The notes beneath the pieces are model-generated. The model made no database searches, was not told the DNA's origin, and was given only the letters and a program-made list of their open reading frames with translations. A stretch of DNA of 64,000 nucleotides from the NCBI RefSeq assembly GCF_009769385.1, contig NZ_VKAB01000011.1, forward strand, positions 372,001 to 436,000, in the 5' to 3' direction. The DNA comes from Saccharothrix deserti. Lineage in GTDB: Bacteria; Actinomycetota; Actinomycetes; Mycobacteriales; Pseudonocardiaceae. The first letter of the stretch is position 1. Each line of letters opens with the position of its first letter. This document shows positions 1-64,000 of the stretch, one piece after another. The translations under genes and the position numbers were made by a program.

Positions 1-2034
<2,034 letters not shown>

Positions 2035-2055
2035 GACGACAGCATATCCCGTGGG

Positions 2056-2071
2056 TCGAACACCCGTTCGA
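2056..2071. promoter_or_regulatory. LexA (SOS) box upstream of alkB-like gene
   Basis: TCGAAC-ACCC-GTTCGA is a perfect match to the actinobacterial/Firmicute LexA palindrome TCGAAC-N4-GTTCGA. The dyad extends further as GGGTCGAAC/GTTCGACCC (2053-2074). It is 22 bp upstream of the AlkB-like start, the usual repressor position. Confidence 0.85.
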
Positions 2072-2110
2072 CCCATAGCGGGCTCTATAGCTTCAGTGTT
2101 GACTTAAAAG

Positions 2111-2284
2111 TCATGCATCCGGTTCGGGCTTGCGCCTTCTGCCGCCGCTGCGGACCTGCTTGGAGGCCTCGTCAGTCGGTTCGGCCTGCGCGGGCTGCTT
2201 CCCGGGGGCGGCCACGTCCGCCGCGCCAGGGTGGTCGGCGAGCAGGATGGCGGCCAGCTCGTCGTAGATAGGTGTGCTGCTCAT
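2111..2284 (-). CDS. Small hypothetical protein (57 aa)
   Basis: A 57-codon reading frame starting MSSTPIYDELAAILLADHP and ending KPEPDA. The reading frame has actinobacterial codon bias. A GAGGA ribosome-binding site lies about 7 bp before ATG 2284. The N-terminal third looks able to form an amphipathic helix, followed by an Ala/Pro/Gly linker and a basic stretch (SGGRRRK). No signal peptide or known domain is seen. It lies between the SOS-regulated alkB-like gene and the divergent icmF, and does not overlap either. The function is unknown. Confidence 0.6.
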   Translation of the reverse strand: MSSTPIYDELAAILLADHPGAADVAAPGKQPAQAEPTDEASKQVRSGGRRRKPEPDA

Positions 2285-2488
2285 GGAAGATCCTCTACCC
2301 CGTTTGGACGGAAGTTACACGCGCGTTCAGGGAGAGGTACGGCCAGGGTTCCGAAAAAGATCGACGCCGATCGAGTGGTGCCCGGCCGCGGGCACGTAGG
2401 TGACCTGGCGCACAACTCGCTAGTACCTCCGATAGACGGATGTCCTAGTAATCTGGAGGGCAGTTCCGCGCTGCCGAAGGAGCCAGTC

Positions 2489-5400
2489 GTGACCGCCACC
2501 CCGCTGCACGCCCCGCTGCACCCGGTCCGCTTCGTGACCGCGGCCAGCCTGTTCGACGGGCACGACGCCGCGATCAACATCATGCGCCGCATCCTCCAGT
2601 CGCAAGGCGCGGAGGTCGTGCACCTCGGCCACAACCGGTCGGTGCGCGAGGTCGTCGCCGCGGCCGTGCAGGAGGACGTGCAGGGCATCGCGATCAGCGC
2701 CTACCAGGGCGGGCACGTCGAGTACTTCAGCTACCTGGTCGAGCTGCTGGCCGAGCGCGGCGCGGAGCACATCAAGGTCTTCGGCGGCGGTGGCGGCGTC
2801 ATCGTGCCGGAGGAGATCGAGCTGCTGCACGCGCGTGGCGTGGCGCGCATCTTCTCCCCGGCCGACGGCCAGGAGCTGGGCCTCGCCCGCATGATCAACA
2901 CGATGGTGGAGGCGTGCGACCACTCGCTGGCCGAACGCCCGCCGTCGTCGTGGGACGGCCTGTTCACCGGCAGCGAGGACGTGCTGGCCCGCGCCATCAC
3001 GCTCATCGAGGCCGGCGCGCTGCCCGCGGACGTGCGCGATCGGATGGTGCGGGCGGCGGCCGAGCGGTCCGTCCCCGTGCTCGGTATCACCGGAACGGGT
3101 GGTTCGGGCAAGTCCTCGCTGACCGACGAGCTGGTCCGCCGGTTCCGGCTGGACCAACAGGACAAGCTGCGGGTCGCGGTGCTGGCCGTCGACCCGACCC
3201 GCCGTCGTGGCGGTGGCGCGCTGCTCGGCGACCGGATCCGGATGAACTGCCTGGACGGCGACCGCGTCTTCTTCCGCTCGATGGCCACCCGCCGGGCGGG
3301 TTCGGAGGTGCCGGACGGCCTGGGCGACGCGATCCTGGCGTGCCGGGCGGCCGGGTTCGACCTGGTCATCGTGGAGACGCCCGGCATCGGCCAGGGCGAC
3401 GCGGCGATCGTGCCGTTCGTGGACCTCTCGCTGTACGTGATGACGCCGGAGTTCGGCGCCGCGTCGCAGCTGGAGAAGATCGACATGCTGGACTACGCGG
3501 ACGCGGTGGCGATCAACAAGTTCGAGCGCCGGGGCGCGGAGGACGCCCGCCGTGACGTGGCCCGTCAGCTGGTGCGCAACCGGGAGGCGTTCGGCGCGTC
3601 GTGGGAGGACATGCCGGTCTTCGGCACGTCGGCGGCGACGTTCAACGACGACGGCGTGACCGCCCTCTACCAGCACCTGCGTGGCGAGTTGGCGCAGCGC
3701 GGGCTGGACGTGACCGACGGCGTGCTGCCCGTCGTGCCGGGCAAGGTCTCCACCTCGGCGGCGACCGTGGTGCCCGCGACGCGGGTCCGGTACCTGGCCG
3801 AGATCGCCGAGACCGTGCGCGGCTACCACCGCGCCACCGAGACGCACGTGGACGCGGTGCGCCGGGTCGCGCACCTGCGGGCGGCGCGCGCGGAGCTGGA
3901 GGCGGTCGGGCACGACACGTCGGCGATCTCGTCGCTGCTGGACTCGGCGGAGAAGCAGGTCGACGCGGTGGCGGCCGAGTTGCTGGCCCGGTGGCCGAAG
4001 GTGGTGGAGGGCTACAGCGGTGACGAGATGGTGGTCCGGGTGCGGGACAAGGAGATCCACACCAAGCTGACCCGCGAGACGTTGTCCGGCAACAAGGTCC
4101 GCCGGGTGTCGCTGCCGCGCTACGACGACGAGGGCACGTTGCTGCGGTTCCTGCGCAAGGAGAACCTGCCCGGCCACTTCCCCTACACGGCGGGGGTCTT
4201 CCCGTTCAAGCGGGACGGTGAGGACCCGGCGCGGATGTTCGCCGGTGAGGGCGACGCGTTCCGCACCAACCGCCGGTTCAAGTACCTGTCGAGGGGGTCG
4301 GAGGCGACCCGGCTGTCGACCGCGTTCGACTCGGTGACGCTCTACGGCCGTGACCCCGACACCCCGCCGGACGTCTACGGCAAGGTCGGCACGTCCGGTG
4401 TGTCCATCGCGACGCTGGACGACATGAAGGCGCTCTACGACGGTTTCGACCTGACCTCGCCCACCACGTCGGTGTCGATGACCATCAACGGTCCCGCGCC
4501 GACCATCCTGGCGTTCTTCCTCAACACGGTGGTCGACCAGCAGGTCGACAAGTTCCGCGCCGAGCACGGTCGCGAGCCGTCCGAGGCCGAGGCGGCGGAG
4601 CTGAAGGCGTGGGCGCTGGCGACCGTGCGCGGCACCGTGCAGGCGGACATCCTCAAGGAGGACCAGGGGCAGAACACCTGCATCTTCTCCACCGAGTTCT
4701 CGCTGCGGATGATGGCCGACATCCAGGAGTGGTTCATCCAGCAGAAGGTGCGCAACTTCTACTCGGTGTCCATCTCCGGTTACCACATCGCCGAGGCCGG
4801 GGCGAACCCCATCAGCCAGCTCGCCTTCACGCTGGCCAACGGGTTCACCTACGTCGAGTCGTACCTGGCGCGCGGTATGAAGATCGACGATTTCGCGCCG
4901 AACCTGTCGTTCTTCTTCTCCAACGGCATGGACGCCGAGTACAGCGTGATCGGCCGGGTGGCGCGGCGGATCTGGGCGGTGGCCATGCGGGACCGCTACG
5001 GCGCCAACGACCGGTCGCAGAAGTTCAAGTACCACGTGCAGACGTCCGGGCGGTCGCTGCACGCGCAGGAGATGGACTTCAACGACATCCGCACCACGTT
5101 GCAGGCGTTGTGCGCGCTCTACGACAACACGAACTCCCTTCACACCAACGCGTACGACGAGGCGATCACCACGCCGACGGAGTCCTCGGTACGGCGGGCG
5201 ATGGCCATCCAGTTGATCATCAACAAGGAGTGGGGCCTGTCGGCGAACGAGAACCCGTTGCAGGGCTCGTTCGTCATCGAGGAGCTGACCGACCTGGTCG
5301 AGGAGGCGGTGCTGGCCGAGTTCGACCGGCTCTCCGAGCGCGGCGGCGTGCTGGGCGCGATGGAGACCGGCTACCAGCGCGGCCGGATCCAGGACGAGTC

Positions 5401-5728
5401 GATGCTGTACGAGCAGCGCAAGCACGACGGCTCGCTGCCGTTGATCGGTGTGAACACGTTCCTGCCGGAGGACGGGTCGCGTGAGCCGGTGACCATCGAG
5501 CTGGCGCGGGCGACGGAGGACGAGAAGCGTTCGCAGGTCGAGCGGACGCGTGCCTTCGCCGCCGCCCACGCGGCCGAGGCGGAGCCCGCGTTGCGGCGGC
5601 TGAAGGAGGCCGCGGCGTCGGGGGAGAACGTGTTCGCGGTGCTCATGGACGCGGCCCGGGTGTGCACCCTGGGACAGATCACCGACGCGTTCTTCGAGGT
5701 GGGCGGCCAGTACCGGCGCAACGTGTGA
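2489..5728 (+). CDS. icmF: Fused isobutyryl-CoA mutase with G-protein chaperone (IcmF)
   Basis: Coenzyme-B12 radical mutase interconverting isobutyryl-CoA and n-butyryl-CoA, fused to its MeaI-type GTPase chaperone (IcmF family, 1079 aa). In order: B12-binding domain (residues about 12-145, cobalt-ligand motif DGHD at 23-26 with HLGHNRS downstream), GTPase domain (P-loop GTGGSGKSS near 200), a linker, then the mutase TIM barrel from about residue 520 (GVFPFKR, SISGYHIAEAGANP, QTSGRSLHAQE). Where methylmalonyl-CoA mutase has VRNTYIF, this protein has GQNTCIF; the Arg-to-Gln change is typical of isobutyryl/butyryl-CoA mutases. GTG 2489 is chosen because GAAGGA precedes it and the B12 domain follows at once. 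A TAGTAAT element at 2446-2452 could be the -10 box. Confidence 0.94.
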   Translation: MTATPLHAPLHPVRFVTAASLFDGHDAAINIMRRILQSQGAEVVHLGHNRSVREVVAAAVQEDVQGIAISAYQGGHVEYFSYLVELLAERGAEHIKVFGGGGGVIVPEEIELLHARGVARIFSPADGQELGLARMINTMVEACDHSLAERPPSSWDGLFTGSEDVLARAITLIEAGALPADVRDRMVRAAAERSVPVLGITGTGGSGKSSLTDELVRRFRLDQQDKLRVAVLAVDPTRRRGGGALLGDRIRMNCLDGDRVFFRSMATRRAGSEVPDGLGDAILACRAAGFDLVIVETPGIGQGDAAIVPFVDLSLYVMTPEFGAASQLEKIDMLDYADAVAINKFERRGAEDARRDVARQLVRNREAFGASWEDMPVFGTSAATFNDDGVTALYQHLRGELAQRGLDVTDGVLPVVPGKVSTSAATVVPATRVRYLAEIAETVRGYHRATETHVDAVRRVAHLRAARAELEAVGHDTSAISSLLDSAEKQVDAVAAELLARWPKVVEGYSGDEMVVRVRDKEIHTKLTRETLSGNKVRRVSLPRYDDEGTLLRFLRKENLPGHFPYTAGVFPFKRDGEDPARMFAGEGDAFRTNRRFKYLSRGSEATRLSTAFDSVTLYGRDPDTPPDVYGKVGTSGVSIATLDDMKALYDGFDLTSPTTSVSMTINGPAPTILAFFLNTVVDQQVDKFRAEHGREPSEAEAAELKAWALATVRGTVQADILKEDQGQNTCIFSTEFSLRMMADIQEWFIQQKVRNFYSVSISGYHIAEAGANPISQLAFTLANGFTYVESYLARGMKIDDFAPNLSFFFSNGMDAEYSVIGRVARRIWAVAMRDRYGANDRSQKFKYHVQTSGRSLHAQEMDFNDIRTTLQALCALYDNTNSLHTNAYDEAITTPTESSVRRAMAIQLIINKEWGLSANENPLQGSFVIEELTDLVEEAVLAEFDRLSERGGVLGAMETGYQRGRIQDESMLYEQRKHDGSLPLIGVNTFLPEDGSREPVTIELARATEDEKRSQVERTRAFAAAHAAEAEPALRRLKEAAASGENVFAVLMDAARVCTLGQITDAFFEVGGQYRRNV

Positions 5729-5823
5729 CGGCCGTCCGGTAGGTCTACGGCGTTTCGCCTGGTGCGCTGTCGGTGCGTTCGGTCAGACTTCGCATCGCCC
5801 GGTGGGCGGATTCGAGGTGGGCT

Positions 5824-7158
5824 GTGAACCGGAACGCGGTGCCGGTGGGCGCGGTGGTGATCGCGGCGGCGCTCGGGGTGGTGGGCAGCCTGGCGGCCAA
5901 CACGGTGGACGTGAAGGCCGGTTGGTGGAAGCCGGTGCTCTGGTCGGCGGTCGGGTTGCTGGTGGCCGGCGCGGTCGCGCTGGAGGTGGTGCGGCTGCGG
6001 GCGCAGGACCCTCCGCCGGACGACCCTCCGCCGGATCAGCCGCCACCCGGGAGACGGTGGGTGAAGTGGTCCGCCGTGCTCACGTGGCGGCGACCACGGC
6101 CGCGGCTGGTGGCGGTGCTCGGGACCGCCGTCGTCGTCGTGCTCGCGGTGGCGCTGTGGCCGTGGGGCGGGGGAGGAGAAGGCGCGGCGCCGGCCACGGT
6201 CCCTATGGGACCGGTCGATCCCGCCACGGTCCCGGCGGGACCGGTCGATCCCGCCGCGGTGCGGTCGGTGGCGAAGCTGCACGCCGACAGCAGTGGAGTG
6301 CGGTCGGTGGCGTTCAGCCCGGACGGGAAGCGGATGGCCGCAGCCACCGTCGAGGGGCGCGTGGTGGTGTGGGACACCGAGACCCGGGTGCCGACAAGCA
6401 CGATCACGACCGGTCTCGACGCCGTCGTGACGGCTGAGTTCAGCGCCGACGGCGCCACCATCGCCACCGCGGGCAAAGACGGCGCTCAGGCCGTGGTGCG
6501 GTTCTGGGACGCGCAGTCCGGCGGGGACCGCGGCCGGATCACCACCGCGGGCGAGGGGGCCACCCTGGACGTGGACTACTCACCCGACGGCAGGCTGCTC
6601 GCCACCGGGGACAGCACCGGGGCCGTCCGGTTCTGGGAGACCGGCGACCTCTCCGCCACCGGGGCGCCGATCGAGCTGGCCGCCGACGTCTTCGCGGTGG
6701 CGTTCAGCCGCGACAGCGGACTGCTGGCCGCGGGCGGGGGCGACGAGACGGGCGAGCTGGCGGTGTTCGACACGGGCACCCACCAACCGGTCGGCCCGAC
6801 GAAGGACTTCCCCAGCCGCGTCACGTCCGTGTCGTTCAGCCCTGACGGCACCAGGATCGCGTTGGGCTGCCTCGACGGGGTCGTCCGCATGTTGCACGTT
6901 CCGGAGTGGACGGAGACGGCGTCGCTGACCACCGGCGGCCCTCGGCAGGTCCAGGCCGTGATCAACGCGGACGGTCGGACCGTGGCCGGCCACGTCGGTG
7001 CCGACATCCAGCTCTGGGACCTGACCTCCACCGACACCCTGGGCGCCCCGCTCGTGGGCCACGCCGCCGGCATCGGCGCCCTGGCGTTCAGCCCGGACGG
7101 TCGCCTGCTGATCACGGGTGACGAGGAGGGCTGGGTGCGGCTCTGGCAGCTCCGCTGA
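5824..7158 (+). CDS. Membrane-anchored WD40 repeat protein
   Basis: A 444-residue protein with two or three N-terminal hydrophobic segments (VGAVVIAAALGVVGSLAA, LWSAVGLLVAGAVAL, and AVLGTAVVVVLAVALWPW near residue 110). A Pro-rich stretch and a duplicated linker follow, then about six WD40 repeats recognisable by VAFSPDGK / VVVWDTE / LAFSPDGR / VRLWQL. The propeller probably faces outside the membrane and serves as a binding platform. Family knowledge gives no enzymatic role. GTG 5824 is chosen because GAGGTGG precedes it at good spacing; GTG 5773 is the alternative in-frame start. The gene stands alone between icmF and a convergent LacI gene. Confidence 0.8.
   Translation: MNRNAVPVGAVVIAAALGVVGSLAANTVDVKAGWWKPVLWSAVGLLVAGAVALEVVRLRAQDPPPDDPPPDQPPPGRRWVKWSAVLTWRRPRPRLVAVLGTAVVVVLAVALWPWGGGGEGAAPATVPMGPVDPATVPAGPVDPAAVRSVAKLHADSSGVRSVAFSPDGKRMAAATVEGRVVVWDTETRVPTSTITTGLDAVVTAEFSADGATIATAGKDGAQAVVRFWDAQSGGDRGRITTAGEGATLDVDYSPDGRLLATGDSTGAVRFWETGDLSATGAPIELAADVFAVAFSRDSGLLAAGGGDETGELAVFDTGTHQPVGPTKDFPSRVTSVSFSPDGTRIALGCLDGVVRMLHVPEWTETASLTTGGPRQVQAVINADGRTVAGHVGADIQLWDLTSTDTLGAPLVGHAAGIGALAFSPDGRLLITGDEEGWVRLWQLR
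6193..6252 (+). repeat. Two tandem 30-bp units in the WD40 gene linker
   Basis: Two adjacent 30-bp units encode TVPMGPVDPA and TVPAGPVDPA and differ at only three positions. They lie in the linker between the last membrane segment and the propeller, and being a multiple of three they keep the frame. Confidence 0.8.
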
Positions 7159-7183
7159 CCGGTCGCGACGGCGACGAGCGGCA

Positions 7184-8218
7184 TCAGCGGCTGGAGGCGC
7201 GGACCACCAGCTTGGTCGGCAGGAACGCGGGCTCCGGTTTCTCGCCGCCGTGCACCATGGTCAGCACGGCCCGCGCCGCGGCCACCCCGATGCCCGCCTT
7301 GTCCTGCGCCAGCGTGGTCAACGGCGGGTCGACCAGGGCGGCCAGCTCGATGTCGTCGAACCCCACCACGGCCAGTTCGTCCGGCACCCGCAGCCCGGCG
7401 TGGCGCGCGGCCAGCAGGGCACCCACGGCCATCTCGTCGCTCGCGCAGAACACCGCCGTCGGCGGCTCGGGCAGGGCGATCAGCGCCCGCATCGCCGCCT
7501 GGCCGCTCGGCCGGTAGAAATCGCCCTCCACGACGTACTCCGGCGGCACGCCCAGCCCCGCCTCCGCCATCGCGGTGCGGAAGCCCTCCAGCCGGTCCAC
7601 GGCCGGGCGGTTGGCCCGCGGCCCGGTGATCGTGGCGATCCGGCGATGGCCCGCCGCGACGAGGTGCCGCACGGCCAGCGCCGCGCCGCCGACGTTGTCC
7701 GACGTCACGTACGTCGCCTGCGGCCCGTCGACGTCCACGTCCACCGCCACGCACGGCAGCCCCGACTGGGCGAACGCGGCGAACGCCGGGGCGTCCGACC
7801 CGCTGTCGATGAGCACCAGCCCGCCCAGGTGGTGCCGCCGGGTCATGTTCACGTACGCCACCGGGTCGGCCAACGACGCGCCGACCGCCCGCAGCGCCGC
7901 CGAACCGCTCGTGGCGAGCATCAGCAGGTGGTACCCGTGCGCGCTCAACGCCGACTTCAACCCGATCAGCAGCTCCTGCAGGTACGGGTGCCGCCAGCCC
8001 GGCCTGCGGTGGTCGGTGTCCCACACCAGGCCGATCAGCCCGGACCGCTTGGTGGCCAACGCGCGTGCCGACTCGTTGGGCCGGTAGTCCAGCTCGCGGG
8101 CCACCCGTTCCACCACTTCGCGCTTTTCCTTGCTGACTGTCAGCGGCTGGTTGAAAACGCGTGAAACGGTCGCCACGGACACGCCGCACAGCTGGGCGAT
8201 CTCACGGATCGTGGTCAT
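7184..8218 (-). CDS. LacI-family transcriptional regulator
   Basis: A 344-residue repressor with the classic N-terminal LacI helix-turn-helix and hinge (TIREIAQLCGVSVATVSRVFN, then YRPNESARALA). It continues as a periplasmic-binding-protein-like sugar sensor domain (GLVWDTD, GLVLIDSG, VVGFDDIELAALVDPPLTT). It faces away from a sugar ABC transporter/beta-glucosidase operon and very probably controls it. A near-palindrome, TGTAACCGCTTACA, lies 15 bp before its start and is the likely operator for itself. This site differs from the CebR operator found elsewhere in the window, so the inducing sugar may also differ. Confidence 0.92.
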   Translation of the reverse strand: MTTIREIAQLCGVSVATVSRVFNQPLTVSKEKREVVERVARELDYRPNESARALATKRSGLIGLVWDTDHRRPGWRHPYLQELLIGLKSALSAHGYHLLMLATSGSAALRAVGASLADPVAYVNMTRRHHLGGLVLIDSGSDAPAFAAFAQSGLPCVAVDVDVDGPQATYVTSDNVGGAALAVRHLVAAGHRRIATITGPRANRPAVDRLEGFRTAMAEAGLGVPPEYVVEGDFYRPSGQAAMRALIALPEPPTAVFCASDEMAVGALLAARHAGLRVPDELAVVGFDDIELAALVDPPLTTLAQDKAGIGVAAARAVLTMVHGGEKPEPAFLPTKLVVRASSR

Positions 8219-8233
8219 CTCCCGCCCTTTCTT

Positions 8234-8247
8234 TGTAACCGCTTACA
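8234..8247. promoter_or_regulatory. Putative LacI-family operator
   Basis: TGTAA-CCGC-TTACA has perfect 5-bp arms around a CG-containing centre, the usual LacI-family operator design. It lies 15 bp upstream of the LacI gene start and about 240 bp before the divergent transporter operon. No second copy was found close to the transporter start. Confidence 0.6.
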
Positions 8248-8487
8248 GGCTCCCACGGAGTGTGCCCTGACCAGGGTTGACACGCTACCACCTGCGGAAA
8301 CGTCGAACCCTTGGAACGGACAGGTTATCGCTTCGTTACTTGACGGTATCGCGGCCCACGGCTGTCATGTAAACCACACCGGCCGGGTGCCAGTCCCGGT
8401 CGAATTCGCCGGAAACCCCCGGATCGACCCCACGTGTATCCGGCGTGCCCGAAACAGCCGGCGTTGATGGAGAGGGAGAACCGCGAA

Positions 8488-9723
8488 ATGAGACGAACCG
8501 GGACCGTGGTCGGCGTCGGCCTGCTGGCCGCGAGCCTGCTCGCCGGCTGCGGCAGCGGTGCGAGCGACGGCAAGACCAGGATCACGATCGGTCTGTTCGG
8601 CAACTTCGGCTACCAGCAGCTGTTCGAGGAGTACGAGAAGGCGCACCCGGACGTCGACATCACCGACCGCACCGCCTCCTACTCCGACCACCACAAGAAC
8701 CTCGCCGCGCACCTGGCCACCAACAACGGCGCGGCCGACATCGAGGCCGTCGACGTCGGCTACATCAACCAGTTCAAGGCCAACCCCAACCAGTTCACCG
8801 AGCTCAAGTCCGATATCAAGGACCGCTGGCTGGACTGGAAGTGGGAAGCCTCGCTGTCCAAGGACGGCAAGCAGATCGGCTACGGCACCGACATCGGCGG
8901 CCTGGCCATCTGCTACCGGCGCGACCTGTTCGAGGCCGCCGGCCTGCCGAGCGACCGCGACCAGGTCTCCGCGCTGTGGCCGACGTGGGAGCAGTTCATG
9001 GCCACCGGCAAGCAGTTCGCGGCCAAGGCGCCCGCCGGCGCGAAGTTCTTCGACGGCGGCCCGACCGTGCTCAACGCGATCGTCGGCCAGGCGCCCACCG
9101 GCTACTACGACAAGTCCGACAAGATCGTCGTCGGCGACAACGCCGACATCAGGAAAGGCTGGGACCTCGTCGCGCAGGGCGTGGCCGATGGTCTGTCCGC
9201 CGGTCTGCTGCACAGCACCCCGCAGTGGAACACCGGCTTCAAGCAGGGCCAGTTCGCCACCCTCGCCTGCCCCGCCTGGATGATGGCCAAGATCAAGGAC
9301 CAGGCGCCGGAAACCGCCGGCAAGTGGGACCTCGCGGCCGTGCCCGGCGGCGGCGGCAACTGGGGCGGCTCCTACCTGACCGTGCCCAAGCAGGGCAAGA
9401 ACGTGGACAAGGCCGTCGAACTGGCCACCTGGCTCACCGCGCCCGAGCAGCAGGGCAAGGTCTTCGCCAACGCCGGCCTGCTGCCGTCCACGCCCTCGCT
9501 CTACAGCGAGCAGTCCGTGGCCACCAAGCAGGACGCGTTCTTCAACAACGCCCCCGTCGGCCGGGTGTTCACCGACGCCGCCCGCGCCCTCAAGCCGCAG
9601 TACCAGGGGCCGAAAGCCGGTGACGTGCAGACCGAGATGGGCAACGCCATGCAGCGCGTCGAACAGGGCAAGCAGGGCCCGGACGAGTCGTGGACGCAGT
9701 TCGTCCGCGACGTGACGAGATGA
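8488..9723 (+). CDS. Sugar ABC transporter substrate-binding lipoprotein
   Basis: Extracellular carbohydrate-binding lipoprotein (solute-binding family 1, CebE/NgcE-like, 411 aa). The signal peptide ends in the lipobox LLAGC, so the mature protein is anchored at its Cys on the outer face of the membrane. Typical family features follow: LAAHLATNNGAADIEAVD, GLAICYRRDLFEAAGLP, LPSTPSLY. ATG 8488 is chosen because GGAGAGGGAG stands just before it and the signal peptide begins there. It is the first gene of a four-gene operon overlapping the next by 4 bp. The sugar is probably a beta-glucoside or cello-oligosaccharide, judging from the GH1 enzyme in the operon. Confidence 0.92.
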   Translation: MRRTGTVVGVGLLAASLLAGCGSGASDGKTRITIGLFGNFGYQQLFEEYEKAHPDVDITDRTASYSDHHKNLAAHLATNNGAADIEAVDVGYINQFKANPNQFTELKSDIKDRWLDWKWEASLSKDGKQIGYGTDIGGLAICYRRDLFEAAGLPSDRDQVSALWPTWEQFMATGKQFAAKAPAGAKFFDGGPTVLNAIVGQAPTGYYDKSDKIVVGDNADIRKGWDLVAQGVADGLSAGLLHSTPQWNTGFKQGQFATLACPAWMMAKIKDQAPETAGKWDLAAVPGGGGNWGGSYLTVPKQGKNVDKAVELATWLTAPEQQGKVFANAGLLPSTPSLYSEQSVATKQDAFFNNAPVGRVFTDAARALKPQYQGPKAGDVQTEMGNAMQRVEQGKQGPDESWTQFVRDVTR

Positions 9724-10640
9724 AGACGGACTGGCGCGAACGCCGCCACCGGTGGGACATCCGGTACGCGCCGTACGCCTACATCGCGCCGTACTTCCTG
9801 CTGTTCGCGGTGTTCGGCCTGTTCCCCCTGCTCTACACCGCGTGGGTGTCGATGCAGGAGCGCAACCTGATCGACGGCGACGCGGCCACGTTCGTCGGGC
9901 TCGACAACTACGTCGAACTGCTCACCGCGGACCCGTACTTCTGGAACGCGATGGGCAACACGCTGAGCCTGTGGCTGCTCACCACCGTCCCGCAGATCCT
10001 GTTCGCGCTCGGCATCGCGCAGCTGCTCAACCGGCGGCTGCGCGGCCGGACGTTCTTCCGGATGGGCGTGCTGCTGCCGAACATCACGTCGGTGGCGGCC
10101 GTGACGATCATCTTCGCGCAGCTGTTCGGCCGGGACTTCGGCCTGATCAACTGGGCGCTGGAGCTGTTCGGCGCGGGCCGGATCGACTGGCAGGCGGGCA
10201 CCGCCAGCTCGCACACCGCCATCGCCGCGATGGTGGTGTGGCGCTGGACCGGCTACCACGCGTTGATCTTCCTGGCGTCCATGCAGGCCATCCCGACCAG
10301 CGTGTACGAGGCGGCCCGGCTGGACGGCGCGAACGGCTGGCAGCAGTTCTGGCGGATCACCGTCCCCATGCTGCGCCCGCAGATCATCTTCTCCACCGTG
10401 ATCGCCACCGCGGGCAACATGCGGCTGCTGGCCGAGCCGCTGCTGTTCAACCCGGGCGCGGGCGCCGAGACCGGCGGCTCGGACCGGCAGTTCCAGACCG
10501 CCGCGCTCTACCTCTACGAGCACGGCTTCAAGAAGTTCGACTTCGGCTACGCGTCGGCCATCGCCTGGCTGCTGGTCATCGCGACGGTCCTCATCACCGG
10601 GCTGAGCTACCTGGCCGCCCGCCGCATCCGGACCGACTGA
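9720..10640 (+). CDS. Sugar ABC transporter permease (MalF/CebF type)
   Basis: Inner-membrane permease of 306 residues with six predicted membrane spans, starting YAYIAPYFLLFAVFGLFPLLY. It has the ABC-binding EAA loop EAARLDGANGWQQFWRITVP near residue 200. ATG 9720 overlaps the stop codon of the lipoprotein gene (ATGA), so the two are translationally coupled. It pairs with the following permease to form the channel. Confidence 0.93.
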   Translation: MKTDWRERRHRWDIRYAPYAYIAPYFLLFAVFGLFPLLYTAWVSMQERNLIDGDAATFVGLDNYVELLTADPYFWNAMGNTLSLWLLTTVPQILFALGIAQLLNRRLRGRTFFRMGVLLPNITSVAAVTIIFAQLFGRDFGLINWALELFGAGRIDWQAGTASSHTAIAAMVVWRWTGYHALIFLASMQAIPTSVYEAARLDGANGWQQFWRITVPMLRPQIIFSTVIATAGNMRLLAEPLLFNPGAGAETGGSDRQFQTAALYLYEHGFKKFDFGYASAIAWLLVIATVLITGLSYLAARRIRTD

Positions 10641-10654
10641 AAGGGCTGGACAAG

Positions 10655-11533
10655 ATGACCAGCGTGCTCGAACGGCCGGCTCCGGTCGCCTCACCACCCC
10701 CCAAGCGGCGGCGGGCGTTGCGGCTGCCCGGACCGTGGACCTACGCGGCGCTGATCGCGGTGCTCGCCGGGTCCGCGTTCCCGGTGTACTGGTCGCTCGT
10801 CGTGTCCTCGCAGACACCGGACAAGGTGACCAGCGTGCCACCCGTGCTGGTGCCGGGTGGCAACCTGTTCGCCAACATCTCACGGGTGTTCGACCAGACG
10901 GACTTCGCGCTGGCGATGATGAACTCGCTGATCGTGTCGGGGACCATCACCGTCTCGGTGGTGTTCTTCTCCACCCTGGCGGGCTTCGCCTTCGCCAAGC
11001 TGAGGTTCCGCGGCCGGTCGGCGCTCATGCTGCTCGTCGTCGCCACCCAGGCCGTGCCCACCGAGCTCGGCGTCATCCCGCTGTACATGATGATGAGCGA
11101 CCTCGGCTGGGCGAGCGAGATCCACGCGGTGATCGTGCCCGGCCTGGTCACCGCGTTCGGCGTGTTCTTCATGCGCCAGTACTTCGAACGCGCCGTGCCC
11201 GACGAGCTGCTGGAAGCCGGCCGGATGGACGGGTGCAGCTCCCTGCGCCTGTACTGGCACGTGGTCCTGCCCGCCGCCCGCCCGGCCGCCGCCGTGCTCG
11301 GCCTGTTCACGTTCATGCAGGCGTGGAACGACTTCTTCTGGCCGCTGGTCGTGCTGACCCCCGAGAACCCCACCGTGCAGTACGCGCTGAACACCTTGGC
11401 CAGCGGCTACACCACCGACTACACCCTCGTGCTCACCGCGGCGACGATCGGCACCGTGCCGGTGCTCGCGGTCTTCCTCCTGTTCGGCCGCCAGATCGTC
11501 GGCGGGATAATGCAAGGAGCGCTCAAAGGATGA
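10655..11533 (+). CDS. Sugar ABC transporter permease (MalG/CebG type)
   Basis: Second permease, 292 residues, with a cytoplasmic Pro/Arg-rich N-terminus, six membrane segments and the EAA loop motif EAGRMDGCSSLRLYWHVVLP near 185. The start is 15 bp after the previous stop. No ATPase gene is present in the operon. In related actinobacterial systems (CebEFG) the shared ATPase MsiK is encoded elsewhere, so the same arrangement is inferred here. Confidence 0.93.
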   Translation: MTSVLERPAPVASPPPKRRRALRLPGPWTYAALIAVLAGSAFPVYWSLVVSSQTPDKVTSVPPVLVPGGNLFANISRVFDQTDFALAMMNSLIVSGTITVSVVFFSTLAGFAFAKLRFRGRSALMLLVVATQAVPTELGVIPLYMMMSDLGWASEIHAVIVPGLVTAFGVFFMRQYFERAVPDELLEAGRMDGCSSLRLYWHVVLPAARPAAAVLGLFTFMQAWNDFFWPLVVLTPENPTVQYALNTLASGYTTDYTLVLTAATIGTVPVLAVFLLFGRQIVGGIMQGALKG

Positions 11534-12885
11534 TCTTCCCCCAAGGATTCCGCTGGGGCGTCGCCACTTCGGCCTACCAGATCGAAGGGGCCGTGGACGC
11601 CGACGGGAGAGGCCCGTCGATCTGGGACGCGTTCGGCGCGGTGCCGGGTGCGATCGCGGGCGGCGACACCGGGGCCGTGGCGTGCGACCACTACCACCGG
11701 ATGCCGGAGGACGTGGCGCTGCTCGGCGAGCTCGGCGTGGACGCGTACCGGTTCTCGGTGTCCTGGTCGCGTGTCCTGCCGACGGGCGCGGGCCGGGTCG
11801 AACAGCGCGGCCTCGACTTCTACCGCAGGCTGGTGGACGGGTTGCTGGAACGGGGTATCGAGCCGTTCCTGACCTTGTACCACTGGGACCTGCCGCAGGC
11901 GTTGGAGGAACTGGGCGGCTGGCGGTCGCGTGACACCGCTGCGCGGTTCGCCGAGTACGCCGTGGTCGTGCACGACGCGTTGGGCGATCGGGTGTCGAAG
12001 TGGACGACGTTCAACGAGCCGTACGTGTCCTCGATCGTCGGCTACGGCGAGGGCAGGCACGCACCCGGAGCGCGGGAGGGCCACGGCTCGCTCGCCGCCG
12101 CGCATCACCTGATGGTGGCGCACGGGCTCGCGGTGCAGGCCATGCGCGGCACGTCCGGTCACGAGTTCGGGATCGTGCTCAACCAGTCGCCGTCCACGCC
12201 GGTCACCTCGTCGGAAGCTGATGTCGCAGCGGCCCGCAGGCACGACCTGCTGCTGCGCCGCCAGTTCACCGACCCGCTGTTCGCCGGGCGCTACCCGGAG
12301 GACTACGAGGAGACGTTCGCGGGCGTCACCGACCTGTCGTTCCGGCAGGACGGCGACCTGGAGCTGATCTCCACGCCGCTGGACTACGTGGGCATCAACT
12401 ACTACTACCGCCAGCACGTCGCCGACGCACCGCACCGCGACCCGGACCCGGCCACCCGCACGTCGATCGACATCGGCATCGACACCACCCGGTTGCCGGA
12501 CGTGCCGCGCACCGCGATGAACTGGCCGGTCGAGCCGGCCGGGCTGACCGAGACGCTGGTGGGGCTGAAGGAGCGGTACCCGGACCTGCCGCCGGTGTAC
12601 GTCACCGAGAACGGGTGCGTGTACCCGGACAACCCCGGGTTCGTAGACCAGGAGCGCATCGACTACCTGCGCAGTCACCTCGCGGCGGCGCGTGACGCGA
12701 TCACCGCCGGCGTGGACCTGCGCGGCTACTTCGTCTGGTCGTTCCTGGACAACTTCGAGTGGGCGCACGGCTACAAGCACCGGTTCGGCCTGGTCCACGT
12801 GGACTACGACACGTTGGTCCGCACACCGCGGGCGAGCTTCCACTGGTACCGCGACCTGGTCGCCGAGCAGCGAGGCTCTATCTGA
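11530..12885 (+). CDS. GH1 beta-glucosidase
   Basis: Cytoplasmic family 1 glycoside hydrolase of 451 residues hydrolysing imported beta-glucosides or cello-oligosaccharides. Visible motifs are FRWGVATSAYQIEGA at the N-terminus, the acid/base TFNEPY, the nucleophile YVTENG, and the aglycone-side signature WSFLDNFEW. There is no signal peptide. ATG 11530 overlaps the upstream permease stop by 4 bp. It is the last gene of the transporter operon and is followed by a strong hairpin at 12922-12959. Confidence 0.95.
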   Translation: MIFPQGFRWGVATSAYQIEGAVDADGRGPSIWDAFGAVPGAIAGGDTGAVACDHYHRMPEDVALLGELGVDAYRFSVSWSRVLPTGAGRVEQRGLDFYRRLVDGLLERGIEPFLTLYHWDLPQALEELGGWRSRDTAARFAEYAVVVHDALGDRVSKWTTFNEPYVSSIVGYGEGRHAPGAREGHGSLAAAHHLMVAHGLAVQAMRGTSGHEFGIVLNQSPSTPVTSSEADVAAARRHDLLLRRQFTDPLFAGRYPEDYEETFAGVTDLSFRQDGDLELISTPLDYVGINYYYRQHVADAPHRDPDPATRTSIDIGIDTTRLPDVPRTAMNWPVEPAGLTETLVGLKERYPDLPPVYVTENGCVYPDNPGFVDQERIDYLRSHLAAARDAITAGVDLRGYFVWSFLDNFEWAHGYKHRFGLVHVDYDTLVRTPRASFHWYRDLVAEQRGSI

Positions 12886-12921
12886 TTGCCCCTGCTCCGC
12901 AGATGGCAGGCGAGGTCGCGG

Positions 12922-12959
12922 GCCACCGTCGTACGGAGGTGTGTCCGTGCGACGGTGGC
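12922..12959. terminator. Bidirectional hairpin terminator
   Basis: GCCACCGTCG and CGACGGTGGC form a perfect 10-bp stem, extended by an imperfect TACGG/CCGTG pairing, with a short loop. It lies between the convergent GH1 and metalloprotease genes. There is no T-tract, as is common in high-GC actinobacteria. Confidence 0.65.
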
Positions 12960-12966
12960 GACCGGC

Positions 12967-13791
12967 TCACCAGGACGGCCACGGGTTCGGCGTGCACGAC
13001 TTGCCGTCCGGCGTGACCACGACACCCTGGTCGCTGCCCGTGGTGATCGACGCGAGCCCGTCGTTGTCGACGCTCAGCGTCTGCTGCATCATCACCGGCG
13101 CCGGGGCGCCGTCCTGCGGGCACACCTCGTGGCCGAGGCCGAGGAAGTGCCCGACCTCGTGGTTGACCGCGTAGATCCGGTAACCCCGCAGGTCGTCGCC
13201 GTACGTGTGCGCGCCACGGAACCAGCGCGCCGTGCTCAGGTAGACGATCGGCCCCACCCGGCACGACGTGTCGTAGGGCAGTTCGAAGCCGCACAACGCC
13301 CGCGCGGTCTGCTGGGACGTCAACCTGATCCGCAGTTCCGGTTCCACGCCGCCACCGACCCGGCGGAACGCGTACCGGCCGGCCCACCCGCGCGGGTGCC
13401 TCAACGCGTGGTCGACCACGGCGGCGAACGAGTTGTCGCCGTGCGGCAGCACCACCCCGTCCTCGACCTCGACCGTGTAGGTGATGCCGGTCGTGGCACC
13501 GGCCGATGCCGGAACGACCCGCCACGTGCCCGTGCCGTGCTGCGGGAACGCCGGGCCGGGCGGCAGGTCCGCGCCGGACCGGAAGGTGTCGAGCGGCGGC
13601 GCGCCCGCCTTCGAAGTCGGTGTCGGCGTCGAAGTCGGTGTGGTCGAAGTCGGGATCGGTGCGGCGGGCACCGCACCGGCGGCCGGCCACGTCACGGTGG
13701 TGGGCGACGCCATCCCGAAGTCCAACGCCACCACCGTCGTCGCGGCCAGGCACACCCCCGCCAGGTAGAGCGCCAGTGGAACCGACCTCAT
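12967..13791 (-). CDS. Secreted DUF3152-type zinc metalloprotease
   Basis: A 274-residue exported protein: an N-terminal hydrophobic signal/anchor (LALYLAGVCLAATTVVALDF), a Thr/Pro-rich linker, then a DUF3152 domain. The domain carries the metzincin-like zinc motif HEVGHFLGLGHE, a conserved Cys pair around the active region (FELPYDTSC) and a final Cys (KSCTPNPW). Substrate unknown. The start overlaps the preceding gene's stop by 4 bp, so the two secreted proteins form an operon and may act together at the cell surface. Confidence 0.87.
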   Translation of the reverse strand: MRSVPLALYLAGVCLAATTVVALDFGMASPTTVTWPAAGAVPAAPIPTSTTPTSTPTPTSKAGAPPLDTFRSGADLPPGPAFPQHGTGTWRVVPASAGATTGITYTVEVEDGVVLPHGDNSFAAVVDHALRHPRGWAGRYAFRRVGGGVEPELRIRLTSQQTARALCGFELPYDTSCRVGPIVYLSTARWFRGAHTYGDDLRGYRIYAVNHEVGHFLGLGHEVCPQDGAPAPVMMQQTLSVDNDGLASITTGSDQGVVVTPDGKSCTPNPWPSW

Positions 13792-15395
13792 GCGGGCTCC
13801 AGGCCGGCCGAGCCGTAGGTGCAGGCCGCGTTCCACAGCAGGAACGACGGGGCTCCCGCGTCCGCCGAAGCCACCACCTGCGCCTTCACCTCACCCGGAC
13901 CGTAGGCGTGGCCCAACGAGAACGCCTGGAGCCACGGGATGACCGTCGCGCCGGTGCCCTGGGTCAGCCGGACGAAGTCCGCGACCGACGCCTTCACGAT
14001 CTCGTACGGCCGGGCGTTCGGGTTGTCCACGCCGTACTCGCCGGAACCCCAGTGCGACGGGTAGACCATCGGCGCGACGTAGTCGACGTGGGCGGAGATG
14101 GCCGGGATGTCCTGCGCTACGTCGTGCCCGCTGTGCGCGGCGATGCCGAACACCGACGCGCCCAGGTACGCGCCGAGCGGGCGGACGGCGGCCCGGTTGT
14201 CCCTGAGGAAGTCCACTATGGACTGCTCGGGGGTCGTGGTCAGGCCGGGGAACACCATCTGCCCGATCGGGCCGTCCGGCCGGCGCACGTAGTCGTAGAG
14301 GATGTCGTCGAAGCCGAGGGCCGCGGCCTCCTTGGCGATCGCGATGTTGTACTCGCGGACCTCGGGGTTGGCGAAGTTGGTGAACGCGTACTGGCCGTAG
14401 TGCGCCGACCAGGGCGCGCCCCACGCGTTCTGCGACACCCGGTCGCGCGCGCCCGACTCCCACGACGCCTTGCCCAGCACCGGGTCGCGGAACGCCACCA
14501 GCCTGCCGACCACCCGCAACCCGAGCCCGTGCAGCTCGTCGAGCACCGCGCGGGCGTCGTAGTAGTTGCGGTTCGCGCCGATCTGCCTGGCCAACGGCAC
14601 CTGCGAGTCGTAGCCGATCTCGCCGCTCTCGTCCTTGATGTCGAGTTGCACGGTGTCGATCCGGCCCTCGCGCGCCAACGCCAGCACGGGATCGCGCAGC
14701 GACGCGGTCGCCCACGCGGCGGCGCTCATGTGCACCCCGCGCATCCCGGGGTGGGTGATCTTGACCGGGAGGTCGTGGTGCCGCGCGTTGCCCGCGGCGT
14801 CGTTCGCCTGGACCCTGACCATCGTGGGCACCGACGCCAGCGAAGCCTCGAACCGGCCGTCCCGGACCGGCACCCGCTGATCGCCGATCAGCACCGAGTC
14901 CGCGCCGTCCGCGCTGCCCCGCACGGTCACCGGGCCGCGCGGCGATTTCGCCTCGACCACGTCCACGTCCAGCGCGGGCGGTGTGGCGTCGACGGTGAAC
15001 TCGCGTCGCACCTCCGCGTCGGGCAGCCACGGCAGCGGGTTGTCCGCGCGCACGGAAAGAGTGTGCTTGCCCTCGGCGAGCTTCACCCCGGTCAACGTCA
15101 TGCGACCGTCGGCGCGTCGCGCCTTCACCGGCTGTCCGTCCACGTGCACGGTGACACGATCGAGCTCACGCGGGTCCGCGGTGGTGATGGACACGCGTTC
15201 GACACCCGAAGGTGTGACAAAGGTTCCATCGGTCAGGTCAGTGACGGCGAGACCGATGGCACGGCTGTGCACGATCGTCGTGACGACCCCCGCGATCAGC
15301 AGCAGTACGACCACACCGACCACCGGTATCAGCACGCGCTTCATCTTCCGCGGCGAAAACTTCGCGGTCGAACCCCGTGGGGCCGAATGCGACAT
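13788..15395 (-). CDS. Membrane-anchored DUF4015-type putative glycoside hydrolase
   Basis: A 535-residue protein with one N-terminal transmembrane anchor (VLIPVVGVVVLLLIAGVVTTI), two beta-rich Ig/PKD-like segments (about 55-220), then a putative glycosidase TIM barrel (DUF4015/GHL type). The barrel starts at GMRGVHMSAAAWA and includes IDTVQLDIKDESGEIGYDS, GFDDILYDYVRRPDG and VAPMVYPSHW. The Asp/Glu-rich strands fit a retaining hydrolase acting on cell-wall or exopolysaccharide. GGAG precedes ATG 15395. It forms an operon with the metalloprotease. Confidence 0.87.
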   Translation of the reverse strand: MSHSAPRGSTAKFSPRKMKRVLIPVVGVVVLLLIAGVVTTIVHSRAIGLAVTDLTDGTFVTPSGVERVSITTADPRELDRVTVHVDGQPVKARRADGRMTLTGVKLAEGKHTLSVRADNPLPWLPDAEVRREFTVDATPPALDVDVVEAKSPRGPVTVRGSADGADSVLIGDQRVPVRDGRFEASLASVPTMVRVQANDAAGNARHHDLPVKITHPGMRGVHMSAAAWATASLRDPVLALAREGRIDTVQLDIKDESGEIGYDSQVPLARQIGANRNYYDARAVLDELHGLGLRVVGRLVAFRDPVLGKASWESGARDRVSQNAWGAPWSAHYGQYAFTNFANPEVREYNIAIAKEAAALGFDDILYDYVRRPDGPIGQMVFPGLTTTPEQSIVDFLRDNRAAVRPLGAYLGASVFGIAAHSGHDVAQDIPAISAHVDYVAPMVYPSHWGSGEYGVDNPNARPYEIVKASVADFVRLTQGTGATVIPWLQAFSLGHAYGPGEVKAQVVASADAGAPSFLLWNAACTYGSAGLEPA

Positions 15396-15531
15396 CGGGC
15401 GACTCCGATCTGGCTCGGCATCAGCTACCAGCGACTAACCCTGCTGACGGCCGCCAAACCAAAGGTCATCCGATGGGGTGTACCCCGGTTGTTCCCGGGC
15501 GATCAAGCGCAACCATCCACAGGTGAACACC

Positions 15532-16563
15532 ATGTCGCCGAGACCGGTCCCGGTCGTCGTGGCGCTCGTCGCCGCCCTGTGCTGCGCGTGTGCCGTCGAA
15601 CCCGTCGTGGACTCGCCCGAACAGGCCGCGGCCATGCCGCCGGCGCCGCAATCCCCTTCCGCCGCTTCGTCCTCCGCGCCACCCGATCCGGCGGCGGTCC
15701 GGGCCAACGAACTGGGGCAGGTCCCGATCCTGATGTACCACCGGCTGGTCGATCAGCCCACGTCGGTCTACGACCGGACACCGGCGGCGTTCCGGGCCGA
15801 ACTGGAACGGCTGGCCGGCGAGGGGTACGTGCCGGTGACGACCACCGAGTACGCGACCGGCCGCATCGACATCCCGGCGGGCGCGCACCCCGTGGTGCTC
15901 ACCTTCGACGACGGCGACGCGACGCAGTTCGCGCTCGGTCCCGACGGGCAGCCCGTGCCCGGCACCGCGATCGCGATCCTGCTCGACGTCGCCGCGCGGC
16001 ACCCCGGTTTCCGGCCGGTGGCGAGCCTGTACGTCAACGCGGCGCCGTTCGGGTCGACGGACGGTGCGGCGTTGCGGTGGCTGCGCGATCACGGCTTCGA
16101 GATCGGCAACCACACGTTGGACCACACCAACCTCGGCACGGCGACCGACGGGCAGGTGCAGGAGGCGATCGCGTCGGGTCAGCGGGAGATCCAGCGGGCC
16201 GTGCCGGACTACCGGGTGTCGAGCCTCGCGCTGCCGTTCGGCGCGGTGCCGGGGAACGCCACGCTCGCGCAGCGCGGAGCCTTCGACGGCGTGTCGTACG
16301 ACTACGTGTGCGTGCTGATGGTCGGCGCGGGACCGGCGCCGTCACCGTACGCGGCGGAGTTCGACCCGCTGAGCACGCCGCGCATCCGGTCGCAGGACGC
16401 GACCGGTGAGGACGCGCGTTACGGCTCGACGGTGTGGCTCGACCAGCTGGCCGCCGCGCCGGACCGGCGCTACACGTCCGACGGCGTGGTCGAGCGGATC
16501 TCGTACCCGACGTCGGCGGGCGCGCCGGCCCGGCACTTCGCGGACCGGGCCTTCGGCTACTGA
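15532..16563 (+). CDS. Polysaccharide deacetylase (NodB-type) lipoprotein/exported
   Basis: Exported CE4-type deacetylase of 343 residues removing N- or O-acetyl groups from a surface polysaccharide. A short signal peptide ending in Cys-rich LCCACA suggests lipid anchoring. A Ser/Pro/Ala linker leads to the NodB domain with ILMYHRL, the catalytic LTFDDGD, the metal-binding GNHTLDHTN (H-x3-H) and SLALPFGA. ATG 15532 is preferred over GTG 15523 because AGGTG is spaced correctly for the ATG. Confidence 0.88.
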   Translation: MSPRPVPVVVALVAALCCACAVEPVVDSPEQAAAMPPAPQSPSAASSSAPPDPAAVRANELGQVPILMYHRLVDQPTSVYDRTPAAFRAELERLAGEGYVPVTTTEYATGRIDIPAGAHPVVLTFDDGDATQFALGPDGQPVPGTAIAILLDVAARHPGFRPVASLYVNAAPFGSTDGAALRWLRDHGFEIGNHTLDHTNLGTATDGQVQEAIASGQREIQRAVPDYRVSSLALPFGAVPGNATLAQRGAFDGVSYDYVCVLMVGAGPAPSPYAAEFDPLSTPRIRSQDATGEDARYGSTVWLDQLAAAPDRRYTSDGVVERISYPTSAGAPARHFADRAFGY

Positions 16564-16582
16564 TCGGCTATTGATCGGCGTT

Positions 16583-18646
16583 TCAGGCGGTGGCGCGGGC
16601 TTGGTTGCGCAGGGCGACCGCGGCCCGTTCCAGGCTGCCCAGCACGCCCGACGGCAGCTCGTGGTGACGTCCCACGACCTCCTGCACCATGACCTGCATC
16701 GGCGCGGACTCCTCGGCCTCGACCACCGCGAGCACCTTGAACGCCGTGCCCGGCGGGAACACCACCCGCTCCTGGATCACGCTGCCGAACGAGTCGACCA
16801 CCGACACCCGTCGTCCGGTCACCGACCACATCAGGAACTCGACCCGACCGTCGATCGGCATGGTCGGCCCGGCCACCGTGTTGAGCAGGCCGTGTTCCAC
16901 CAGCACGTCGCCTGTGCGGTACCGGCGCGCCTCGCCCCAGCACACCGTCACGCCCTGGTGCGCCGGCAGCCGGCGCAGCCCCGACACGACCGACGCCGCG
17001 TACGGCCACAGCCGGCCCAGCTTCCCGGTGCGCAGGGCCTCGACCAGGATCTCCTCGTCGTGCTGGAGACACGCCGACACCGCCGCGAGGTCCGTCACCA
17101 CCGCTTCGAACGCCTCCGGGTCGTCCGGGCGTTCCACGATGTGCCGGCACGCCACCGCGGCGTGCTCGCCGTAGCGCTCGCCGAGCATCCGGCGCAGCGC
17201 GTCGCGCTCCTGCTCGGTGCTGCGGTGGTCCACCGGCACGATCTCCTCGCCGACCTGCTCACCCCACGCGGGCGCGGGGGAGTCGGGCAGCGGACCGTCC
17301 ACGCTCAGCGGCACCGGTTCGTTCGCCACCACGGGCGGCGGCTCCTCCTCGGCCACCGGCGGCCGCGGCATCGGCGCCGGGTCGCAGAACACGACCTTCA
17401 GCAGCCGGCGGACCTCCGGCTCCAGCCGTTCGACCAGGGACGCGCCCGCCACCGCGACCGCGCCCGCCGTCGTGCGGCCGGGCGTGCCGACGGTCAGGCG
17501 GGCCCACTCCGGGTCGACCGGCAGGGACCGCACCTCGGGGCCGTTGTCCTCCGCGTCACGCACCCACAGCCCGGACGGCACGACCTCCAGCACCACGCCG
17601 CCGCCCAGGTCGAAGATGCCGGGACCGCGTTCCACCAGGCCCGGCACCGGCACCCGGTAGCCCGAGACGACCGGAACGCCTGCCGGCGCGTACCGCACCT
17701 CGGTGACGTACGGCCGCCACGTCTGCTGCCCGCGCGGGTTGACCGCCACCACGGCAGCGCCGTTGCGCAGTGATCCCACCGGCAGGCCGGTGTAGAGCGA
17801 GATCGGCTCGCCGAGCTGGTCGGCCACCGCCTGCGCCTGGTGCTCGCCGCCGTACCAGACCAGCCGCACGCGCGACCGTGCCGCCGACGGCAGGCCGCCG
17901 AGCAGTCGGCACACCTCTTCGGTCGGGATCGCCTGCTGACCGGGTCCGCCGATCACGACGGTCAGCACGTTGTCGCGGCACGGCAGCCCCACGACCGCCC
18001 GCGCGTCCGGCGCCTGGGGGTCGAACCGGTCGCGCTGCGCCCGCAGCCACAGACCGGCCGGGATGGGCTCCGAGATGCCGACCTCGCCGGTCGGCCACGG
18101 GGTGTTCGGGTCGACGGCCTCCCAGTTCGGCACCGGGAACCGCCTGCCCATGGGCGACGGCGAGGCGCCCGGCAGGAACCGCAGCCAGCACCCGTACCCG
18201 CCGTTGCCGACGACGAACGCCGCGCCCGGCACCGTGGTCACCGCACCGTCCGGCGCCACCACCTCGGCCTGCAACTGCTCGGTGAGCCACTGCGCGGGGG
18301 CGGTGGGGCGCATCGTGCCGGAGTGCGAGGTCATCAGCCGGACCGGCCCTCTGCCCTGCAACGCGGCGGCCACGACCGGCCAGAACGACGTCTCGTCGCC
18401 GTTGGGCGGGTCGATCACCACCACCGTGCGGCCGCGGTCGACCGGCAGGCTCCGTCCCAGCGCGACCGCCGCCGGGGTGGCCCCTCCGGGCGGCCCGATC
18501 ACCAGTGTCGCGCCCGCGAACGAGGCCGAGAACTGGGTGGGCGCGGGTGCGGGTGCGGGCGGTGGGGGTGAGGGCATGGGCTCTCGCTCGGCCACGGGCT
18601 CCACCAGCGGGGCACGCTCCTTCGGTGCGGCACGTCGGAACATCAA
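16583..18646 (-). CDS. Large hypothetical protein with degenerate ADP-ribosyltransferase-like C-terminus
   Basis: A 687-residue protein with no signal peptide. A Pro-rich N-terminus is followed by two Rossmann-like segments (LVIGPPGGATPAAVALGRSLP; LTVVIGGPGQQAIPTEE), beta-rich middle regions (DLGGGVVLEVVPSGLWV) and an acidic Pro linker. The C-terminal ~170 residues resemble the ART fold of bacterial exoenzymes: a strand ending VCWGEARRYRTGD where active enzymes have an Arg-Gly pair, and a final ERVVFPPGTAFKVL strand like the ExE loop. The Arg appears to be Trp, so catalysis is doubtful. ATG 18646 is the first good start. It converges on the deacetylase gene and no clear partner is visible. 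The fold assignment is an inference from motif pattern. Confidence 0.55.
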   Translation of the reverse strand: MMFRRAAPKERAPLVEPVAEREPMPSPPPPAPAPAPTQFSASFAGATLVIGPPGGATPAAVALGRSLPVDRGRTVVVIDPPNGDETSFWPVVAAALQGRGPVRLMTSHSGTMRPTAPAQWLTEQLQAEVVAPDGAVTTVPGAAFVVGNGGYGCWLRFLPGASPSPMGRRFPVPNWEAVDPNTPWPTGEVGISEPIPAGLWLRAQRDRFDPQAPDARAVVGLPCRDNVLTVVIGGPGQQAIPTEEVCRLLGGLPSAARSRVRLVWYGGEHQAQAVADQLGEPISLYTGLPVGSLRNGAAVVAVNPRGQQTWRPYVTEVRYAPAGVPVVSGYRVPVPGLVERGPGIFDLGGGVVLEVVPSGLWVRDAEDNGPEVRSLPVDPEWARLTVGTPGRTTAGAVAVAGASLVERLEPEVRRLLKVVFCDPAPMPRPPVAEEEPPPVVANEPVPLSVDGPLPDSPAPAWGEQVGEEIVPVDHRSTEQERDALRRMLGERYGEHAAVACRHIVERPDDPEAFEAVVTDLAAVSACLQHDEEILVEALRTGKLGRLWPYAASVVSGLRRLPAHQGVTVCWGEARRYRTGDVLVEHGLLNTVAGPTMPIDGRVEFLMWSVTGRRVSVVDSFGSVIQERVVFPPGTAFKVLAVVEAEESAPMQVMVQEVVGRHHELPSGVLGSLERAAVALRNQARATA

Positions 18647-18655
18647 GGCGCCCGA

Positions 18656-19164
18656 TCACCTCCAGCCACGACAGTGCGGGAATGCCAGCACCCTACCCGG
18701 ACGGCGTCCGGGTAGGGGTGGCCGCATCGCACCACCCTCGTCCACTGTGGACCGGACGACCGCACCCACCAGCGCGCCGAACGCCACGTGGTCGGCCCAC
18801 TGGGCCGCCCGGTCCAGCTCCCGGACCGCCGGGAACCCCGGCCCACCACCTCCAGGTCGATGACCGCGATCACCAGCCCCGCGACCGCGCCCCCGCGTGC
18901 GTCCAGCGGCCACCGCCGACTGACCAGGGTCAACACGGCGGTCCAGAAGGCCGAGACCAAGAGGTGGGCCACAGCGCCCCTGACCACTCCGGTCCCACCC
19001 GACAACGACGCCGCCGCCCGGGGCGAGCGCAGAACGTCGCGACCCGTAAACACTGCGTGAAGAGTCGACGGCAACCCGCTCAGGACTGCGGCGACCATCC
19101 AAGCTCGCACCCACCGTGCCGCCGTCTGCTGCTCAGGGTGACAACGGGGCCTGCTCTTCCGCAT
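18656..19164 (-). pseudogene. Frameshifted small membrane protein gene
   Basis: The first part reads MRKSRPRC..., then WMVAAVLSGLPSTLHAV and hydrophobic segments to AGLVIAVIDLEVVG in one frame. The natural continuation, FPAVRELDRAAQWADHVAFGALVGAVV, lies in the next frame. The switch point is at about 18836-18842, in a G/C run, and fits loss of one base. Together they form a protein of about 165 residues with four membrane spans. It could be a genuine pseudogene or a sequencing error in the homopolymer. The function of the intact family is not known. Confidence 0.65.
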
Positions 19165-19288
19165 ACCCGCATGATGCGCCGATCCGGTGCGGCCGGTAAC
19201 GACAGGCGTGGACCGGGCGAGCGGAGGGTATGGACAGCACGAGGCGGGGGTCCGGGCGGGGAACGGCAGCGAGATACCGGTTCCGCGT

Positions 19289-19304
19289 TCGAACTTGTGT
19301 TCGA
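19289..19304. promoter_or_regulatory. LexA (SOS) box upstream of topoisomerase IV operon
   Basis: TCGAAC-TTGT-GTTCGA is a perfect LexA palindrome. It lies 136 bp before the parE-like start and 125 bp upstream of the divergent frameshifted gene, so it could serve either. Since the divergent gene is broken, the topoisomerase operon is the likely target. Confidence 0.75.
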
Positions 19305-19439
19305 GTATGGCAAGATCGCCGGTGAACCACCGAACCACGTGGTCGACGGTCCCCGGACACCGGGCTGCGCAAGATCGCAGGCCCGCCTCGGTTACCGTGA
19401 ACCGCTCGACGCACGCCACGACCTGGGGAGAACGACCCG

Positions 19440-21482
19440 GTGACCGCTGAGATCCTGTACGGGGCCGACGACCTGACCCACCTCGAGGGTCTCGAGGCGG
19501 TTCGCAAGCGCCCCGGCATGTACATCGGGTCCACCGACAGCAGGGGCATCAACCACCTGTTCTCCGAGGTGGTCGACAACTCCACCGACGAGGGCGTGGC
19601 CGGTCACGCCACCAAGATCGTCGTCACCCTGCACGCGGACGGCAGCGTCCAGGTGGACGACGACGGCCGCGGCATCCCCACCGGCACCCACGCCAAGTCC
19701 GGCCTGTCCGGCGTCGAACTGGTGCTCACCCGGTTGCACGCCGGCGGCAAGTTCGGCGGCTCCGGCTACAAGACCTCCGGCGGCCTGCACGGCGTCGGCG
19801 CATCCGCGGTCAACGCGCTGTCCCACCGCTTCGACGTCGTCGTCCGCCGCGAGGGCAAGACGCACGAGATGTCGTTCGCGCACGGCGTCCCCGGCGTGTT
19901 CGACGGCCCCGGTCCCAAGGCCGCCTTCACCCGCCAGTCCGGCCTGCGCGTCACCGGCCGCACCAAGCGCACCGGCACGTCCATCCGCTACTGGTACGAC
20001 GCCCGCTACTTCGAGAACGGCGCCGCGCTCGACGTCGAGGCGGTCCGCACGAAGCTGCGCAACACCGCGTTCCTCGTCCCCGGCGTGACCTACGTCCTGC
20101 GCGTCGCCACCGACAGCGCGATCGGCGAGGAGACGTTCCACTACCCGGGCGGCCTGGTCGACATGGTCGACTACCTCGCGCCCGCGAGCGACAAGCCGGT
20201 CTCCGGCACGCTGCTCATCACCGGCACCGGCATCTACCACGAGAACGCGGCCGACGAGAACGGCGTCATGCGGTCCAAGGTCGAACGCCAGGCCGAGGTC
20301 GAGATCGCGTTGCGCTGGGGCACCGGCTACGAGCGCACCGTGGAGTGCTTCACCAACACCATCCGCAACGTGCACGGCGGCACCCACCGCAAGGGCTTCG
20401 AACGCGCCGTCCTCAAGGCCGTCCAGGACGCGATCGGCAAGACCAGGGGCCTGCTCAAGCCCAAGGAAGACCCGCCGACACTCGACGACGTGCTCGAAGG
20501 CATGACCGCCGTCGTCCACGTCCGCATCCCCGAACCGCAGTTCACCTCGCAGACCAAGGACGAGCTGTCCACCGCGGGCATCACCAAGGTCGCGTCCGCG
20601 ATCGTCGACAAGCACATCAAGACCTGGACCGAGGACCGCCGCACCAAGTCCGAGGCCAAGGTCGTCCTGCAGAAGGTCGTCGACGCCGCCCGCGTCCGCC
20701 TGACCCAGAAGCAGCAGAAGGACGCCGCGCGCCGCAAGACGGCCCTCGAAGGCGCCGCGATGCCCGCGAAACTGGTCGACTGCCGCACCACCGGCGTCGC
20801 CCGCAGCGAGCTCTTCCTCGTGGAAGGCGACAGCGCCCTCGGCTCGGCGCGCATGGCCCGCGTGTCCGAGTACCAGGCGCTGCTCCCGTTGCGCGGCAAG
20901 ATCCTCAACGTGCAGAAGGCCAGCCTGGCCGACACCCTCCGCAACGCCGAGATCGCCAGCATCGTGCAGGTCCTCGGCGCGGGCACCGGGCGGACGTTCG
21001 ACCTCACCACCATGCGCTACGGCCGGGTCATCCTGATGGCCGACGCGGACGTGGACGGGTCGCACATCCGGACCCTGCTGATCACCCTGTTCGCCAAGTA
21101 CATGCGGCCGGTGATCGAGGACGGCCGGCTGTACGCCGCCATGCCGCCGTTGCACAAGGTCGTGACCAAAGGCCGCAACGCGGAGACCCACTTCACCTTC
21201 AGCCAGCGCGAGATGGAGCAGAAGGTCGCCAAGCTGGAGAAAGCGGGCAAGACGGTGATCAAGCCGGTGCCCCGGTTCAAGGGCCTCGGCGAGATGGACG
21301 CGGACGAGTTGTGGGAGACCACGATGAACCCCGCCACCCGCTCGGTGCGCCGCATCACCATGCACGACGCGGAAGCCGCGGAAGCCGCGCTGGAACTGCT
21401 GATGGGCGAGAAGGTCGAGCCGCGCCGGGCGTGGCTCGTCGAGTCGGCCGCCCGGGTCGACCAGTCCGCGATCGACGTCTGA
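19440..21482 (+). CDS. parE: DNA topoisomerase IV / gyrase-like subunit B
   Basis: ATPase subunit (680 aa) of a type IIA topoisomerase. The GHKL ATPase domain shows EAVRKRPGMYIG, VVDNSTDEG, DDDGRGIP and GGLHGVGASAVNALS. The transducer and TOPRIM domains follow, with LVEGDSALGSA and MADADVDGSHIRTLLITLF; PRFKGLGEMDADELW closes the protein. It resembles the second, ParE-like type II topoisomerase of actinomycetes rather than the oriC-linked GyrB, since the neighbours are not recF/gyrA of the origin. GTG 19440 follows GGGGAGAA. The A subunit starts 30 bp downstream, so they are one operon, with a LexA box upstream. Confidence 0.88.
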   Translation: MTAEILYGADDLTHLEGLEAVRKRPGMYIGSTDSRGINHLFSEVVDNSTDEGVAGHATKIVVTLHADGSVQVDDDGRGIPTGTHAKSGLSGVELVLTRLHAGGKFGGSGYKTSGGLHGVGASAVNALSHRFDVVVRREGKTHEMSFAHGVPGVFDGPGPKAAFTRQSGLRVTGRTKRTGTSIRYWYDARYFENGAALDVEAVRTKLRNTAFLVPGVTYVLRVATDSAIGEETFHYPGGLVDMVDYLAPASDKPVSGTLLITGTGIYHENAADENGVMRSKVERQAEVEIALRWGTGYERTVECFTNTIRNVHGGTHRKGFERAVLKAVQDAIGKTRGLLKPKEDPPTLDDVLEGMTAVVHVRIPEPQFTSQTKDELSTAGITKVASAIVDKHIKTWTEDRRTKSEAKVVLQKVVDAARVRLTQKQQKDAARRKTALEGAAMPAKLVDCRTTGVARSELFLVEGDSALGSARMARVSEYQALLPLRGKILNVQKASLADTLRNAEIASIVQVLGAGTGRTFDLTTMRYGRVILMADADVDGSHIRTLLITLFAKYMRPVIEDGRLYAAMPPLHKVVTKGRNAETHFTFSQREMEQKVAKLEKAGKTVIKPVPRFKGLGEMDADELWETTMNPATRSVRRITMHDAEAAEAALELLMGEKVEPRRAWLVESAARVDQSAIDV

Positions 21483-21512
21483 CACGCCTGACACGAGGGA
21501 ACACGACCGACC

Positions 21513-24500
21513 ATGGCACGCCGCAAGACCCCCACGACCAGGGTCGACCCATCCGCCTTCGACCGCGCGGGCGCCCAGGTCTTCGACAACTCGCTGACCA
21601 CCGAGATCGAGGACTCCTACCTGGAGTACGCCTACTCGGTGATCCACTCCCGCGCCCTGCCCGACGCGCGGGACGGCCTCAAGCCGGTGCACCGCCGCAT
21701 CCTGTTCTCGATGAACGAACAGGGCTACCGCCCGACCAGCGCGTACGTGAAGTCGTCCCGCGTGGTCGGCGACTGCTTCGTGCGCGGCGCGCTCGTGTCC
21801 ACGCCCGAGGGTTTGCGGCCGATCGAGGAGATCGAGATCGGCGACCACGTCCTGGACGGGCGGGGCGAGCCTGTCGCGGTCAACGCCGTCTACGAGAACC
21901 CGGTGTCGGAGCTGGTCCGCGTCACCTGGTCGGACGGCCACTCGATGCTGGTCACGCCCGGCCAGCGGTTCCGCACCCGGGACGACTCCGCCGACTCGAC
22001 CGGGTCCAGCGACGACTGGACCGACGCACGCGACCTGGTCGGCGCGCGCACGGTCGGTTTCGGCGCCGAACGACACGCGAACCTGCTCGCCGACGGCGAC
22101 GCGACCGGCTTCGTGCTCGGCCTGGTGGCCGCCTGCGGTGACGTGCTCGCCGACGGGCGGGTGCGGCTGGAACTGGCCGACGTCGACCCGATCGACATCG
22201 CGCACGGCTGGGCCATCACGCACGACGTGACCGTGTCGCGCGACAAGATCCAGACGAACGAGCGCGAGCGGCACACCCTCACCTTCGCCCGCCACCCGCA
22301 GCTGGAGGCGGCGACGTCCGGCCGGCTGCACGCGGTGCTGCGCGACCGCTCCGCGTGGACGCCGTTCCTCGCGGGCCTGTTCATCGCCTCCGGTTTCGTC
22401 CGCCACGGCCGCGAGATCGTCATCCCCGGCGGCGAACCCGAGTACGCGCTGCTCGCCGACGCGGGCATCCGCGCCCGACGCGACGCGACCAGCCTCACGA
22501 TCACCGGCCGCGACGCCGCCGCGCTCGCCGTGGCACTGCTGCGCTGGACCGGCGTCGGCCCCCGCCAGGACGGCCTGGTCCAGGCGATCCGCAACGCCAG
22601 GCACGCCGTCGACAAGCCGTTCCCGCACGTCGTGTCGGTGGAGCCGGCCGCGCCGGACACGACGTACGACATCCAGGTCGCCACCGAAGAGCACGCGTTC
22701 GTGGTGAGCGGCTTCGTCGTGCACAACTGCATGGGCAAGTACCACCCGCACGGCGACACCGCGATCTACGACGCGATGGTCCGCCTGGCCCAGGACTTCT
22801 CCCTCAACACCCCGCTGGTCGACGGGCACGGCAACTTCGGAAGCCCAGACGACGGACCGGCAGCGTCCCGCTACTGTGTCGTCGGCGATACTCGAATTCG
22901 GCTCGCAGACGGCACCAGTCCGCGTATCGCCGATTTGGTGAACCTCTCGGCCGATTCTGAAGCTGACGCGGATTTCGAAGTTCTGGACAAGGACGGCAAG
23001 GCTGTCCGGATCAACAAGGTATTCAACTCCGGTATTCATCCCACAATCCGCATGACGACGAAGTCGGGCTTCTCGTTGCGCGGCAGCGAGAACCACCTCG
23101 TGCTTTGCTTGGAAGCCCCGATGGGGGTGCCGTTGTTCCAGTGGCGGCGACTGGATGAACTCCAGCCCGGCGCGGTCGTGGCGGTCGCACGGAACGCCTG
23201 GTCGCAGGTCGTGCCCACGGCACAGGAGTACATGCTCGGAGTCCTGGGCGGCGCATGGGTGTCCGAAGGATTCGCCAGCGAGAACCGAGCGGGCTTCAAC
23301 AACACCGACGAGCACTTCTTTACCGAAGTGCTGCACGCTTACGACCAGGTGGTCGGAGGCAAGCGCTATGTGTCGGAGCGGCATACCCGTCGAGACCGCA
23401 AGCTGATCCGCGAAATCGACATCCAGGACTACGCCGGTGGCATGGAGGCCTTCCGGAACAGTCCGCTCGCGGAGTTCATCGGTCACCAGGCGCGTGACAA
23501 ATTCGTTCCTGAGTTCGTCTGGAACGGCGGCTGGGGTGTCAAGCGCGCGTTCCTGATGGCGGCGTTCGAGGGTGACGGCGGTTGCCGCGAGGCCTACAAC
23601 AGCTTCACGATCCAGTACACGACCTACAGTTCCCGGCTGGCCTCGCAGATGCAGGAGTTGCTGGCTGAATTCGGCGTGATCGCTGTTCAACGCCAGTACC
23701 GGCGTCCGAACGGATCGTTGGAATACCGCTTGGTCGTGTCCGGCCTCCGGAATGTCCGGGCCTTCGCGGAACGAGTCGGATTCCTGAGGACCAAGCAGGC
23801 GACGCTGAGCACCTTGCTCCGCCGTTCCCCGCTGCGGGCGCACCGTCTGAGCTCGGACAGCGTGCCGTTCGTCGCGGACTACGTGCGCGGGGCGTTGGAC
23901 TTCGATCGGCGTGGCAGTGGCCGCAAGTGGCTGACGCAACACAACTTCGATCGCGTCGAACGGTGGGAGACCGAGCGCCTGCGGATCATCGACCGGATCA
24001 AGGACACCGAGATCCTGGCGACGATCCTGCCGATCATGGACTCGGGTTACCGCTTCGAGGCGGTGACCGAGGTCGAGGCGTGCGAGCCGGCTGAGGTCTA
24101 CTCGGTGCGAGTCGAGTCCGAGGACCACTCGTTCCTGGCCGGTGGGTTCGTCAACCACAACACCGAGGCTCGGATGTCGCCCGCCGCGATGTTGCTGGTC
24201 GGTGAGTTGGACGAGGAGACCGTCGACTTCCGGCCCAACTACGACGGGTCGTTGCAAGAGCCGACGGTGCTGCCCGCCGCGTTCCCGAACCTGCTGGTCA
24301 ACGGCACGTCGGGGATCGCGGTCGGGATGGCGACGAACATGATCCCGCACAACCTGGGTGAGGTCGTGGCGGCGGCGCGGTATCTGGTGACGCATCCGGA
24401 CGCGACGTTGGACAAGTTGATGGAGTTCATCCCGGGGCCGGACCTGCCGACCGGTGGGGTGCTGCTCGGGTTGGACGAGGTGCGCAAGGCGTACGAGACC

Positions 24501-26234
24501 GGGCGCGGTGTGGTGCGGATGCGGGCCAAGGTGGAGACCGGGTTGCTGGAGGGCAGTCGGGGTCGGCAGGCGATCACGGTCACCGAGCTGCCGTACGGGG
24601 TCGGCCCGGAGAAGATCATCGAGAAGATCACCGACGAGGTGACCAAGTCGAAGCGGCTGACCGGCATCTCGGACGTGAAGGACCTGACCGACCGCGAGAA
24701 CGGCACCCGCGTGGTGATCGAGTGCAAGGTCGGCGTGAACCCGCAGGCGTTGCTGGCCGATCTCTACCGGCTCACGCCGATGGAGCAGTCGTTCGGCATC
24801 AACAACCTGGTGCTGGTGGAGGGCCAGCCCCGCACGCTGGGGTTGAAGGCGCTGCTGGAGGTGTTCCTCAAACACCGGTACGAGGTCGTCACCCGGCGCA
24901 CCCGGTACCGGCGGCGCAAGCGGGAGGACCGGCTGCACCTGGTCGAGGGCCTGCTCAAGGCTTTGCTCGACATCGACAAGGTGATCAAGCTGATCCGCGG
25001 CAGCGAGAACGCCGCCGCCGCGAAGGAGGGCCTGGTCAAGACGTTCAAGCTCTCCGAGATCCAGGCGACCTACATCCTCGACACGCCGTTGCGCCGGCTG
25101 ACCCGCTACGACTCGTTGGAGTTGGAGGCGGAGCAGGAGAAGCTGCGCGGTGAGATCGCCGAGCTGAGCAAGATCCTGGACGACCCGCAGGTGTTGAAGA
25201 AGGTGGTGTCGACGGAGTTGGCGAAGGTGGCCAAGGACCTCCAGCAGGACCGCCGCACGACGCTGCTCGACGGTGACCTGAAGGAGGTGCTGGCGGCGTC
25301 GAAGCCGGCCGGGCCGCTGGAGGTCGCCGACGACCCGTGCCAGGTGGTGTTGTCCGCGACGGGGCTGGTGGCGCGGACGGCCGCCGAGTCGGAGGAGGCT
25401 TCGGAGGCGCGTCGGCGCAACGGTCGGACGAAGCACGACGCGGTGGCGGCCACCGTGCACACGACGGCGCGCGGTCAGGTGCTGTTGGTGACGAACCGCG
25501 GTCGGGCGTTCAAGACGGACGTGTTGCCGTTGCCGGTGTTGCCGGAGCAGAGCGGCACGGTGTCGTTGAGCGGTGGCATGGCGGCCAGTGAGCTGGTCGG
25601 CCTGGAGGCCGGTGAGAAGGTCGTGGGCATCGCGCCGTTGACCGACACGGATTCGCCGGGTCTGGCGTTGGGCACGAGGTCGGGCACGGTGAAGGTGTGC
25701 TCGCCGGAGTGGCCGGTGCGGTCGGACGAGTTCGAGGTGATCACCCTCAAGGAGGGTGACGAGGTCGTCGGTGCGACCTGGTTGACCAGTGCCGACGAGA
25801 CGTTGGTGTTCGTGACGTCGGAGGCGTCGCTGTTGCGGTACTCCGCGTTGTTGGTCCGCCCGCAGGGCCTCAGGGGCGGTGGTATGGCGGGCATCAACGT
25901 CGGGTCGGACGCGTGGGTGGTGTTCTTCGGGGCGGTGCGCACGGACGACGACGAGCACGGTGAGCCGATGGTGGTCACGTCGACCGGGCAGAGCGTGAAG
26001 GTGACGCCGTTCTCCACGTACCCGGCGAAGGGGCGCGCGACGGGTGGTGTGCGGGCGCACCGGTTCCTCAAGGGTGAGACGGCGTTGGCGTTGGCCTGGG
26101 TGGGGCCGCGGCCGGCGGGTGCGGCGGCCAACGGGTCGCCGGTCGAGTTGCCCGCGCCGGACGAGCGGCGGGACGGTTCCGGTCACGCCCATCCCGGTCC
26201 GGACGTGGTGGGTCACGTGATCGAGCGCGACTGA
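21513..26234 (+). CDS. parC: DNA topoisomerase IV subunit A with two inteins
   Basis: DNA-cleaving subunit of the type IIA topoisomerase, encoded as a 1573-residue precursor holding two inteins (residues 88-405 and 455-883). The spliced extein would be 826 residues, the normal length. Extein landmarks are [41 protein letters not shown] and ASRY before TEARMSP, where Y454 is the catalytic tyrosine. A five- or six-bladed beta-pinwheel C-terminal domain follows ([23 protein letters not shown]), with no clear QRRGGKG gyrase box, which favours topo IV over gyrase. Both inteins must be removed to restore the active site. Codon choice differs on the two sides of the inteins (more TTG/GTG/GGG after 24160). 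Confidence 0.9.
21774..22727 (+). other. Intein 1 of topo IV A (318 aa, decayed endonuclease)
   Basis: Begins with Cys after VVGD (block [25 protein letters not shown]) and ends VVHN before Cys-Met-Gly-Lys, giving the His-Asn end and a +1 Cys nucleophile. Two LAGLIDADG-like segments remain: [10 protein letters not shown] keeps one acidic residue, while [10 protein letters not shown] has lost it. Block B reads VTPGQ, so the conserved His is Gln (codon 21963-21965). Base composition matches the host gene, suggesting long residence. The insertion precedes the conserved MGKYHPHGD segment. Splicing ability is therefore uncertain, although the gene would be useless without it. Confidence 0.88.
22875..24161 (+). 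other. Intein 2 of topo IV A (429 aa, intact-looking homing endonuclease)
   Basis: Begins with Cys right after catalytic Tyr454 ([13 protein letters not shown]) and ends FVNHN before Thr-Glu-Ala-Arg. This is the same insertion site as the mycobacterial GyrA intein family (Mxe GyrA). Block B His is present (SENHLVL), as is block F (EDHSFLAGG). Two LAGLIDADG motifs keep their acidic residues: [12 protein letters not shown] and [10 protein letters not shown]. Base composition is visibly lower in G+C than the flanks (ggtattcatcccacaatc), pointing to more recent arrival. Confidence 0.92.
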
Positions 26235-26247
26235 CAATCGTTTTCGA
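26232..26247. promoter_or_regulatory. Zur-like dyad at the end of parC (weak)
   Basis: TGACAATCGTTTTCG overlaps the parC stop and lies about 14 bp before the methyltransferase start. It resembles the actinobacterial Zur consensus TGAAAATnATTTTCA at 11 of the 14 defined positions. Only one copy is seen and the neighbouring gene is not a known zinc gene, so this is tentative. Confidence 0.3.
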
Positions 26248-26260
26248 TAAGCTTGGCGGT

Positions 26261-26929
26261 ATGACACAGCTGAGCCGTGCGGACGCCGAGGAACTGCGGC
26301 GGAGTTGGGATGTGCGGCAGGAGCCGTTCCTGCCGCACCGGGACGAGGCGTTCGCCGTGCTGGCGGACGCCGCCACCGGACGTCGGGCGCTCGACCTCGC
26401 GGGCGGCACCGGGACGATCGCGTCGCGGCTGGTGAACGCCGAGGTCACGCTGCTCGACGTCGACCCGGTGCTGCTGGCGGTCGCCCGTGTCGCGTTGGGT
26501 GACCGGGTCGAGGTGGTGGCGGCCGACCTCGGTGCGCCGGGGTGGGGTGTCGGGCTGGAGTTCGACGCCGTGGTGGCCGGCACCGCGTTGCACTGCTTCG
26601 GGCCGGGCCGGCTGCGGGCGCTGTACGCGGAGATCCACGCCGTGCTCGCGCCCGGTGGTGTGTTCGCCAACGCCGACCGGATGCCCGAGGGCGGGCCCGT
26701 GGCGTCGGGTGACGACGGCCTGGCCGGTTGGCACGAGTGGTGGGCGAAGGCGCTCGCGCACCCGGCGTTGGCCGAAGCCGCGCGGGGCCGGGTGGACGGC
26801 GGGTCGGCCGACTTCTACCCGCCCGCGTCCTGGCACCTGGAAGCCCTGCGCGCGGCGGGTTTCGACGAGGTCGAGGTCCGGTGGAGGCGGGAAGGCACGG
26901 CCGTGGTCGTCGCCCGTCGGACCCGCTGA
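26261..26929 (+). CDS. Class I SAM-dependent methyltransferase
   Basis: A 222-residue methyltransferase with the SAM-binding motif LDLAGGTGTIASRL (glycine-rich loop), the acidic LLDVDPV after strand 2 and the FDAVVAGTALHCF / LAPGGVFANADRM region of the core fold. The substrate cannot be read. ATG 26261 lies only 26 bp after parC and has no clear ribosome-binding site (CTTGGCGGT). It may be read from a short or absent leader; GATAAG at 26245-26250 could be a -10 element. Confidence 0.85.
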   Translation: MTQLSRADAEELRRSWDVRQEPFLPHRDEAFAVLADAATGRRALDLAGGTGTIASRLVNAEVTLLDVDPVLLAVARVALGDRVEVVAADLGAPGWGVGLEFDAVVAGTALHCFGPGRLRALYAEIHAVLAPGGVFANADRMPEGGPVASGDDGLAGWHEWWAKALAHPALAEAARGRVDGGSADFYPPASWHLEALRAAGFDEVEVRWRREGTAVVVARRTR

Positions 26930-27005
26930 CGAACGACCGCTGTCCGTGGCGGGGTCGGGGCGTGATCAACCCGGAGCGAAGAGCGCGCGGACGGGCCGGT
27001 CGCGG

Positions 27006-28433
27006 CTAGCTGTAGAACCGGCGCAACTCCGGCCACACCCGCGACCACACGACCGGATCGCACACGGCGATCTCCGTGCCGTCCTCCTCGTTCTCCACGG
27101 CCGCCTCGTGCGCCATGGCCACCCGGCAGCCGGTGAACACGGGACTCCGCCCGCCCACCACGACGACGGGCCCGGTCGCGGTGTCCGGTGGCGGGCCCCA
27201 GTCGGCATAGGACATGTGGCCGGAGAACGGCCGGGGCAGCCCGAATTCCGGTCCGTACCGCTCGATCGCGCCCGCCTGCCCGTAGTTGCGGGTGAAGATC
27301 ACCGCGTCCGGGCCTGCCTGCGACCAGACCCGCGCCACCGACCCGGTGAACTCACGCCACCCGACCTGCTCGCCCTGTTCCGGGTTCACCGCCAGCATCG
27401 GCCCGAGCGCGCTCGTCGGCAGCGCAGGCAGTCCGATGACCACGGACATCACCGCACCCACCACCACACCGGTCGACGCCCACGCCCGGTGCCGCAGGGC
27501 CCACCGCCACGCCGGCCCCGCACCCGCCGCGACCAGCAGCACGAGCAGCGGCATCGTGTAGTACGGCTTGCCGCCCAACGCCACCGTCACCACGCACAGC
27601 ACCGGGTACGCCAACGCGATCGACCGGAACCGCCCGTCCCGCCACAGCGCCAGGAACCCGGCGACCCACACCGGCACGAGCACGGGGGAGAGGTACACCA
27701 ACTGCATCGGCACGAACAGCGCCCGGTTCTCGCCGCCGTCCACGTCGCTGATCCCGCGGGCCACCGTCACCAGCGGGAAACCGTGCGCGGCCTGCCACAC
27801 CAGGACCGGCGCGGCGACCACCACCGCGACCGCGACACCCGCCGGCAGCCACCAACTCCGCAGCACCGCACGGGGACCGACCGCCACCAGGCTCGCACCC
27901 AGGGCCAGCACCAGCAGCGGAACCAGCCACTTGTTCGTCAACGCGACCCCGACCGCCGCGCCGATCGCGACCCACCACCGGCCGTCACCGGTGCGCAGCA
28001 ACCGGATCGCGAACAACCCGATCACCGTCCACAGCAGCAGGTCCACCGTCGCCGTGGACAGCATGTGCGTCACGCCCAGCACGAACCCGGACAACGCCGT
28101 CGCCACCGCGGCCGGCACCTGCGCGCCACGTCCGCCGCCGAACTCCCGCGCGGCCAACGCGACCACCACCACGGTCGCCGCACCGAGCAGCGTCGCGGCG
28201 ATCCGCAGGGTGAACGGCGAGTCGCCGAACGAGAACAGCCGCGCCAGCAGCGGCGTCAACGGCGGCTGGTCGACGTAACCCCAGTCGAGCCGCTGCCCGG
28301 CGGCCCGGAAGTACAGCTCGTCCCGGTGGAACCCGTACCGGCCGGACAACGCGGTGAGCACCACCACCTGCACCGCGACGACGATCCCGACTTCACGCAC
28401 GGCGAACCGGGGCGGCACGGCGAGCCGGGACAT
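27006..28433 (-). CDS. GT39-family polyprenyl-phosphate sugar transferase
   Basis: Integral membrane glycosyltransferase of 475 residues (ArnT/PMT-like, family 39) that moves a sugar from a polyprenyl-phosphate carrier onto an acceptor outside the membrane. The extracytoplasmic acidic loop FHRDELYFRAAGQRLDWGYVDQPPL near the N-terminus is the family signature. About ten hydrophobic spans follow, and a soluble C-terminal part contains VIFTRNYGQAGAIERYG. ATG 28433 touches the stop codon of the upstream dehydrogenase gene (TGATG), so the two are co-transcribed. Confidence 0.87.
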   Translation of the reverse strand: MSRLAVPPRFAVREVGIVVAVQVVVLTALSGRYGFHRDELYFRAAGQRLDWGYVDQPPLTPLLARLFSFGDSPFTLRIAATLLGAATVVVVALAAREFGGGRGAQVPAAVATALSGFVLGVTHMLSTATVDLLLWTVIGLFAIRLLRTGDGRWWVAIGAAVGVALTNKWLVPLLVLALGASLVAVGPRAVLRSWWLPAGVAVAVVVAAPVLVWQAAHGFPLVTVARGISDVDGGENRALFVPMQLVYLSPVLVPVWVAGFLALWRDGRFRSIALAYPVLCVVTVALGGKPYYTMPLLVLLVAAGAGPAWRWALRHRAWASTGVVVGAVMSVVIGLPALPTSALGPMLAVNPEQGEQVGWREFTGSVARVWSQAGPDAVIFTRNYGQAGAIERYGPEFGLPRPFSGHMSYADWGPPPDTATGPVVVVGGRSPVFTGCRVAMAHEAAVENEEDGTEIAVCDPVVWSRVWPELRRFYS

Positions 28434-29488
28434 CAGACCTCCCGCTGCCGGCCGAGGAACACCGGACCGTAGCGCTCCACGTTCGCGTTGGGGTGCAGGA
28501 TCGCGTGCAGGTTCAGCGCGTGCACGTCCCGTTGGATGCGGTGCAGCGCCGGGCCGTCCGCGCCGAGGACGTCGACCGCGTCCCTGGCCCGCAGGCACGC
28601 CTCGCCGAGGTCCCGGCGCACCCGGGCGCGGTCCTCGGTCGTCCACTCCTCGCCGCCGGACGCCTTGTGGTCGACCGCGGTCGCGGTGCGGCGGGCGTGG
28701 AACTCGGCCTCGTCGGCGAGCACCGTCGCCTCCCTGATCCGCAACGGGAACGCGGACGTGCGCGCCCCGAACGCCTCCACCGCCGCACGCGCCAGGCCGG
28801 CGGCGGGAGCGCTGACCGTGGCGCAGGCCGCGGGCATGAACGGCGCGCGGAACATCGGCGCGGTGGCGTCCGGGTGGGCCCGGAGCACCGGCGCCAGGCG
28901 CAGCACCCGTTCCGCCGGCACGAAGACGTCCTTCGCCACCGTGGTCACGCTGCCCGTCGCACGCAGACCGGTGGTGTGCCAGTCGTCCACGACCTCCAGG
29001 TCCACCAACGGCATCGCCAACGCCACCGGCACCCGGTCCGGCGCCAGGAGGGCGGCGTTGGTGGTCCAGTGGCTCTGCGGCGCGCCCGTGGTGAACGCCC
29101 ACCGCCCGTTGACCAGCACCCCGCCGGCGACCGGCTCGGCCGTCGCGGTGGGACTGAGGATGCCGGTGACCCGCACGTCCGGTTTGGCGAAGACCTCGCG
29201 CCGCACGGCGTCCGGGAACTGGCCGACCACCCACGTGGAGATCGCCCAGACCGCCGCCGTCCACGCCGCCGACCCGTCGCCGCGGGCCAGTTCGGCGATC
29301 ACCTCGACCACCGTGGTCAGATCGGCCTCGTGTCCGCCGTGCTCGGCGGGGACGCGTAAGCGCAGCACACCCGCTTCAGCCATCGCCTCCAACGCGCTCT
29401 CGTGCAGTCTGCGGTTCTCGTCTCCCCAGGCGGCGTGGGCGCGCAGGACCGGGACGATCTCCGCGGCGCGCCGGACCAGCTCGTGCAC
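28433..29488 (-). CDS. Acyl-CoA dehydrogenase-like flavoprotein (HpaB/DszC-like)
   Basis: A 351-residue member of the acyl-CoA dehydrogenase superfamily. It shows GVLRLRVPAEHGG at the N-terminus, the FMN/FAD contact region ITGILSPTATAEPVAGGVLVNGRWAFTTG written in pieces (GGVLVNGRW, FTTGAPQSHW), DWHTTGLRATGS, and a C-terminal four-helix domain with a final NLHAILHPNANVERYG. The catalytic Glu of true dehydrogenases is not evident, so it may be a flavin-dependent monooxygenase, which would suit the flavin reductase pair encoded divergently. GTG 29488 is chosen because GGGGGAGG stands before it. Confidence 0.78.
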   Translation of the reverse strand: MHELVRRAAEIVPVLRAHAAWGDENRRLHESALEAMAEAGVLRLRVPAEHGGHEADLTTVVEVIAELARGDGSAAWTAAVWAISTWVVGQFPDAVRREVFAKPDVRVTGILSPTATAEPVAGGVLVNGRWAFTTGAPQSHWTTNAALLAPDRVPVALAMPLVDLEVVDDWHTTGLRATGSVTTVAKDVFVPAERVLRLAPVLRAHPDATAPMFRAPFMPAACATVSAPAAGLARAAVEAFGARTSAFPLRIREATVLADEAEFHARRTATAVDHKASGGEEWTTEDRARVRRDLGEACLRARDAVDVLGADGPALHRIQRDVHALNLHAILHPNANVERYGPVFLGRQREV

Positions 29489-29587
29489 CGTGCCTCCCCC
29501 GTAGGCGACCCGTGACACACACCTTGGCGTGGTCCGCGCCACCAGACAACAGCGGAATAGCCGAAGACGCGGTACCGTTGGGCAAGA

Positions 29588-29605
29588 TAGTTGAAAGTGC
29601 AACTA
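29588..29605. promoter_or_regulatory. Operator-like inverted repeat before the LLM oxidoreductase
   Basis: TAGTTG-AAAGTG-CAACTA, perfect 6-bp arms with a 6-bp centre, 19 bp before the LLM start. The pattern resembles MarR- or HxlR-family binding sites controlling oxidoreductase genes. No such regulator is adjacent. Confidence 0.55.
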
Positions 29606-29624
29606 CCTGGATTGAGGAGTGGCC

Positions 29625-30698
29625 ATGCAGTTCGGTGTGTTCACCGTCGGCGACGTGACGCCCGACCCCACCACGGGCCGGACGCCGACCGAGGCCGAGC
29701 GCATCAAGGCCATGGTCGCGATCGCGCTGAAGGCCGAAGAGGTCGGCCTGGACGTGTTCGCGACCGGCGAGCACCACAACCCGCCGTTCGTGCCGTCGTC
29801 GCCGACCACCATGCTCGGCTACATCGCGGCGCGCACGGAGCGGCTGATCCTCTCCACCGCGACCACGCTGATCACCACCAACGACCCGGTGAAGATCGCC
29901 GAAGACTACGCGATGCTCCAGCACCTGGCCGACGGCCGGGTCGACCTGATCATGGGTCGGGGCAACACCGGCCCGGTGTACCCGTGGTTCGGCAAGGACA
30001 TCCGCGACGGCATCGACCTGGCGATCGAGAACTACGCGCTGCTGCACAAGCTGTGGCGTGAGGACGTCGTGGACTGGCAGGGCAAGCACCGCACGCCGCT
30101 GCAGTCGTTCACCTCGACGCCGCGCCCGCTCGACGACGTGCCGCCGTTCGTCTGGCACGGCTCGATCCGCAGCCCGCAGATCGCCGAGCAGGCCGCCTAC
30201 TACGGCGACGGTTTCTTCGCCAACCACATCTTCTGGCCCAAGGAGCACTTCCAGCGGCTGATCACCTTCTACCGCGAGCGCTACGAGCACTACGGGCACG
30301 GTGCCGCGCACCAGGCGATCGTCGGACTCGGCGGTCAGGTCTTCATGCGCCGCAACTCGCAGGACGCGGTCCGCGAGTTCCGGCCGTACTTCGACAACGC
30401 CCCGGTGTACGGGCACGGCCCGTCGCTGGAGGAGTTCACCTCGCAGACCCCGCTGACCGTCGGCAGCCCGCAGGAGGTCGTCGACAAGACGCTCACCTTC
30501 CGCGAGCACTTCGGCGACTACCAGCGGCAGCTGTTCCTGATGGACCACGCCGGCCTGCCGTTGAAGACGGTGCTGGAGCAGTTGGACTTCCTCGGCGAGA
30601 TCGTGCCGACGCTGCGCCGCGAGTTCGCGGTCGGCCGACCGGCGGACGTGCCGGACGCGCCCACCCACGCGTCGCTGCTGAAGGCGGACGTCCGATGA
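29625..30698 (+). CDS. LLM-class flavin-dependent oxidoreductase (CE1758 family)
   Basis: Luciferase-like FMNH2-dependent monooxygenase of 357 residues. Family marks are MQFGVFTVGDVTPDP, FATGEHHNPPFVPSSP, LADGRVDLIMGRGNTGPVYPWFG and YGDGFFANHIFWP. It needs reduced FMN supplied by the reductase encoded next to it; the genes overlap by 4 bp (ATGA). ATG 29625 follows GAGGAG. The substrate is unknown. The pair corresponds to the CE1758/CE1759 LLM-duo families of actinobacteria. Confidence 0.9.
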   Translation: MQFGVFTVGDVTPDPTTGRTPTEAERIKAMVAIALKAEEVGLDVFATGEHHNPPFVPSSPTTMLGYIAARTERLILSTATTLITTNDPVKIAEDYAMLQHLADGRVDLIMGRGNTGPVYPWFGKDIRDGIDLAIENYALLHKLWREDVVDWQGKHRTPLQSFTSTPRPLDDVPPFVWHGSIRSPQIAEQAAYYGDGFFANHIFWPKEHFQRLITFYRERYEHYGHGAAHQAIVGLGGQVFMRRNSQDAVREFRPYFDNAPVYGHGPSLEEFTSQTPLTVGSPQEVVDKTLTFREHFGDYQRQLFLMDHAGLPLKTVLEQLDFLGEIVPTLRREFAVGRPADVPDAPTHASLLKADVR

Positions 30699-31330
30699 CC
30701 GCCGGCCCGATGACGACCCTGGCGGTTGTGCACGCGGGGCTCGGCTCGCCGTCGTCGACCCAGCTGTTGGCGACCCGGCTGGCGGAGGCCACCCGGCAGG
30801 AGGTGGCACGGCGGGGCGGGCCCGACCTGGAGGTGCGCTCGGTGCACCTCCGGGACGTCGCGCGGGACGTCGCGGACAACCTCGTCACCGGGTTCCCGAG
30901 CGCACGGCTGCGCGAGGTGGTGGAGTCGGTGGTCGGCGCGGACGCGCTGATCGCGGTGACGCCCACGTTCAACGCGTCCTACAGCGGCCTGTTCAAGTCG
31001 TTCGTGGACGTGCTGGAGCCGGAGTCGTTGGCGGGCAAGCCGGTGCTGATCGGCGCGACCGGCGGCACCGAGCGCCACTCGCTGGTGCTCGACCACGCGT
31101 TGCGCCCGCTGTTCGCCTACATGCGGTCGATCGTCGTGCCGACCGGTGTGTACGCCGCGTCGTCCGACTGGGGCGCGGAAGGACTGCCCGGCCGCATCGA
31201 CCGGGCCGCCGGCGAGCTGACCGACCTGCTCGTCGGCCGGTCGCCCGCACGTCCGGCCTCCGCACCTGCCTCCCTCTCCGTTTCCGTCGACGGGTTCGTG
31301 CCGTTCGACCAGTTGCTCGCCGGTCGGTGA
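30695..31330 (+). CDS. LLM-partner NADPH:FMN reductase (CE1759 family)
   Basis: A 211-residue flavodoxin-like FMN reductase. It starts LAVVHAGLGSPSSTQLLATRL (phosphate-binding loop) and has VTPTFNASYSGLFKSFVDVL and PVLIGATGGTERHSLVLDHALRPLF. It reduces FMN with NADPH for the partner LLM enzyme. The ATG overlaps the LLM stop codon. It is convergent with the following DHFR-like gene, with only 8 bp between. Confidence 0.9.
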   Translation: MTAGPMTTLAVVHAGLGSPSSTQLLATRLAEATRQEVARRGGPDLEVRSVHLRDVARDVADNLVTGFPSARLREVVESVVGADALIAVTPTFNASYSGLFKSFVDVLEPESLAGKPVLIGATGGTERHSLVLDHALRPLFAYMRSIVVPTGVYAASSDWGAEGLPGRIDRAAGELTDLLVGRSPARPASAPASLSVSVDGFVPFDQLLAGR

Positions 31331-31338
31331 ACGGCTAG

Positions 31339-31953
31339 TTAGTCGTCGAGACCGATGTAGCCGTATTCGGGCTTCCCGGTCGGCTCGCAGGTGAGGAGCG
31401 TCGCGCCGCTGCCGGTCGTGCGGCTGTCCACCAGCCGCATGCCGGTGGGCGGCGTGCCCTCCCGGAACAGGCGCTTGCCCGCGCCCAGCACCACCGGGAC
31501 CACCCACAGCCGGTACTCGTCGACCAGGCCGTGCGCGATCAACGTCTGGAGCAGCTCGCCGCTGCCGTGCACCTGCAGCTCACGGCCCGGCCGCGCCTTC
31601 AGCTCCTGAACCTGCCCGACCACGTCGGTGAGCACGGTCGTGCCCGCCCACTCCGGATCGGTCAACGTGGTCGAGGCGACGTACTTCGGCAGGGCGTTGA
31701 GGTTGGTCGCGACCGGGTCGTCCGGGGCGTCCACGCGCGGCCAGTACCCGGCGAAGATGTCGTACGTGCGGCGGCCCAGGAGGAACGCGTCGGCCCGGCC
31801 GAACCGTTCGCCGACGATCGCGTTCAGGTCGTCGTCCACGAACGGCGCCATCCAGCCGCCCGATTCGAACCCGCCGTCGCGGTCCTCGTCGGGACCGCCG
31901 GGACCCTGCACCACGCCGTCCAGGGTGAGGAACGTCGTCACGGTGAGTCGCAT
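31339..31953 (-). CDS. Dihydrofolate reductase-family protein (RibD C-terminal-like)
   Basis: A 204-residue NADPH-dependent reductase-fold protein of the DHFR/RibD-C group. Marks are LTVTTFLTLDGVVQGPGGPDED at the N-terminus, DAFLLGRRTYDIFAGYWP, ELQVHGSGELLQTLI and YRLWVVPVVLGAGKRLF. AAGGAG precedes ATG 31953. These proteins are common in actinobacteria with mostly unknown substrates; no riboflavin genes are nearby, so a role in riboflavin synthesis is unlikely. Confidence 0.88.
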   Translation of the reverse strand: MRLTVTTFLTLDGVVQGPGGPDEDRDGGFESGGWMAPFVDDDLNAIVGERFGRADAFLLGRRTYDIFAGYWPRVDAPDDPVATNLNALPKYVASTTLTDPEWAGTTVLTDVVGQVQELKARPGRELQVHGSGELLQTLIAHGLVDEYRLWVVPVVLGAGKRLFREGTPPTGMRLVDSRTTGSGATLLTCEPTGKPEYGYIGLDD

Positions 31954-32106
31954 CTCGTGCTCCTTCGTCTCGTGCCTTCACCAGTGAGACGAACAGGAAA
32001 CCGCCGGATCGACAGGTCCGCAGGAAAAGGTCGATCGCGGCGCCGAGTCCGGGTGCACGCCGCGTCGTCCGACCGCGTTGCGCCAACGGCACTGCTCTCG
32101 GTGCTG

Positions 32107-32697
32107 TCAGCGACCTCGTGACCCGGAGCCGCCGTCGTCGTGCCCGGTCAGCCTCGCGACGAGGTCGACGGCCACCTCGCCGGCCCGTTCACCACCGGGG
32201 TGCGCCGCGCTCGCGTACATGCCCTCGATGACGAGCCAGATCTGGTCGGCCAGCACGTCCGGTCGCGGGCTGCCGGTCTGCCGGGTCAGGGCGGCGACCT
32301 GCGCGCGCACGTCCGCCAGGTGGTCGGCGGCGAACCGGCCCACCTGGTGGTCGGGGAACTCCGTGAAGCAGTTGCGGAAGGCGCAGCCCCGGTAGCCGAC
32401 CTCGTTCACCTGGGCGGCGGCCACCTCGGTGATCGCCACCAGCTGTGCCGCCGGGTTGCCCGCGTGCGGCGCGATCGCCTGCTCGACCTGCTCGGCCCAG
32501 GCCGCGCGGAACCGGGCGAGGTAGGCGACGACCAACGCGTCCTTGCCGGGGAACTCCCGGTAGAGCAGGTTCTTCCCGCAGCCGCACTCGTCGACGATCC
32601 GCTGCATGCCGACCGCGCGGACCCCGTGCTCGGTGAAGAGCCGCGCCGCTGTGTCCAGAATCCGGTCCCTGGTGCCCGGCGCCGGCTGACGTGCCAT
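32107..32697 (-). CDS. TetR-family repressor
   Basis: A 196-residue regulator with an N-terminal TetR helix-turn-helix (RILDTAARLFTEHGVRAVGMQRIVDECGCGKNLLYREF). Its C-terminal ligand domain carries a Cys-containing stretch, YRGCAFRNCFTEF. ATG 32697 is chosen over an upstream in-frame ATG because GGGAGG precedes it. It faces away from the NmrA-like gene. Three similar palindromes between them (32721-32807) are very likely its own operators, so it should repress both itself and the neighbour. Confidence 0.9.
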   Translation of the reverse strand: MARQPAPGTRDRILDTAARLFTEHGVRAVGMQRIVDECGCGKNLLYREFPGKDALVVAYLARFRAAWAEQVEQAIAPHAGNPAAQLVAITEVAAAQVNEVGYRGCAFRNCFTEFPDHQVGRFAADHLADVRAQVAALTRQTGSPRPDVLADQIWLVIEGMYASAAHPGGERAGEVAVDLVARLTGHDDGGSGSRGR

Positions 32698-32720
32698 CCC
32701 TGCCTCCCGCCGCGAGTTTA

Positions 32721-32807
32721 ACGGACCATTCGGTCCGTTCGGCCTTGACGCGGCCTCCGTCATGCCCGCAAGATTGGCGGACCGATCGGTCCCGGACCGA
32801 TCGGTCC
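32721..32807. promoter_or_regulatory. Three TetR-type operators (GGACC-N4-GGTCC)
   Basis: Site 1 is ACGGACC-ATTC-GGTCCGT (32721-32738). Sites 2 and 3 are identical perfect palindromes, GGACCGATCGGTCC, at 32779-32792 and 32794-32807, spaced 15 bp apart. Site 1 is next to the tetR start and sites 2-3 are next to the NmrA-like promoter, an arrangement expected for divergent control. Confidence 0.8.
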
Positions 32808-32815
32808 CCTTCTTT

Positions 32816-32854
32816 GAGGGGATCGGAAGACGTTTCGAGGGGATCAGAAGATGT
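32816..32854 (+). repeat. Duplicated leader/start region of the NmrA-like gene
   Basis: An 18-bp unit GAGGGGATCRGAAGAYGT occurs at 32816-32833 and 32837-32854 with two differences. The second copy supplies the ribosome-binding site and ATG. In the first copy the would-be start is ACG, so only the second can initiate normally. Confidence 0.75.
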
Positions 32855-33789
32855 CAGCACCCAGCGTGCTCGTGCTCGGCGCCACCGGTCTGACCGGTGG
32901 GGCGGTGGTGAACCGGCTGCTCGACGCGCACCGCGGCGGCGAACTGCGGCTGATCGCGGCGGTCCGCCGCCCGGAGGCCGCGGCGGCGTTCGCGGAGCAG
33001 GGGATCGAGGTGCGGCACATCGACCTCGACGCGGCCGAGCGGCACGGGTCGGACCCGGTCGTCGCGGAGCTGCGGGGCGTGCGGCGGGTGTTCCTGGCAT
33101 CCGGCTACGACGTGCGGATGCTCGCACAGGCGAAGGTCGCGATCGACGCGGCCCGGCTCGCCGGCGTCGACCACGTCGTCCGCCTCGGGGTGCACGCCGC
33201 ACCGGAGACCACGGTCGTCCACTTCGGCTGGCACCAGCTGGTCGACGCCTACCTGGAGCGGTCCGGGCTCGGCTACACCCACCTCCGGCCGACCGCGTTC
33301 ATGCAGAACCTCCTGATGCCGGCGATGAGCGACGTGGCGTCGGCCGTGCTCACCCACTACATCGGCGACGCCGCGACCAGCTGGGTGGACACCGAGGACA
33401 TCGCCGAGGTCGCGTCGGTCGTGCTGCGCTCGCCCGCGGACCACCACGGGCGGAGCTACGAGTTGGGCACCGAGGTCGCCACGATCGGCGAGATCGGTGC
33501 GTTGCTCTCGGAGCTGACCGGACGGGACTGGCGGTACGAGCCGAAGGGACCGGCGGAGTTCTTCACGGCGATGACGGCGGCCGGCGCGGACCCGGTGTAC
33601 ATGGACTGCGTGCGCAACGTCTTCGAGCGAACGGGAGAGGGCTCCCTGTCGGAGGTGGCGGACACGTTCGACACCGTCGAGCGGGTCGCCGGGCGGGCGG
33701 CCACCTCACTGAGGAGCTTCCTCTCGCGCCACCGCCGGCACTTCCAGCCGGCGCCGCACGCGAACCCACGTCGATTCCCGGCAGCGTGA
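32851..33789 (+). CDS. NmrA-like NAD(P)-binding oxidoreductase/sensor
   Basis: A 312-residue atypical short-chain dehydrogenase with the Rossmann loop VLVLGATGLTGGAVVNRLL at the N-terminus and HLRPTAFMQNLL, a typical NmrA-family segment. These proteins act as NAD(P)-dependent reductases or redox sensors. ATG 32851 lies in the second copy of a duplicated leader. Expression should be under the divergent TetR. Confidence 0.87.
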   Translation: MSAPSVLVLGATGLTGGAVVNRLLDAHRGGELRLIAAVRRPEAAAAFAEQGIEVRHIDLDAAERHGSDPVVAELRGVRRVFLASGYDVRMLAQAKVAIDAARLAGVDHVVRLGVHAAPETTVVHFGWHQLVDAYLERSGLGYTHLRPTAFMQNLLMPAMSDVASAVLTHYIGDAATSWVDTEDIAEVASVVLRSPADHHGRSYELGTEVATIGEIGALLSELTGRDWRYEPKGPAEFFTAMTAAGADPVYMDCVRNVFERTGEGSLSEVADTFDTVERVAGRAATSLRSFLSRHRRHFQPAPHANPRRFPAA

Positions 33790-33914
33790 GCCCGAGCCGA
33801 CCGGTGTCCGCCCCGAAAACCCCAACCGGGCGAACGTCACCAGACCGATGACGACATCCCCCGGCACGGGCGATCTCGCAGGTCATTTCGGTCTTCCGGC
33901 GTTACCTTGGGAGG

Positions 33915-35042
33915 ATGGCCGCAGAGGTGGGGCAGCGGTCCCGGCTGGCCGCGGTGGACAACCTGAAGGTGCTGCTCGTCGCCTGGGTGATCGGCGGGCA
34001 CGCGCTCCTCGGGTACTCGGCGGTGGGCGGGTGGCCGTACGACGAGGTCAACGAAGTCACCTTCGAGCCGCGCGTCGAGGCCGTGCTCGCCGCGGTCCTC
34101 GGCCCGTCCGGTCTGTTCCTGATGGGCACCTTCTACCTCCTGTCCGGCCTGTTCACGCCGGGTTCGCTGGCGCGCAAGGGAACCGGCCGGTTCATCGGCG
34201 AACGACTGGTGCGGCTGGGCACCCCGTTCGCGCTGTCGGCACTGCTGGTGTGGCCGCTGACGCTCTGGGTGGCCTACCAGGCCGCCGGGCACGACGTCAC
34301 ACCGTGGTGGGTGTTCACGCACCGTGACCCGCTGCTCGACTCCGGCTCGCTGTGGTTCGTGGAGATCCTGCTGCTGTTCTCCATCGCCTACGCGCTGTTC
34401 GGCCGGCCGAAGCCGACCGCGCTCGTGCTGACCGGCGGCCACCTCGCGGCGATCACGGTCGGTGTCGTGGTGAGCACGTTCGTGGTGCGGCTGTGGGTGC
34501 CGGCGCGCAGCGGGCAGATCGGCGACCTGCACATCTGGTGGTGGCCCCAGCTGATCGCGATGTTCGGCCTCGGCATCGCGGGCGCCAGGTCGGGCCTCGC
34601 GCAGCGGGTGCCGGAACGGATGTGGCGGGGCAGCCGGATGGCCGCGGTGCTGACCATCCTGGCCGTGCCGGTGGTCGCGGTCGTCCTGGGCGCGTCGGAC
34701 CTGGCGGGCCAGGCGGACCGGTTCCTCGGCGGCTGGCGGTGGGAGGCGCTGCTGCTCGCCGTGGTGGAGGCGGTGCTCGTGGTCGGCGGGTCGGTGTGGC
34801 TGCTCGGCTGGGCGCAGCGACGGCTGACCGGGCACGGTCCGCTCGCCGCGGCGCTGTCCAGGGGCGCGTTCGCCGCGTTCTGCATCCAGGGGCCGGTGTT
34901 GATCGTGCTCGCGGTGGCGGCCCGGCCGTTGCCGTTCCCGGCCGAGGTGAAGGCGTTCCTGGTGGCCGGGGCGGCGATCGTGGCGTCGTTCGCGGCGGGC
35001 TGGGCGTTGACCAGCCGAACCCGCGTCGGCCGTATTTTCTAG
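33915..35042 (+). CDS. Membrane acyltransferase family 3
   Basis: A 375-residue protein with about ten membrane spans of the acyltransferase-3 family, which O-acylates extracytoplasmic sugars or small molecules. The family start LAAVDNLKVLLVAWVIGGH with its conserved His is present, as is MGTFYLLSGLF. GGGAGG abuts ATG 33915 directly, which is too close. GTG 33927, in frame, would be spaced 12-13 bp away; the true start is thus uncertain by four codons. It is a monocistronic gene with no obvious glycan partner beside it. Confidence 0.85.
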   Translation: MAAEVGQRSRLAAVDNLKVLLVAWVIGGHALLGYSAVGGWPYDEVNEVTFEPRVEAVLAAVLGPSGLFLMGTFYLLSGLFTPGSLARKGTGRFIGERLVRLGTPFALSALLVWPLTLWVAYQAAGHDVTPWWVFTHRDPLLDSGSLWFVEILLLFSIAYALFGRPKPTALVLTGGHLAAITVGVVVSTFVVRLWVPARSGQIGDLHIWWWPQLIAMFGLGIAGARSGLAQRVPERMWRGSRMAAVLTILAVPVVAVVLGASDLAGQADRFLGGWRWEALLLAVVEAVLVVGGSVWLLGWAQRRLTGHGPLAAALSRGAFAAFCIQGPVLIVLAVAARPLPFPAEVKAFLVAGAAIVASFAAGWALTSRTRVGRIF

Positions 35043-35359
35043 ATCGCGGCTGTCGACCCGCCACGACGACGTAGAGGCCGCAGCCGACGAGGGCGGCGCA
35101 GGGCGGTGGCGATGGACGTCGGCATGACCGACGTTCTCGTCGGGTTGAAACGAATGGCAGGCCGCTCTTGGAGGGCATTAAATGTCCACTCGAATTCGGT
35201 ACAAATAGACGTGCCGTTCGATGTCGGACGTCACCTGTTCAGGTAGTGGGAAGCCCGGATGGGTGATGTGAGCGGCGACACCGCGTGGTTTCCACACCGT
35301 GGGACACCAGGGCATACCCGAGACGGGGAGGGGCCGTGGCGTGTGGGAGACTGCCCGTC
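35043..35359. other. Intergenic region upstream of hisG (317 bp)
   Basis: No convincing reading frame, and in particular no hisE, was found on either strand. The middle (35175-35215) is A/T-richer (cattaaatgtccactcgaatt), and TACAAAT near 35200 could be a promoter -10 element. No his-leader peptide with a run of His codons is visible. Confidence 0.5.
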
Positions 35360-36223
35360 ATGGCTCCTCTTCGCTTCGCCCTGCCCAACAAGGGCTCGTT
35401 GAGTGCTCCCGCGGCGCAAATGCTGGCCGAAGCGGGTTACCGGGTGAACAGGTCCGGCCGTGAGCTGATCGTGGCGGACCCCGCAAATGATGTGCAGTTC
35501 TTTTTCCTGCGGCCCCGCGACATCGCGGTGTACGTGGGCGAGGGGTCGTTGGACGTCGGCATCACCGGTCGTGATCTGCTGCTCGATTCCACCGTGTCCG
35601 CGAAGGAAATCCTGCCCCTCGGCTTCGGCCGGGCGTCGTTCTACTTCGCGTCGAAGCCCGGCGGCATCAGCGACGCCCCCGGCCTGGAGGGCAAGCGGAT
35701 CGCGACCAGCTACCCGAACCTGGTCGAGCACCACCTGGCCGACCTCGGCATCAAGGCGCACCTCGTGCGGCTCGACGGCGCGGTGGAGACCGCCGTGGAA
35801 CTCGGCGTGGCCGACGCGATCGCCGACGTGGTGGAAACCGGCATCACGCTGAAGACCTCGGGCCTGGAGACGTTCGGCTCGCCGATCCTCAAGTCCGAGG
35901 CCGTGCTGATCCAGGGCGACACCGTGGCCGACAACGGCGACTCGGTGCGCGCGGTCGAGATCCTGCACCGCCGGCTCCAGGGCGTGCTGATCGCCCGCCG
36001 CTACGTGATCCTCGACTTCGACTGCCCGGTGGAGGCGCAGGAGGAGGCCTTCAAGCTGGTGCCGGGCATCGAGTCGCCCACCGTCTCGCCGCTGGCCCGC
36101 GAAGGCTGGGTGGCCGTCCGCTCGCTCGTGCCGCGCGACGACGCCCCGTTCATCATGGACGAGCTGTGGCGCGTCGGCGCCCGCGCCATCCTGGTCAGCT
36201 CCCTGGACACCTGCCGCATCTAG
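35360..36223 (+). CDS. hisG: ATP phosphoribosyltransferase (long form)
   Basis: First enzyme of histidine biosynthesis, joining ATP and PRPP to form N1-(5-phosphoribosyl)-ATP. The 287-residue chain has the long-form layout: LRFALPNKGSLSAPAAQML, VGEGSLDVGITGRDLL, GKRIATSYPNLV, then the PRPP loop region with AVELGVADAIADVVETG and a C-terminal regulatory ACT-like domain (PTVSPLAREGWVAVRSLV) for histidine feedback. ATG 35360 matches the family start. In many actinobacteria hisE stands directly upstream; here it does not. A hairpin at 36255-36302 ends the unit. Confidence 0.95.
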   Translation: MAPLRFALPNKGSLSAPAAQMLAEAGYRVNRSGRELIVADPANDVQFFFLRPRDIAVYVGEGSLDVGITGRDLLLDSTVSAKEILPLGFGRASFYFASKPGGISDAPGLEGKRIATSYPNLVEHHLADLGIKAHLVRLDGAVETAVELGVADAIADVVETGITLKTSGLETFGSPILKSEAVLIQGDTVADNGDSVRAVEILHRRLQGVLIARRYVILDFDCPVEAQEEAFKLVPGIESPTVSPLAREGWVAVRSLVPRDDAPFIMDELWRVGARAILVSSLDTCRI

Positions 36224-36254
36224 CAACGACCGCCGCATCCGGCGCAGCACACCC

Positions 36255-36302
36255 CGGACTCCACGTTCCGGCACGTCACGGCGTGCGGGACCGTGGAGTC
36301 CG
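36255..36302. terminator. Hairpin terminator after hisG
   Basis: CGGACTCCACG and CGTGGAGTCCG form a perfect 11-bp outer stem; GCACG/CGTGC form an inner stem around TCACGG. No T-tract follows, as is usual in this type of genome. Confidence 0.8.
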
Positions 36303-36371
36303 TCGTCTGTCGGGTCGCTAGATCCGGTCTAGCGGGCCATCTCGCGCCTTCTCCGTGAGAGGAGGTGGCAG

Positions 36372-36920
36372 ATGCAGCCGCTGCACATCGCCGTGATCAT
36401 CGGCAGCACCCGCCAGGGACGCGTCGGCGACGACATCGGCCGGTGGATCACCGGGGTCGCGGCACAGCGCGTCGACGTCGAGCCGGTCGTGGTCGACCTG
36501 GCCGACTACGACTTCCCGCCGTGCTACCCGGAGCGTGCGACGCCGGAGATGAGGCGGTTCACCGGCCAGGTGGCGGACGCGGACGGGTTCGTCGTCGTCA
36601 CGCCCGAGTACAACCGCAGCTTCCCCGCCTCCCTCAAGCAGGCCATCGACTACGCCTACGACGAGTGGCACGCCAAGCCCGCGGGGTTCGTCTCCTACGG
36701 CTACCGCTCCGAGGGCTTCCACGCGGTGGAACAGCTCCGAACAGTTTTCACCGAGCTGCACGTCATGACTATGCGCACCGGTGTCGGCGTGAACCTGCTC
36801 GCCGACGAACCGCTCGACTCCGAGCACCGCGTGCGCGCCGCGGAGGCGATGTTCGACCAGCTCACCTGGTGGGCGTCGGCACTGAGGGAAGCCCGCACCC
36901 GACGCCCCTACGTCTCCTGA
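36372..36920 (+). CDS. NADPH-dependent FMN reductase / quinone reductase
   Basis: A 182-residue flavodoxin-fold oxidoreductase. The FMN phosphate loop is IIGSTRQGRVGDDIGRW, and TPEYNRSFPASLKQAIDYAYDEWHAKPAGFVSYG (in parts) is the classical NADPH_FMN_red signature. It is likely a quinone, nitro- or flavin reductase. A very strong GAGAGGAGG ribosome-binding site precedes ATG 36372. It lies 27 bp before a drug-exporter-type ABC ATPase gene, so it may belong to a detoxification operon. Confidence 0.9.
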   Translation: MQPLHIAVIIGSTRQGRVGDDIGRWITGVAAQRVDVEPVVVDLADYDFPPCYPERATPEMRRFTGQVADADGFVVVTPEYNRSFPASLKQAIDYAYDEWHAKPAGFVSYGYRSEGFHAVEQLRTVFTELHVMTMRTGVGVNLLADEPLDSEHRVRAAEAMFDQLTWWASALREARTRRPYVS

Positions 36921-36947
36921 CCTGTATCCATTCCACGAGGGGAAACC

Positions 36948-37922
36948 ATGAACGCCATCGAAACGTCGGGCCTGGTCAAGGTCTTCGGCGACACCCGCGC
37001 GGTGGACGGCGTCGACCTGACCGTGCCCGCCGGGACGGTGTACGGCCTGCTCGGCCCGAACGGCGCGGGCAAGACCACGACGGTCCGCATGCTCGCCACC
37101 CTGCTACGACCCGACGACGGGGAGGCGCGGGTGTTCGGTCACGACGTGCGCGCCGATCCGAACGCGGTGCGCCGACTCGTCAGCCTGACCGGCCAGTACG
37201 CCTCGGTGGACGAGGACCTGACCGGCACCGAGAACCTGGTCCTGCTGGGCAGGCTCCTCGGCCACACCCGCGCACACGCCCGCGACCGGGCCGCGCAGCT
37301 GCTGGAGGCGTTCGGGCTGACCGACGCGGCGGCCAAGCAGGTCAAGCACTACTCGGGCGGTATGCGCCGCCGGTTGGACATCGCGGCCAGCATCCTCAAC
37401 ACGCCGAAGCTGCTGTTCCTGGACGAGCCGACCACCGGCCTGGACCCGCGCAGCCGCAACCAGGTGTGGGACATCGTCCGCGCGGTCGTCGCGCACGGCA
37501 CCACCGTGCTGCTGACCACGCAGTACCTGGACGAGGCCGACCAGCTCGCGTCCCGCATCGCGGTGATCGACCACGGCAAGGTCATCGCCGAGGGCACCAA
37601 GGGCGAGCTGAAGGCGTCCGTCGGTGTCGGCGCGGTGCACCTGCGGCTGCGTGACGCCGACCAGCGGTCGCGGGCGCAGCAGGTGCTGACCCGCGCGCTG
37701 GAGTGCGACGTGCTGCTCGACTCCGACCCGGTCGCGCTGACCGCGCGGCTGACCGGCCGGGCCACCGAGCAGGCCGCCGAGGCGCTGGCCCAACTCGCCC
37801 GCGAGGGCATCACCGTCGACACGTTCTCCCTCGGCCAGCCCAGCCTGGACGAGGTCTTCCTGGCCCTCACCGACAAGTCCGGCAAGTCCGACACGTCCGA
37901 CAAGAAGGAGGCGGCGGCGTGA
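36948..37922 (+). CDS. DrrA-type ABC exporter ATPase
   Basis: A 324-residue ATP-binding subunit of the daunorubicin-resistance (DrrA) class. Walker A is GPNGAGKTT, the signature is [12 protein letters not shown] and Walker B is [14 protein letters not shown]-terminal DrrA-specific domain ([16 protein letters not shown]) follows, and the tail contains [10 protein letters not shown]. It powers export of a hydrophobic compound together with the next gene, which overlaps by 4 bp. Confidence 0.93.
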
Positions 37923-38761
37923 CCGTCACCAAGGAACCCGAACTCCTGCCCGCGCCCAAGGCGGAGGACTTGGCGGCGGTGCTGCTGGAGACCGTGCAGC
38001 CGACCCGCCCGAGCGCGTTGTCCGCGTCGATGACGTTCGGCTGGCGCGCGGTGCTCAAGATCAAGCACGTGCCGGAGCAGCTGTTCGACGTCACCGCGTT
38101 CCCGATCATGATGATCCTGATGTTCACCTACCTGTTCGGTGGTGCGCTCGCGGGCTCGCCGGGGGAGTACATCCAGTACCTGGTGCCCGGCATCACGGTG
38201 ACCAGCGTCGTGATGATCACCATGTACACGGGTGTCGCGGTGAACACCGACATCGAGAAGGGCGTGTTCGACCGGTTCCGCACGCTGCCGATCTGGCGGC
38301 CCGCGCCGATGGTCGGGTACATCCTGGGCGACCTGCTGCGGTACGTGCTGGCGTCGCTCACCATCATGATCGTCGGCCTGATCCTCGGGTTCCGGCCCGA
38401 GGGCGGGTTCGTCGGGGTCGTGCTCGGCGTGGCGGTGCTGGTGGCGTTCTCGTTCGCGTTCTCCTGGATCTGGACGATGTTCGGCCTGCTGATGCGCAGC
38501 GAGAAGTCCGTGATGGGCGTGAGCATGCTGGTGCTGTTCCCGCTGACGTTCCTGTCCAACGTCTACGTCGACCCGGCCACCATGCCCGGTTGGCTCCAGG
38601 CGTTCGTCAACGTCAACCCGATCAGCACGCTGGTGGCGGCGGTGCGGTCGCTGATGGCGGGCGGCTTCGACGGCAACGCGATGCTGTGGACGCTCGGCTA
38701 CGGCCTGGTGTTCACCGCCGTGTTCGGCGCCCTGACCATGCGCCTGTACAACCGGAAGTGA
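37919..38761 (+). CDS. DrrB-type ABC-2 exporter permease
   Basis: A 280-residue ABC-2 membrane subunit with six spans. The family regions [32 protein letters not shown] (in parts) and [38 protein letters not shown] are present. It starts with GTG 37919, overlapping the ATPase stop. It forms the membrane channel of a DrrAB-like exporter. The substrate is unknown, since no biosynthetic gene cluster is adjacent. Confidence 0.93.
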
Positions 38762-38776
38762 TGCTCCGGGAACGAA

Positions 38777-41776
38777 CTAGAGCCTGAAGCGCTCGTGTCC
38801 TGAGTAGACGCACGTCGCCCCGGTCGACACGGTCTCCCGCAGGTGGGCCGCGAGATCGGGGTGGCGTTCGTCCAGTTTCCGCAGGGTGTCGCGGATCCGG
38901 GCGGTGACGGCCTTGCGGGCGCGTTCGGCTTCGTCGCCCAGCCTCCGCGTGCGGCCGGCCAGGCCGGCTGCCGCGCGCAGTTCCTCCAGCAACGCCGCCC
39001 GTTCGCGGTCGAGCTCGGCGGCCCGGTCGTCGTCGAACGCCCGGTCGATCTCCTCGTCCAGCCGCGCCAGCCGCCGCCGGTACCGGGCCTTGGCCTCGTC
39101 GTCCAGCACCGGGTCGCCGCCCAACCGCGCGGACGCCACCGCCTCCGGCGCGAGCAACGACACCGCGGCGACCGGCTCGCCCGGAGCGCTCAGCAGCACG
39201 TGCAGGTCGCGCAGCCCTTTCGAGTCCGGCATCCGCACGGTGACCCCGCGGTACGACAGCGCCCACACGTCATCGTCGCGGCGGAACTCGTCGGCGGGCC
39301 GTTCGTCGGCCGACGGTCGCAGGCCCGACGTGGCCGCGTCCCGCGCGACGGACGCCACCAGGTCCGCCGCCGGAGACCCCTGCGCGTGCAACGCCTCCGC
39401 GAGGTGACGGCGCGCCCGCACGGCCCACGGCCGGGCCCGCATCAGCTCCGCCGACCGCTGCGCCGCGGTCAACTCCTCGACCGCCTCGGCGCACCGGCCC
39501 AACGCCAGGTCGACCACGCCGAGCCACAGGTCGACCGGCCCGCTGATATCGCAGCCGTACAGCGACACCAGCCACTTGCCCCGGTGCGGCGCCAACCGCT
39601 CGCGCACCCGTGCGGCCAGTTCACGATCACCCGCGGCGAGCGCGAACTGGGCGTGGAACCGCAGCCACAACGGCTCGAACACCGGCAAGACCCGGTCGTC
39701 CTGGACGGGCTGCTCCAGGTAACGCCGCGCGGTGGCCACGTCACCGCGTTCGAGCGCGGTGAGGCCGGCCGGCAGACCGGCGCACGGGTGGGTGCTCGCG
39801 GCGATCTCGGTCGCCAACTGGTCCAGCCCGTCGAACAGCCCCTGCGGCAACATCAGCGCCCACCGCAGGTGCAGGTACATCATCCGGAACGCGGTGTGCG
39901 TGCCCGCGCCCATCTCGGTCGCCTCGGCCAGGAACGCGTCGGCCTCCGCGTACCGGCCCTGCATGGTGGCGATGATGGCCTGGTCGATGGCCGCCGAGAA
40001 GTTGAACCTGCTCATGCCCAGCCGCTCGGACAACGCCACGAACGTGTGCAGCTGGTCGAGGTAGCGCGGATCGCCCAGCTCCACCAACGCCACCCACCGG
40101 AACGAGGTGGCGAAGTGCTCGGCGGTGTGGTCGCCGCTGCGCCGTGACACGGTGATCAGCTCGTCGGTCAACGCCAGCCGCTGCTCGGCGTTGCCGATGC
40201 CGGCCGCGGTGTCGTGCATCGACCACAGGCCCGAAGCCAACGCGTCGTCGTCGCCACCACCCCGCGCCGCCTCGGTGGCGTGCAGGCTCATCTCCCGCGC
40301 GAGCACTTCCGGCGGCAGGTCCGAAGGCGGCCCGATCAGCCGGGCGTACGCCTCGCGCAGCACGTCGGCGGCCGCGCTCTCGACATCGGCGAACCGGTAG
40401 ACCGCCAAGGCGACCCGGGCGAACGGTCCGGGGTCCTCCAGCTCACGCGCCAGCGCCGCCGCCTCCGCGAAAGTCCGCTGCGCCTCGGCGGGCCCGCCGC
40501 AGTGGACCAACTCGTGGCCCAGCTCCAACGCGACCGCGATCCGCCGCCTGTCGCCCTGCGCGCGCTCCAACGCCCGGCGGTAGTGCCCGACGGCCTCCTC
40601 GACCGCCATCCGACGGCTCGCGTCCCGTGCCGCCGCCACGATCAGGTCCACCGCGCGGTCGGCGGGCAGGAGGTCGCCCGCCAGGTGCGCGTGCCGGGCC
40701 AGGTCGGCGGGGAACACCTCGTCGGCCAGGTCGCCGTCCAGCGCGCGCACCACGGCCGCGTGCCGTGCGTCCACATCGGACAGCGACGCGTACAGCGTCT
40801 CGCGCACCAGATCGTGCGCGAAGGAGAACCGGCCACCGCCCAAGCCCAGCACCAGCCTGGCCTGCGCGGCCTGGTCGAGCAGCCGGTCCACCGCCGGTAC
40901 CGGCAGCGCCGCCGTGGCGGCCAGCACCTTCCGCTGGAACTCGCGCCCGAGCACGGCGGCCGTGGTCAGCAGGTCGCCGACCGGCCTCGGCAGCAGCGAC
41001 AACCGCCGGTGCAACGCGTCGCGCACGCCGGGGGCGATCGCGGTCACCGGGCCGCCGCCGTGCCACAGCCGTGCGGTCTGCTCGACGAAGAACGGGTTGC
41101 CGCCGGTGCGCAGGTGCACCTCGGCGACCAGGTCCGACGCCGGCTTGCGTCCGGCCGTGCGTGACATCAACTCGCCGACCTCGGCCGGCGCCAGACCCGT
41201 CAACGCGACCGTGACAGCCCGGCTGAGCAACGGAGTCATCAACGGCCGCAGCGGGTGGTCCTCGGCATCGCGGTAGGTGCCGACCAGCAGCACCCGTTCG
41301 AACCACGTGTGCTGCGCGGCGAACTCCAGCAGCTTCAACGACGCCGGGTCGGCCCAGTGCAGGTCCTCCAGCACGACCACCACCGGCCGGTCGTGCGACA
41401 CGGCGACCAGCGCCGTCGTCACCGCGTCGTACAGCGGGAAGCTCTCCGGCGTGTGCTCCGACGGCGCCTCGCCGAGCAGCACCGCCAACGGCCCCCGGTC
41501 GACCTCCGCCCACTCCTCGGGCGTGACGGCCCGGCGCAACGCCCGGATCACCTGCACCCACGGCCAGTAGCCGGGCGCGCTGTCGGAATCCCAGCACGAC
41601 CCGCCGAGCACCAGCGCGCCCTGCCGACGCGCGTCCTCGGCCGCGCCGGTCACCAACGTGGTCTTGCCGATCCCGGCCTCGCCGGCGACCAGCACGAGCC
41701 CGCCGTGGCTCCGGGTGGCGCGGTCGATCTCGGCGCGCAGCACCCCGGCTGGATGATCCCGTCCGATGAGTCGCAT
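38777..41776 (-). CDS. Large AAA/TPR signal-transduction ATPase, no HTH
   Basis: A 999-residue MalT/adenylate-cyclase-associated type ATPase. It starts MRLIGRDHPAGVLRAEI; Walker A is AGEAGIGKTT (31-40), Walker B is VVVLEDLHWADP, and a sensor region reads HLRTGGNPFFVEQ. A long alpha-helical TPR-like region follows (about 350-800), then a C-terminal domain starting WALSYRGVTVRMPDSKGLRDLHVLL with a coiled-coil-like charged stretch. Most relatives end in a LuxR helix-turn-helix; none is seen here, so DNA binding by itself is unlikely. ATG 41776 has only a weak ribosome-binding site. It lies downstream of a TetR gene on the same strand. Confidence 0.82.
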   Translation of the reverse strand: MRLIGRDHPAGVLRAEIDRATRSHGGLVLVAGEAGIGKTTLVTGAAEDARRQGALVLGGSCWDSDSAPGYWPWVQVIRALRRAVTPEEWAEVDRGPLAVLLGEAPSEHTPESFPLYDAVTTALVAVSHDRPVVVVLEDLHWADPASLKLLEFAAQHTWFERVLLVGTYRDAEDHPLRPLMTPLLSRAVTVALTGLAPAEVGELMSRTAGRKPASDLVAEVHLRTGGNPFFVEQTARLWHGGGPVTAIAPGVRDALHRRLSLLPRPVGDLLTTAAVLGREFQRKVLAATAALPVPAVDRLLDQAAQARLVLGLGGGRFSFAHDLVRETLYASLSDVDARHAAVVRALDGDLADEVFPADLARHAHLAGDLLPADRAVDLIVAAARDASRRMAVEEAVGHYRRALERAQGDRRRIAVALELGHELVHCGGPAEAQRTFAEAAALARELEDPGPFARVALAVYRFADVESAAADVLREAYARLIGPPSDLPPEVLAREMSLHATEAARGGGDDDALASGLWSMHDTAAGIGNAEQRLALTDELITVSRRSGDHTAEHFATSFRWVALVELGDPRYLDQLHTFVALSERLGMSRFNFSAAIDQAIIATMQGRYAEADAFLAEATEMGAGTHTAFRMMYLHLRWALMLPQGLFDGLDQLATEIAASTHPCAGLPAGLTALERGDVATARRYLEQPVQDDRVLPVFEPLWLRFHAQFALAAGDRELAARVRERLAPHRGKWLVSLYGCDISGPVDLWLGVVDLALGRCAEAVEELTAAQRSAELMRARPWAVRARRHLAEALHAQGSPAADLVASVARDAATSGLRPSADERPADEFRRDDDVWALSYRGVTVRMPDSKGLRDLHVLLSAPGEPVAAVSLLAPEAVASARLGGDPVLDDEAKARYRRRLARLDEEIDRAFDDDRAAELDRERAALLEELRAAAGLAGRTRRLGDEAERARKAVTARIRDTLRKLDERHPDLAAHLRETVSTGATCVYSGHERFRL

Positions 41777-41820
41777 GGCAGGGTGAAACCTAACCCACCC
41801 GTCCGACACCCGACCGGCGA

Positions 41821-42417
41821 TCAGGCGATGTGGGGCGAGGCCAATTCGCTCAGCTGTGCGAACGCGGCGTCCACCGCGCCGGGCAGCGCGGCCGGGTCGC
41901 CGCCCGCGATGTCCTGCCCCGCGTGGAAGCACGCCAACGCGATCTGCGGCGCGAGCGCGGCCACCACAGGAGGCGCCCCGCGTTCGCGCAGCGTGGTGCG
42001 GAAGACCTCGGCGAGCCGGGCGAACTTCCGGGCCGCCCGGTCGCGCAGCTCCGGGTTGTCGTCCAGCAGCTTCGCGTGCGCCCGGTAGTGCTCCTCGTTC
42101 GCGGTGAACTCGTGGCACAGCTCCAGCACCACCGTGCGGATCTGCGCCACGGCCTCCGCCAGCTCCGTGACCGGCGGTTGGGCCTGGTGCCGCTCGGCCA
42201 GCTCCTCCAGCAGCAGCTGCTCGTCGGAGAAGACGACCTCCTGCTTGTCGCCGAAGTAGCGGAAGAACGTGGTGCGGCCGACCTCGGCCCGCTTGGCGAT
42301 GTCGGCGACCGTCACGTCGGCGAACCCGCGTTCGGCGAACAGCGCGAACGCCGCCTCCACGATCTGCTCCCGCGCGCGCTGCTGCTTGCGCTCGCGCAGC
42401 GGCATCCGTCCCGACAT
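41821..42417 (-). CDS. TetR-family repressor
   Basis: A 198-residue regulator with the helix-turn-helix EQIVEAAFALFAERGFADVTVADIAKRAEVGRTTFFRYFGDK (in parts) and an all-helical ligand domain. It faces away from an SDR gene. The 84-bp gap contains a perfect GGTACT-G-AGTACC palindrome and several further GTACT/AGTAC half-sites, so self-regulation and control of the SDR gene are likely. Confidence 0.9.
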   Translation of the reverse strand: MSGRMPLRERKQQRAREQIVEAAFALFAERGFADVTVADIAKRAEVGRTTFFRYFGDKQEVVFSDEQLLLEELAERHQAQPPVTELAEAVAQIRTVVLELCHEFTANEEHYRAHAKLLDDNPELRDRAARKFARLAEVFRTTLRERGAPPVVAALAPQIALACFHAGQDIAGGDPAALPGAVDAAFAQLSELASPHIA

Positions 42418-42453
42418 GGGCTCAGCATAGCCGTCCGGTACTAAGTCCGGTAC

Positions 42454-42466
42454 GGTACTGAGTACC
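42454..42466. promoter_or_regulatory. TetR-type operator between tetR and SDR genes
   Basis: GGTACT-G-AGTACC is a perfect 13-bp palindrome. Related half-sites flank it (GGTACTAAGT from 42438; TTAGTAC near 42469), suggesting more than one bound dimer. Confidence 0.65.
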
Positions 42467-42501
42467 AGTTAGTACGACGTACCACTCGAATCGGGGAGAC
42501 C

Positions 42502-43425
42502 ATGGGCACGACACTGATGACCGGCGCGAGTCGAGGGCTCGGCCGCGAGGCCGCCGAACACCTCCTGCGCCACCACCCGGACCGCCACCTGCTCGTGTTC
42601 AACCGCAGGCCGGGACTGGCGGCCGAACTGGCCGACCGGACGGGCAACCGCAACGTCTCGGAGGTGGTGTGCGACCTGGCGTCGTTCGCCGACATCCGCC
42701 GGGCGGTGTCCGAAGTGGACGGACCGCTCGACGGGTTCCTGGGCAACGCGGGCCTGCAGATGGCGTCGACGCGCAAGGTCACCGCCGACGGCGTGGAGAT
42801 GACCTTCGGGGTCAACGTGCTGGCCTACCACCTGCTGCTGAACCTGCTCATGCCGCGCTTCACGAATCCCGCCCGGATCATCGTGGTCGGCAGCGACGTG
42901 CACGACAGCTCCCACAACAGCATGGGCCTCATCCCGGCGCCGCGGTGGGACGACCCCCGCAAGCTGGCCGAGCCGGGGGAGGACACCGGCGTCGCGGGCA
43001 GGCGCGCGTACGCCACCAGCAAGCTCGGCGTGGTCTACCTCGTCCACGCCCTCCAGCGCCGCCTGCCCGAAGGCGTGGACGTCTACTCCTACAACCCCGG
43101 TTTCGTGCCCGGCACGGGCCTGGCGCGTGACGCCGACCGGTTCAGCCGGGCCGTGTTCCGCGTCGTCGGCTCCGCCCTGCTCGCCCTGCCGTTCGCCACC
43201 AGTCCGGCCAAGGCCGGTCGGCTGCTCGCGGAGGCGATGACGGGGCCTCGTCCCGGTGACGGCGGTTCCTACATCAGCCGGGGCAAGGTGATCCCGTCAT
43301 CGCCCGAGTCCTACGACGAGCGACGCGAGGAGGAACTGTGGGCCGCCGCCGACGACCTGTGTGGCATCTCGTCGGACAGCATCCCGTCGGACGGCATCAC
43401 GCGCACGCCACACCGTTCAGCGTGA
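42502..43425 (+). CDS. Short-chain dehydrogenase (protochlorophyllide-reductase-like)
   Basis: A 307-residue NAD(P)-dependent oxidoreductase. Cofactor motif TGASRGLGREAAEHLL, structural motif LGNAGLQ, and catalytic YATSK (Y-x3-K) are present. Its C-terminal tail WAAADDLCGI is shared by SDRs annotated as protochlorophyllide reductase-like, though photosynthesis is not implied. GGGGAG precedes ATG 42502. The last codons extend into the 3' end of the convergent GH12 remnant, indicating the deletion there may have altered its tail (SDSIPSDGITRTPHRSA). Confidence 0.88.
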   Translation: MGTTLMTGASRGLGREAAEHLLRHHPDRHLLVFNRRPGLAAELADRTGNRNVSEVVCDLASFADIRRAVSEVDGPLDGFLGNAGLQMASTRKVTADGVEMTFGVNVLAYHLLLNLLMPRFTNPARIIVVGSDVHDSSHNSMGLIPAPRWDDPRKLAEPGEDTGVAGRRAYATSKLGVVYLVHALQRRLPEGVDVYSYNPGFVPGTGLARDADRFSRAVFRVVGSALLALPFATSPAKAGRLLAEAMTGPRPGDGGSYISRGKVIPSSPESYDERREEELWAAADDLCGISSDSIPSDGITRTPHRSA

Positions 43426-43707
43426 ACCCGCTGGGCGCGGTGGACGACTCGGCTGCGGCGGGCCTTGGTGGTTGCCCGCGGTGATGGTGAAGTCGGTGTC
43501 CGAGGCGCTGATGCGCTGACCGTCGTTCGCGCCCCACTCGTTGTTCTGGACGACGTGCCGGCCGCCCTGGATCTTCGTGGTGCCGTACCTCTCGCAGATG
43601 GTGGTCGCCGCGGCGGCCTGGGGCGGGCTGAGGGCCATGGCCAATCCGGCCACCAATCCGGCGACCGCCAACGCCGTGGCGGCCAGTCGGGGAACTCGGG
43701 GATGCAT
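43397..43707 (-). pseudogene. GH12-CBM2 endoglucanase remnant with internal deletion
   Basis: The frame starts with a signal peptide (MHPRVPRLAATALAVAGLVAGLAMA...) and ICERYGTTKIQGGRHVVQNNEWGAND, the N-terminus of family 12 endoglucanases. After about 75 residues the GH12 pattern stops. In the next frame the sequence ends STAPSGFTLNGVACA and a stop, which is the usual last strand of a CBM2 cellulose-binding module. The catalytic core, linker and most of CBM2 are missing, and the junction (about 43445-43460) is out of frame. A CebR operator is still present upstream at 43754. Confidence 0.8.
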
Positions 43708-43753
43708 CGACGAACAACTCCTTTGTTGTGCGTGTCGTGCGGCCTATGCTCTC

Positions 43754-43767
43754 TGGGAGCGCTCCCA
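43754..43767. promoter_or_regulatory. CebR-type operator TGGGAGCGCTCCCA (second copy)
   Basis: Identical to the palindrome before the GH5 cellulase. It lies 46 bp from the GH12 remnant start and 59 bp before the mannanase start, so it can serve both directions. A further half-site, TGGGAGCG, is at 43776-43783. Confidence 0.88.
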
Positions 43768-43826
43768 GAACGTACTGGGAGCGAGGCCGGCGCCCCTACC
43801 AACGACGGTGAAGGGACAAAGACGAC

Positions 43827-45527
43827 GTGAGGTTGTTGCTGCTCGTCTCGCTGATAGCCCTGACTCTCGCCCCACCAGCGGCAGCCGCCGCGCCCGGTGA
43901 CTGGATCGAGGCCGAGGACGGCGCGCTGTCCGGCGTCGTGGTCGAGACGACCGTCGAGGGCTTCTCCGGAACCGGTTACGTCAGCGGGTTCGACGAGGCC
44001 GCGGACAACGTCACCATCACCATCCCGGACAGCCCCGGCGGCCTGCACGACCTCACGATCTTCTACGCCACCCCGTACGGCGCGAAGACGGCGTCACTGT
44101 CGCTCAACGGCAGCGGACTCGGCGACATCTCGTTCCCCGAGCACCCGACGTTCACGTCCATCCCCGCCGGCAAGGTGCTGCTGCGCGAGGGCGACAACAC
44201 CATCACCATCACCAACAACTGGGGCTGGTACCTGATCGACGCGATCAAGGTGACGCCCAGCGCGCCCCGACCGCCGCACCAGGTCACCGGCGCGCTCACC
44301 GACCCGGCCGCGACCTCCGCGGCCAAGGGCCTCATGCGCTACCTGGCCGCGAACTACGGCGAGAACACCCTGTCCGGCCAGCAGGACCAGCCGAGCATCG
44401 ACTGGGTCGAGCAGAACATCGGCAAGGCGCCCGCGATCGGCGGCTACGACCTGATGGACTACTCGCCGAGCCGGGTCGAGCGCGGCACCGTCGGCCGGGA
44501 CGTCGACCACGCCGTCGCCTACGACCGGCGCGGCGGCATCGTCACCCTGGCCTGGCACTGGAACGCGCCGAGCGGTCTGATCGACCAGCCGGGCAAGGAG
44601 TGGTGGCGCGGCTTCTACACCGACGCGACCACGTTCGACGTGGCCGCCGCGCTGGCCGACCCGACGTCCGAGGACTACCGGCTGCTGATCCGGGACGTGG
44701 ACGCGATCGCGGTGCAGCTCAAGCGGCTCGCGGACGCCAAGGTGCCGGTGCTGTGGCGACCGCTGCACGAGGCCGAGGGGGGCTGGTTCTGGTGGGGCGC
44801 CAAGGGACCCGGCCCGGCCAAGGAGCTGTACCGGCTGATGCACCAGCGCCTGGTCGGCCACCACGGTCTGCACAACTTGATCTGGGTGTGGAACTCCGTC
44901 GCGCCCGAGTGGTACCCCGGTGACGACGTCGTCGACGTGGTCAGCATGGACTCCTACCCGCCGACCGGCGACCACGGTCCGGTGATCGGTCCGTACGAGC
45001 GGCTGGTCGAGCTGGGCGGCGACCGCAAGCTGGTGGCGCTGGGCGAGGTCGGCTCCATCCCGGACCCGGAGCTGGTGCGCGCCTACGAGGCCCGCTGGAG
45101 CTGGTTCGTCACCTGGTCGGGCTCGTTCATCCAGGACGGCGTGGTCAACCCGCGCGACTTCGTGCAACGCGTCTACAACGACCCGCACGTGATCACCCTC
45201 GACGAACTGCCCGACTTCAAGACGACCCGAGGCGACTGCACGGCCACGATGCGGGTCGTCGCGCAGTGGGGCAGCGGGTTCCACGCCGAGGTCACCGTGC
45301 GCCACCAGGAGAACTCGCCGTCCAACGGCTGGCAGGTGTTCTGGCCGATGGGCCCCGGTCAGCACATCCGGCACGTCTGGGGCGCGACCGTCTTCAGCGA
45401 CGGCAAGACCGCGACCGCGAGGAACCTGTCGTGGAACGCGGGGATCAAGCCTGGGGAGAGCACCACGTTCGGGTTCCTGGCCGACGGCCTCCCGAACGCG
45501 TCCGTCTTCACCTGCACTATCGGGTGA
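43827..45527 (+). CDS. Secreted CBM35-GH26-CBM2 beta-mannanase
   Basis: Extracellular beta-1,4-mannanase of 566 residues. Signal peptide (LLLLVSLIALTLAPPAAAAA), CBM35 module (about 28-150, WIEAEDGALSG to WGWYLIDAIKV), GH26 domain (about 165-465) and C-terminal CBM2 (about 470-566, CTATMRVVAQWGSGFHAEV to FTCTIG). The acid/base is in RPLHEAEGGWFWW and the nucleophile in ALGEVGS. GTG 43827 is the start that yields the signal peptide. The CebR operator upstream implies joint induction with cellulases. Its stop overlaps the convergent GGDEF gene by 11 bp. Confidence 0.94.
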   Translation: MRLLLLVSLIALTLAPPAAAAAPGDWIEAEDGALSGVVVETTVEGFSGTGYVSGFDEAADNVTITIPDSPGGLHDLTIFYATPYGAKTASLSLNGSGLGDISFPEHPTFTSIPAGKVLLREGDNTITITNNWGWYLIDAIKVTPSAPRPPHQVTGALTDPAATSAAKGLMRYLAANYGENTLSGQQDQPSIDWVEQNIGKAPAIGGYDLMDYSPSRVERGTVGRDVDHAVAYDRRGGIVTLAWHWNAPSGLIDQPGKEWWRGFYTDATTFDVAAALADPTSEDYRLLIRDVDAIAVQLKRLADAKVPVLWRPLHEAEGGWFWWGAKGPGPAKELYRLMHQRLVGHHGLHNLIWVWNSVAPEWYPGDDVVDVVSMDSYPPTGDHGPVIGPYERLVELGGDRKLVALGEVGSIPDPELVRAYEARWSWFVTWSGSFIQDGVVNPRDFVQRVYNDPHVITLDELPDFKTTRGDCTATMRVVAQWGSGFHAEVTVRHQENSPSNGWQVFWPMGPGQHIRHVWGATVFSDGKTATARNLSWNAGIKPGESTTFGFLADGLPNASVFTCTIG

Positions 45528-47616
45528 TCGCGTCCGGTGGGCCGGCGGGAGCGAACAGGGGACCGGACGCGGTGTCCGCACCCACTTCCCGCCACCACCG
45601 GGCCTGTTCGGGTGTCGTGACGCCGGCGGCGGTCAAGCCGACGCCGGCGTCACGCACCACCTCCAGCACCCCGGCCAACGCCCGCGCCACCGCCGAGTCC
45701 GGCTCCGCGGCGGCGGACTGCGTCATCCGCACCGCCCGCACCGGCAGGCCGTCCAGCAGGCGCACCAGGTCGCCGGGCGCGGCGGTGAACTCCTCCAGTT
45801 CGACGCCGACCTCGTCCTCGGCCAGGTACTGCAGGTTGTCGGCCACCTCACCGCGATCGCCGAACAGCGCCTGAGCCGGCGCGCCCAACCGCAGCGACGA
45901 CGGCGGCAGCCCGGTGTCGGACAGCACCTCGCGCACCACGCCGAGCAGGTCCGGGTCCGCCGCCTGGCTCGGTGTCAACGCCCACCGCACCGGCAGGTCG
46001 CGGCGCAGCTCCCGCCGCCACGCCCGCGCCTGCTCGCACGCGACCCGCAGCGCCCACGTGCCCAGCGGCACGATCAGCCCGGTGTCCTCGGCCAACGCCA
46101 GGCACTGCTCGTGCGGCAACGCGCCCAACTTCGGGTGGTCCCACCGCAACAACACCTCGGCCGACTCGACCTGCCGGTCCGACAGCCGCACCACCGGCCG
46201 GTACAGCACCTGGATCTCGCCGTTCTCCCACGCGCCGGGCATGGTCGCGGCCAGGCTGAACGTGCGCCGGTCGCGGCCGTCCTGCGCCCGGTCGGCCAGC
46301 TCCCACTGCCTGCGCCCGTTGCCCTTGGCGCGCCGCAACGTCAGGTCGGCCGAGTCGAGCAGGGCCGCCGGCGTCGAATCGCGCGGCGGCCGGTGCACCA
46401 CGCCGATCGTCGCCGACACCGCCACCCGGTTGCCGTCGGAGTGGAACGGCGCGGACAGCACGTCGTTGATCCGCCGGATCATCGTCACCACGTCCGGCGT
46501 GGTCTGCTTGTTCTCCACCAGGATCGCGAACTCGTCGTGGCCGAACCGGGCCACCATCGCGTTCTCCTCGGCCACCACCGCCTGCAGCCGACCGGCGACG
46601 ATCTTGAGCACGTGGTCGCCGACCGCGCGGCCGAGGCCGCCGGTGAAGCGGGAGAAGCCGTCCAGGTCGAGGTGGAACACGCTGACGCCGGTGCCCGGGT
46701 CCGCGGTGCGCAGCGCCTGCTCCAGCCTGCTGGTGAAGTACTGCCGGTTCGGCAGCCTGGTCAGCACGTCGTGCAGCGCCTGGTGGTTGAGCTGGCCCTG
46801 CAGCAGGTTGACGTCCGTCGCGTCCTCGGCGAGCACCATCACCTGCGCCGGGCCCTCGATGCGGCGCAGCGGCGACAGCGTGAGCGTCACCCAGGCCCGC
46901 TCGCCGTCGGCGCGCAGCAGCCGGCGCGGCTGGGTGATCGACGCCGTGCCGCCTTCGGTCAGCTGCGCGAAATCGGTCCGCAACGCGGTCCGGTCCTCCG
47001 GGTGCACCAGGTCGAACAGCGACATCCCGGTCACCTCGGCCGGCTGCCGGTCCACGATCCGGGCCAGCGCGCCGTTGGACCGCACCAGCCTGCCGTCCAG
47101 GCCGGCGGTCGCGATACCGGTGGACAGGTGCTCCTCCAGCAGTTCGAACCTGAGCTCGCTGGCCTGGAGTTCCGCCTGGGCCTGGCGCATCGCCTTGTAC
47201 AGCGAGCGGCCCAGCTGTTCCTGCTGGGCCAGCGTGGACGCCCTGATCCGGTCCACGAACCCGGCCGCGAGCGAGGCGATCACGTCGACCACGCGTTCGC
47301 GCAGCTTGTCCGGCGGCGCGAGCGAGGACATGCCGAGCAGGCCCTTGCTCACGATCTCCACCGACACCTGGAGGCTCTCGGCCGACGTGCAGTTCAGCGC
47401 GACCAGCGCGTCGCCGACCTCCCGGCCCGCGCGCTGCGCCAGCGCCTCGGACACCACCCCGGCGCACAGCCGTTCCACGAATCCGAGCAGCTGCCGCTCC
47501 AACTCGGCGCCGGCCATCGGGATGAACGTCTTCGAGCTGAGCAGGTAGGCCCACTTCTTCGCGAGCTTGGTGCGGGCGCGCAGCCCGTCCGCGTCCTGGG
47601 GGAGCGGGGCGGTCAT
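45517..47616 (-). CDS. PAS-GGDEF-EAL protein with degenerate motifs
   Basis: A 699-residue putative c-di-GMP signalling protein. An N-terminal helical sensor-like region (1-150) is followed by a PAS domain (about 155-270, SLFDLVHPEDR), a GGDEF domain (about 280-430; active site reads RFGHDEF instead of GGDEF) and an EAL domain (about 450-690; SAEVLLRWDHP instead of EAL, and the usual lysine/aspartate-rich metal motifs are not recognisable, e.g. RWALTPSQ). The cyclase may still work; the phosphodiesterase part probably does not. It starts 1 bp after the methyltransferase stop, with GGAGG inside that gene. Confidence 0.85.
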   Translation of the reverse strand: MTAPLPQDADGLRARTKLAKKWAYLLSSKTFIPMAGAELERQLLGFVERLCAGVVSEALAQRAGREVGDALVALNCTSAESLQVSVEIVSKGLLGMSSLAPPDKLRERVVDVIASLAAGFVDRIRASTLAQQEQLGRSLYKAMRQAQAELQASELRFELLEEHLSTGIATAGLDGRLVRSNGALARIVDRQPAEVTGMSLFDLVHPEDRTALRTDFAQLTEGGTASITQPRRLLRADGERAWVTLTLSPLRRIEGPAQVMVLAEDATDVNLLQGQLNHQALHDVLTRLPNRQYFTSRLEQALRTADPGTGVSVFHLDLDGFSRFTGGLGRAVGDHVLKIVAGRLQAVVAEENAMVARFGHDEFAILVENKQTTPDVVTMIRRINDVLSAPFHSDGNRVAVSATIGVVHRPPRDSTPAALLDSADLTLRRAKGNGRRQWELADRAQDGRDRRTFSLAATMPGAWENGEIQVLYRPVVRLSDRQVESAEVLLRWDHPKLGALPHEQCLALAEDTGLIVPLGTWALRVACEQARAWRRELRRDLPVRWALTPSQAADPDLLGVVREVLSDTGLPPSSLRLGAPAQALFGDRGEVADNLQYLAEDEVGVELEEFTAAPGDLVRLLDGLPVRAVRMTQSAAAEPDSAVARALAGVLEVVRDAGVGLTAAGVTTPEQARWWREVGADTASGPLFAPAGPPDAITR

Positions 47617-47617
47617 C

Positions 47618-48448
47618 TCAGCGGCCTCCGATCACCGGCTTGCGCCCCACACCCGCCCAGACCTGTGTGTTGTCCTCGGCCGTGTCCGCGATGTCGCCGA
47701 CGCCGCCCGGCCGCCACAGCGCGTGGCCCACCACGCCGGGCTCGACCAGCTCGTAGCCGTCGAACAGCTCCGTCACCTCGGCGTGCGTGCGGTACACCAG
47801 GTTGTCCTTCGACTTGCTCTCCCGGACGGTGTCCGCGGCCCGGCGCATGGTCTCCGCCCGGTCGTCCGCCGTGGCGTGCGAGATCACCATGAAGCTGCCC
47901 GGCGCCAGCCGGTCGCCGTAGCGGGCCAACAGCTTGCCCGGCTCCTCCTCCGGTCTGACGAAGTGCACGACCAGCAGCAGGAGCAGCGCGATCGGCTCGT
48001 CGAAGTCCAGCAGCCCGGTCACCTCGGGCCGGCTCAGCACGTCCTCCGGCTCCCGCAGGTCCGCCTGCACGGCCGTGGTGTTCTCGTCGTCGGCCAGGAT
48101 CAGCCGGCTGTGCGCGATGGCCACCGGGTCCTTGTCGACGTAGACCACCCGGCAGCCCGGGGCGACCTCCTGCGCGATCTCGTGCACGTTGCCCACGGTG
48201 GGGATGCCCGACCCGATGTCGAGGAACTGCCGGACACCGCGCTCGGCGAGGTAGGTGACCGCGCGGCGCAGGAACGACCGGTTCAACCGGACCAGGTCCC
48301 GCGCACCGGGCAGGACCTGGAGCATCTGGTCGCCCATCGCCCGGTCGACGGCGAGGTTGTGCGCACCGCCGAGCAGGTAATCGTAGGTCCTGGCCACGCT
48401 AGGCACGGTGATGTCGATGCCTTCGGGTACCCAGTCAAGGTCGCTCAT
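47618..48448 (-). CDS. SAV2177/DUF574-family SAM-dependent methyltransferase
   Basis: A 276-residue actinobacterial methyltransferase (Methyltransf_19). It starts VPSVARTYDYLLGGAHNLAVDR, the family mark, and has FLDIGSGIPTVGNVHEIAQ (SAM loop), VVYVDKDPVAIAHSR, and LLLLVVHFVRPEEEPGKLL. Substrates of the family are unknown. GGAG precedes ATG 48448. It is the first gene of a two-gene unit with the GGDEF protein. Confidence 0.92.
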   Translation of the reverse strand: MSDLDWVPEGIDITVPSVARTYDYLLGGAHNLAVDRAMGDQMLQVLPGARDLVRLNRSFLRRAVTYLAERGVRQFLDIGSGIPTVGNVHEIAQEVAPGCRVVYVDKDPVAIAHSRLILADDENTTAVQADLREPEDVLSRPEVTGLLDFDEPIALLLLLVVHFVRPEEEPGKLLARYGDRLAPGSFMVISHATADDRAETMRRAADTVRESKSKDNLVYRTHAEVTELFDGYELVEPGVVGHALWRPGGVGDIADTAEDNTQVWAGVGRKPVIGGR

Positions 48449-48493
48449 GGCGTACTCCGTGGGCTTTCGAGCTTCGGGGTCGGGGAGTGAACT

Positions 48494-48637
48494 ATGACAT
48501 CCAACAGTCCGGGTGCCACCGGCACCAGCGGATCCAACAACTTAACTCTAATGCGCGATCCCGCAGAGGTCCGAACGGCGCATAGAGTGCACGCCGTCAA
48601 TCACTTGCCCACTTGCCCGAGCACTGCTGGAGCCTAG
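48494..48637 (+). CDS. Possible 47-aa leader peptide/ORF with a TTA codon
   Basis: ATG 48494 follows GGGGAG at good spacing. The frame reads MTSNSPGATGTSGSNNL and ends PSTAGA, 12 bp before the P450 start. It contains a TTA leucine codon (48542-48544) and other codons rare for this genome (CTA, AGA), so it may not be translated or may be bldA-dependent. It lies in the divergent promoter region of the methyltransferase and P450, and no known family is recognised. Confidence 0.25.
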   Translation: MTSNSPGATGTSGSNNLTLMRDPAEVRTAHRVHAVNHLPTCPSTAGA

Positions 48638-48649
48638 GAGCGGCACTCG

Positions 48650-49999
48650 ATGACCGCCAGTCAGAATACCAGCGACACGGGAAGACATGAGGTTCCCACG
48701 GTTCCCGGCCGATTACCCGTCCTCGGCCACACCGCCGCCTTGCTGCGGCAACGTCTCAGGTTCACCGCCGATCTGCGGTTGCACGGCCCGGTCGTCCGCG
48801 TCTTCCTGGGCAGCCTCCCGCTGCACTTCGTCACCACGGCCGAATTGGCCCACCAGGTGCTGACCGGTGAGACCGAGAAGTTCGACAAGGGCATCTTTGT
48901 CGACAAACTGCGGCGCGCGTTCGGGAACGGGCTGGTCAGCACCAATGGCGATTTGTACCGCAGGCAACGTCGGATGATCCAGCCCGCGTTCCACCGCCGC
49001 CCGCTCACCCGGTATTCGGAGACGATGACCGCACTGGCCGCCGACCTGGCGGATTCCTGGTGGAATGGACAAACCGTCCGGTTGGACCGGGTGATGCAGG
49101 ACCTGGCCATCTCCGTGGTCGGCCGCACGCTGTTCTCCGCCGATTTCGGGCCCGAGGTGAGCGCGGAGATCCGGGCGCACACCCCGACGTTGATCCGGCT
49201 GGGCGTGGTGCGCGCGCTGTCGCCGCCCGGCCTGGAGAAGCTGCCGATCCCGGCGAACCGCCGCTTCGACGAGGCCATCGCGCACGTGCACCGGGTCGTG
49301 GACGACGTGGTCGACTCCTCCCGCGGCGACCGGGACGACCTGCTGTCCGTGCTGCTGAACGCGCGCGACGAGGACACCGGCGAGCCGATGGGCAGGCGGC
49401 AGATCCGCGACGAGGTCGTCACCCTGCTCACCGCGGGCACCGAGACCACCGGGATCGCCCTGGCCTGGCTGTTCCACGAACTGGCCCGCAACCCCGCGGT
49501 GGAGCGGAAGGTGCACGCCGAGGTGGACGACGTGCTCGCCGGCCGTGCCGCGACGGTCGACGACGTCCGCCGGCTGCCGTACCTCCAGCGCGTGATCACG
49601 GAGGTGCTGCGGGTGTACCCGCTGTGGCTCACGCTCCGGCGCACCAACACCGACGTGGCGCTGGGCGACGTGCGGGTGCCCGCGGGCACCGAGGTCGGCT
49701 TCAGCCCGCACGCCCTGCACCACGACCCGCGCTACCACGACGAACCGGCGCGCTTCGACCCCGACCGGTGGCTGCCCGAACGTGCCGCCGCCGTGCCCAA
49801 GGGCGCCTACGTGCCGTTCGCGGGCGGCCTGCACCACTGCCCCGGCCACGCGTTCGCGCACATGGAGATCGCGATCGTCGCGGCCACCCTCGCGGCCCGC
49901 TGGCGGCTCGTGCCCGTGCCGGGGAAACCCGTGCGCCCCAAGGTGATCGGCCTGCTGTACCCGAACCGGCTGCCGATGACCGCCCACTCGCGTCCCTGA
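48650..49999 (+). CDS. Cytochrome P450 (pentalenene-oxygenase-like)
   Basis: Haem monooxygenase of 449 residues. I-helix oxygen motif LLTAGTETTG, K-helix EVLR, PERF-like region ARFDPDRWLPE and haem-ligand loop FAGGLHHCPGHA with the Cys thiolate. The N-terminus has the Pro-rich PGRLPVLGHTAALL hinge, without a clear membrane anchor. AGGAG precedes ATG 48650. No ferredoxin or terpene gene is adjacent, so the substrate is unknown and electron partners must be encoded elsewhere. Confidence 0.92.
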   Translation: MTASQNTSDTGRHEVPTVPGRLPVLGHTAALLRQRLRFTADLRLHGPVVRVFLGSLPLHFVTTAELAHQVLTGETEKFDKGIFVDKLRRAFGNGLVSTNGDLYRRQRRMIQPAFHRRPLTRYSETMTALAADLADSWWNGQTVRLDRVMQDLAISVVGRTLFSADFGPEVSAEIRAHTPTLIRLGVVRALSPPGLEKLPIPANRRFDEAIAHVHRVVDDVVDSSRGDRDDLLSVLLNARDEDTGEPMGRRQIRDEVVTLLTAGTETTGIALAWLFHELARNPAVERKVHAEVDDVLAGRAATVDDVRRLPYLQRVITEVLRVYPLWLTLRRTNTDVALGDVRVPAGTEVGFSPHALHHDPRYHDEPARFDPDRWLPERAAAVPKGAYVPFAGGLHHCPGHAFAHMEIAIVAATLAARWRLVPVPGKPVRPKVIGLLYPNRLPMTAHSRP

Positions 50000-50075
50000 A
50001 CGACCGGTTGCCCGATGGCCGGTTCCGATGATCCGTTCGATCCGTTCCCCTCGATGATGATGGAGGTCGTCCTTC

Positions 50076-51077
50076 TTGCGGTACTCACTCGCCGTCGGCC
50101 TGGTGGCGCTCGTGGTGGCGTCGTCGCTGACGTCCGCGTCCGCCTCGGCAGGTGCCACGTGTCGTGACGTCGACGCGCCGGTGACCGTCCTCGGTCACCG
50201 CGAAGTCGTGCACGGCACGCTGTGCACGCCGGCCGCCGGCGCCGCCACTGTCCAGGTGCTCGTCCCGGGCGCCACCTACAACAGCTCCTACTGGGACTTC
50301 CCCGACGGGAAGCACTCCTTCCGCGCCGCGCAGAACGCGGCCGGGTTCGCCACGTTCGTCGTCGACCGGCTCGGCACCGGTCGCAGCTCGCGGCCGTTGG
50401 CCGTGACGCTGACCGCGTTCGTCCAGGCCGACGCCATGCACCAGGTCGTGCAGGGCCTGCGGTCCGGCGCGTACGGGCCCAGGTTCAGCCGGGTCGTCAT
50501 CGGCGGCCACTCGCTCGGCGCGGCGATCAGCGCCGTGGAGGCCGGCACCTACCAGGACGTCGACGGCGTGCTGCTGACCGGCATGACGCACCGGGTCAAC
50601 CCGTCGGGCGTGGCGGCGGCGTTCGCGAACTTCCGCCCGGCCAACCTCGACCGCAAGTTCGGCCCGCTCTACCCGCTGGGCTACCTGACCACCGCGCCCG
50701 GCACCCGGTACGACAGCTTCCACGCGCCCGGCCCGTCGGCACCGGACGTGCTGGAGCTCGAGGAGTCCACAAAGGACGTCTTCTCCCCGACCGAGGCCGC
50801 CGACGGGCTCGGCGTGGCCGTGCTGCTGCCGTACAGCCTGCTGATCAACGTGCCGGTCATGGCCGCCGTGGGCAGCCAGGACGCGGCGGTGTGCGGCCCG
50901 CTCGCCACGGACTGCTCGACGTCCGCGACGCTCCAGGCGGCCGAGGCGCCGTACTTCCGCGCGCCGCTGCGGACGTACGCGCTCCCCGGCTACGGTCACT
51001 CGATCAACCTCGCGCCCAACGCGCGGGACTACTACTCGGCGGTCTCCTCCTGGGTCTTGGAGGAGGTGGGCCGCTGA
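50076..51077 (+). CDS. Secreted alpha/beta hydrolase
   Basis: Exported serine hydrolase of 333 residues. A signal peptide (LAVGLVALVVASSLTSASASA) is followed by an alpha/beta-hydrolase fold with the nucleophile elbow GGHSLGAA, the acid region GSQDAAVCGP and the terminal catalytic His in PGYGHSINLAPN. Three or more Cys residues may form disulphides. The start is TTG 50076, supported by GGAGG at 50062 and by the signal peptide; the nearby ATGs are in another frame. Esterase or lipase activity is likely. Confidence 0.85.
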   Translation: MRYSLAVGLVALVVASSLTSASASAGATCRDVDAPVTVLGHREVVHGTLCTPAAGAATVQVLVPGATYNSSYWDFPDGKHSFRAAQNAAGFATFVVDRLGTGRSSRPLAVTLTAFVQADAMHQVVQGLRSGAYGPRFSRVVIGGHSLGAAISAVEAGTYQDVDGVLLTGMTHRVNPSGVAAAFANFRPANLDRKFGPLYPLGYLTTAPGTRYDSFHAPGPSAPDVLELEESTKDVFSPTEAADGLGVAVLLPYSLLINVPVMAAVGSQDAAVCGPLATDCSTSATLQAAEAPYFRAPLRTYALPGYGHSINLAPNARDYYSAVSSWVLEEVGR

Positions 51078-51196
51078 CCGGTGGTGCGGGGTCCGCTCGC
51101 GCCGCGGACCCCGCACCACCGCTTCCGCCGACCACCGGCCGAACCACGCGGAACAGGGGTGATCGAAGCGGTGGTGCGCGGCGGTAGAGTTCGCCG

Positions 51197-52072
51197 GTGC
51201 GGACCCGTTCGGCGAAATTGGATGAGCTGATCTCCGGCGTGTCGTCGCTGGACGAGTTGGCGCGGCGGGTCCAGGTCGACGACCTCGACGCGGGCGCGGC
51301 GGCGGCGAAGGCGCTGGTGGAGGCCTACGACGCGTGGTTCGCCGAGTGCCTGGCGGTGCTGCCGGAGGACCTGCGGGAGAAGTTCCGCTTCGAGTACGAG
51401 GGCCACGTGCCCGGCCTCAAGTACCGGATCAAGCACTTCCTCCACGAGCCGCTGCGGCCCCGGCCCAGATTTTTCGGCGGTGGCGGCAAACCCAGTTCCT
51501 ACAAGGGCATCCTGGGCTATTGGCAGCACCCCTACAAAGACCGCTTCCGCGGCCCGATCGACACCCAGAAGCAGCTGCTGCTGGAAGCGCGGGCCAGGGC
51601 GAACACCGAGGTCACGCCGCCGGTCGACGCGCTCGACCTGCTGGAACGCCTGGCGCGACGCCTGCCGCACGCCTACACGGTGCTGGCGTCCCCCGGCAGG
51701 CGGCCGGTGGAGATCCACGACGAGTACGACGTCCAGCGGATCCTGCACGCGGTCGCCGTGCTGCACTTCGACGACGTCCGCGCGGAGGAGGCCACGCCGT
51801 CGATGGCCGGCGCGTCGTCCCGGCTCGACTTCCTGCTCCGGGAGGAGCGGATCGCGATCGAGACGAAGTTCATGCGGCCGAGCCTGAGCGAGAAGAAGGT
51901 CCGGGAGGAACTGGCCAACGACATCGTCTACTTCCGCGCCCACCCGGCCGTCGGCTCGCTCTTCGTCTACGTCTACGACCCCCAACGCACGATCCGCAAC
52001 CCCCGCGGTTTCGAACGCGACCTCGCGTCCGCCGGTGGTGACCTGCCGGTCCGGGCCGTGATCGCGACCTGA
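51197..52072 (+). CDS. DpnII/MboI-type PD-(D/E)XK nuclease-fold protein
   Basis: A 291-residue protein whose C-terminal 90 residues match the restriction-endonuclease fold of DpnII/MboI-like domains: SRLDFLLREERIAIETKFMR contains D211, E222 and K224 in the D-x10-E-x-K spacing, followed by ANDIVYFRAHP and FVYVYDPQRTI. The N-terminal part is helical and of unknown fold, with an aromatic, basic patch (YKGILGYWQHPYKDRF). No methyltransferase partner is adjacent, so a classical restriction-modification system is unlikely. It may be an effector of a defence or quality-control system. GTG 51197 is the start used. Confidence 0.7.
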   Translation: MRTRSAKLDELISGVSSLDELARRVQVDDLDAGAAAAKALVEAYDAWFAECLAVLPEDLREKFRFEYEGHVPGLKYRIKHFLHEPLRPRPRFFGGGGKPSSYKGILGYWQHPYKDRFRGPIDTQKQLLLEARARANTEVTPPVDALDLLERLARRLPHAYTVLASPGRRPVEIHDEYDVQRILHAVAVLHFDDVRAEEATPSMAGASSRLDFLLREERIAIETKFMRPSLSEKKVREELANDIVYFRAHPAVGSLFVYVYDPQRTIRNPRGFERDLASAGGDLPVRAVIAT

Positions 52073-52082
52073 CCGGCCCGCG

Positions 52083-52475
52083 TCACCTCGTCGGAACCTC
52101 CGCCCACACGACCTTGCGGTCGACGTGGTGGTCGAACCCCCAGCGCACCGACAACCGGTTGACCAGCAACAACCCGTTGCCCAACGACGGGTCGTCGGCT
52201 CTGCCGAGCACGGGCAGCAGGCTGGGACTGCGGTCCTCGACCTCGACCCGCACGACCCGCCGGTCGTCCACCCGGTACAGCCGCACCCGCCACGGCCCCT
52301 CGGCGTGCCGACGCGCGTTGCCCACCAGTTCGGCGGCGATCAACACGAGGTCGGCGACGCGCTGCTCGTCCACTTCGTAGGCAACCTGCCTCACCCAAAC
52401 GCTGATGCCGTCCAGCGAAGGGATGCCCCCCAGCTCCAGGTCGAGCCCGTCATCAGGCAGCTCCACCATGTTCAT
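52083..52475 (-). CDS. RsbW-like anti-sigma/HATPase domain protein
   Basis: A 130-residue stand-alone GHKL ATPase domain: VLIAAELVGNARRHA (N box), RVEVEDRSPSLLP (G1) and GNGLLLVNRLSVRWG (G2). Such small proteins in actinobacteria are anti-sigma factors or kinases of anti-anti-sigma proteins. ATG 52475 is chosen over an in-frame upstream codon because GGAGGAG is correctly spaced. No partner sigma factor or antagonist is adjacent. It diverges from the NB-ARC gene with 199 bp between. Confidence 0.85.
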   Translation of the reverse strand: MNMVELPDDGLDLELGGIPSLDGISVWVRQVAYEVDEQRVADLVLIAAELVGNARRHAEGPWRVRLYRVDDRRVVRVEVEDRSPSLLPVLGRADDPSLGNGLLLVNRLSVRWGFDHHVDRKVVWAEVPTR

Positions 52476-52674
52476 GGCACGCTCCTCCAGCACCCTGTCC
52501 GCTCAAGGCGCAAGCAGGAGATAACCGTTCGGCGGACGGCCCAAACCACATCTTCCGACACATCCTCGGGCCGACACGTGCTGACGGTGTGTAGCGAACT
52601 CGCCACCTCCGGCCGGCGCACTCGGTAGGCTGGCACGACGATCTTGCTCTCGAGGAGAGTTGCGGAGGTCACGG

Positions 52675-54734
52675 GTGGTGGGCGAGGAGTTGTCGACGCG
52701 CAACGAGTTCGACGGTTCGGCGCACGCCGTGGTGCAGGCCGGTGAGGTCCACGGCGGCGTGCACTTCCACCGCTGGCCCGCGACGAGGGTGCCCCGCCAG
52801 CTCCCGCCGCGCATCGAACTGCTGAACCAGGTTCGCGTGCTGGCCGAGTTGGAGAAAGGCGTCGCGGACCGGCCGCCGATGGACGACCCGATCATCAAGG
52901 TCGTGCTCGGACCGAGGGGGAGTGGGAAGTCGACCGTCGCGACGTCCTGGCTGCACGGCGTCCACGAGAGGTTCCCCGACGGACAGCTGTACGCGACGCT
53001 CGGCGCGTGGAGCGATCAGCAGGCCGCGCCGCGCGAGGTGTTGGGCGAGTTCCTGGTGTCGCTCGGCGTGGAGCGCGGGAGCCTGCCCGCGGACGTGGAG
53101 TCGCGGGCGTCGATGTTCCGGTCGGTCACGCACGGTCTGTCGGTGGCCGTGTTCCTCGACGACGTGGTCTCGCCCGCGCAGGTCCGGTCGCTGCTGCCGG
53201 GGCCGGGTGGTTCGGTCGTGGTCGTCACCGGTCACGGCGCGTTCGGCGTGTTGGCGCGGCAGCGGGCGACGTTGATCGACATCGATCCGCTGGAACCGGA
53301 CATGGCGGTCGAGTTGTTGCGCCAGTTCGTCGGTGACCGGGTTCGTGGCGACGAAGACGCGTTGCAGGCGGTCCTGGAGCTGTGCGCGGGACTGCCCGTC
53401 GCCTTGTGCCTGGTGGGAGGCATGCTCGCGGAGCAGCCGACGCTGTCGGTGGCCGAGTTGCTGGAGGAGTTGGCCGATCCGGAGGCCGGGATCACGTCCG
53501 TGGCGGTCGGTGACGAACCCACGTTGGGTTCGCTGTTCGACGCCACCTACGCCCGCCTGAGCCCGCAGGCGCAGGCCGTGTACCGGGCGTTGGGCGCGCA
53601 CCCGGGTAACGCTGACGTGTCGGTCGCCGCTTTGGCCGCGGGTATGGGCGTCGGTGAGGCGAAGATCCGCGGCGCGGTGCGTGAGTTGGTGTCGATGAGG
53701 GTGGTCGAGGACCCCGTCGCCGGTCGGCTGGTCGTGCACAACCTCGTGCGCGGACACGCGGCACGGGTCGGTGACGTGGTCGACCGGGCCGAGCGGAACG
53801 CCGTCCGGGTGCGGTTGATCGACTGGTACGTGAGGGGTGCGGTCACCGCCGAGGCCGCGGTCATGGGGCAACGGGTGTGGCGGCGCAGGCTGTTCCCCGA
53901 CGTCCGACCGCGGTCCGGACACACGGCGGAGGCCGATCCGCGCGGCTGGTTGGAGCGCGAGCGGGCCAATCTGCGTGCCGTGGTCACCGCGTCCTATGAG
54001 GATGGTGCGCTCGAAGCGGTCGTCGTGCTGTGCCTGGTGTTGTGGGCGTTGTACGAGCCGGGCAAGTACTACGACGACCTGCTGGCCACGAACGAGCTCG
54101 GTGTCCGCGCGGCGGAGCACTTAGGAGCCGACGTCGTGCGAGCGGTGTTGATGACGCAGATGGGCTTCGCCCACCTCCACCTCGGCGACGCCGACGCGGC
54201 GGTCGCCGGGTGTGTCGCGGCGATCGAGATCGCCCGGCGGGCGGGGGACGTCGAAGCCGAGGCGACTGCGCTGGAATGCGCCGGACTGGCGCGGTTGGCC
54301 CGTGACGACGTGGACGAGGCGCGTGGCGTGCTGCGGCGGAACCTGGAACTGGCCGAGTCGGTCGGTGACCCGCGCCGGATCGCGTTGGCCCGCTTCCACC
54401 TGGCCAAGGCCGAACCCCCGGAGGAGGCCGTCGTCCTGCTCGACCGGGCGTTGGCCGGGTTCCGCGGGCTCGCGGCGCCGGAGCCGCGCAACTTCGCCAA
54501 GATCATGACCTGGCAGGGGCGCAAGCTCGGGGAGTCCGGATTGACCGCGCAGGCCCGCGAACGCCTGGAGCAGGCCAGGGCGATCACGGGAGAGCAGAAC
54601 TGGCCGTTCGACCACGCCCAGGTCCTCGACGCGTTCGGTGACCTGGAGACCGGTGACGCCGCGAAGGAGTTCTACGAGCAGGCGATCGCGCTCTACACCG
54701 AACACGGGTTCGTCAACGCCATGACCCGCACCGC

Positions 54735-54759
<25 letters not shown>
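52675..54759 (+). CDS. NB-ARC/TPR STAND-type ATPase
   Basis: A 694-residue NLR-like signalling protein. The N-terminus carries the actinobacterial motif NEFDGSAHAVVQAGEVHGGVHFH. The NB-ARC ATPase follows: P-loop GPRGSGKST (about 79-87), Walker B VAVFLDD (about 160), GLPVALCLVGGML, and a winged-helix region FDATYARLSPQAQAVYRALG. The C-terminal half is a TPR array (repeats around GCVAAIEIARRAGDVEAEA, GVLRRNLELAESVGD, RERLEQARAI). No effector domain is visible. GTG 52675 is chosen because GGAGG is 6 bp before. Its stop region overlaps the convergent gene by 25 bp. Confidence 0.88.
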
Positions 54760-56426
<1,667 letters not shown>

Positions 56427-56521
56427 GATGGGCGATCTTAATCAGCCGAACGGTGACGATCTTCCGGCCCGCCGACTCCACCGAGCCGGCGGACGGTGCA
56501 AGATCGCCTACGCTCGCGTTC

Positions 56522-57205
56522 GTGGACGTTTCGCCGTGGGGTGGGCTCACGCCGGAGGACATTCGACGGCAGGTCGGACGTGGCAGTTCGTTGGTGCTCC
56601 CGGTCGATTCCGCCTCGGACATGCCCGGGGTGTCCGCGATCGCACAGGCGCTGCGGGCGGTGTTGCCCGAAGACCTGCTGGTCATCGCGTCTCCGGGGAG
56701 TGCCGGCGGCGGGCCACGGCTCGTGGTGTTGCGACTCGTCGCCGAAGAGGAAGCGGTGGAGCTCCGGCCGGAACTGGGCCACCGCACCGCCGTGCTGCGC
56801 ACTCGGGACGGCAAGCCGGTGTCGGAGTCCTCGCGCTTGTTCACCCCGTCCGACGCGGGTCCGATCGCGCTGTCGTGGGAGGAGACGGCAGAGGACCGGT
56901 GGAGGTTGGTCGGCGTCGACCCGGAGGACGGCCTGGTGCACCCGGTGGTTGACGTGCCGTGCGGGGGACGGTTGCCCGCGGCCACCACGAAGACCACGCT
57001 CGTGTGGATCTGCACGACCATGACGGGCGCGGAGCTGATGTGGCAGGAGTGGGGCGCCGCGACCGCGGACCGGTTGCCGCTGACCGGGTGGCCGCCGCTT
57101 TGGGACCAGTCGGCCGACTACTACCAGGTCGACGTGCTCCCGGCGCCGGGCTTTCTCGCCCTCGTCCGGTACGGCGACGAAGTGGTGACCGGCTACCCCG
57201 GCTAG
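56522..57205 (+). CDS. Hypothetical protein
   Basis: A 227-residue soluble protein, not recognised. It starts MDVSPWGGLTPEDIRRQVGRGSSLVLPVD and has beta-rich segments (LLVIASPGSAGGGPRLVVLRLV, TLVWICTTMTGAELMWQEW). No signal peptide or membrane segment is seen. GTG 56522 is chosen as the first good start with host-like codon use, though no clear ribosome-binding site precedes it; GTG 56452, in frame, is possible. It diverges from the glycerophosphotransferase-like gene with 95 bp between and is followed within 15 bp by the truncated ligA copy. Confidence 0.6.
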   Translation: MDVSPWGGLTPEDIRRQVGRGSSLVLPVDSASDMPGVSAIAQALRAVLPEDLLVIASPGSAGGGPRLVVLRLVAEEEAVELRPELGHRTAVLRTRDGKPVSESSRLFTPSDAGPIALSWEETAEDRWRLVGVDPEDGLVHPVVDVPCGGRLPAATTKTTLVWICTTMTGAELMWQEWGAATADRLPLTGWPPLWDQSADYYQVDVLPAPGFLALVRYGDEVVTGYPG

Positions 57206-57220
57206 GAAGCGTCGTGCGCC

Positions 57221-57592
57221 GTGAACGTTCGGGAACGGATCCGGGAACTCGCGGACCAGGTCGTGGTGCTGCGTGACGCGTACTACCGGGGCTCGCCGCT
57301 GGTGGCGGACGCCGAGTACGACGCCATCGAGGACGAGTTGCAAGGGCTGGTCGAGGCCAACCCGGAGTTGGCGCCCGACCCGAATCCCCTGGAGCAGGTG
57401 GGCGCGCCGGGGGTGCTGCACGCGCCGGTCCGGCACTCGCGGCCGATGCTGTCGCTGGAGAAGGCGACCAAGCCCGAGCAGGTCGCCGCGTTCTTCGACC
57501 GCTTCCCCGGCCAGCCGGTAGTCGTCATGCAGCCCACGGGATCCACCTCAACGGGATCTACGATGGCGCAGGCGGCCACTACACGATCTTGA
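57221..57592 (+). pseudogene. Truncated copy of NAD+-dependent DNA ligase gene
   Basis: The first 103 codons match the N-terminus of the full ligase gene at 59812 (domain Ia, ADQVVVLRDAYYRGSPLVAD to QPVVVM). From 57233 to 57337 the two copies are identical at DNA level; after that they differ at many positions. Homology ends exactly after VVVM, before PKLDG, which holds the lysine that is adenylated. The rest (QPTGSTSTGSTMAQ...) is unrelated. The product could not ligate DNA. The missing 3' part was not found in the window. Confidence 0.85.
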
Positions 57593-57767
57593 TAGGTCCC
57601 GCCCCACCGGCGCCGGGCTGGCCGCGCCGGCCTCGCGCCGCTGGTGGCGCGCTACGGCCCGCGCGTCGTCAGATCAACCTCGACCGGCCCCGGTACCGGG
57701 ACGCCGAGCCGCCCGCGTGTCCGGTTCGCATATGTCGGCGATATGCCGTGCCGCCTAGGCTCCGGGT

Positions 57768-58475
57768 ATGCGCGTGCTGATCGTGGAGGACGAGCCCCAC
57801 CTGGCCGAAGCCGTCCGGGACGGTCTCCGGCTGGAAGCGATCGCCGCCGACATCGCAGGCGACGGCGACACCGCCCTGGAACTGCTCAGCGTCAACTCCT
57901 ACGACCTCGCGGTCCTCGACCGCGACATCCCCGGACCCTCCGGCGACGAGATCGCCCGGCGCATCGTCGCCTCCGGCAGCGGCACCCCGATCCTCATGCT
58001 CACCGCCGCCGACCGGATCGACGACAAGGCTTCCGGGTTCGGGCTCGGCGCCGACGACTACCTCACCAAACCGTTCGACCTCCGGGAGCTCGTCCTGCGG
58101 CTGCGGGCACTCGACCGCAGGCGCGCGCACGTCCGGCCGCCGGTCCGCGAGATCGCGGGCCTGCGGCTGGACCCCTTCCGCCGGGAGGTCTTCCGCGACG
58201 GGCGCTATGTCGCGCTCACCCGCAAGCAGTTCGCCGTGCTCGAAGTCCTCGTCGCCGCCGAAGGCGGTGTCATCACCGCCGAAGAGCTGCTGGAGCGGGC
58301 CTGGGACGAGCACGCCGACCCCTTCACCAACGCCGTCCGCATCACCGTGTCCGCGCTGCGCAAGCGACTCGGCGAACCATGGCTCATCGCCACGGTGCCC
58401 GGTGTCGGCTACCGAATCGACACCGGCATGGACACCGGCATGGACACCACCCACCCTGGCAGTACTCATGAATAG
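57768..58475 (+). CDS. OmpR-family response regulator
   Basis: A 235-residue two-component regulator. Receiver domain with acidic pocket IVEDE, phospho-acceptor Asp in LAVLDRDIPG (about residue 51), Thr/Lys switch MLTAAD and LTKPFDLREL. The C-terminal winged helix follows (LTRKQFAVLEVLVAAEGGVITAEELLERAW, in parts; GVGYRI). The tail contains a small duplication (GMDTGMDT). It overlaps the kinase gene by 8 bp. The target genes are unknown; the unit sits between the truncated and full ligA copies. Confidence 0.93.
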   Translation: MRVLIVEDEPHLAEAVRDGLRLEAIAADIAGDGDTALELLSVNSYDLAVLDRDIPGPSGDEIARRIVASGSGTPILMLTAADRIDDKASGFGLGADDYLTKPFDLRELVLRLRALDRRRAHVRPPVREIAGLRLDPFRREVFRDGRYVALTRKQFAVLEVLVAAEGGVITAEELLERAWDEHADPFTNAVRITVSALRKRLGEPWLIATVPGVGYRIDTGMDTGMDTTHPGSTHE

Positions 58476-59643
58476 ACGCCCAGGGCTCAGCGCCCGCCTG
58501 AAACTCACCCTCAGCTATGCCGGATTCACCTTCCTCACCGGCGCCGTCCTGCTGGCCGTGGTGTGGGTGTTCCTGCTGCGCTACGTACCCGACAGCGAAA
58601 TGGGCCTTCTCGGGATCGCACCCAACCGGCGCGTCCTCCTGATCGTCTTCGCCCCCGCCGCGGCCACAGCACTGGCCGTCCTGTTCGTGTTCGGCCTCCT
58701 GGGAGGATGGATCCTCGCCGGCCGGATGCTCGCACCACTCACGCGGATCGCGGACGCGGCACGGATGGCCTCGAACGGATCACTGTCCCACCGGATCCGG
58801 ATGGAAGGCCGCAAAGACGAGTTCCGCGAACTCGCCGACGTGTTCGACACCATGCTCGAACAACTCGAATCCCACGTCACCGAACAGCAAAGGTTCGCCG
58901 CGAACGCCTCCCACGAACTGCGCACCCCGCTGGCGATCTCGCAGACACTCCTCGACGTCGCCCGCAAGGACCCTGCGCGGGACCAGGGTGAACTCATCGA
59001 ACGCCTCCACACCGCCAACAGGCGGGCGATCGACCTCACCGAGGCCCTCCTGCTGCTCAGCCGGGGCAACCGCAGGAGCTTCACCCGCGAGCCCGTCGAC
59101 CTCTCCCTCATCGCCGAAGAAGCCACCGAAACGCTGCTCCCCCTCGCCGAACAGCGCCAGATCACGCTCGACGTCACCGGCGGGACAACGCAGACCGTCG
59201 GCTCCGCGGCGCTCATCCTGCGGATGGTGACGAACCTCGTCCAGAACGCCATCGTCCACAACCTCCCCGCCGGCGGCACCGTCACGCTCCACACCGAATC
59301 GCAGCACGACGCGAGCGTGCTGCGGGTCGAGAACACGGGCCACCCGCTCCCGCCGGAACTGGTACCGACCCTCACCGAACCCTTCCAGCGCGGAACAGAA
59401 CGCATACGCACCGACGAACACGCCGGCGTCGGCCTCGGGCTGGCCATCGTGCACAGCATCGTCCGAGCACACGACGGGACCCTCGACCTCACACCCCGCC
59501 CCACCGGCGGTCTCCTCGTCATGATCCGACTCCCCGGCACGCCGCAGGCATCGTCCCGGACCCATGAACGTTGCGATCTCCGGCAGGAGTACCAGCCGCC
59601 AAACGGCTCGAGTCACCGACGTTCATCGTGCCGCAAGAGGTAG
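58468..59643 (+). CDS. Sensor histidine kinase
   Basis: A 391-residue membrane kinase. Two membrane segments (FTFLTGAVLLAVVWVFLL; ATALAVLFVFGLLGGWILA) enclose a short outside loop. HAMP (LAPLTRIADAARM), H-box AANASHELRTPLA, N-box NLVQNAIVHN, and G-box GVGLGLAIVHSIV follow. The final 33 residues after MIRLPGTP are not typical of the family, suggesting the original stop was lost or moved during the rearrangement downstream. It pairs with the overlapping response regulator. Confidence 0.92.
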   Translation: MNRRPGLSARLKLTLSYAGFTFLTGAVLLAVVWVFLLRYVPDSEMGLLGIAPNRRVLLIVFAPAAATALAVLFVFGLLGGWILAGRMLAPLTRIADAARMASNGSLSHRIRMEGRKDEFRELADVFDTMLEQLESHVTEQQRFAANASHELRTPLAISQTLLDVARKDPARDQGELIERLHTANRRAIDLTEALLLLSRGNRRSFTREPVDLSLIAEEATETLLPLAEQRQITLDVTGGTTQTVGSAALILRMVTNLVQNAIVHNLPAGGTVTLHTESQHDASVLRVENTGHPLPPELVPTLTEPFQRGTERIRTDEHAGVGLGLAIVHSIVRAHDGTLDLTPRPTGGLLVMIRLPGTPQASSRTHERCDLRQEYQPPNGSSHRRSSCRKR

Positions 59644-59811
59644 GCGATGGCCCGAGTTCTGGCCAGGATCATCGAACATCGCCGCTGCGATCGCGCTCAC
59701 GAACGACTACGCCATCAACACGAGCTTGCGGTCCACTGGGTGATGATCCAATGAACCGGAACCATCCTCGGATGCAGTGCAGTGTCGGTGGTCGCCGGTA
59801 GCTTGTGCGAC

Positions 59812-61803
59812 GTGAACGCTGAGGAACGGATCCGGGAACTCGCGGACCAGGTCGTGGTGCTGCGTGACGCGTACTACCGGGGCTCGCCGCTGGTGGCGGA
59901 CGCCGAGTACGACGCCATCGAGGACGAGCTGCGCGGGTTGATCGAGGCGAACCCGGAGCTGGTGCCCGACCCGAACCCGCTGGAGCAGGTGGGCGCGCCA
60001 GTCGTGTTGCACGCCCCGGTCCGGCACTCGCGTCCGATGCTCTCCCTGGAGAAGGCGACCAAGCCCGAGCAAGTCGCCGCGTTCTTCGACCGCTTTCCCG
60101 GCCAGCCGGTGGTCGTCATGCCGAAGCTCGACGGGCTGTCGCTGGCACTGGTCTACGAGGACGGCCGGCTGGCCCGCGCGGTCACCCGCGGCGACGGCAC
60201 CACCGGCGACGACGTGACCGTGCTGGTCCGGGCGCTGACCGACGGGGTGCCGGATCGGGTCGACGCGCCGGGCCGGGTGGAGGTCCGTGGCGAGGCGGTG
60301 ATGCTGCGCTCGACGTTCGCCGCCTACAACGCGGCGCACCCGGACAAGCCGCTGATCAACCCGCGCAACGCCGCCGCCGGCACCCTGCGGGCGAAGGACC
60401 CTGCCGTGGTCGCCGAGCGGCGCCTGCAGTTCTTCGCCTTCGACCTGGACACCTCTGCGGACACGACAGCGGCCGACCTGGAGCAGGGCCTGCGAACGCT
60501 CGGGTTCGACGTCGCCGACATGCGGCACTGCGACGACGCGGATGCGGCGCAGGCGGTGATCGGGGAGATCGAGCAGCGGCGCAACGACCTGGACTACGAC
60601 CTGGACGGCGCCGTGCTGCGACTGGCGAACCGGGACGCATTTTCTGCTGCCGGCACACGGTCGAGTTCGCCTCGCGGTGCATTGGCCTACAAGTTCGCCG
60701 CCGAAGAGAAGACCACGGTGCTGTCCGATGTGGTCTGGGACGTCGGCAAGACGGGCAAGATCGCCCCGGTCGCCCAGCTGGAGCCGGTGTTCGTGGGCGG
60801 CACGACGGTCACCCGCGCGACGCTGGCCAACCAGGAGGTCATCCGCGCCCGCGGCATCAGGATCGGGGACACGGTGCTGGTCCGCCGCGCGGGTGACGTG
60901 ATCCCGTTCGTCGCAGGCGTGCTCGACGAGTCCAAGCGCACGGGCGCGGAGCGGGAGATCGTGCCGCCCACCGCGTGCCCGTCGTGCGGGCACGGGCTGA
61001 CCGAGCAGGGCAACAGCCGGGAGTTGTTCTGCACCAACGTCGCCTGCCCCGCGCAGACCGTGCGGCGGCTGATCCACTGGGCGTCACGAGCGGCGGCCGA
61101 CATCGAGGCGGTCGGTCCGGTGTGGATCGAACGGCTTGCCGAAGCCGGGATCATCGAGCACCCGTCGGACTTCTACCAGTTGACCAAGGAGAAGCTGCTG
61201 GAGTTCGACCGCATCGGCGAGGTCTCGGCCGCGCGCATGATCGAGTCGATCGCGGCCAGCCGTCAGGTGGGGCTGCGCCGCGCGCTGATCGGGCTCGCGA
61301 TCCCGATGGCCTCGGAGGGCACCGCGACACGGCTGTGCCGCGCGGGGTTCGGCTCGCTGGAGGAGGTCGCCGACGCCGGCGAGGAACGGCTCGTGGCCGT
61401 CGAGGACATCGGGCCGAAGGTCGCCGCCTCGCTGATCGAACACCTCACCCGGCTGCGGCCCGAGCTGATGCGGCTGCGGCAGCGCGGCGTCTCCCTGGAC
61501 GTGCGCGAGGAGGACCTCCCGCCTGTGGTCGCGTCCGACGCGCCACTGGCCGGCAAGACGGTGGTGATCACCGGCGCGATCAGCGACCCGCGCTCCGGCG
61601 AGAAGGTCCCCCGCCCCACCTTCCAGCGGCTGTGCGAGAAGGCAGGCGCGACCACCGCGTCCTCGGTCTCGGCGAGCACCGACCTGCTCATCACCGGCGG
61701 CGACGTCGGCGCGAGCAAACTCGCCAAAGCCGAGAAGCTCGGCGTCGAGGTCGTCGACCAGAGCGGGATCTGGCAGCAGCTGATCGCAGCCGGCATCGCC
61801 TGA
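59812..61803 (+). CDS. ligA: NAD+-dependent DNA ligase (LigA-type, possibly a second ligase)
   Basis: A 663-residue DNA ligase sealing nicks with NAD+. Domain Ia (1-75), adenylation domain with the active-site Lys105 in MPKLDGLSLAL, EVRGEAVM, INPRNAAAGTLR, YKFAAEE, the OB fold (VGKTGKIAPVAQLEPV), a four-Cys zinc finger (CPSCGHG...CTNVACPAQ), helix-hairpin-helix repeats and a C-terminal BRCT domain (LAGKTVVITGAI). All expected parts are present. GTG 59812 is the homologue of the truncated copy's start. The isolated position, next to a partial copy, suggests a second paralogue rather than the housekeeping gene. Confidence 0.92.
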   Translation: MNAEERIRELADQVVVLRDAYYRGSPLVADAEYDAIEDELRGLIEANPELVPDPNPLEQVGAPVVLHAPVRHSRPMLSLEKATKPEQVAAFFDRFPGQPVVVMPKLDGLSLALVYEDGRLARAVTRGDGTTGDDVTVLVRALTDGVPDRVDAPGRVEVRGEAVMLRSTFAAYNAAHPDKPLINPRNAAAGTLRAKDPAVVAERRLQFFAFDLDTSADTTAADLEQGLRTLGFDVADMRHCDDADAAQAVIGEIEQRRNDLDYDLDGAVLRLANRDAFSAAGTRSSSPRGALAYKFAAEEKTTVLSDVVWDVGKTGKIAPVAQLEPVFVGGTTVTRATLANQEVIRARGIRIGDTVLVRRAGDVIPFVAGVLDESKRTGAEREIVPPTACPSCGHGLTEQGNSRELFCTNVACPAQTVRRLIHWASRAAADIEAVGPVWIERLAEAGIIEHPSDFYQLTKEKLLEFDRIGEVSAARMIESIAASRQVGLRRALIGLAIPMASEGTATRLCRAGFGSLEEVADAGEERLVAVEDIGPKVAASLIEHLTRLRPELMRLRQRGVSLDVREEDLPPVVASDAPLAGKTVVITGAISDPRSGEKVPRPTFQRLCEKAGATTASSVSASTDLLITGGDVGASKLAKAEKLGVEVVDQSGIWQQLIAAGIA

Positions 61804-61928
61804 ACTCGTCCTGCCGGGGATCGGCGAGACGCTCCGCCTCAACGTTGTAGCCGCGGAGAGGGCGACCGTGTGACCGTCAACGTCCGAAATCGGGGCTGCC
61901 GCAGGCTTGTCAGGCTCACGAGGTGATC

Positions 61929-63010
61929 ATGCGCGGGGAGCCGTCGCACGTTGTGGTCGACTGGTCGCGGCTGTCGCACGCCTATGGCTCGGCCGAAGAG
62001 ACTCCGGTGCTGCTGGAGCAGCTCCGGGGCGAGGGCTGGGAGGAAGCGCTGGGCGAGCTGTTCGGCTCGCTGCTCCACCAGGGAAGCGTGTACCCCGCCA
62101 CGGTGGCCGCCCTGCCGTTCCTCACCTGTTGCCGCTGCTGGAAGACGCGGATCCGCACGTGCGCGAAGGGGCCTACGGCTGCACTGCGCACCTCACCTCC
62201 ACCGCCGTGGTGGCCGAGGTCGCGGCCCGCCTGGCGGGGGCGCTCGCGCGGGTTCTTCCCGGCGCACCGGAACGGACACCGGAGACGTGCGACGCCATCG
62301 CCCGGATCGCCGACGACGCCTCACTCCGGATGGACGGACGGGCACAGCAGGGATGACGGTGCTCGCGAGCGCGGCCGTCGCCCCCTTCGCCGCTCACGAC
62401 CAGCGATGGGCCGCACTCCCGGCCAGTGAGGCCGTGGTCCGCACCGCGCTGACCGCCGTGCCGCACGCGTCGGCTTGCGAGCTGCTCGCCCGGATCGGGG
62501 TCGAACACCCCGAGGTGCTCACCCCGGAGCTGCGCGCGCTGGTCGTGGCGGCGCTGCGAACGGAACCGTCCGGTGACGATGCGGCGGCCTGGCTCACGAC
62601 CGCGCGGGAGGTCCTGGACCCGACCGACGGGCGTGACGCGGCGTTCGAACGCGCGTGGCAGCTGGGCGGCGGCGACGAGAACGCCGGAGCGAGCCTCCTG
62701 GCGGTCTGGGCCGAGCACCCCTCGCCGGCGTTCCACGCCACGTGCCTCCGGCTGCTCGACGGGGTGGCGTGGATATCCTTCCCGGCTCAGCGGCGCCAGT
62801 TCGTGGCGGCACGAGCGGTGGTCGACGCCGGGGACGCGGCCCGTGCGTGGCCCACGGTTCGCGCCATCGTGGACGAAGCCGGCGACCCGCTCTCACTGGA
62901 AGACCCGCTCGCACTGGAACCGGACCGCCCGGTCGACGTGGACCTGGGCGGAACCCGCCAACTCGGTCCCGCCGGCTCGGCTGGACGGGACGTTTCGCGT
63001 TGCCACCCGT
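61929..63010 (+). pseudogene. Frameshifted HEAT-repeat-like protein gene
   Basis: The frame opens MRGEPSHVVVDWSRLSHAYGSAEETP and continues to TVAALPFLT. It then jumps to another frame at about 62120-62130 (LLPLLEDADPHVREGAYGC) and again at about 62345-62356 (AAVAPFAAHDQRWAALP, with HEAT-like helices to ARAWPTVRAIVDEAGDP). Each jump fits loss of one base. The second may instead be a genuine overlapping start (ATGA at 62353). No convincing native stop is seen before the convergent methyltransferase. GAGG precedes ATG 61929. The function of the intact family is unknown. Confidence 0.65.
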
Positions 63011-63021
63011 CGCCCGCCGCC

Positions 63022-63867
63022 CTATTTCGTGCCCACCCCGATGTTCAAGGGCGCGGTGAGCACGGCCGGGCCGTTGTGGGCCGCCCGCTCGCGGACCATG
63101 CCGTCGAGCACCCGGATGATGTCGTCGCGCTGCTCGTCCGTGAAGTCGGCGACGAGCGCGCTGGGAATCGGGTTCCCGCCGAGGAGCCAGTCCCAGAGCT
63201 GCTGTCCGGTCCGCACCTCGATCCGCTCCTGGTGGCTCGTGTCGACGATGACGTCCTTCAAGCCCGCGTCGGTCATCCGCTGACGCAGGACCTCCGGGTC
63301 CGAGACTTGGAACTCGAGCGGCGGCTCGTCCTCCGGGATGCCCTCGAATTCGGGGACGACCGCCTGCACCGCGCTGATGAAGAAGTGCAGTGCCTCGAAT
63401 TCGCCCGGGTTCCCGTACGCGGTGAGGAGCACGCGTCCACCGGGCTTCGTCACCCGGACCATCTCCCGCAGCGCCCGCGCCTGATCCGGGACGAGCATGA
63501 CGCCGAACTGCGAGCCCGTGACGTCGTAGGTGTCGTCGGCGATGTCGAGCCGGTGGCAATCCATCACCCGACCCTCGGCGTCCAGCCCTTCGGCTGCCAC
63601 CCGCGCGTTGAAGTGCTCGATCATCCCGGGCGCCCAATCGGTGGCCAGCACCTTGGCGCCGAGCCGCGCCGCCGGGAGGCTCAGCCCGCCGGTGCCGGCG
63701 GCGACGTCGAGGAACGTCTCGCCCGCCCGCAGACCCGCGAGCCGCAGTCCGGCCAGGGCCAGATCGGACTCACCCGGTGCGACGTGCTCGTCGTACAGCG
63801 GTGCGATCGCTTCCCACGCCTCGACGGGAAAGCCTCGCCGTGTCGTCTCGTGCTGAAGGTTCGTCAT
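63022..63867 (-). CDS. Class I SAM-dependent methyltransferase (UbiE/Coq5-like)
   Basis: A 281-residue methyltransferase with the SAM loop FLDVAAGTGGLSLPAARLG, second-strand LATDWAPGMIEHF, the acidic DCHRLDIADDTYD and MVRVTKPGGRVLLTAYGNP. The C-terminal part is helical with a Trp-rich stretch (LWDWLLGGNP), common in small-molecule methyltransferases. GGGAG precedes ATG 63867. The last 133 bp of the window beyond it hold no recognisable gene. Confidence 0.9.
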   Translation of the reverse strand: MTNLQHETTRRGFPVEAWEAIAPLYDEHVAPGESDLALAGLRLAGLRAGETFLDVAAGTGGLSLPAARLGAKVLATDWAPGMIEHFNARVAAEGLDAEGRVMDCHRLDIADDTYDVTGSQFGVMLVPDQARALREMVRVTKPGGRVLLTAYGNPGEFEALHFFISAVQAVVPEFEGIPEDEPPLEFQVSDPEVLRQRMTDAGLKDVIVDTSHQERIEVRTGQQLWDWLLGGNPIPSALVADFTDEQRDDIIRVLDGMVRERAAHNGPAVLTAPLNIGVGTK

Positions 63868-64000
63868 GACTTGCTCCCTTCCAATGCCCCTGTGAACCGG
63901 ACGTTAGGCGCGGGAAAGCCGGACGGCTTCGGGCGAACGACCCAGACCTCCTCTCGAGGGCGTGGGTAGTTCTGTCCATACGTCCCTAGATCAGGGCGTT

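Follow-up and report, generated by a model that had tools for sequence, protein, structure and literature searches.

Inteins, pairs of inteins within one gene and inteins at the GyrA site are already known. In archaeal Haloferax, the MCM-a and MCM-d inteins both have active nucleases and co-home poorly into empty alleles, and the same study leaves the frequency with which a HEN-less intein homes with its neighbour's help to further research (Turgeman-Grott et al. 2023, PMC10643990). Mycobacterium smegmatis DnaB also carries two inteins, one of which is without a working nuclease, and its intein 1 is described as a class 3 mini-intein (PMC10643990, PMC8529194). DNA gyrase subunits A and B appear among the bacterial intein hosts listed in a further paper (PMC5874633). 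Titles and abstracts in the open-licence PMC literature revealed no paper on ParC, ParE or topoisomerase IV inteins, and 'ParC intein', 'ParE intein' or 'topoisomerase IV intein' as phrases gave no hit there, which is not the same as absence from print.

Here, a parC gene with two in-frame inteins is described from the window (the whole 64,000-nucleotide stretch of DNA analysed), and the observation, first made in an earlier note on the same DNA, is confirmed. The parC gene resembles the MCM-a and MCM-d pair (PMC10643990) in having two close inteins in one replication gene that are patchy and horizontally moving, and it resembles MCM-d in the changed +1 residue of occupied alleles (Ser for Pro there, Cys for Val/Thr in parC). 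Unlike the MCM pair, parC twins have a truncated site-1 intein in 12 of 13 distinct alleles, the host is bacterial and sister lineages show reciprocal replacement, with cleavage proposed here from motifs. The M. smegmatis DnaB gene (PMC10643990, PMC8529194) is comparable as a bacterial gene with two inteins of which one lacks a working nuclease, but intein 1 of parC is a Cys1 intein whose LAGLIDADG remnant is predicted to be folded, and only 147 bp lie between the two parC sites. We regard as new the topoisomerase IV sites, which were not found described, the block-B variant of intein 1 and the natural experiment that these bacteria offer on inteins at adjacent sites.

The parC precursor ORF (21513..26234, forward strand, as are all features below) encodes 1573 aa including both inteins, has no internal stop and sits just downstream of parE (topoisomerase IV subunit B; 19440..21482, 680 aa, no intein; Pfam DNA_gyraseB 4e-42, Toprim 4.2e-14) in Saccharothrix (Pseudonocardiaceae). 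An N-extein of 87 aa with the C-terminal end VVGD (21513..21773) is followed by intein 1 at ParC site 1 (21774..22727; aa 88-405, 318 aa), a middle extein of 49 aa or 147 bp (22728..22874) that ends ASRY, its last residue being the catalytic Tyr (Tyr454 in precursor numbering), intein 2 at ParC site 2, the GyrA-type site (22875..24161; aa 455-883, 429 aa), and a C-extein that begins TEARM and makes up the remainder of ParC (24162..26231). Both splice junctions are as clear as had been claimed, each intein running from Cys1 to His-Asn, with +1 Cys after intein 1 and +1 Thr after intein 2. The exteins match DNA_topoisoIV at 9.6e-139 in the Pfam/NCBIfam profile search, and at both sites the intein-free alleles found in relatives show an exact join, so the two inserts do interrupt a continuous topoisomerase IV A subunit, whose C-extein is 98% identical to the nearest named Saccharothrix loci. 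The spliced length of 826 residues in the earlier note was reproduced by computation from the precursor translation. Both inteins should splice out to leave this 826-aa ParC, because the splice residues are present, except for a Gln in place of the block-B His in intein 1 that is shared by all relatives seen. Base composition is also as first reported: intein 1 (GC 0.731, GC3 0.959) is host-like, and intein 2 (GC 0.631, GC3 0.818) is lower in both measures than the exteins (GC 0.68-0.69, GC3 0.92-0.97).

The host gene of intein 2 is this parE-adjacent parC and not gyrA. A second A-subunit gene in the same genome (G000:C19, 846-aa frame) is 46% identical to the parC product and, from that identity, is probably gyrA; no match to intein 2 was found in the source genome besides the parC copy. 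Intein 2 nonetheless has the Tyr / Thr-Glu insertion point and the full-length homology of GyrA-a inteins such as Mxe GyrA (PDB 1am2, E 3.8e-24, over the Hint parts), with a junction after the catalytic Tyr, +1 Thr and a match to NCBIfam GyrA_w_intein (NF038098) of 1e-112 over aa 1-429. Its placement at the known GyrA-type site is upheld by the junctions themselves, SRY/C...HN/TE in parC and MRY/C...HN/TE in 16 of 16 GyrA-like loci of the family, which were classed as GyrA by junction and position. Unlike the GyrA-a inteins, it falls on a ParC-only side of the tree, where ParC copies of more than 400 aa (n=26) are fully separated from the GyrA-site copies (n=16) with support of 100, and full-length matches to it form two bands, of 76-93% or 41-49% identity. 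By this phylogeny intein 2 is assigned to a ParC lineage of the GyrA-a type, and no recent exchange between ParC and GyrA paralogue inteins was seen in the 42-row tree. Five genomes of the genus combine one or two parC inteins with a further intein at the GyrA site of their second A-subunit gene (L286 in G172, L287 in G159, L288 in G215, L289 in G261 and L290 in G279).

The nuclease of intein 2 looks functional. Two LAGLIDADG motifs with their acids, WVSEGF and FEGDGG, had been proposed and are borne out by a LAGLIDADG_3 domain at 23538..23780 (aa 222-302, E 5.7e-16). Among 34 distinct intein 2 alleles, 22 have the full length and, by motif pattern, the two acids, and 12 are altered, eight by shortening and four by lack of the first acid. 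Synonymous divergence (dS) is 0.58-0.73 in intein 2 versus 0.13-0.34 in the exteins; this excess was considered as proof of transfer and set aside, being confounded by the lower GC3 of intein 2.

Intein 1 is inserted in frame at a site for which relatives have the exact empty counterpart, it has C1, H317, N318 and a +1 Cys, and a Hint fold is predicted, with matches to Hint_2 (6.2e-8) and intein_Cterm (6e-4) in Pfam/NCBIfam; intein splicing-region models match weakly. In canonical class 1 inteins, block B reads T-x-x-H. Intein 1 has TPGQ, with Gln64 (codon 21963..21965) at the His position, and Gln is found there in 46 of 46 distinct alleles. The CDC21-1 type is the nearest known counterpart for this residue; the host gene and the Asp that intein 1 has at position -1 differ. 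A whole family with Gln for His offers a lead on how the first splicing step can proceed without the usual catalytic residue.

The homing-endonuclease remnant of intein 1 occupies 22086..22619 (aa 105-282), in which two predicted helices (110-121 and 192-206) carry LAGLIDADG remnants without acids, GLVAACGD and LFIASGFV, where 12 full-length relatives have ..AEGF and DGDGYV. Intein 1 of the window thus lacks the two acid-bearing motifs of a LAGLIDADG nuclease; the missing acid of the first reading stands, and its single motif does not, remnants of both being recognisable. Both acids are retained in all 12 full-length alleles (432-436 aa), of which L106, from Crossiella, matches LAGLIDADG_3 at 3.1e-11, which argues that the window's intein 1, about 115 aa shorter, is a decayed form. 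A well-folded domain, not debris, is predicted for the remnant. Its rate of change exceeds that of the Hint parts and is far above that of the exteins, with a dN/dS of 0.44 (55 pairs of 11 genomes) against 0.09 for the intein 2 HEN (6 pairs of 4 genomes), NG86 estimates being biased at GC3 near 0.96. At the other extreme of size, ParC site 1 of locus L261 (738-1127, G228) is occupied by a naturally occurring mini-intein of 130 aa, with a full 429-aa intein 2 beside it; to our knowledge, 130 aa is near the smallest inteins known.

A further insertion point lies upstream, in parE. The parE gene of the window has an empty third intein site at 20843..20844, before Ser469 of DSALG/SARM, which in relatives holds a DSALG/C...HN/S intein of 183-485 aa at 40 of 185 covering loci (same-genome duplicates included).

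The twin arrangement had been put forward as unusual, and this did not hold, because the same twin recurs in the family. ParC was searched for in a family sample of 150 genomes at E <= 1e-110 and found in 97, of which 9 carry the two inteins together, 9 carry intein 1 alone, 16 carry intein 2 alone and 63 carry neither; across all 25 genomes of the genus, including the window, the corresponding counts are 6 with both, 17 with intein 1 only and 2 with intein 2 only. Related bacteria therefore show all four states of the two sites. Sites were parsed in 200 loci and the window, some loci representing the same genome twice, and no stop codon was found in any insert. In a first look across Actinomycetes, with 5 candidates scored per listed genome, the intein 1 profile was found in 2 of 394 genomes at E <= 1e-12, both Pseudonocardiaceae. 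A ParC match at E <= 1e-110 was missing from 53 of the 150 family genomes, and roughly one in three members of the family may lack topoisomerase IV or have a highly divergent form of it.

In the window's Saccharothrix clade, intein 1 looks to be mainly inherited vertically, because its tree and the host tree contain the same three sister pairs (the window with L262, L266 with L271 and L265 with L268), although L264 is placed differently in the intein 1 and ParE+ParC trees. This does not extend across the whole genus, since the full-length intein 1 that L281 (G268) carries is placed within a group of 16 rows from other genera (support 96), nearest to Lentzea and not to Saccharothrix, and the Actinosynnema-type copies L097, L284 and L285 group with Actinokineospora (support 89). 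On the host tree the fewest changes required are 18 for intein 1, 27 for intein 2, 21 for the parE intein and 23 for Cys at site 1. The proposed difference in age is retained as one of residence time, with GC content not relied on as an age proxy: intein 1 is present in 23 of 25 genus genomes and is tree-congruent, and intein 2 is patchy, being present in 8 of 25 and absent from the window's sister in the 159-row ParE+ParC tree, L262 (G127), which does have intein 1. The two states of decay are likewise seen, one nuclease having no acids and the other being intact-looking. Phage or plasmid carriers were considered and gained no support: two scans of viral contigs gave no relative, the best 20 of 26 phage records against intein 1 reached about 40% over a fifth of its length, the best 20 of 47 against intein 2 were at 21-23% identity, and none of 117 plasmid records at a threshold of 1e-50 covered 80% of the precursor, the best 20 matching the C-extein only.

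The states of the two sites are swapped between several close sisters. In L278 (G143), site 1 is empty with a Val at +1 and intein 2 is present, and its sister L281 has a full-length intein 1, a Cys at +1 and an empty site 2. The two differ at 31 of 147 bases of the middle extein, compared with 3/261 in the N-extein, 12/1038 in the C-extein and 5/633 in the second part of parE, so that a divergent block spanning bases 1-141 of the interval lies between flanks of about 99% identity. In the intein 2 of L278 (row L069, same genome) the first acid is replaced by Gly, and this intein hence cannot be taken as active now; on these motifs the live member of the pair would be intein 1 of L281, and the swap could have run in either direction. 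Two further swaps involve pairs in which both inteins keep both acids. In the Lentzea albidocapillata subspecies L132 and L135, the middle extein differs at 27/147 and the C-extein at 25/1038, and the upstream edge is not sharp, because the N-extein (27/261) and parE (47/633) differ too; in Allokutzneria (L215 and L074) the counts are 33/147 in the middle extein, 45/1038 in the C-extein and 18/261 in the N-extein, these last near site 1.

The explanation that we consider likely is that a long-resident, nuclease-dead intein 1 has been joined by a mobile intein 2, and that co-conversion over the intervening 147 bp drives the swaps. With the sites so close, homing at one would copy the donor's state across the interval and so erase or carry the other intein; a live nuclease at either site would thereby bring in the donor's state at its neighbour, which would explain the swapped sisters. 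Coexistence would be easiest once one of the inteins has become fixed with a dead nuclease, which matches the dead intein 1 and live-looking intein 2 of the window, where intein 1 would have been fixed before intein 2 arrived with a conversion tract that stopped short of site 1. Several of the statistics behind this reading are suggestive. Divergence was expressed as the ratio of a middle-extein segment to the distal C-extein and compared with 38 control pairs. In seven disjoint swapped pairs, the first 60 bp have a median ratio of 2.70 versus 0.99 in controls (p 0.008); in seven pairs that share intein 1 and differ at site 2, the ratio is raised in the last 57 bp (4.46 versus 2.13, p 0.0025) and normal in the first 60 bp (0.82 versus 0.99). 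No such excess near site 2 is seen in nine pairs that lack intein 1 and have different states at site 2 (1.65 versus 2.13, p 0.70), which either counts against a general rule or is due to the greater divergence of these pairs overall. The window and L262 differ at 7 of the last 57 bp before site 2, which is weak evidence for a tract of the window's own because control pairs lacking intein 2 also vary there (2-10 changes in 6 pairs); a short tract in the window is plausible.

The direction of change points the same way. Of 13 phylogenetic pairs, 5.7 show opposite changes at sites 1 and 2 and 0.5 show changes in the same direction; taken from the other side, the figures are 5.4 and 0.4 of 18, with sign tests giving a median p of 0.07 (range 0.008-0.375) and 0.0625 (0.016-0.219), respectively. 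The raw pooled association between the two sites is positive (odds ratio 3.9, p 0.016), which we read as a clade effect. Among the 13 distinct twin alleles, 6 of the 12 with a truncated intein 1 also have an altered intein 2, and a single locus, L186, has both inteins at full length. An intein 2 partner accompanies 1 of 12 full-length and 12 of 34 truncated intein 1 alleles, a difference that is not significant (p 0.13).

Three other accounts can be weighed against co-conversion with a dead intein 1. The first, doubtful but deserving of attention, concerns only the remnant: the retained intein 1 domain could have been taken over, for example as a splicing scaffold or regulator, and hence have come near to fixation in Saccharothrix, in place of simple decay. 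Relatives with much less of the domain exist, however (the 130-aa L261 and the 265-aa L077 and L093), intein 1 is missing from two genomes of the genus, and the rapid change of the remnant relative to the Hint parts and exteins, subject to the same NG86 bias, also speaks against such a role. That two unrelated inteins share parC by chance, conserved motifs favouring both sites and gains and losses being independent, seems unlikely. Insertion at conserved catalytic sites is a known rule for inteins according to PMC5874633, and independence would accord with the non-significant truncation test and the borderline sign tests, as well as with the finding of all eight combinations of occupancy at the three sites, one in parE and two in parC, among 159 loci (all three occupied in five; parE site not covered in 11 loci, a few near-duplicates remaining). 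Reciprocal swaps would not be expected from chance, though, nor would a divergent block bounded, in the best pair, by both insertion sites, and the parE intein about 0.9 kb away, which serves as a control, shows no direction bias with either parC site (1.4/1.3; 2.1/2.0). Least probable is an exchange of the middle segments through homologous recombination of the ordinary kind, with no homing: bacterial recombination does replace short segments without nucleases and no donor is in hand, nothing above 85% identity to either divergent segment being found among 159 loci, but the block in L278 and L281 fills the interval almost from one insertion site to the other between near-identical flanks, and its two types go with different intein states.

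Co-conversion beside a dead intein 1 remains the preferred reading, and a wider picture can be drawn from it to which we give about an even chance. The two parC sites would form a competitive pair at which live inteins displace each other in sister lineages, stable coexistence being reached mainly after one nuclease dies, with the dead intein persisting beside a live one or riding with it; together with parE, they would make the topoisomerase IV operon a three-site hot spot in Pseudonocardiaceae, and the intein 1 family would splice with Gln for the block-B His. Natural parC alleles, with sister pairs in opposite states, could be used to test how often a HEN-less intein homes with its neighbour's help, and parC is a good natural place to study competition between such parasites.

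The residue that follows site 1 may also carry a record of occupancy. The +1 residue after intein 1 (codon 22728-22730 in the window) is Cys in all alleles parsed, and among family-sample alleles in which site 1 is empty the residue is Val in 59 cases, Thr in 11 and Cys in 9. Cys is found in 7 of 25 empty alleles in genera with intein 1 and in 3 of 55 elsewhere (p 0.009; 121 loci, genus oversampled), and such Cys-bearing empty alleles may be traces left by inteins since lost or, alternatively, a target already suited to insertion.

Other inserts were encountered in the course of the analysis. The 484-aa parE intein of L268 (494-1945) matches NF052663 at 3.2e-41 and Intein_splicing at 5.1e-18; it has no LAGLIDADG match at the thresholds used and, judged by eye, appears to carry an HNH-like nuclease motif instead. 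Furthermore, the source genome holds another intein-like insert (L001; G000:C2:295050-295877) in a 705-aa ORF with an Intein_splicing match, the host of which looks by eye to be a radical SAM gene.
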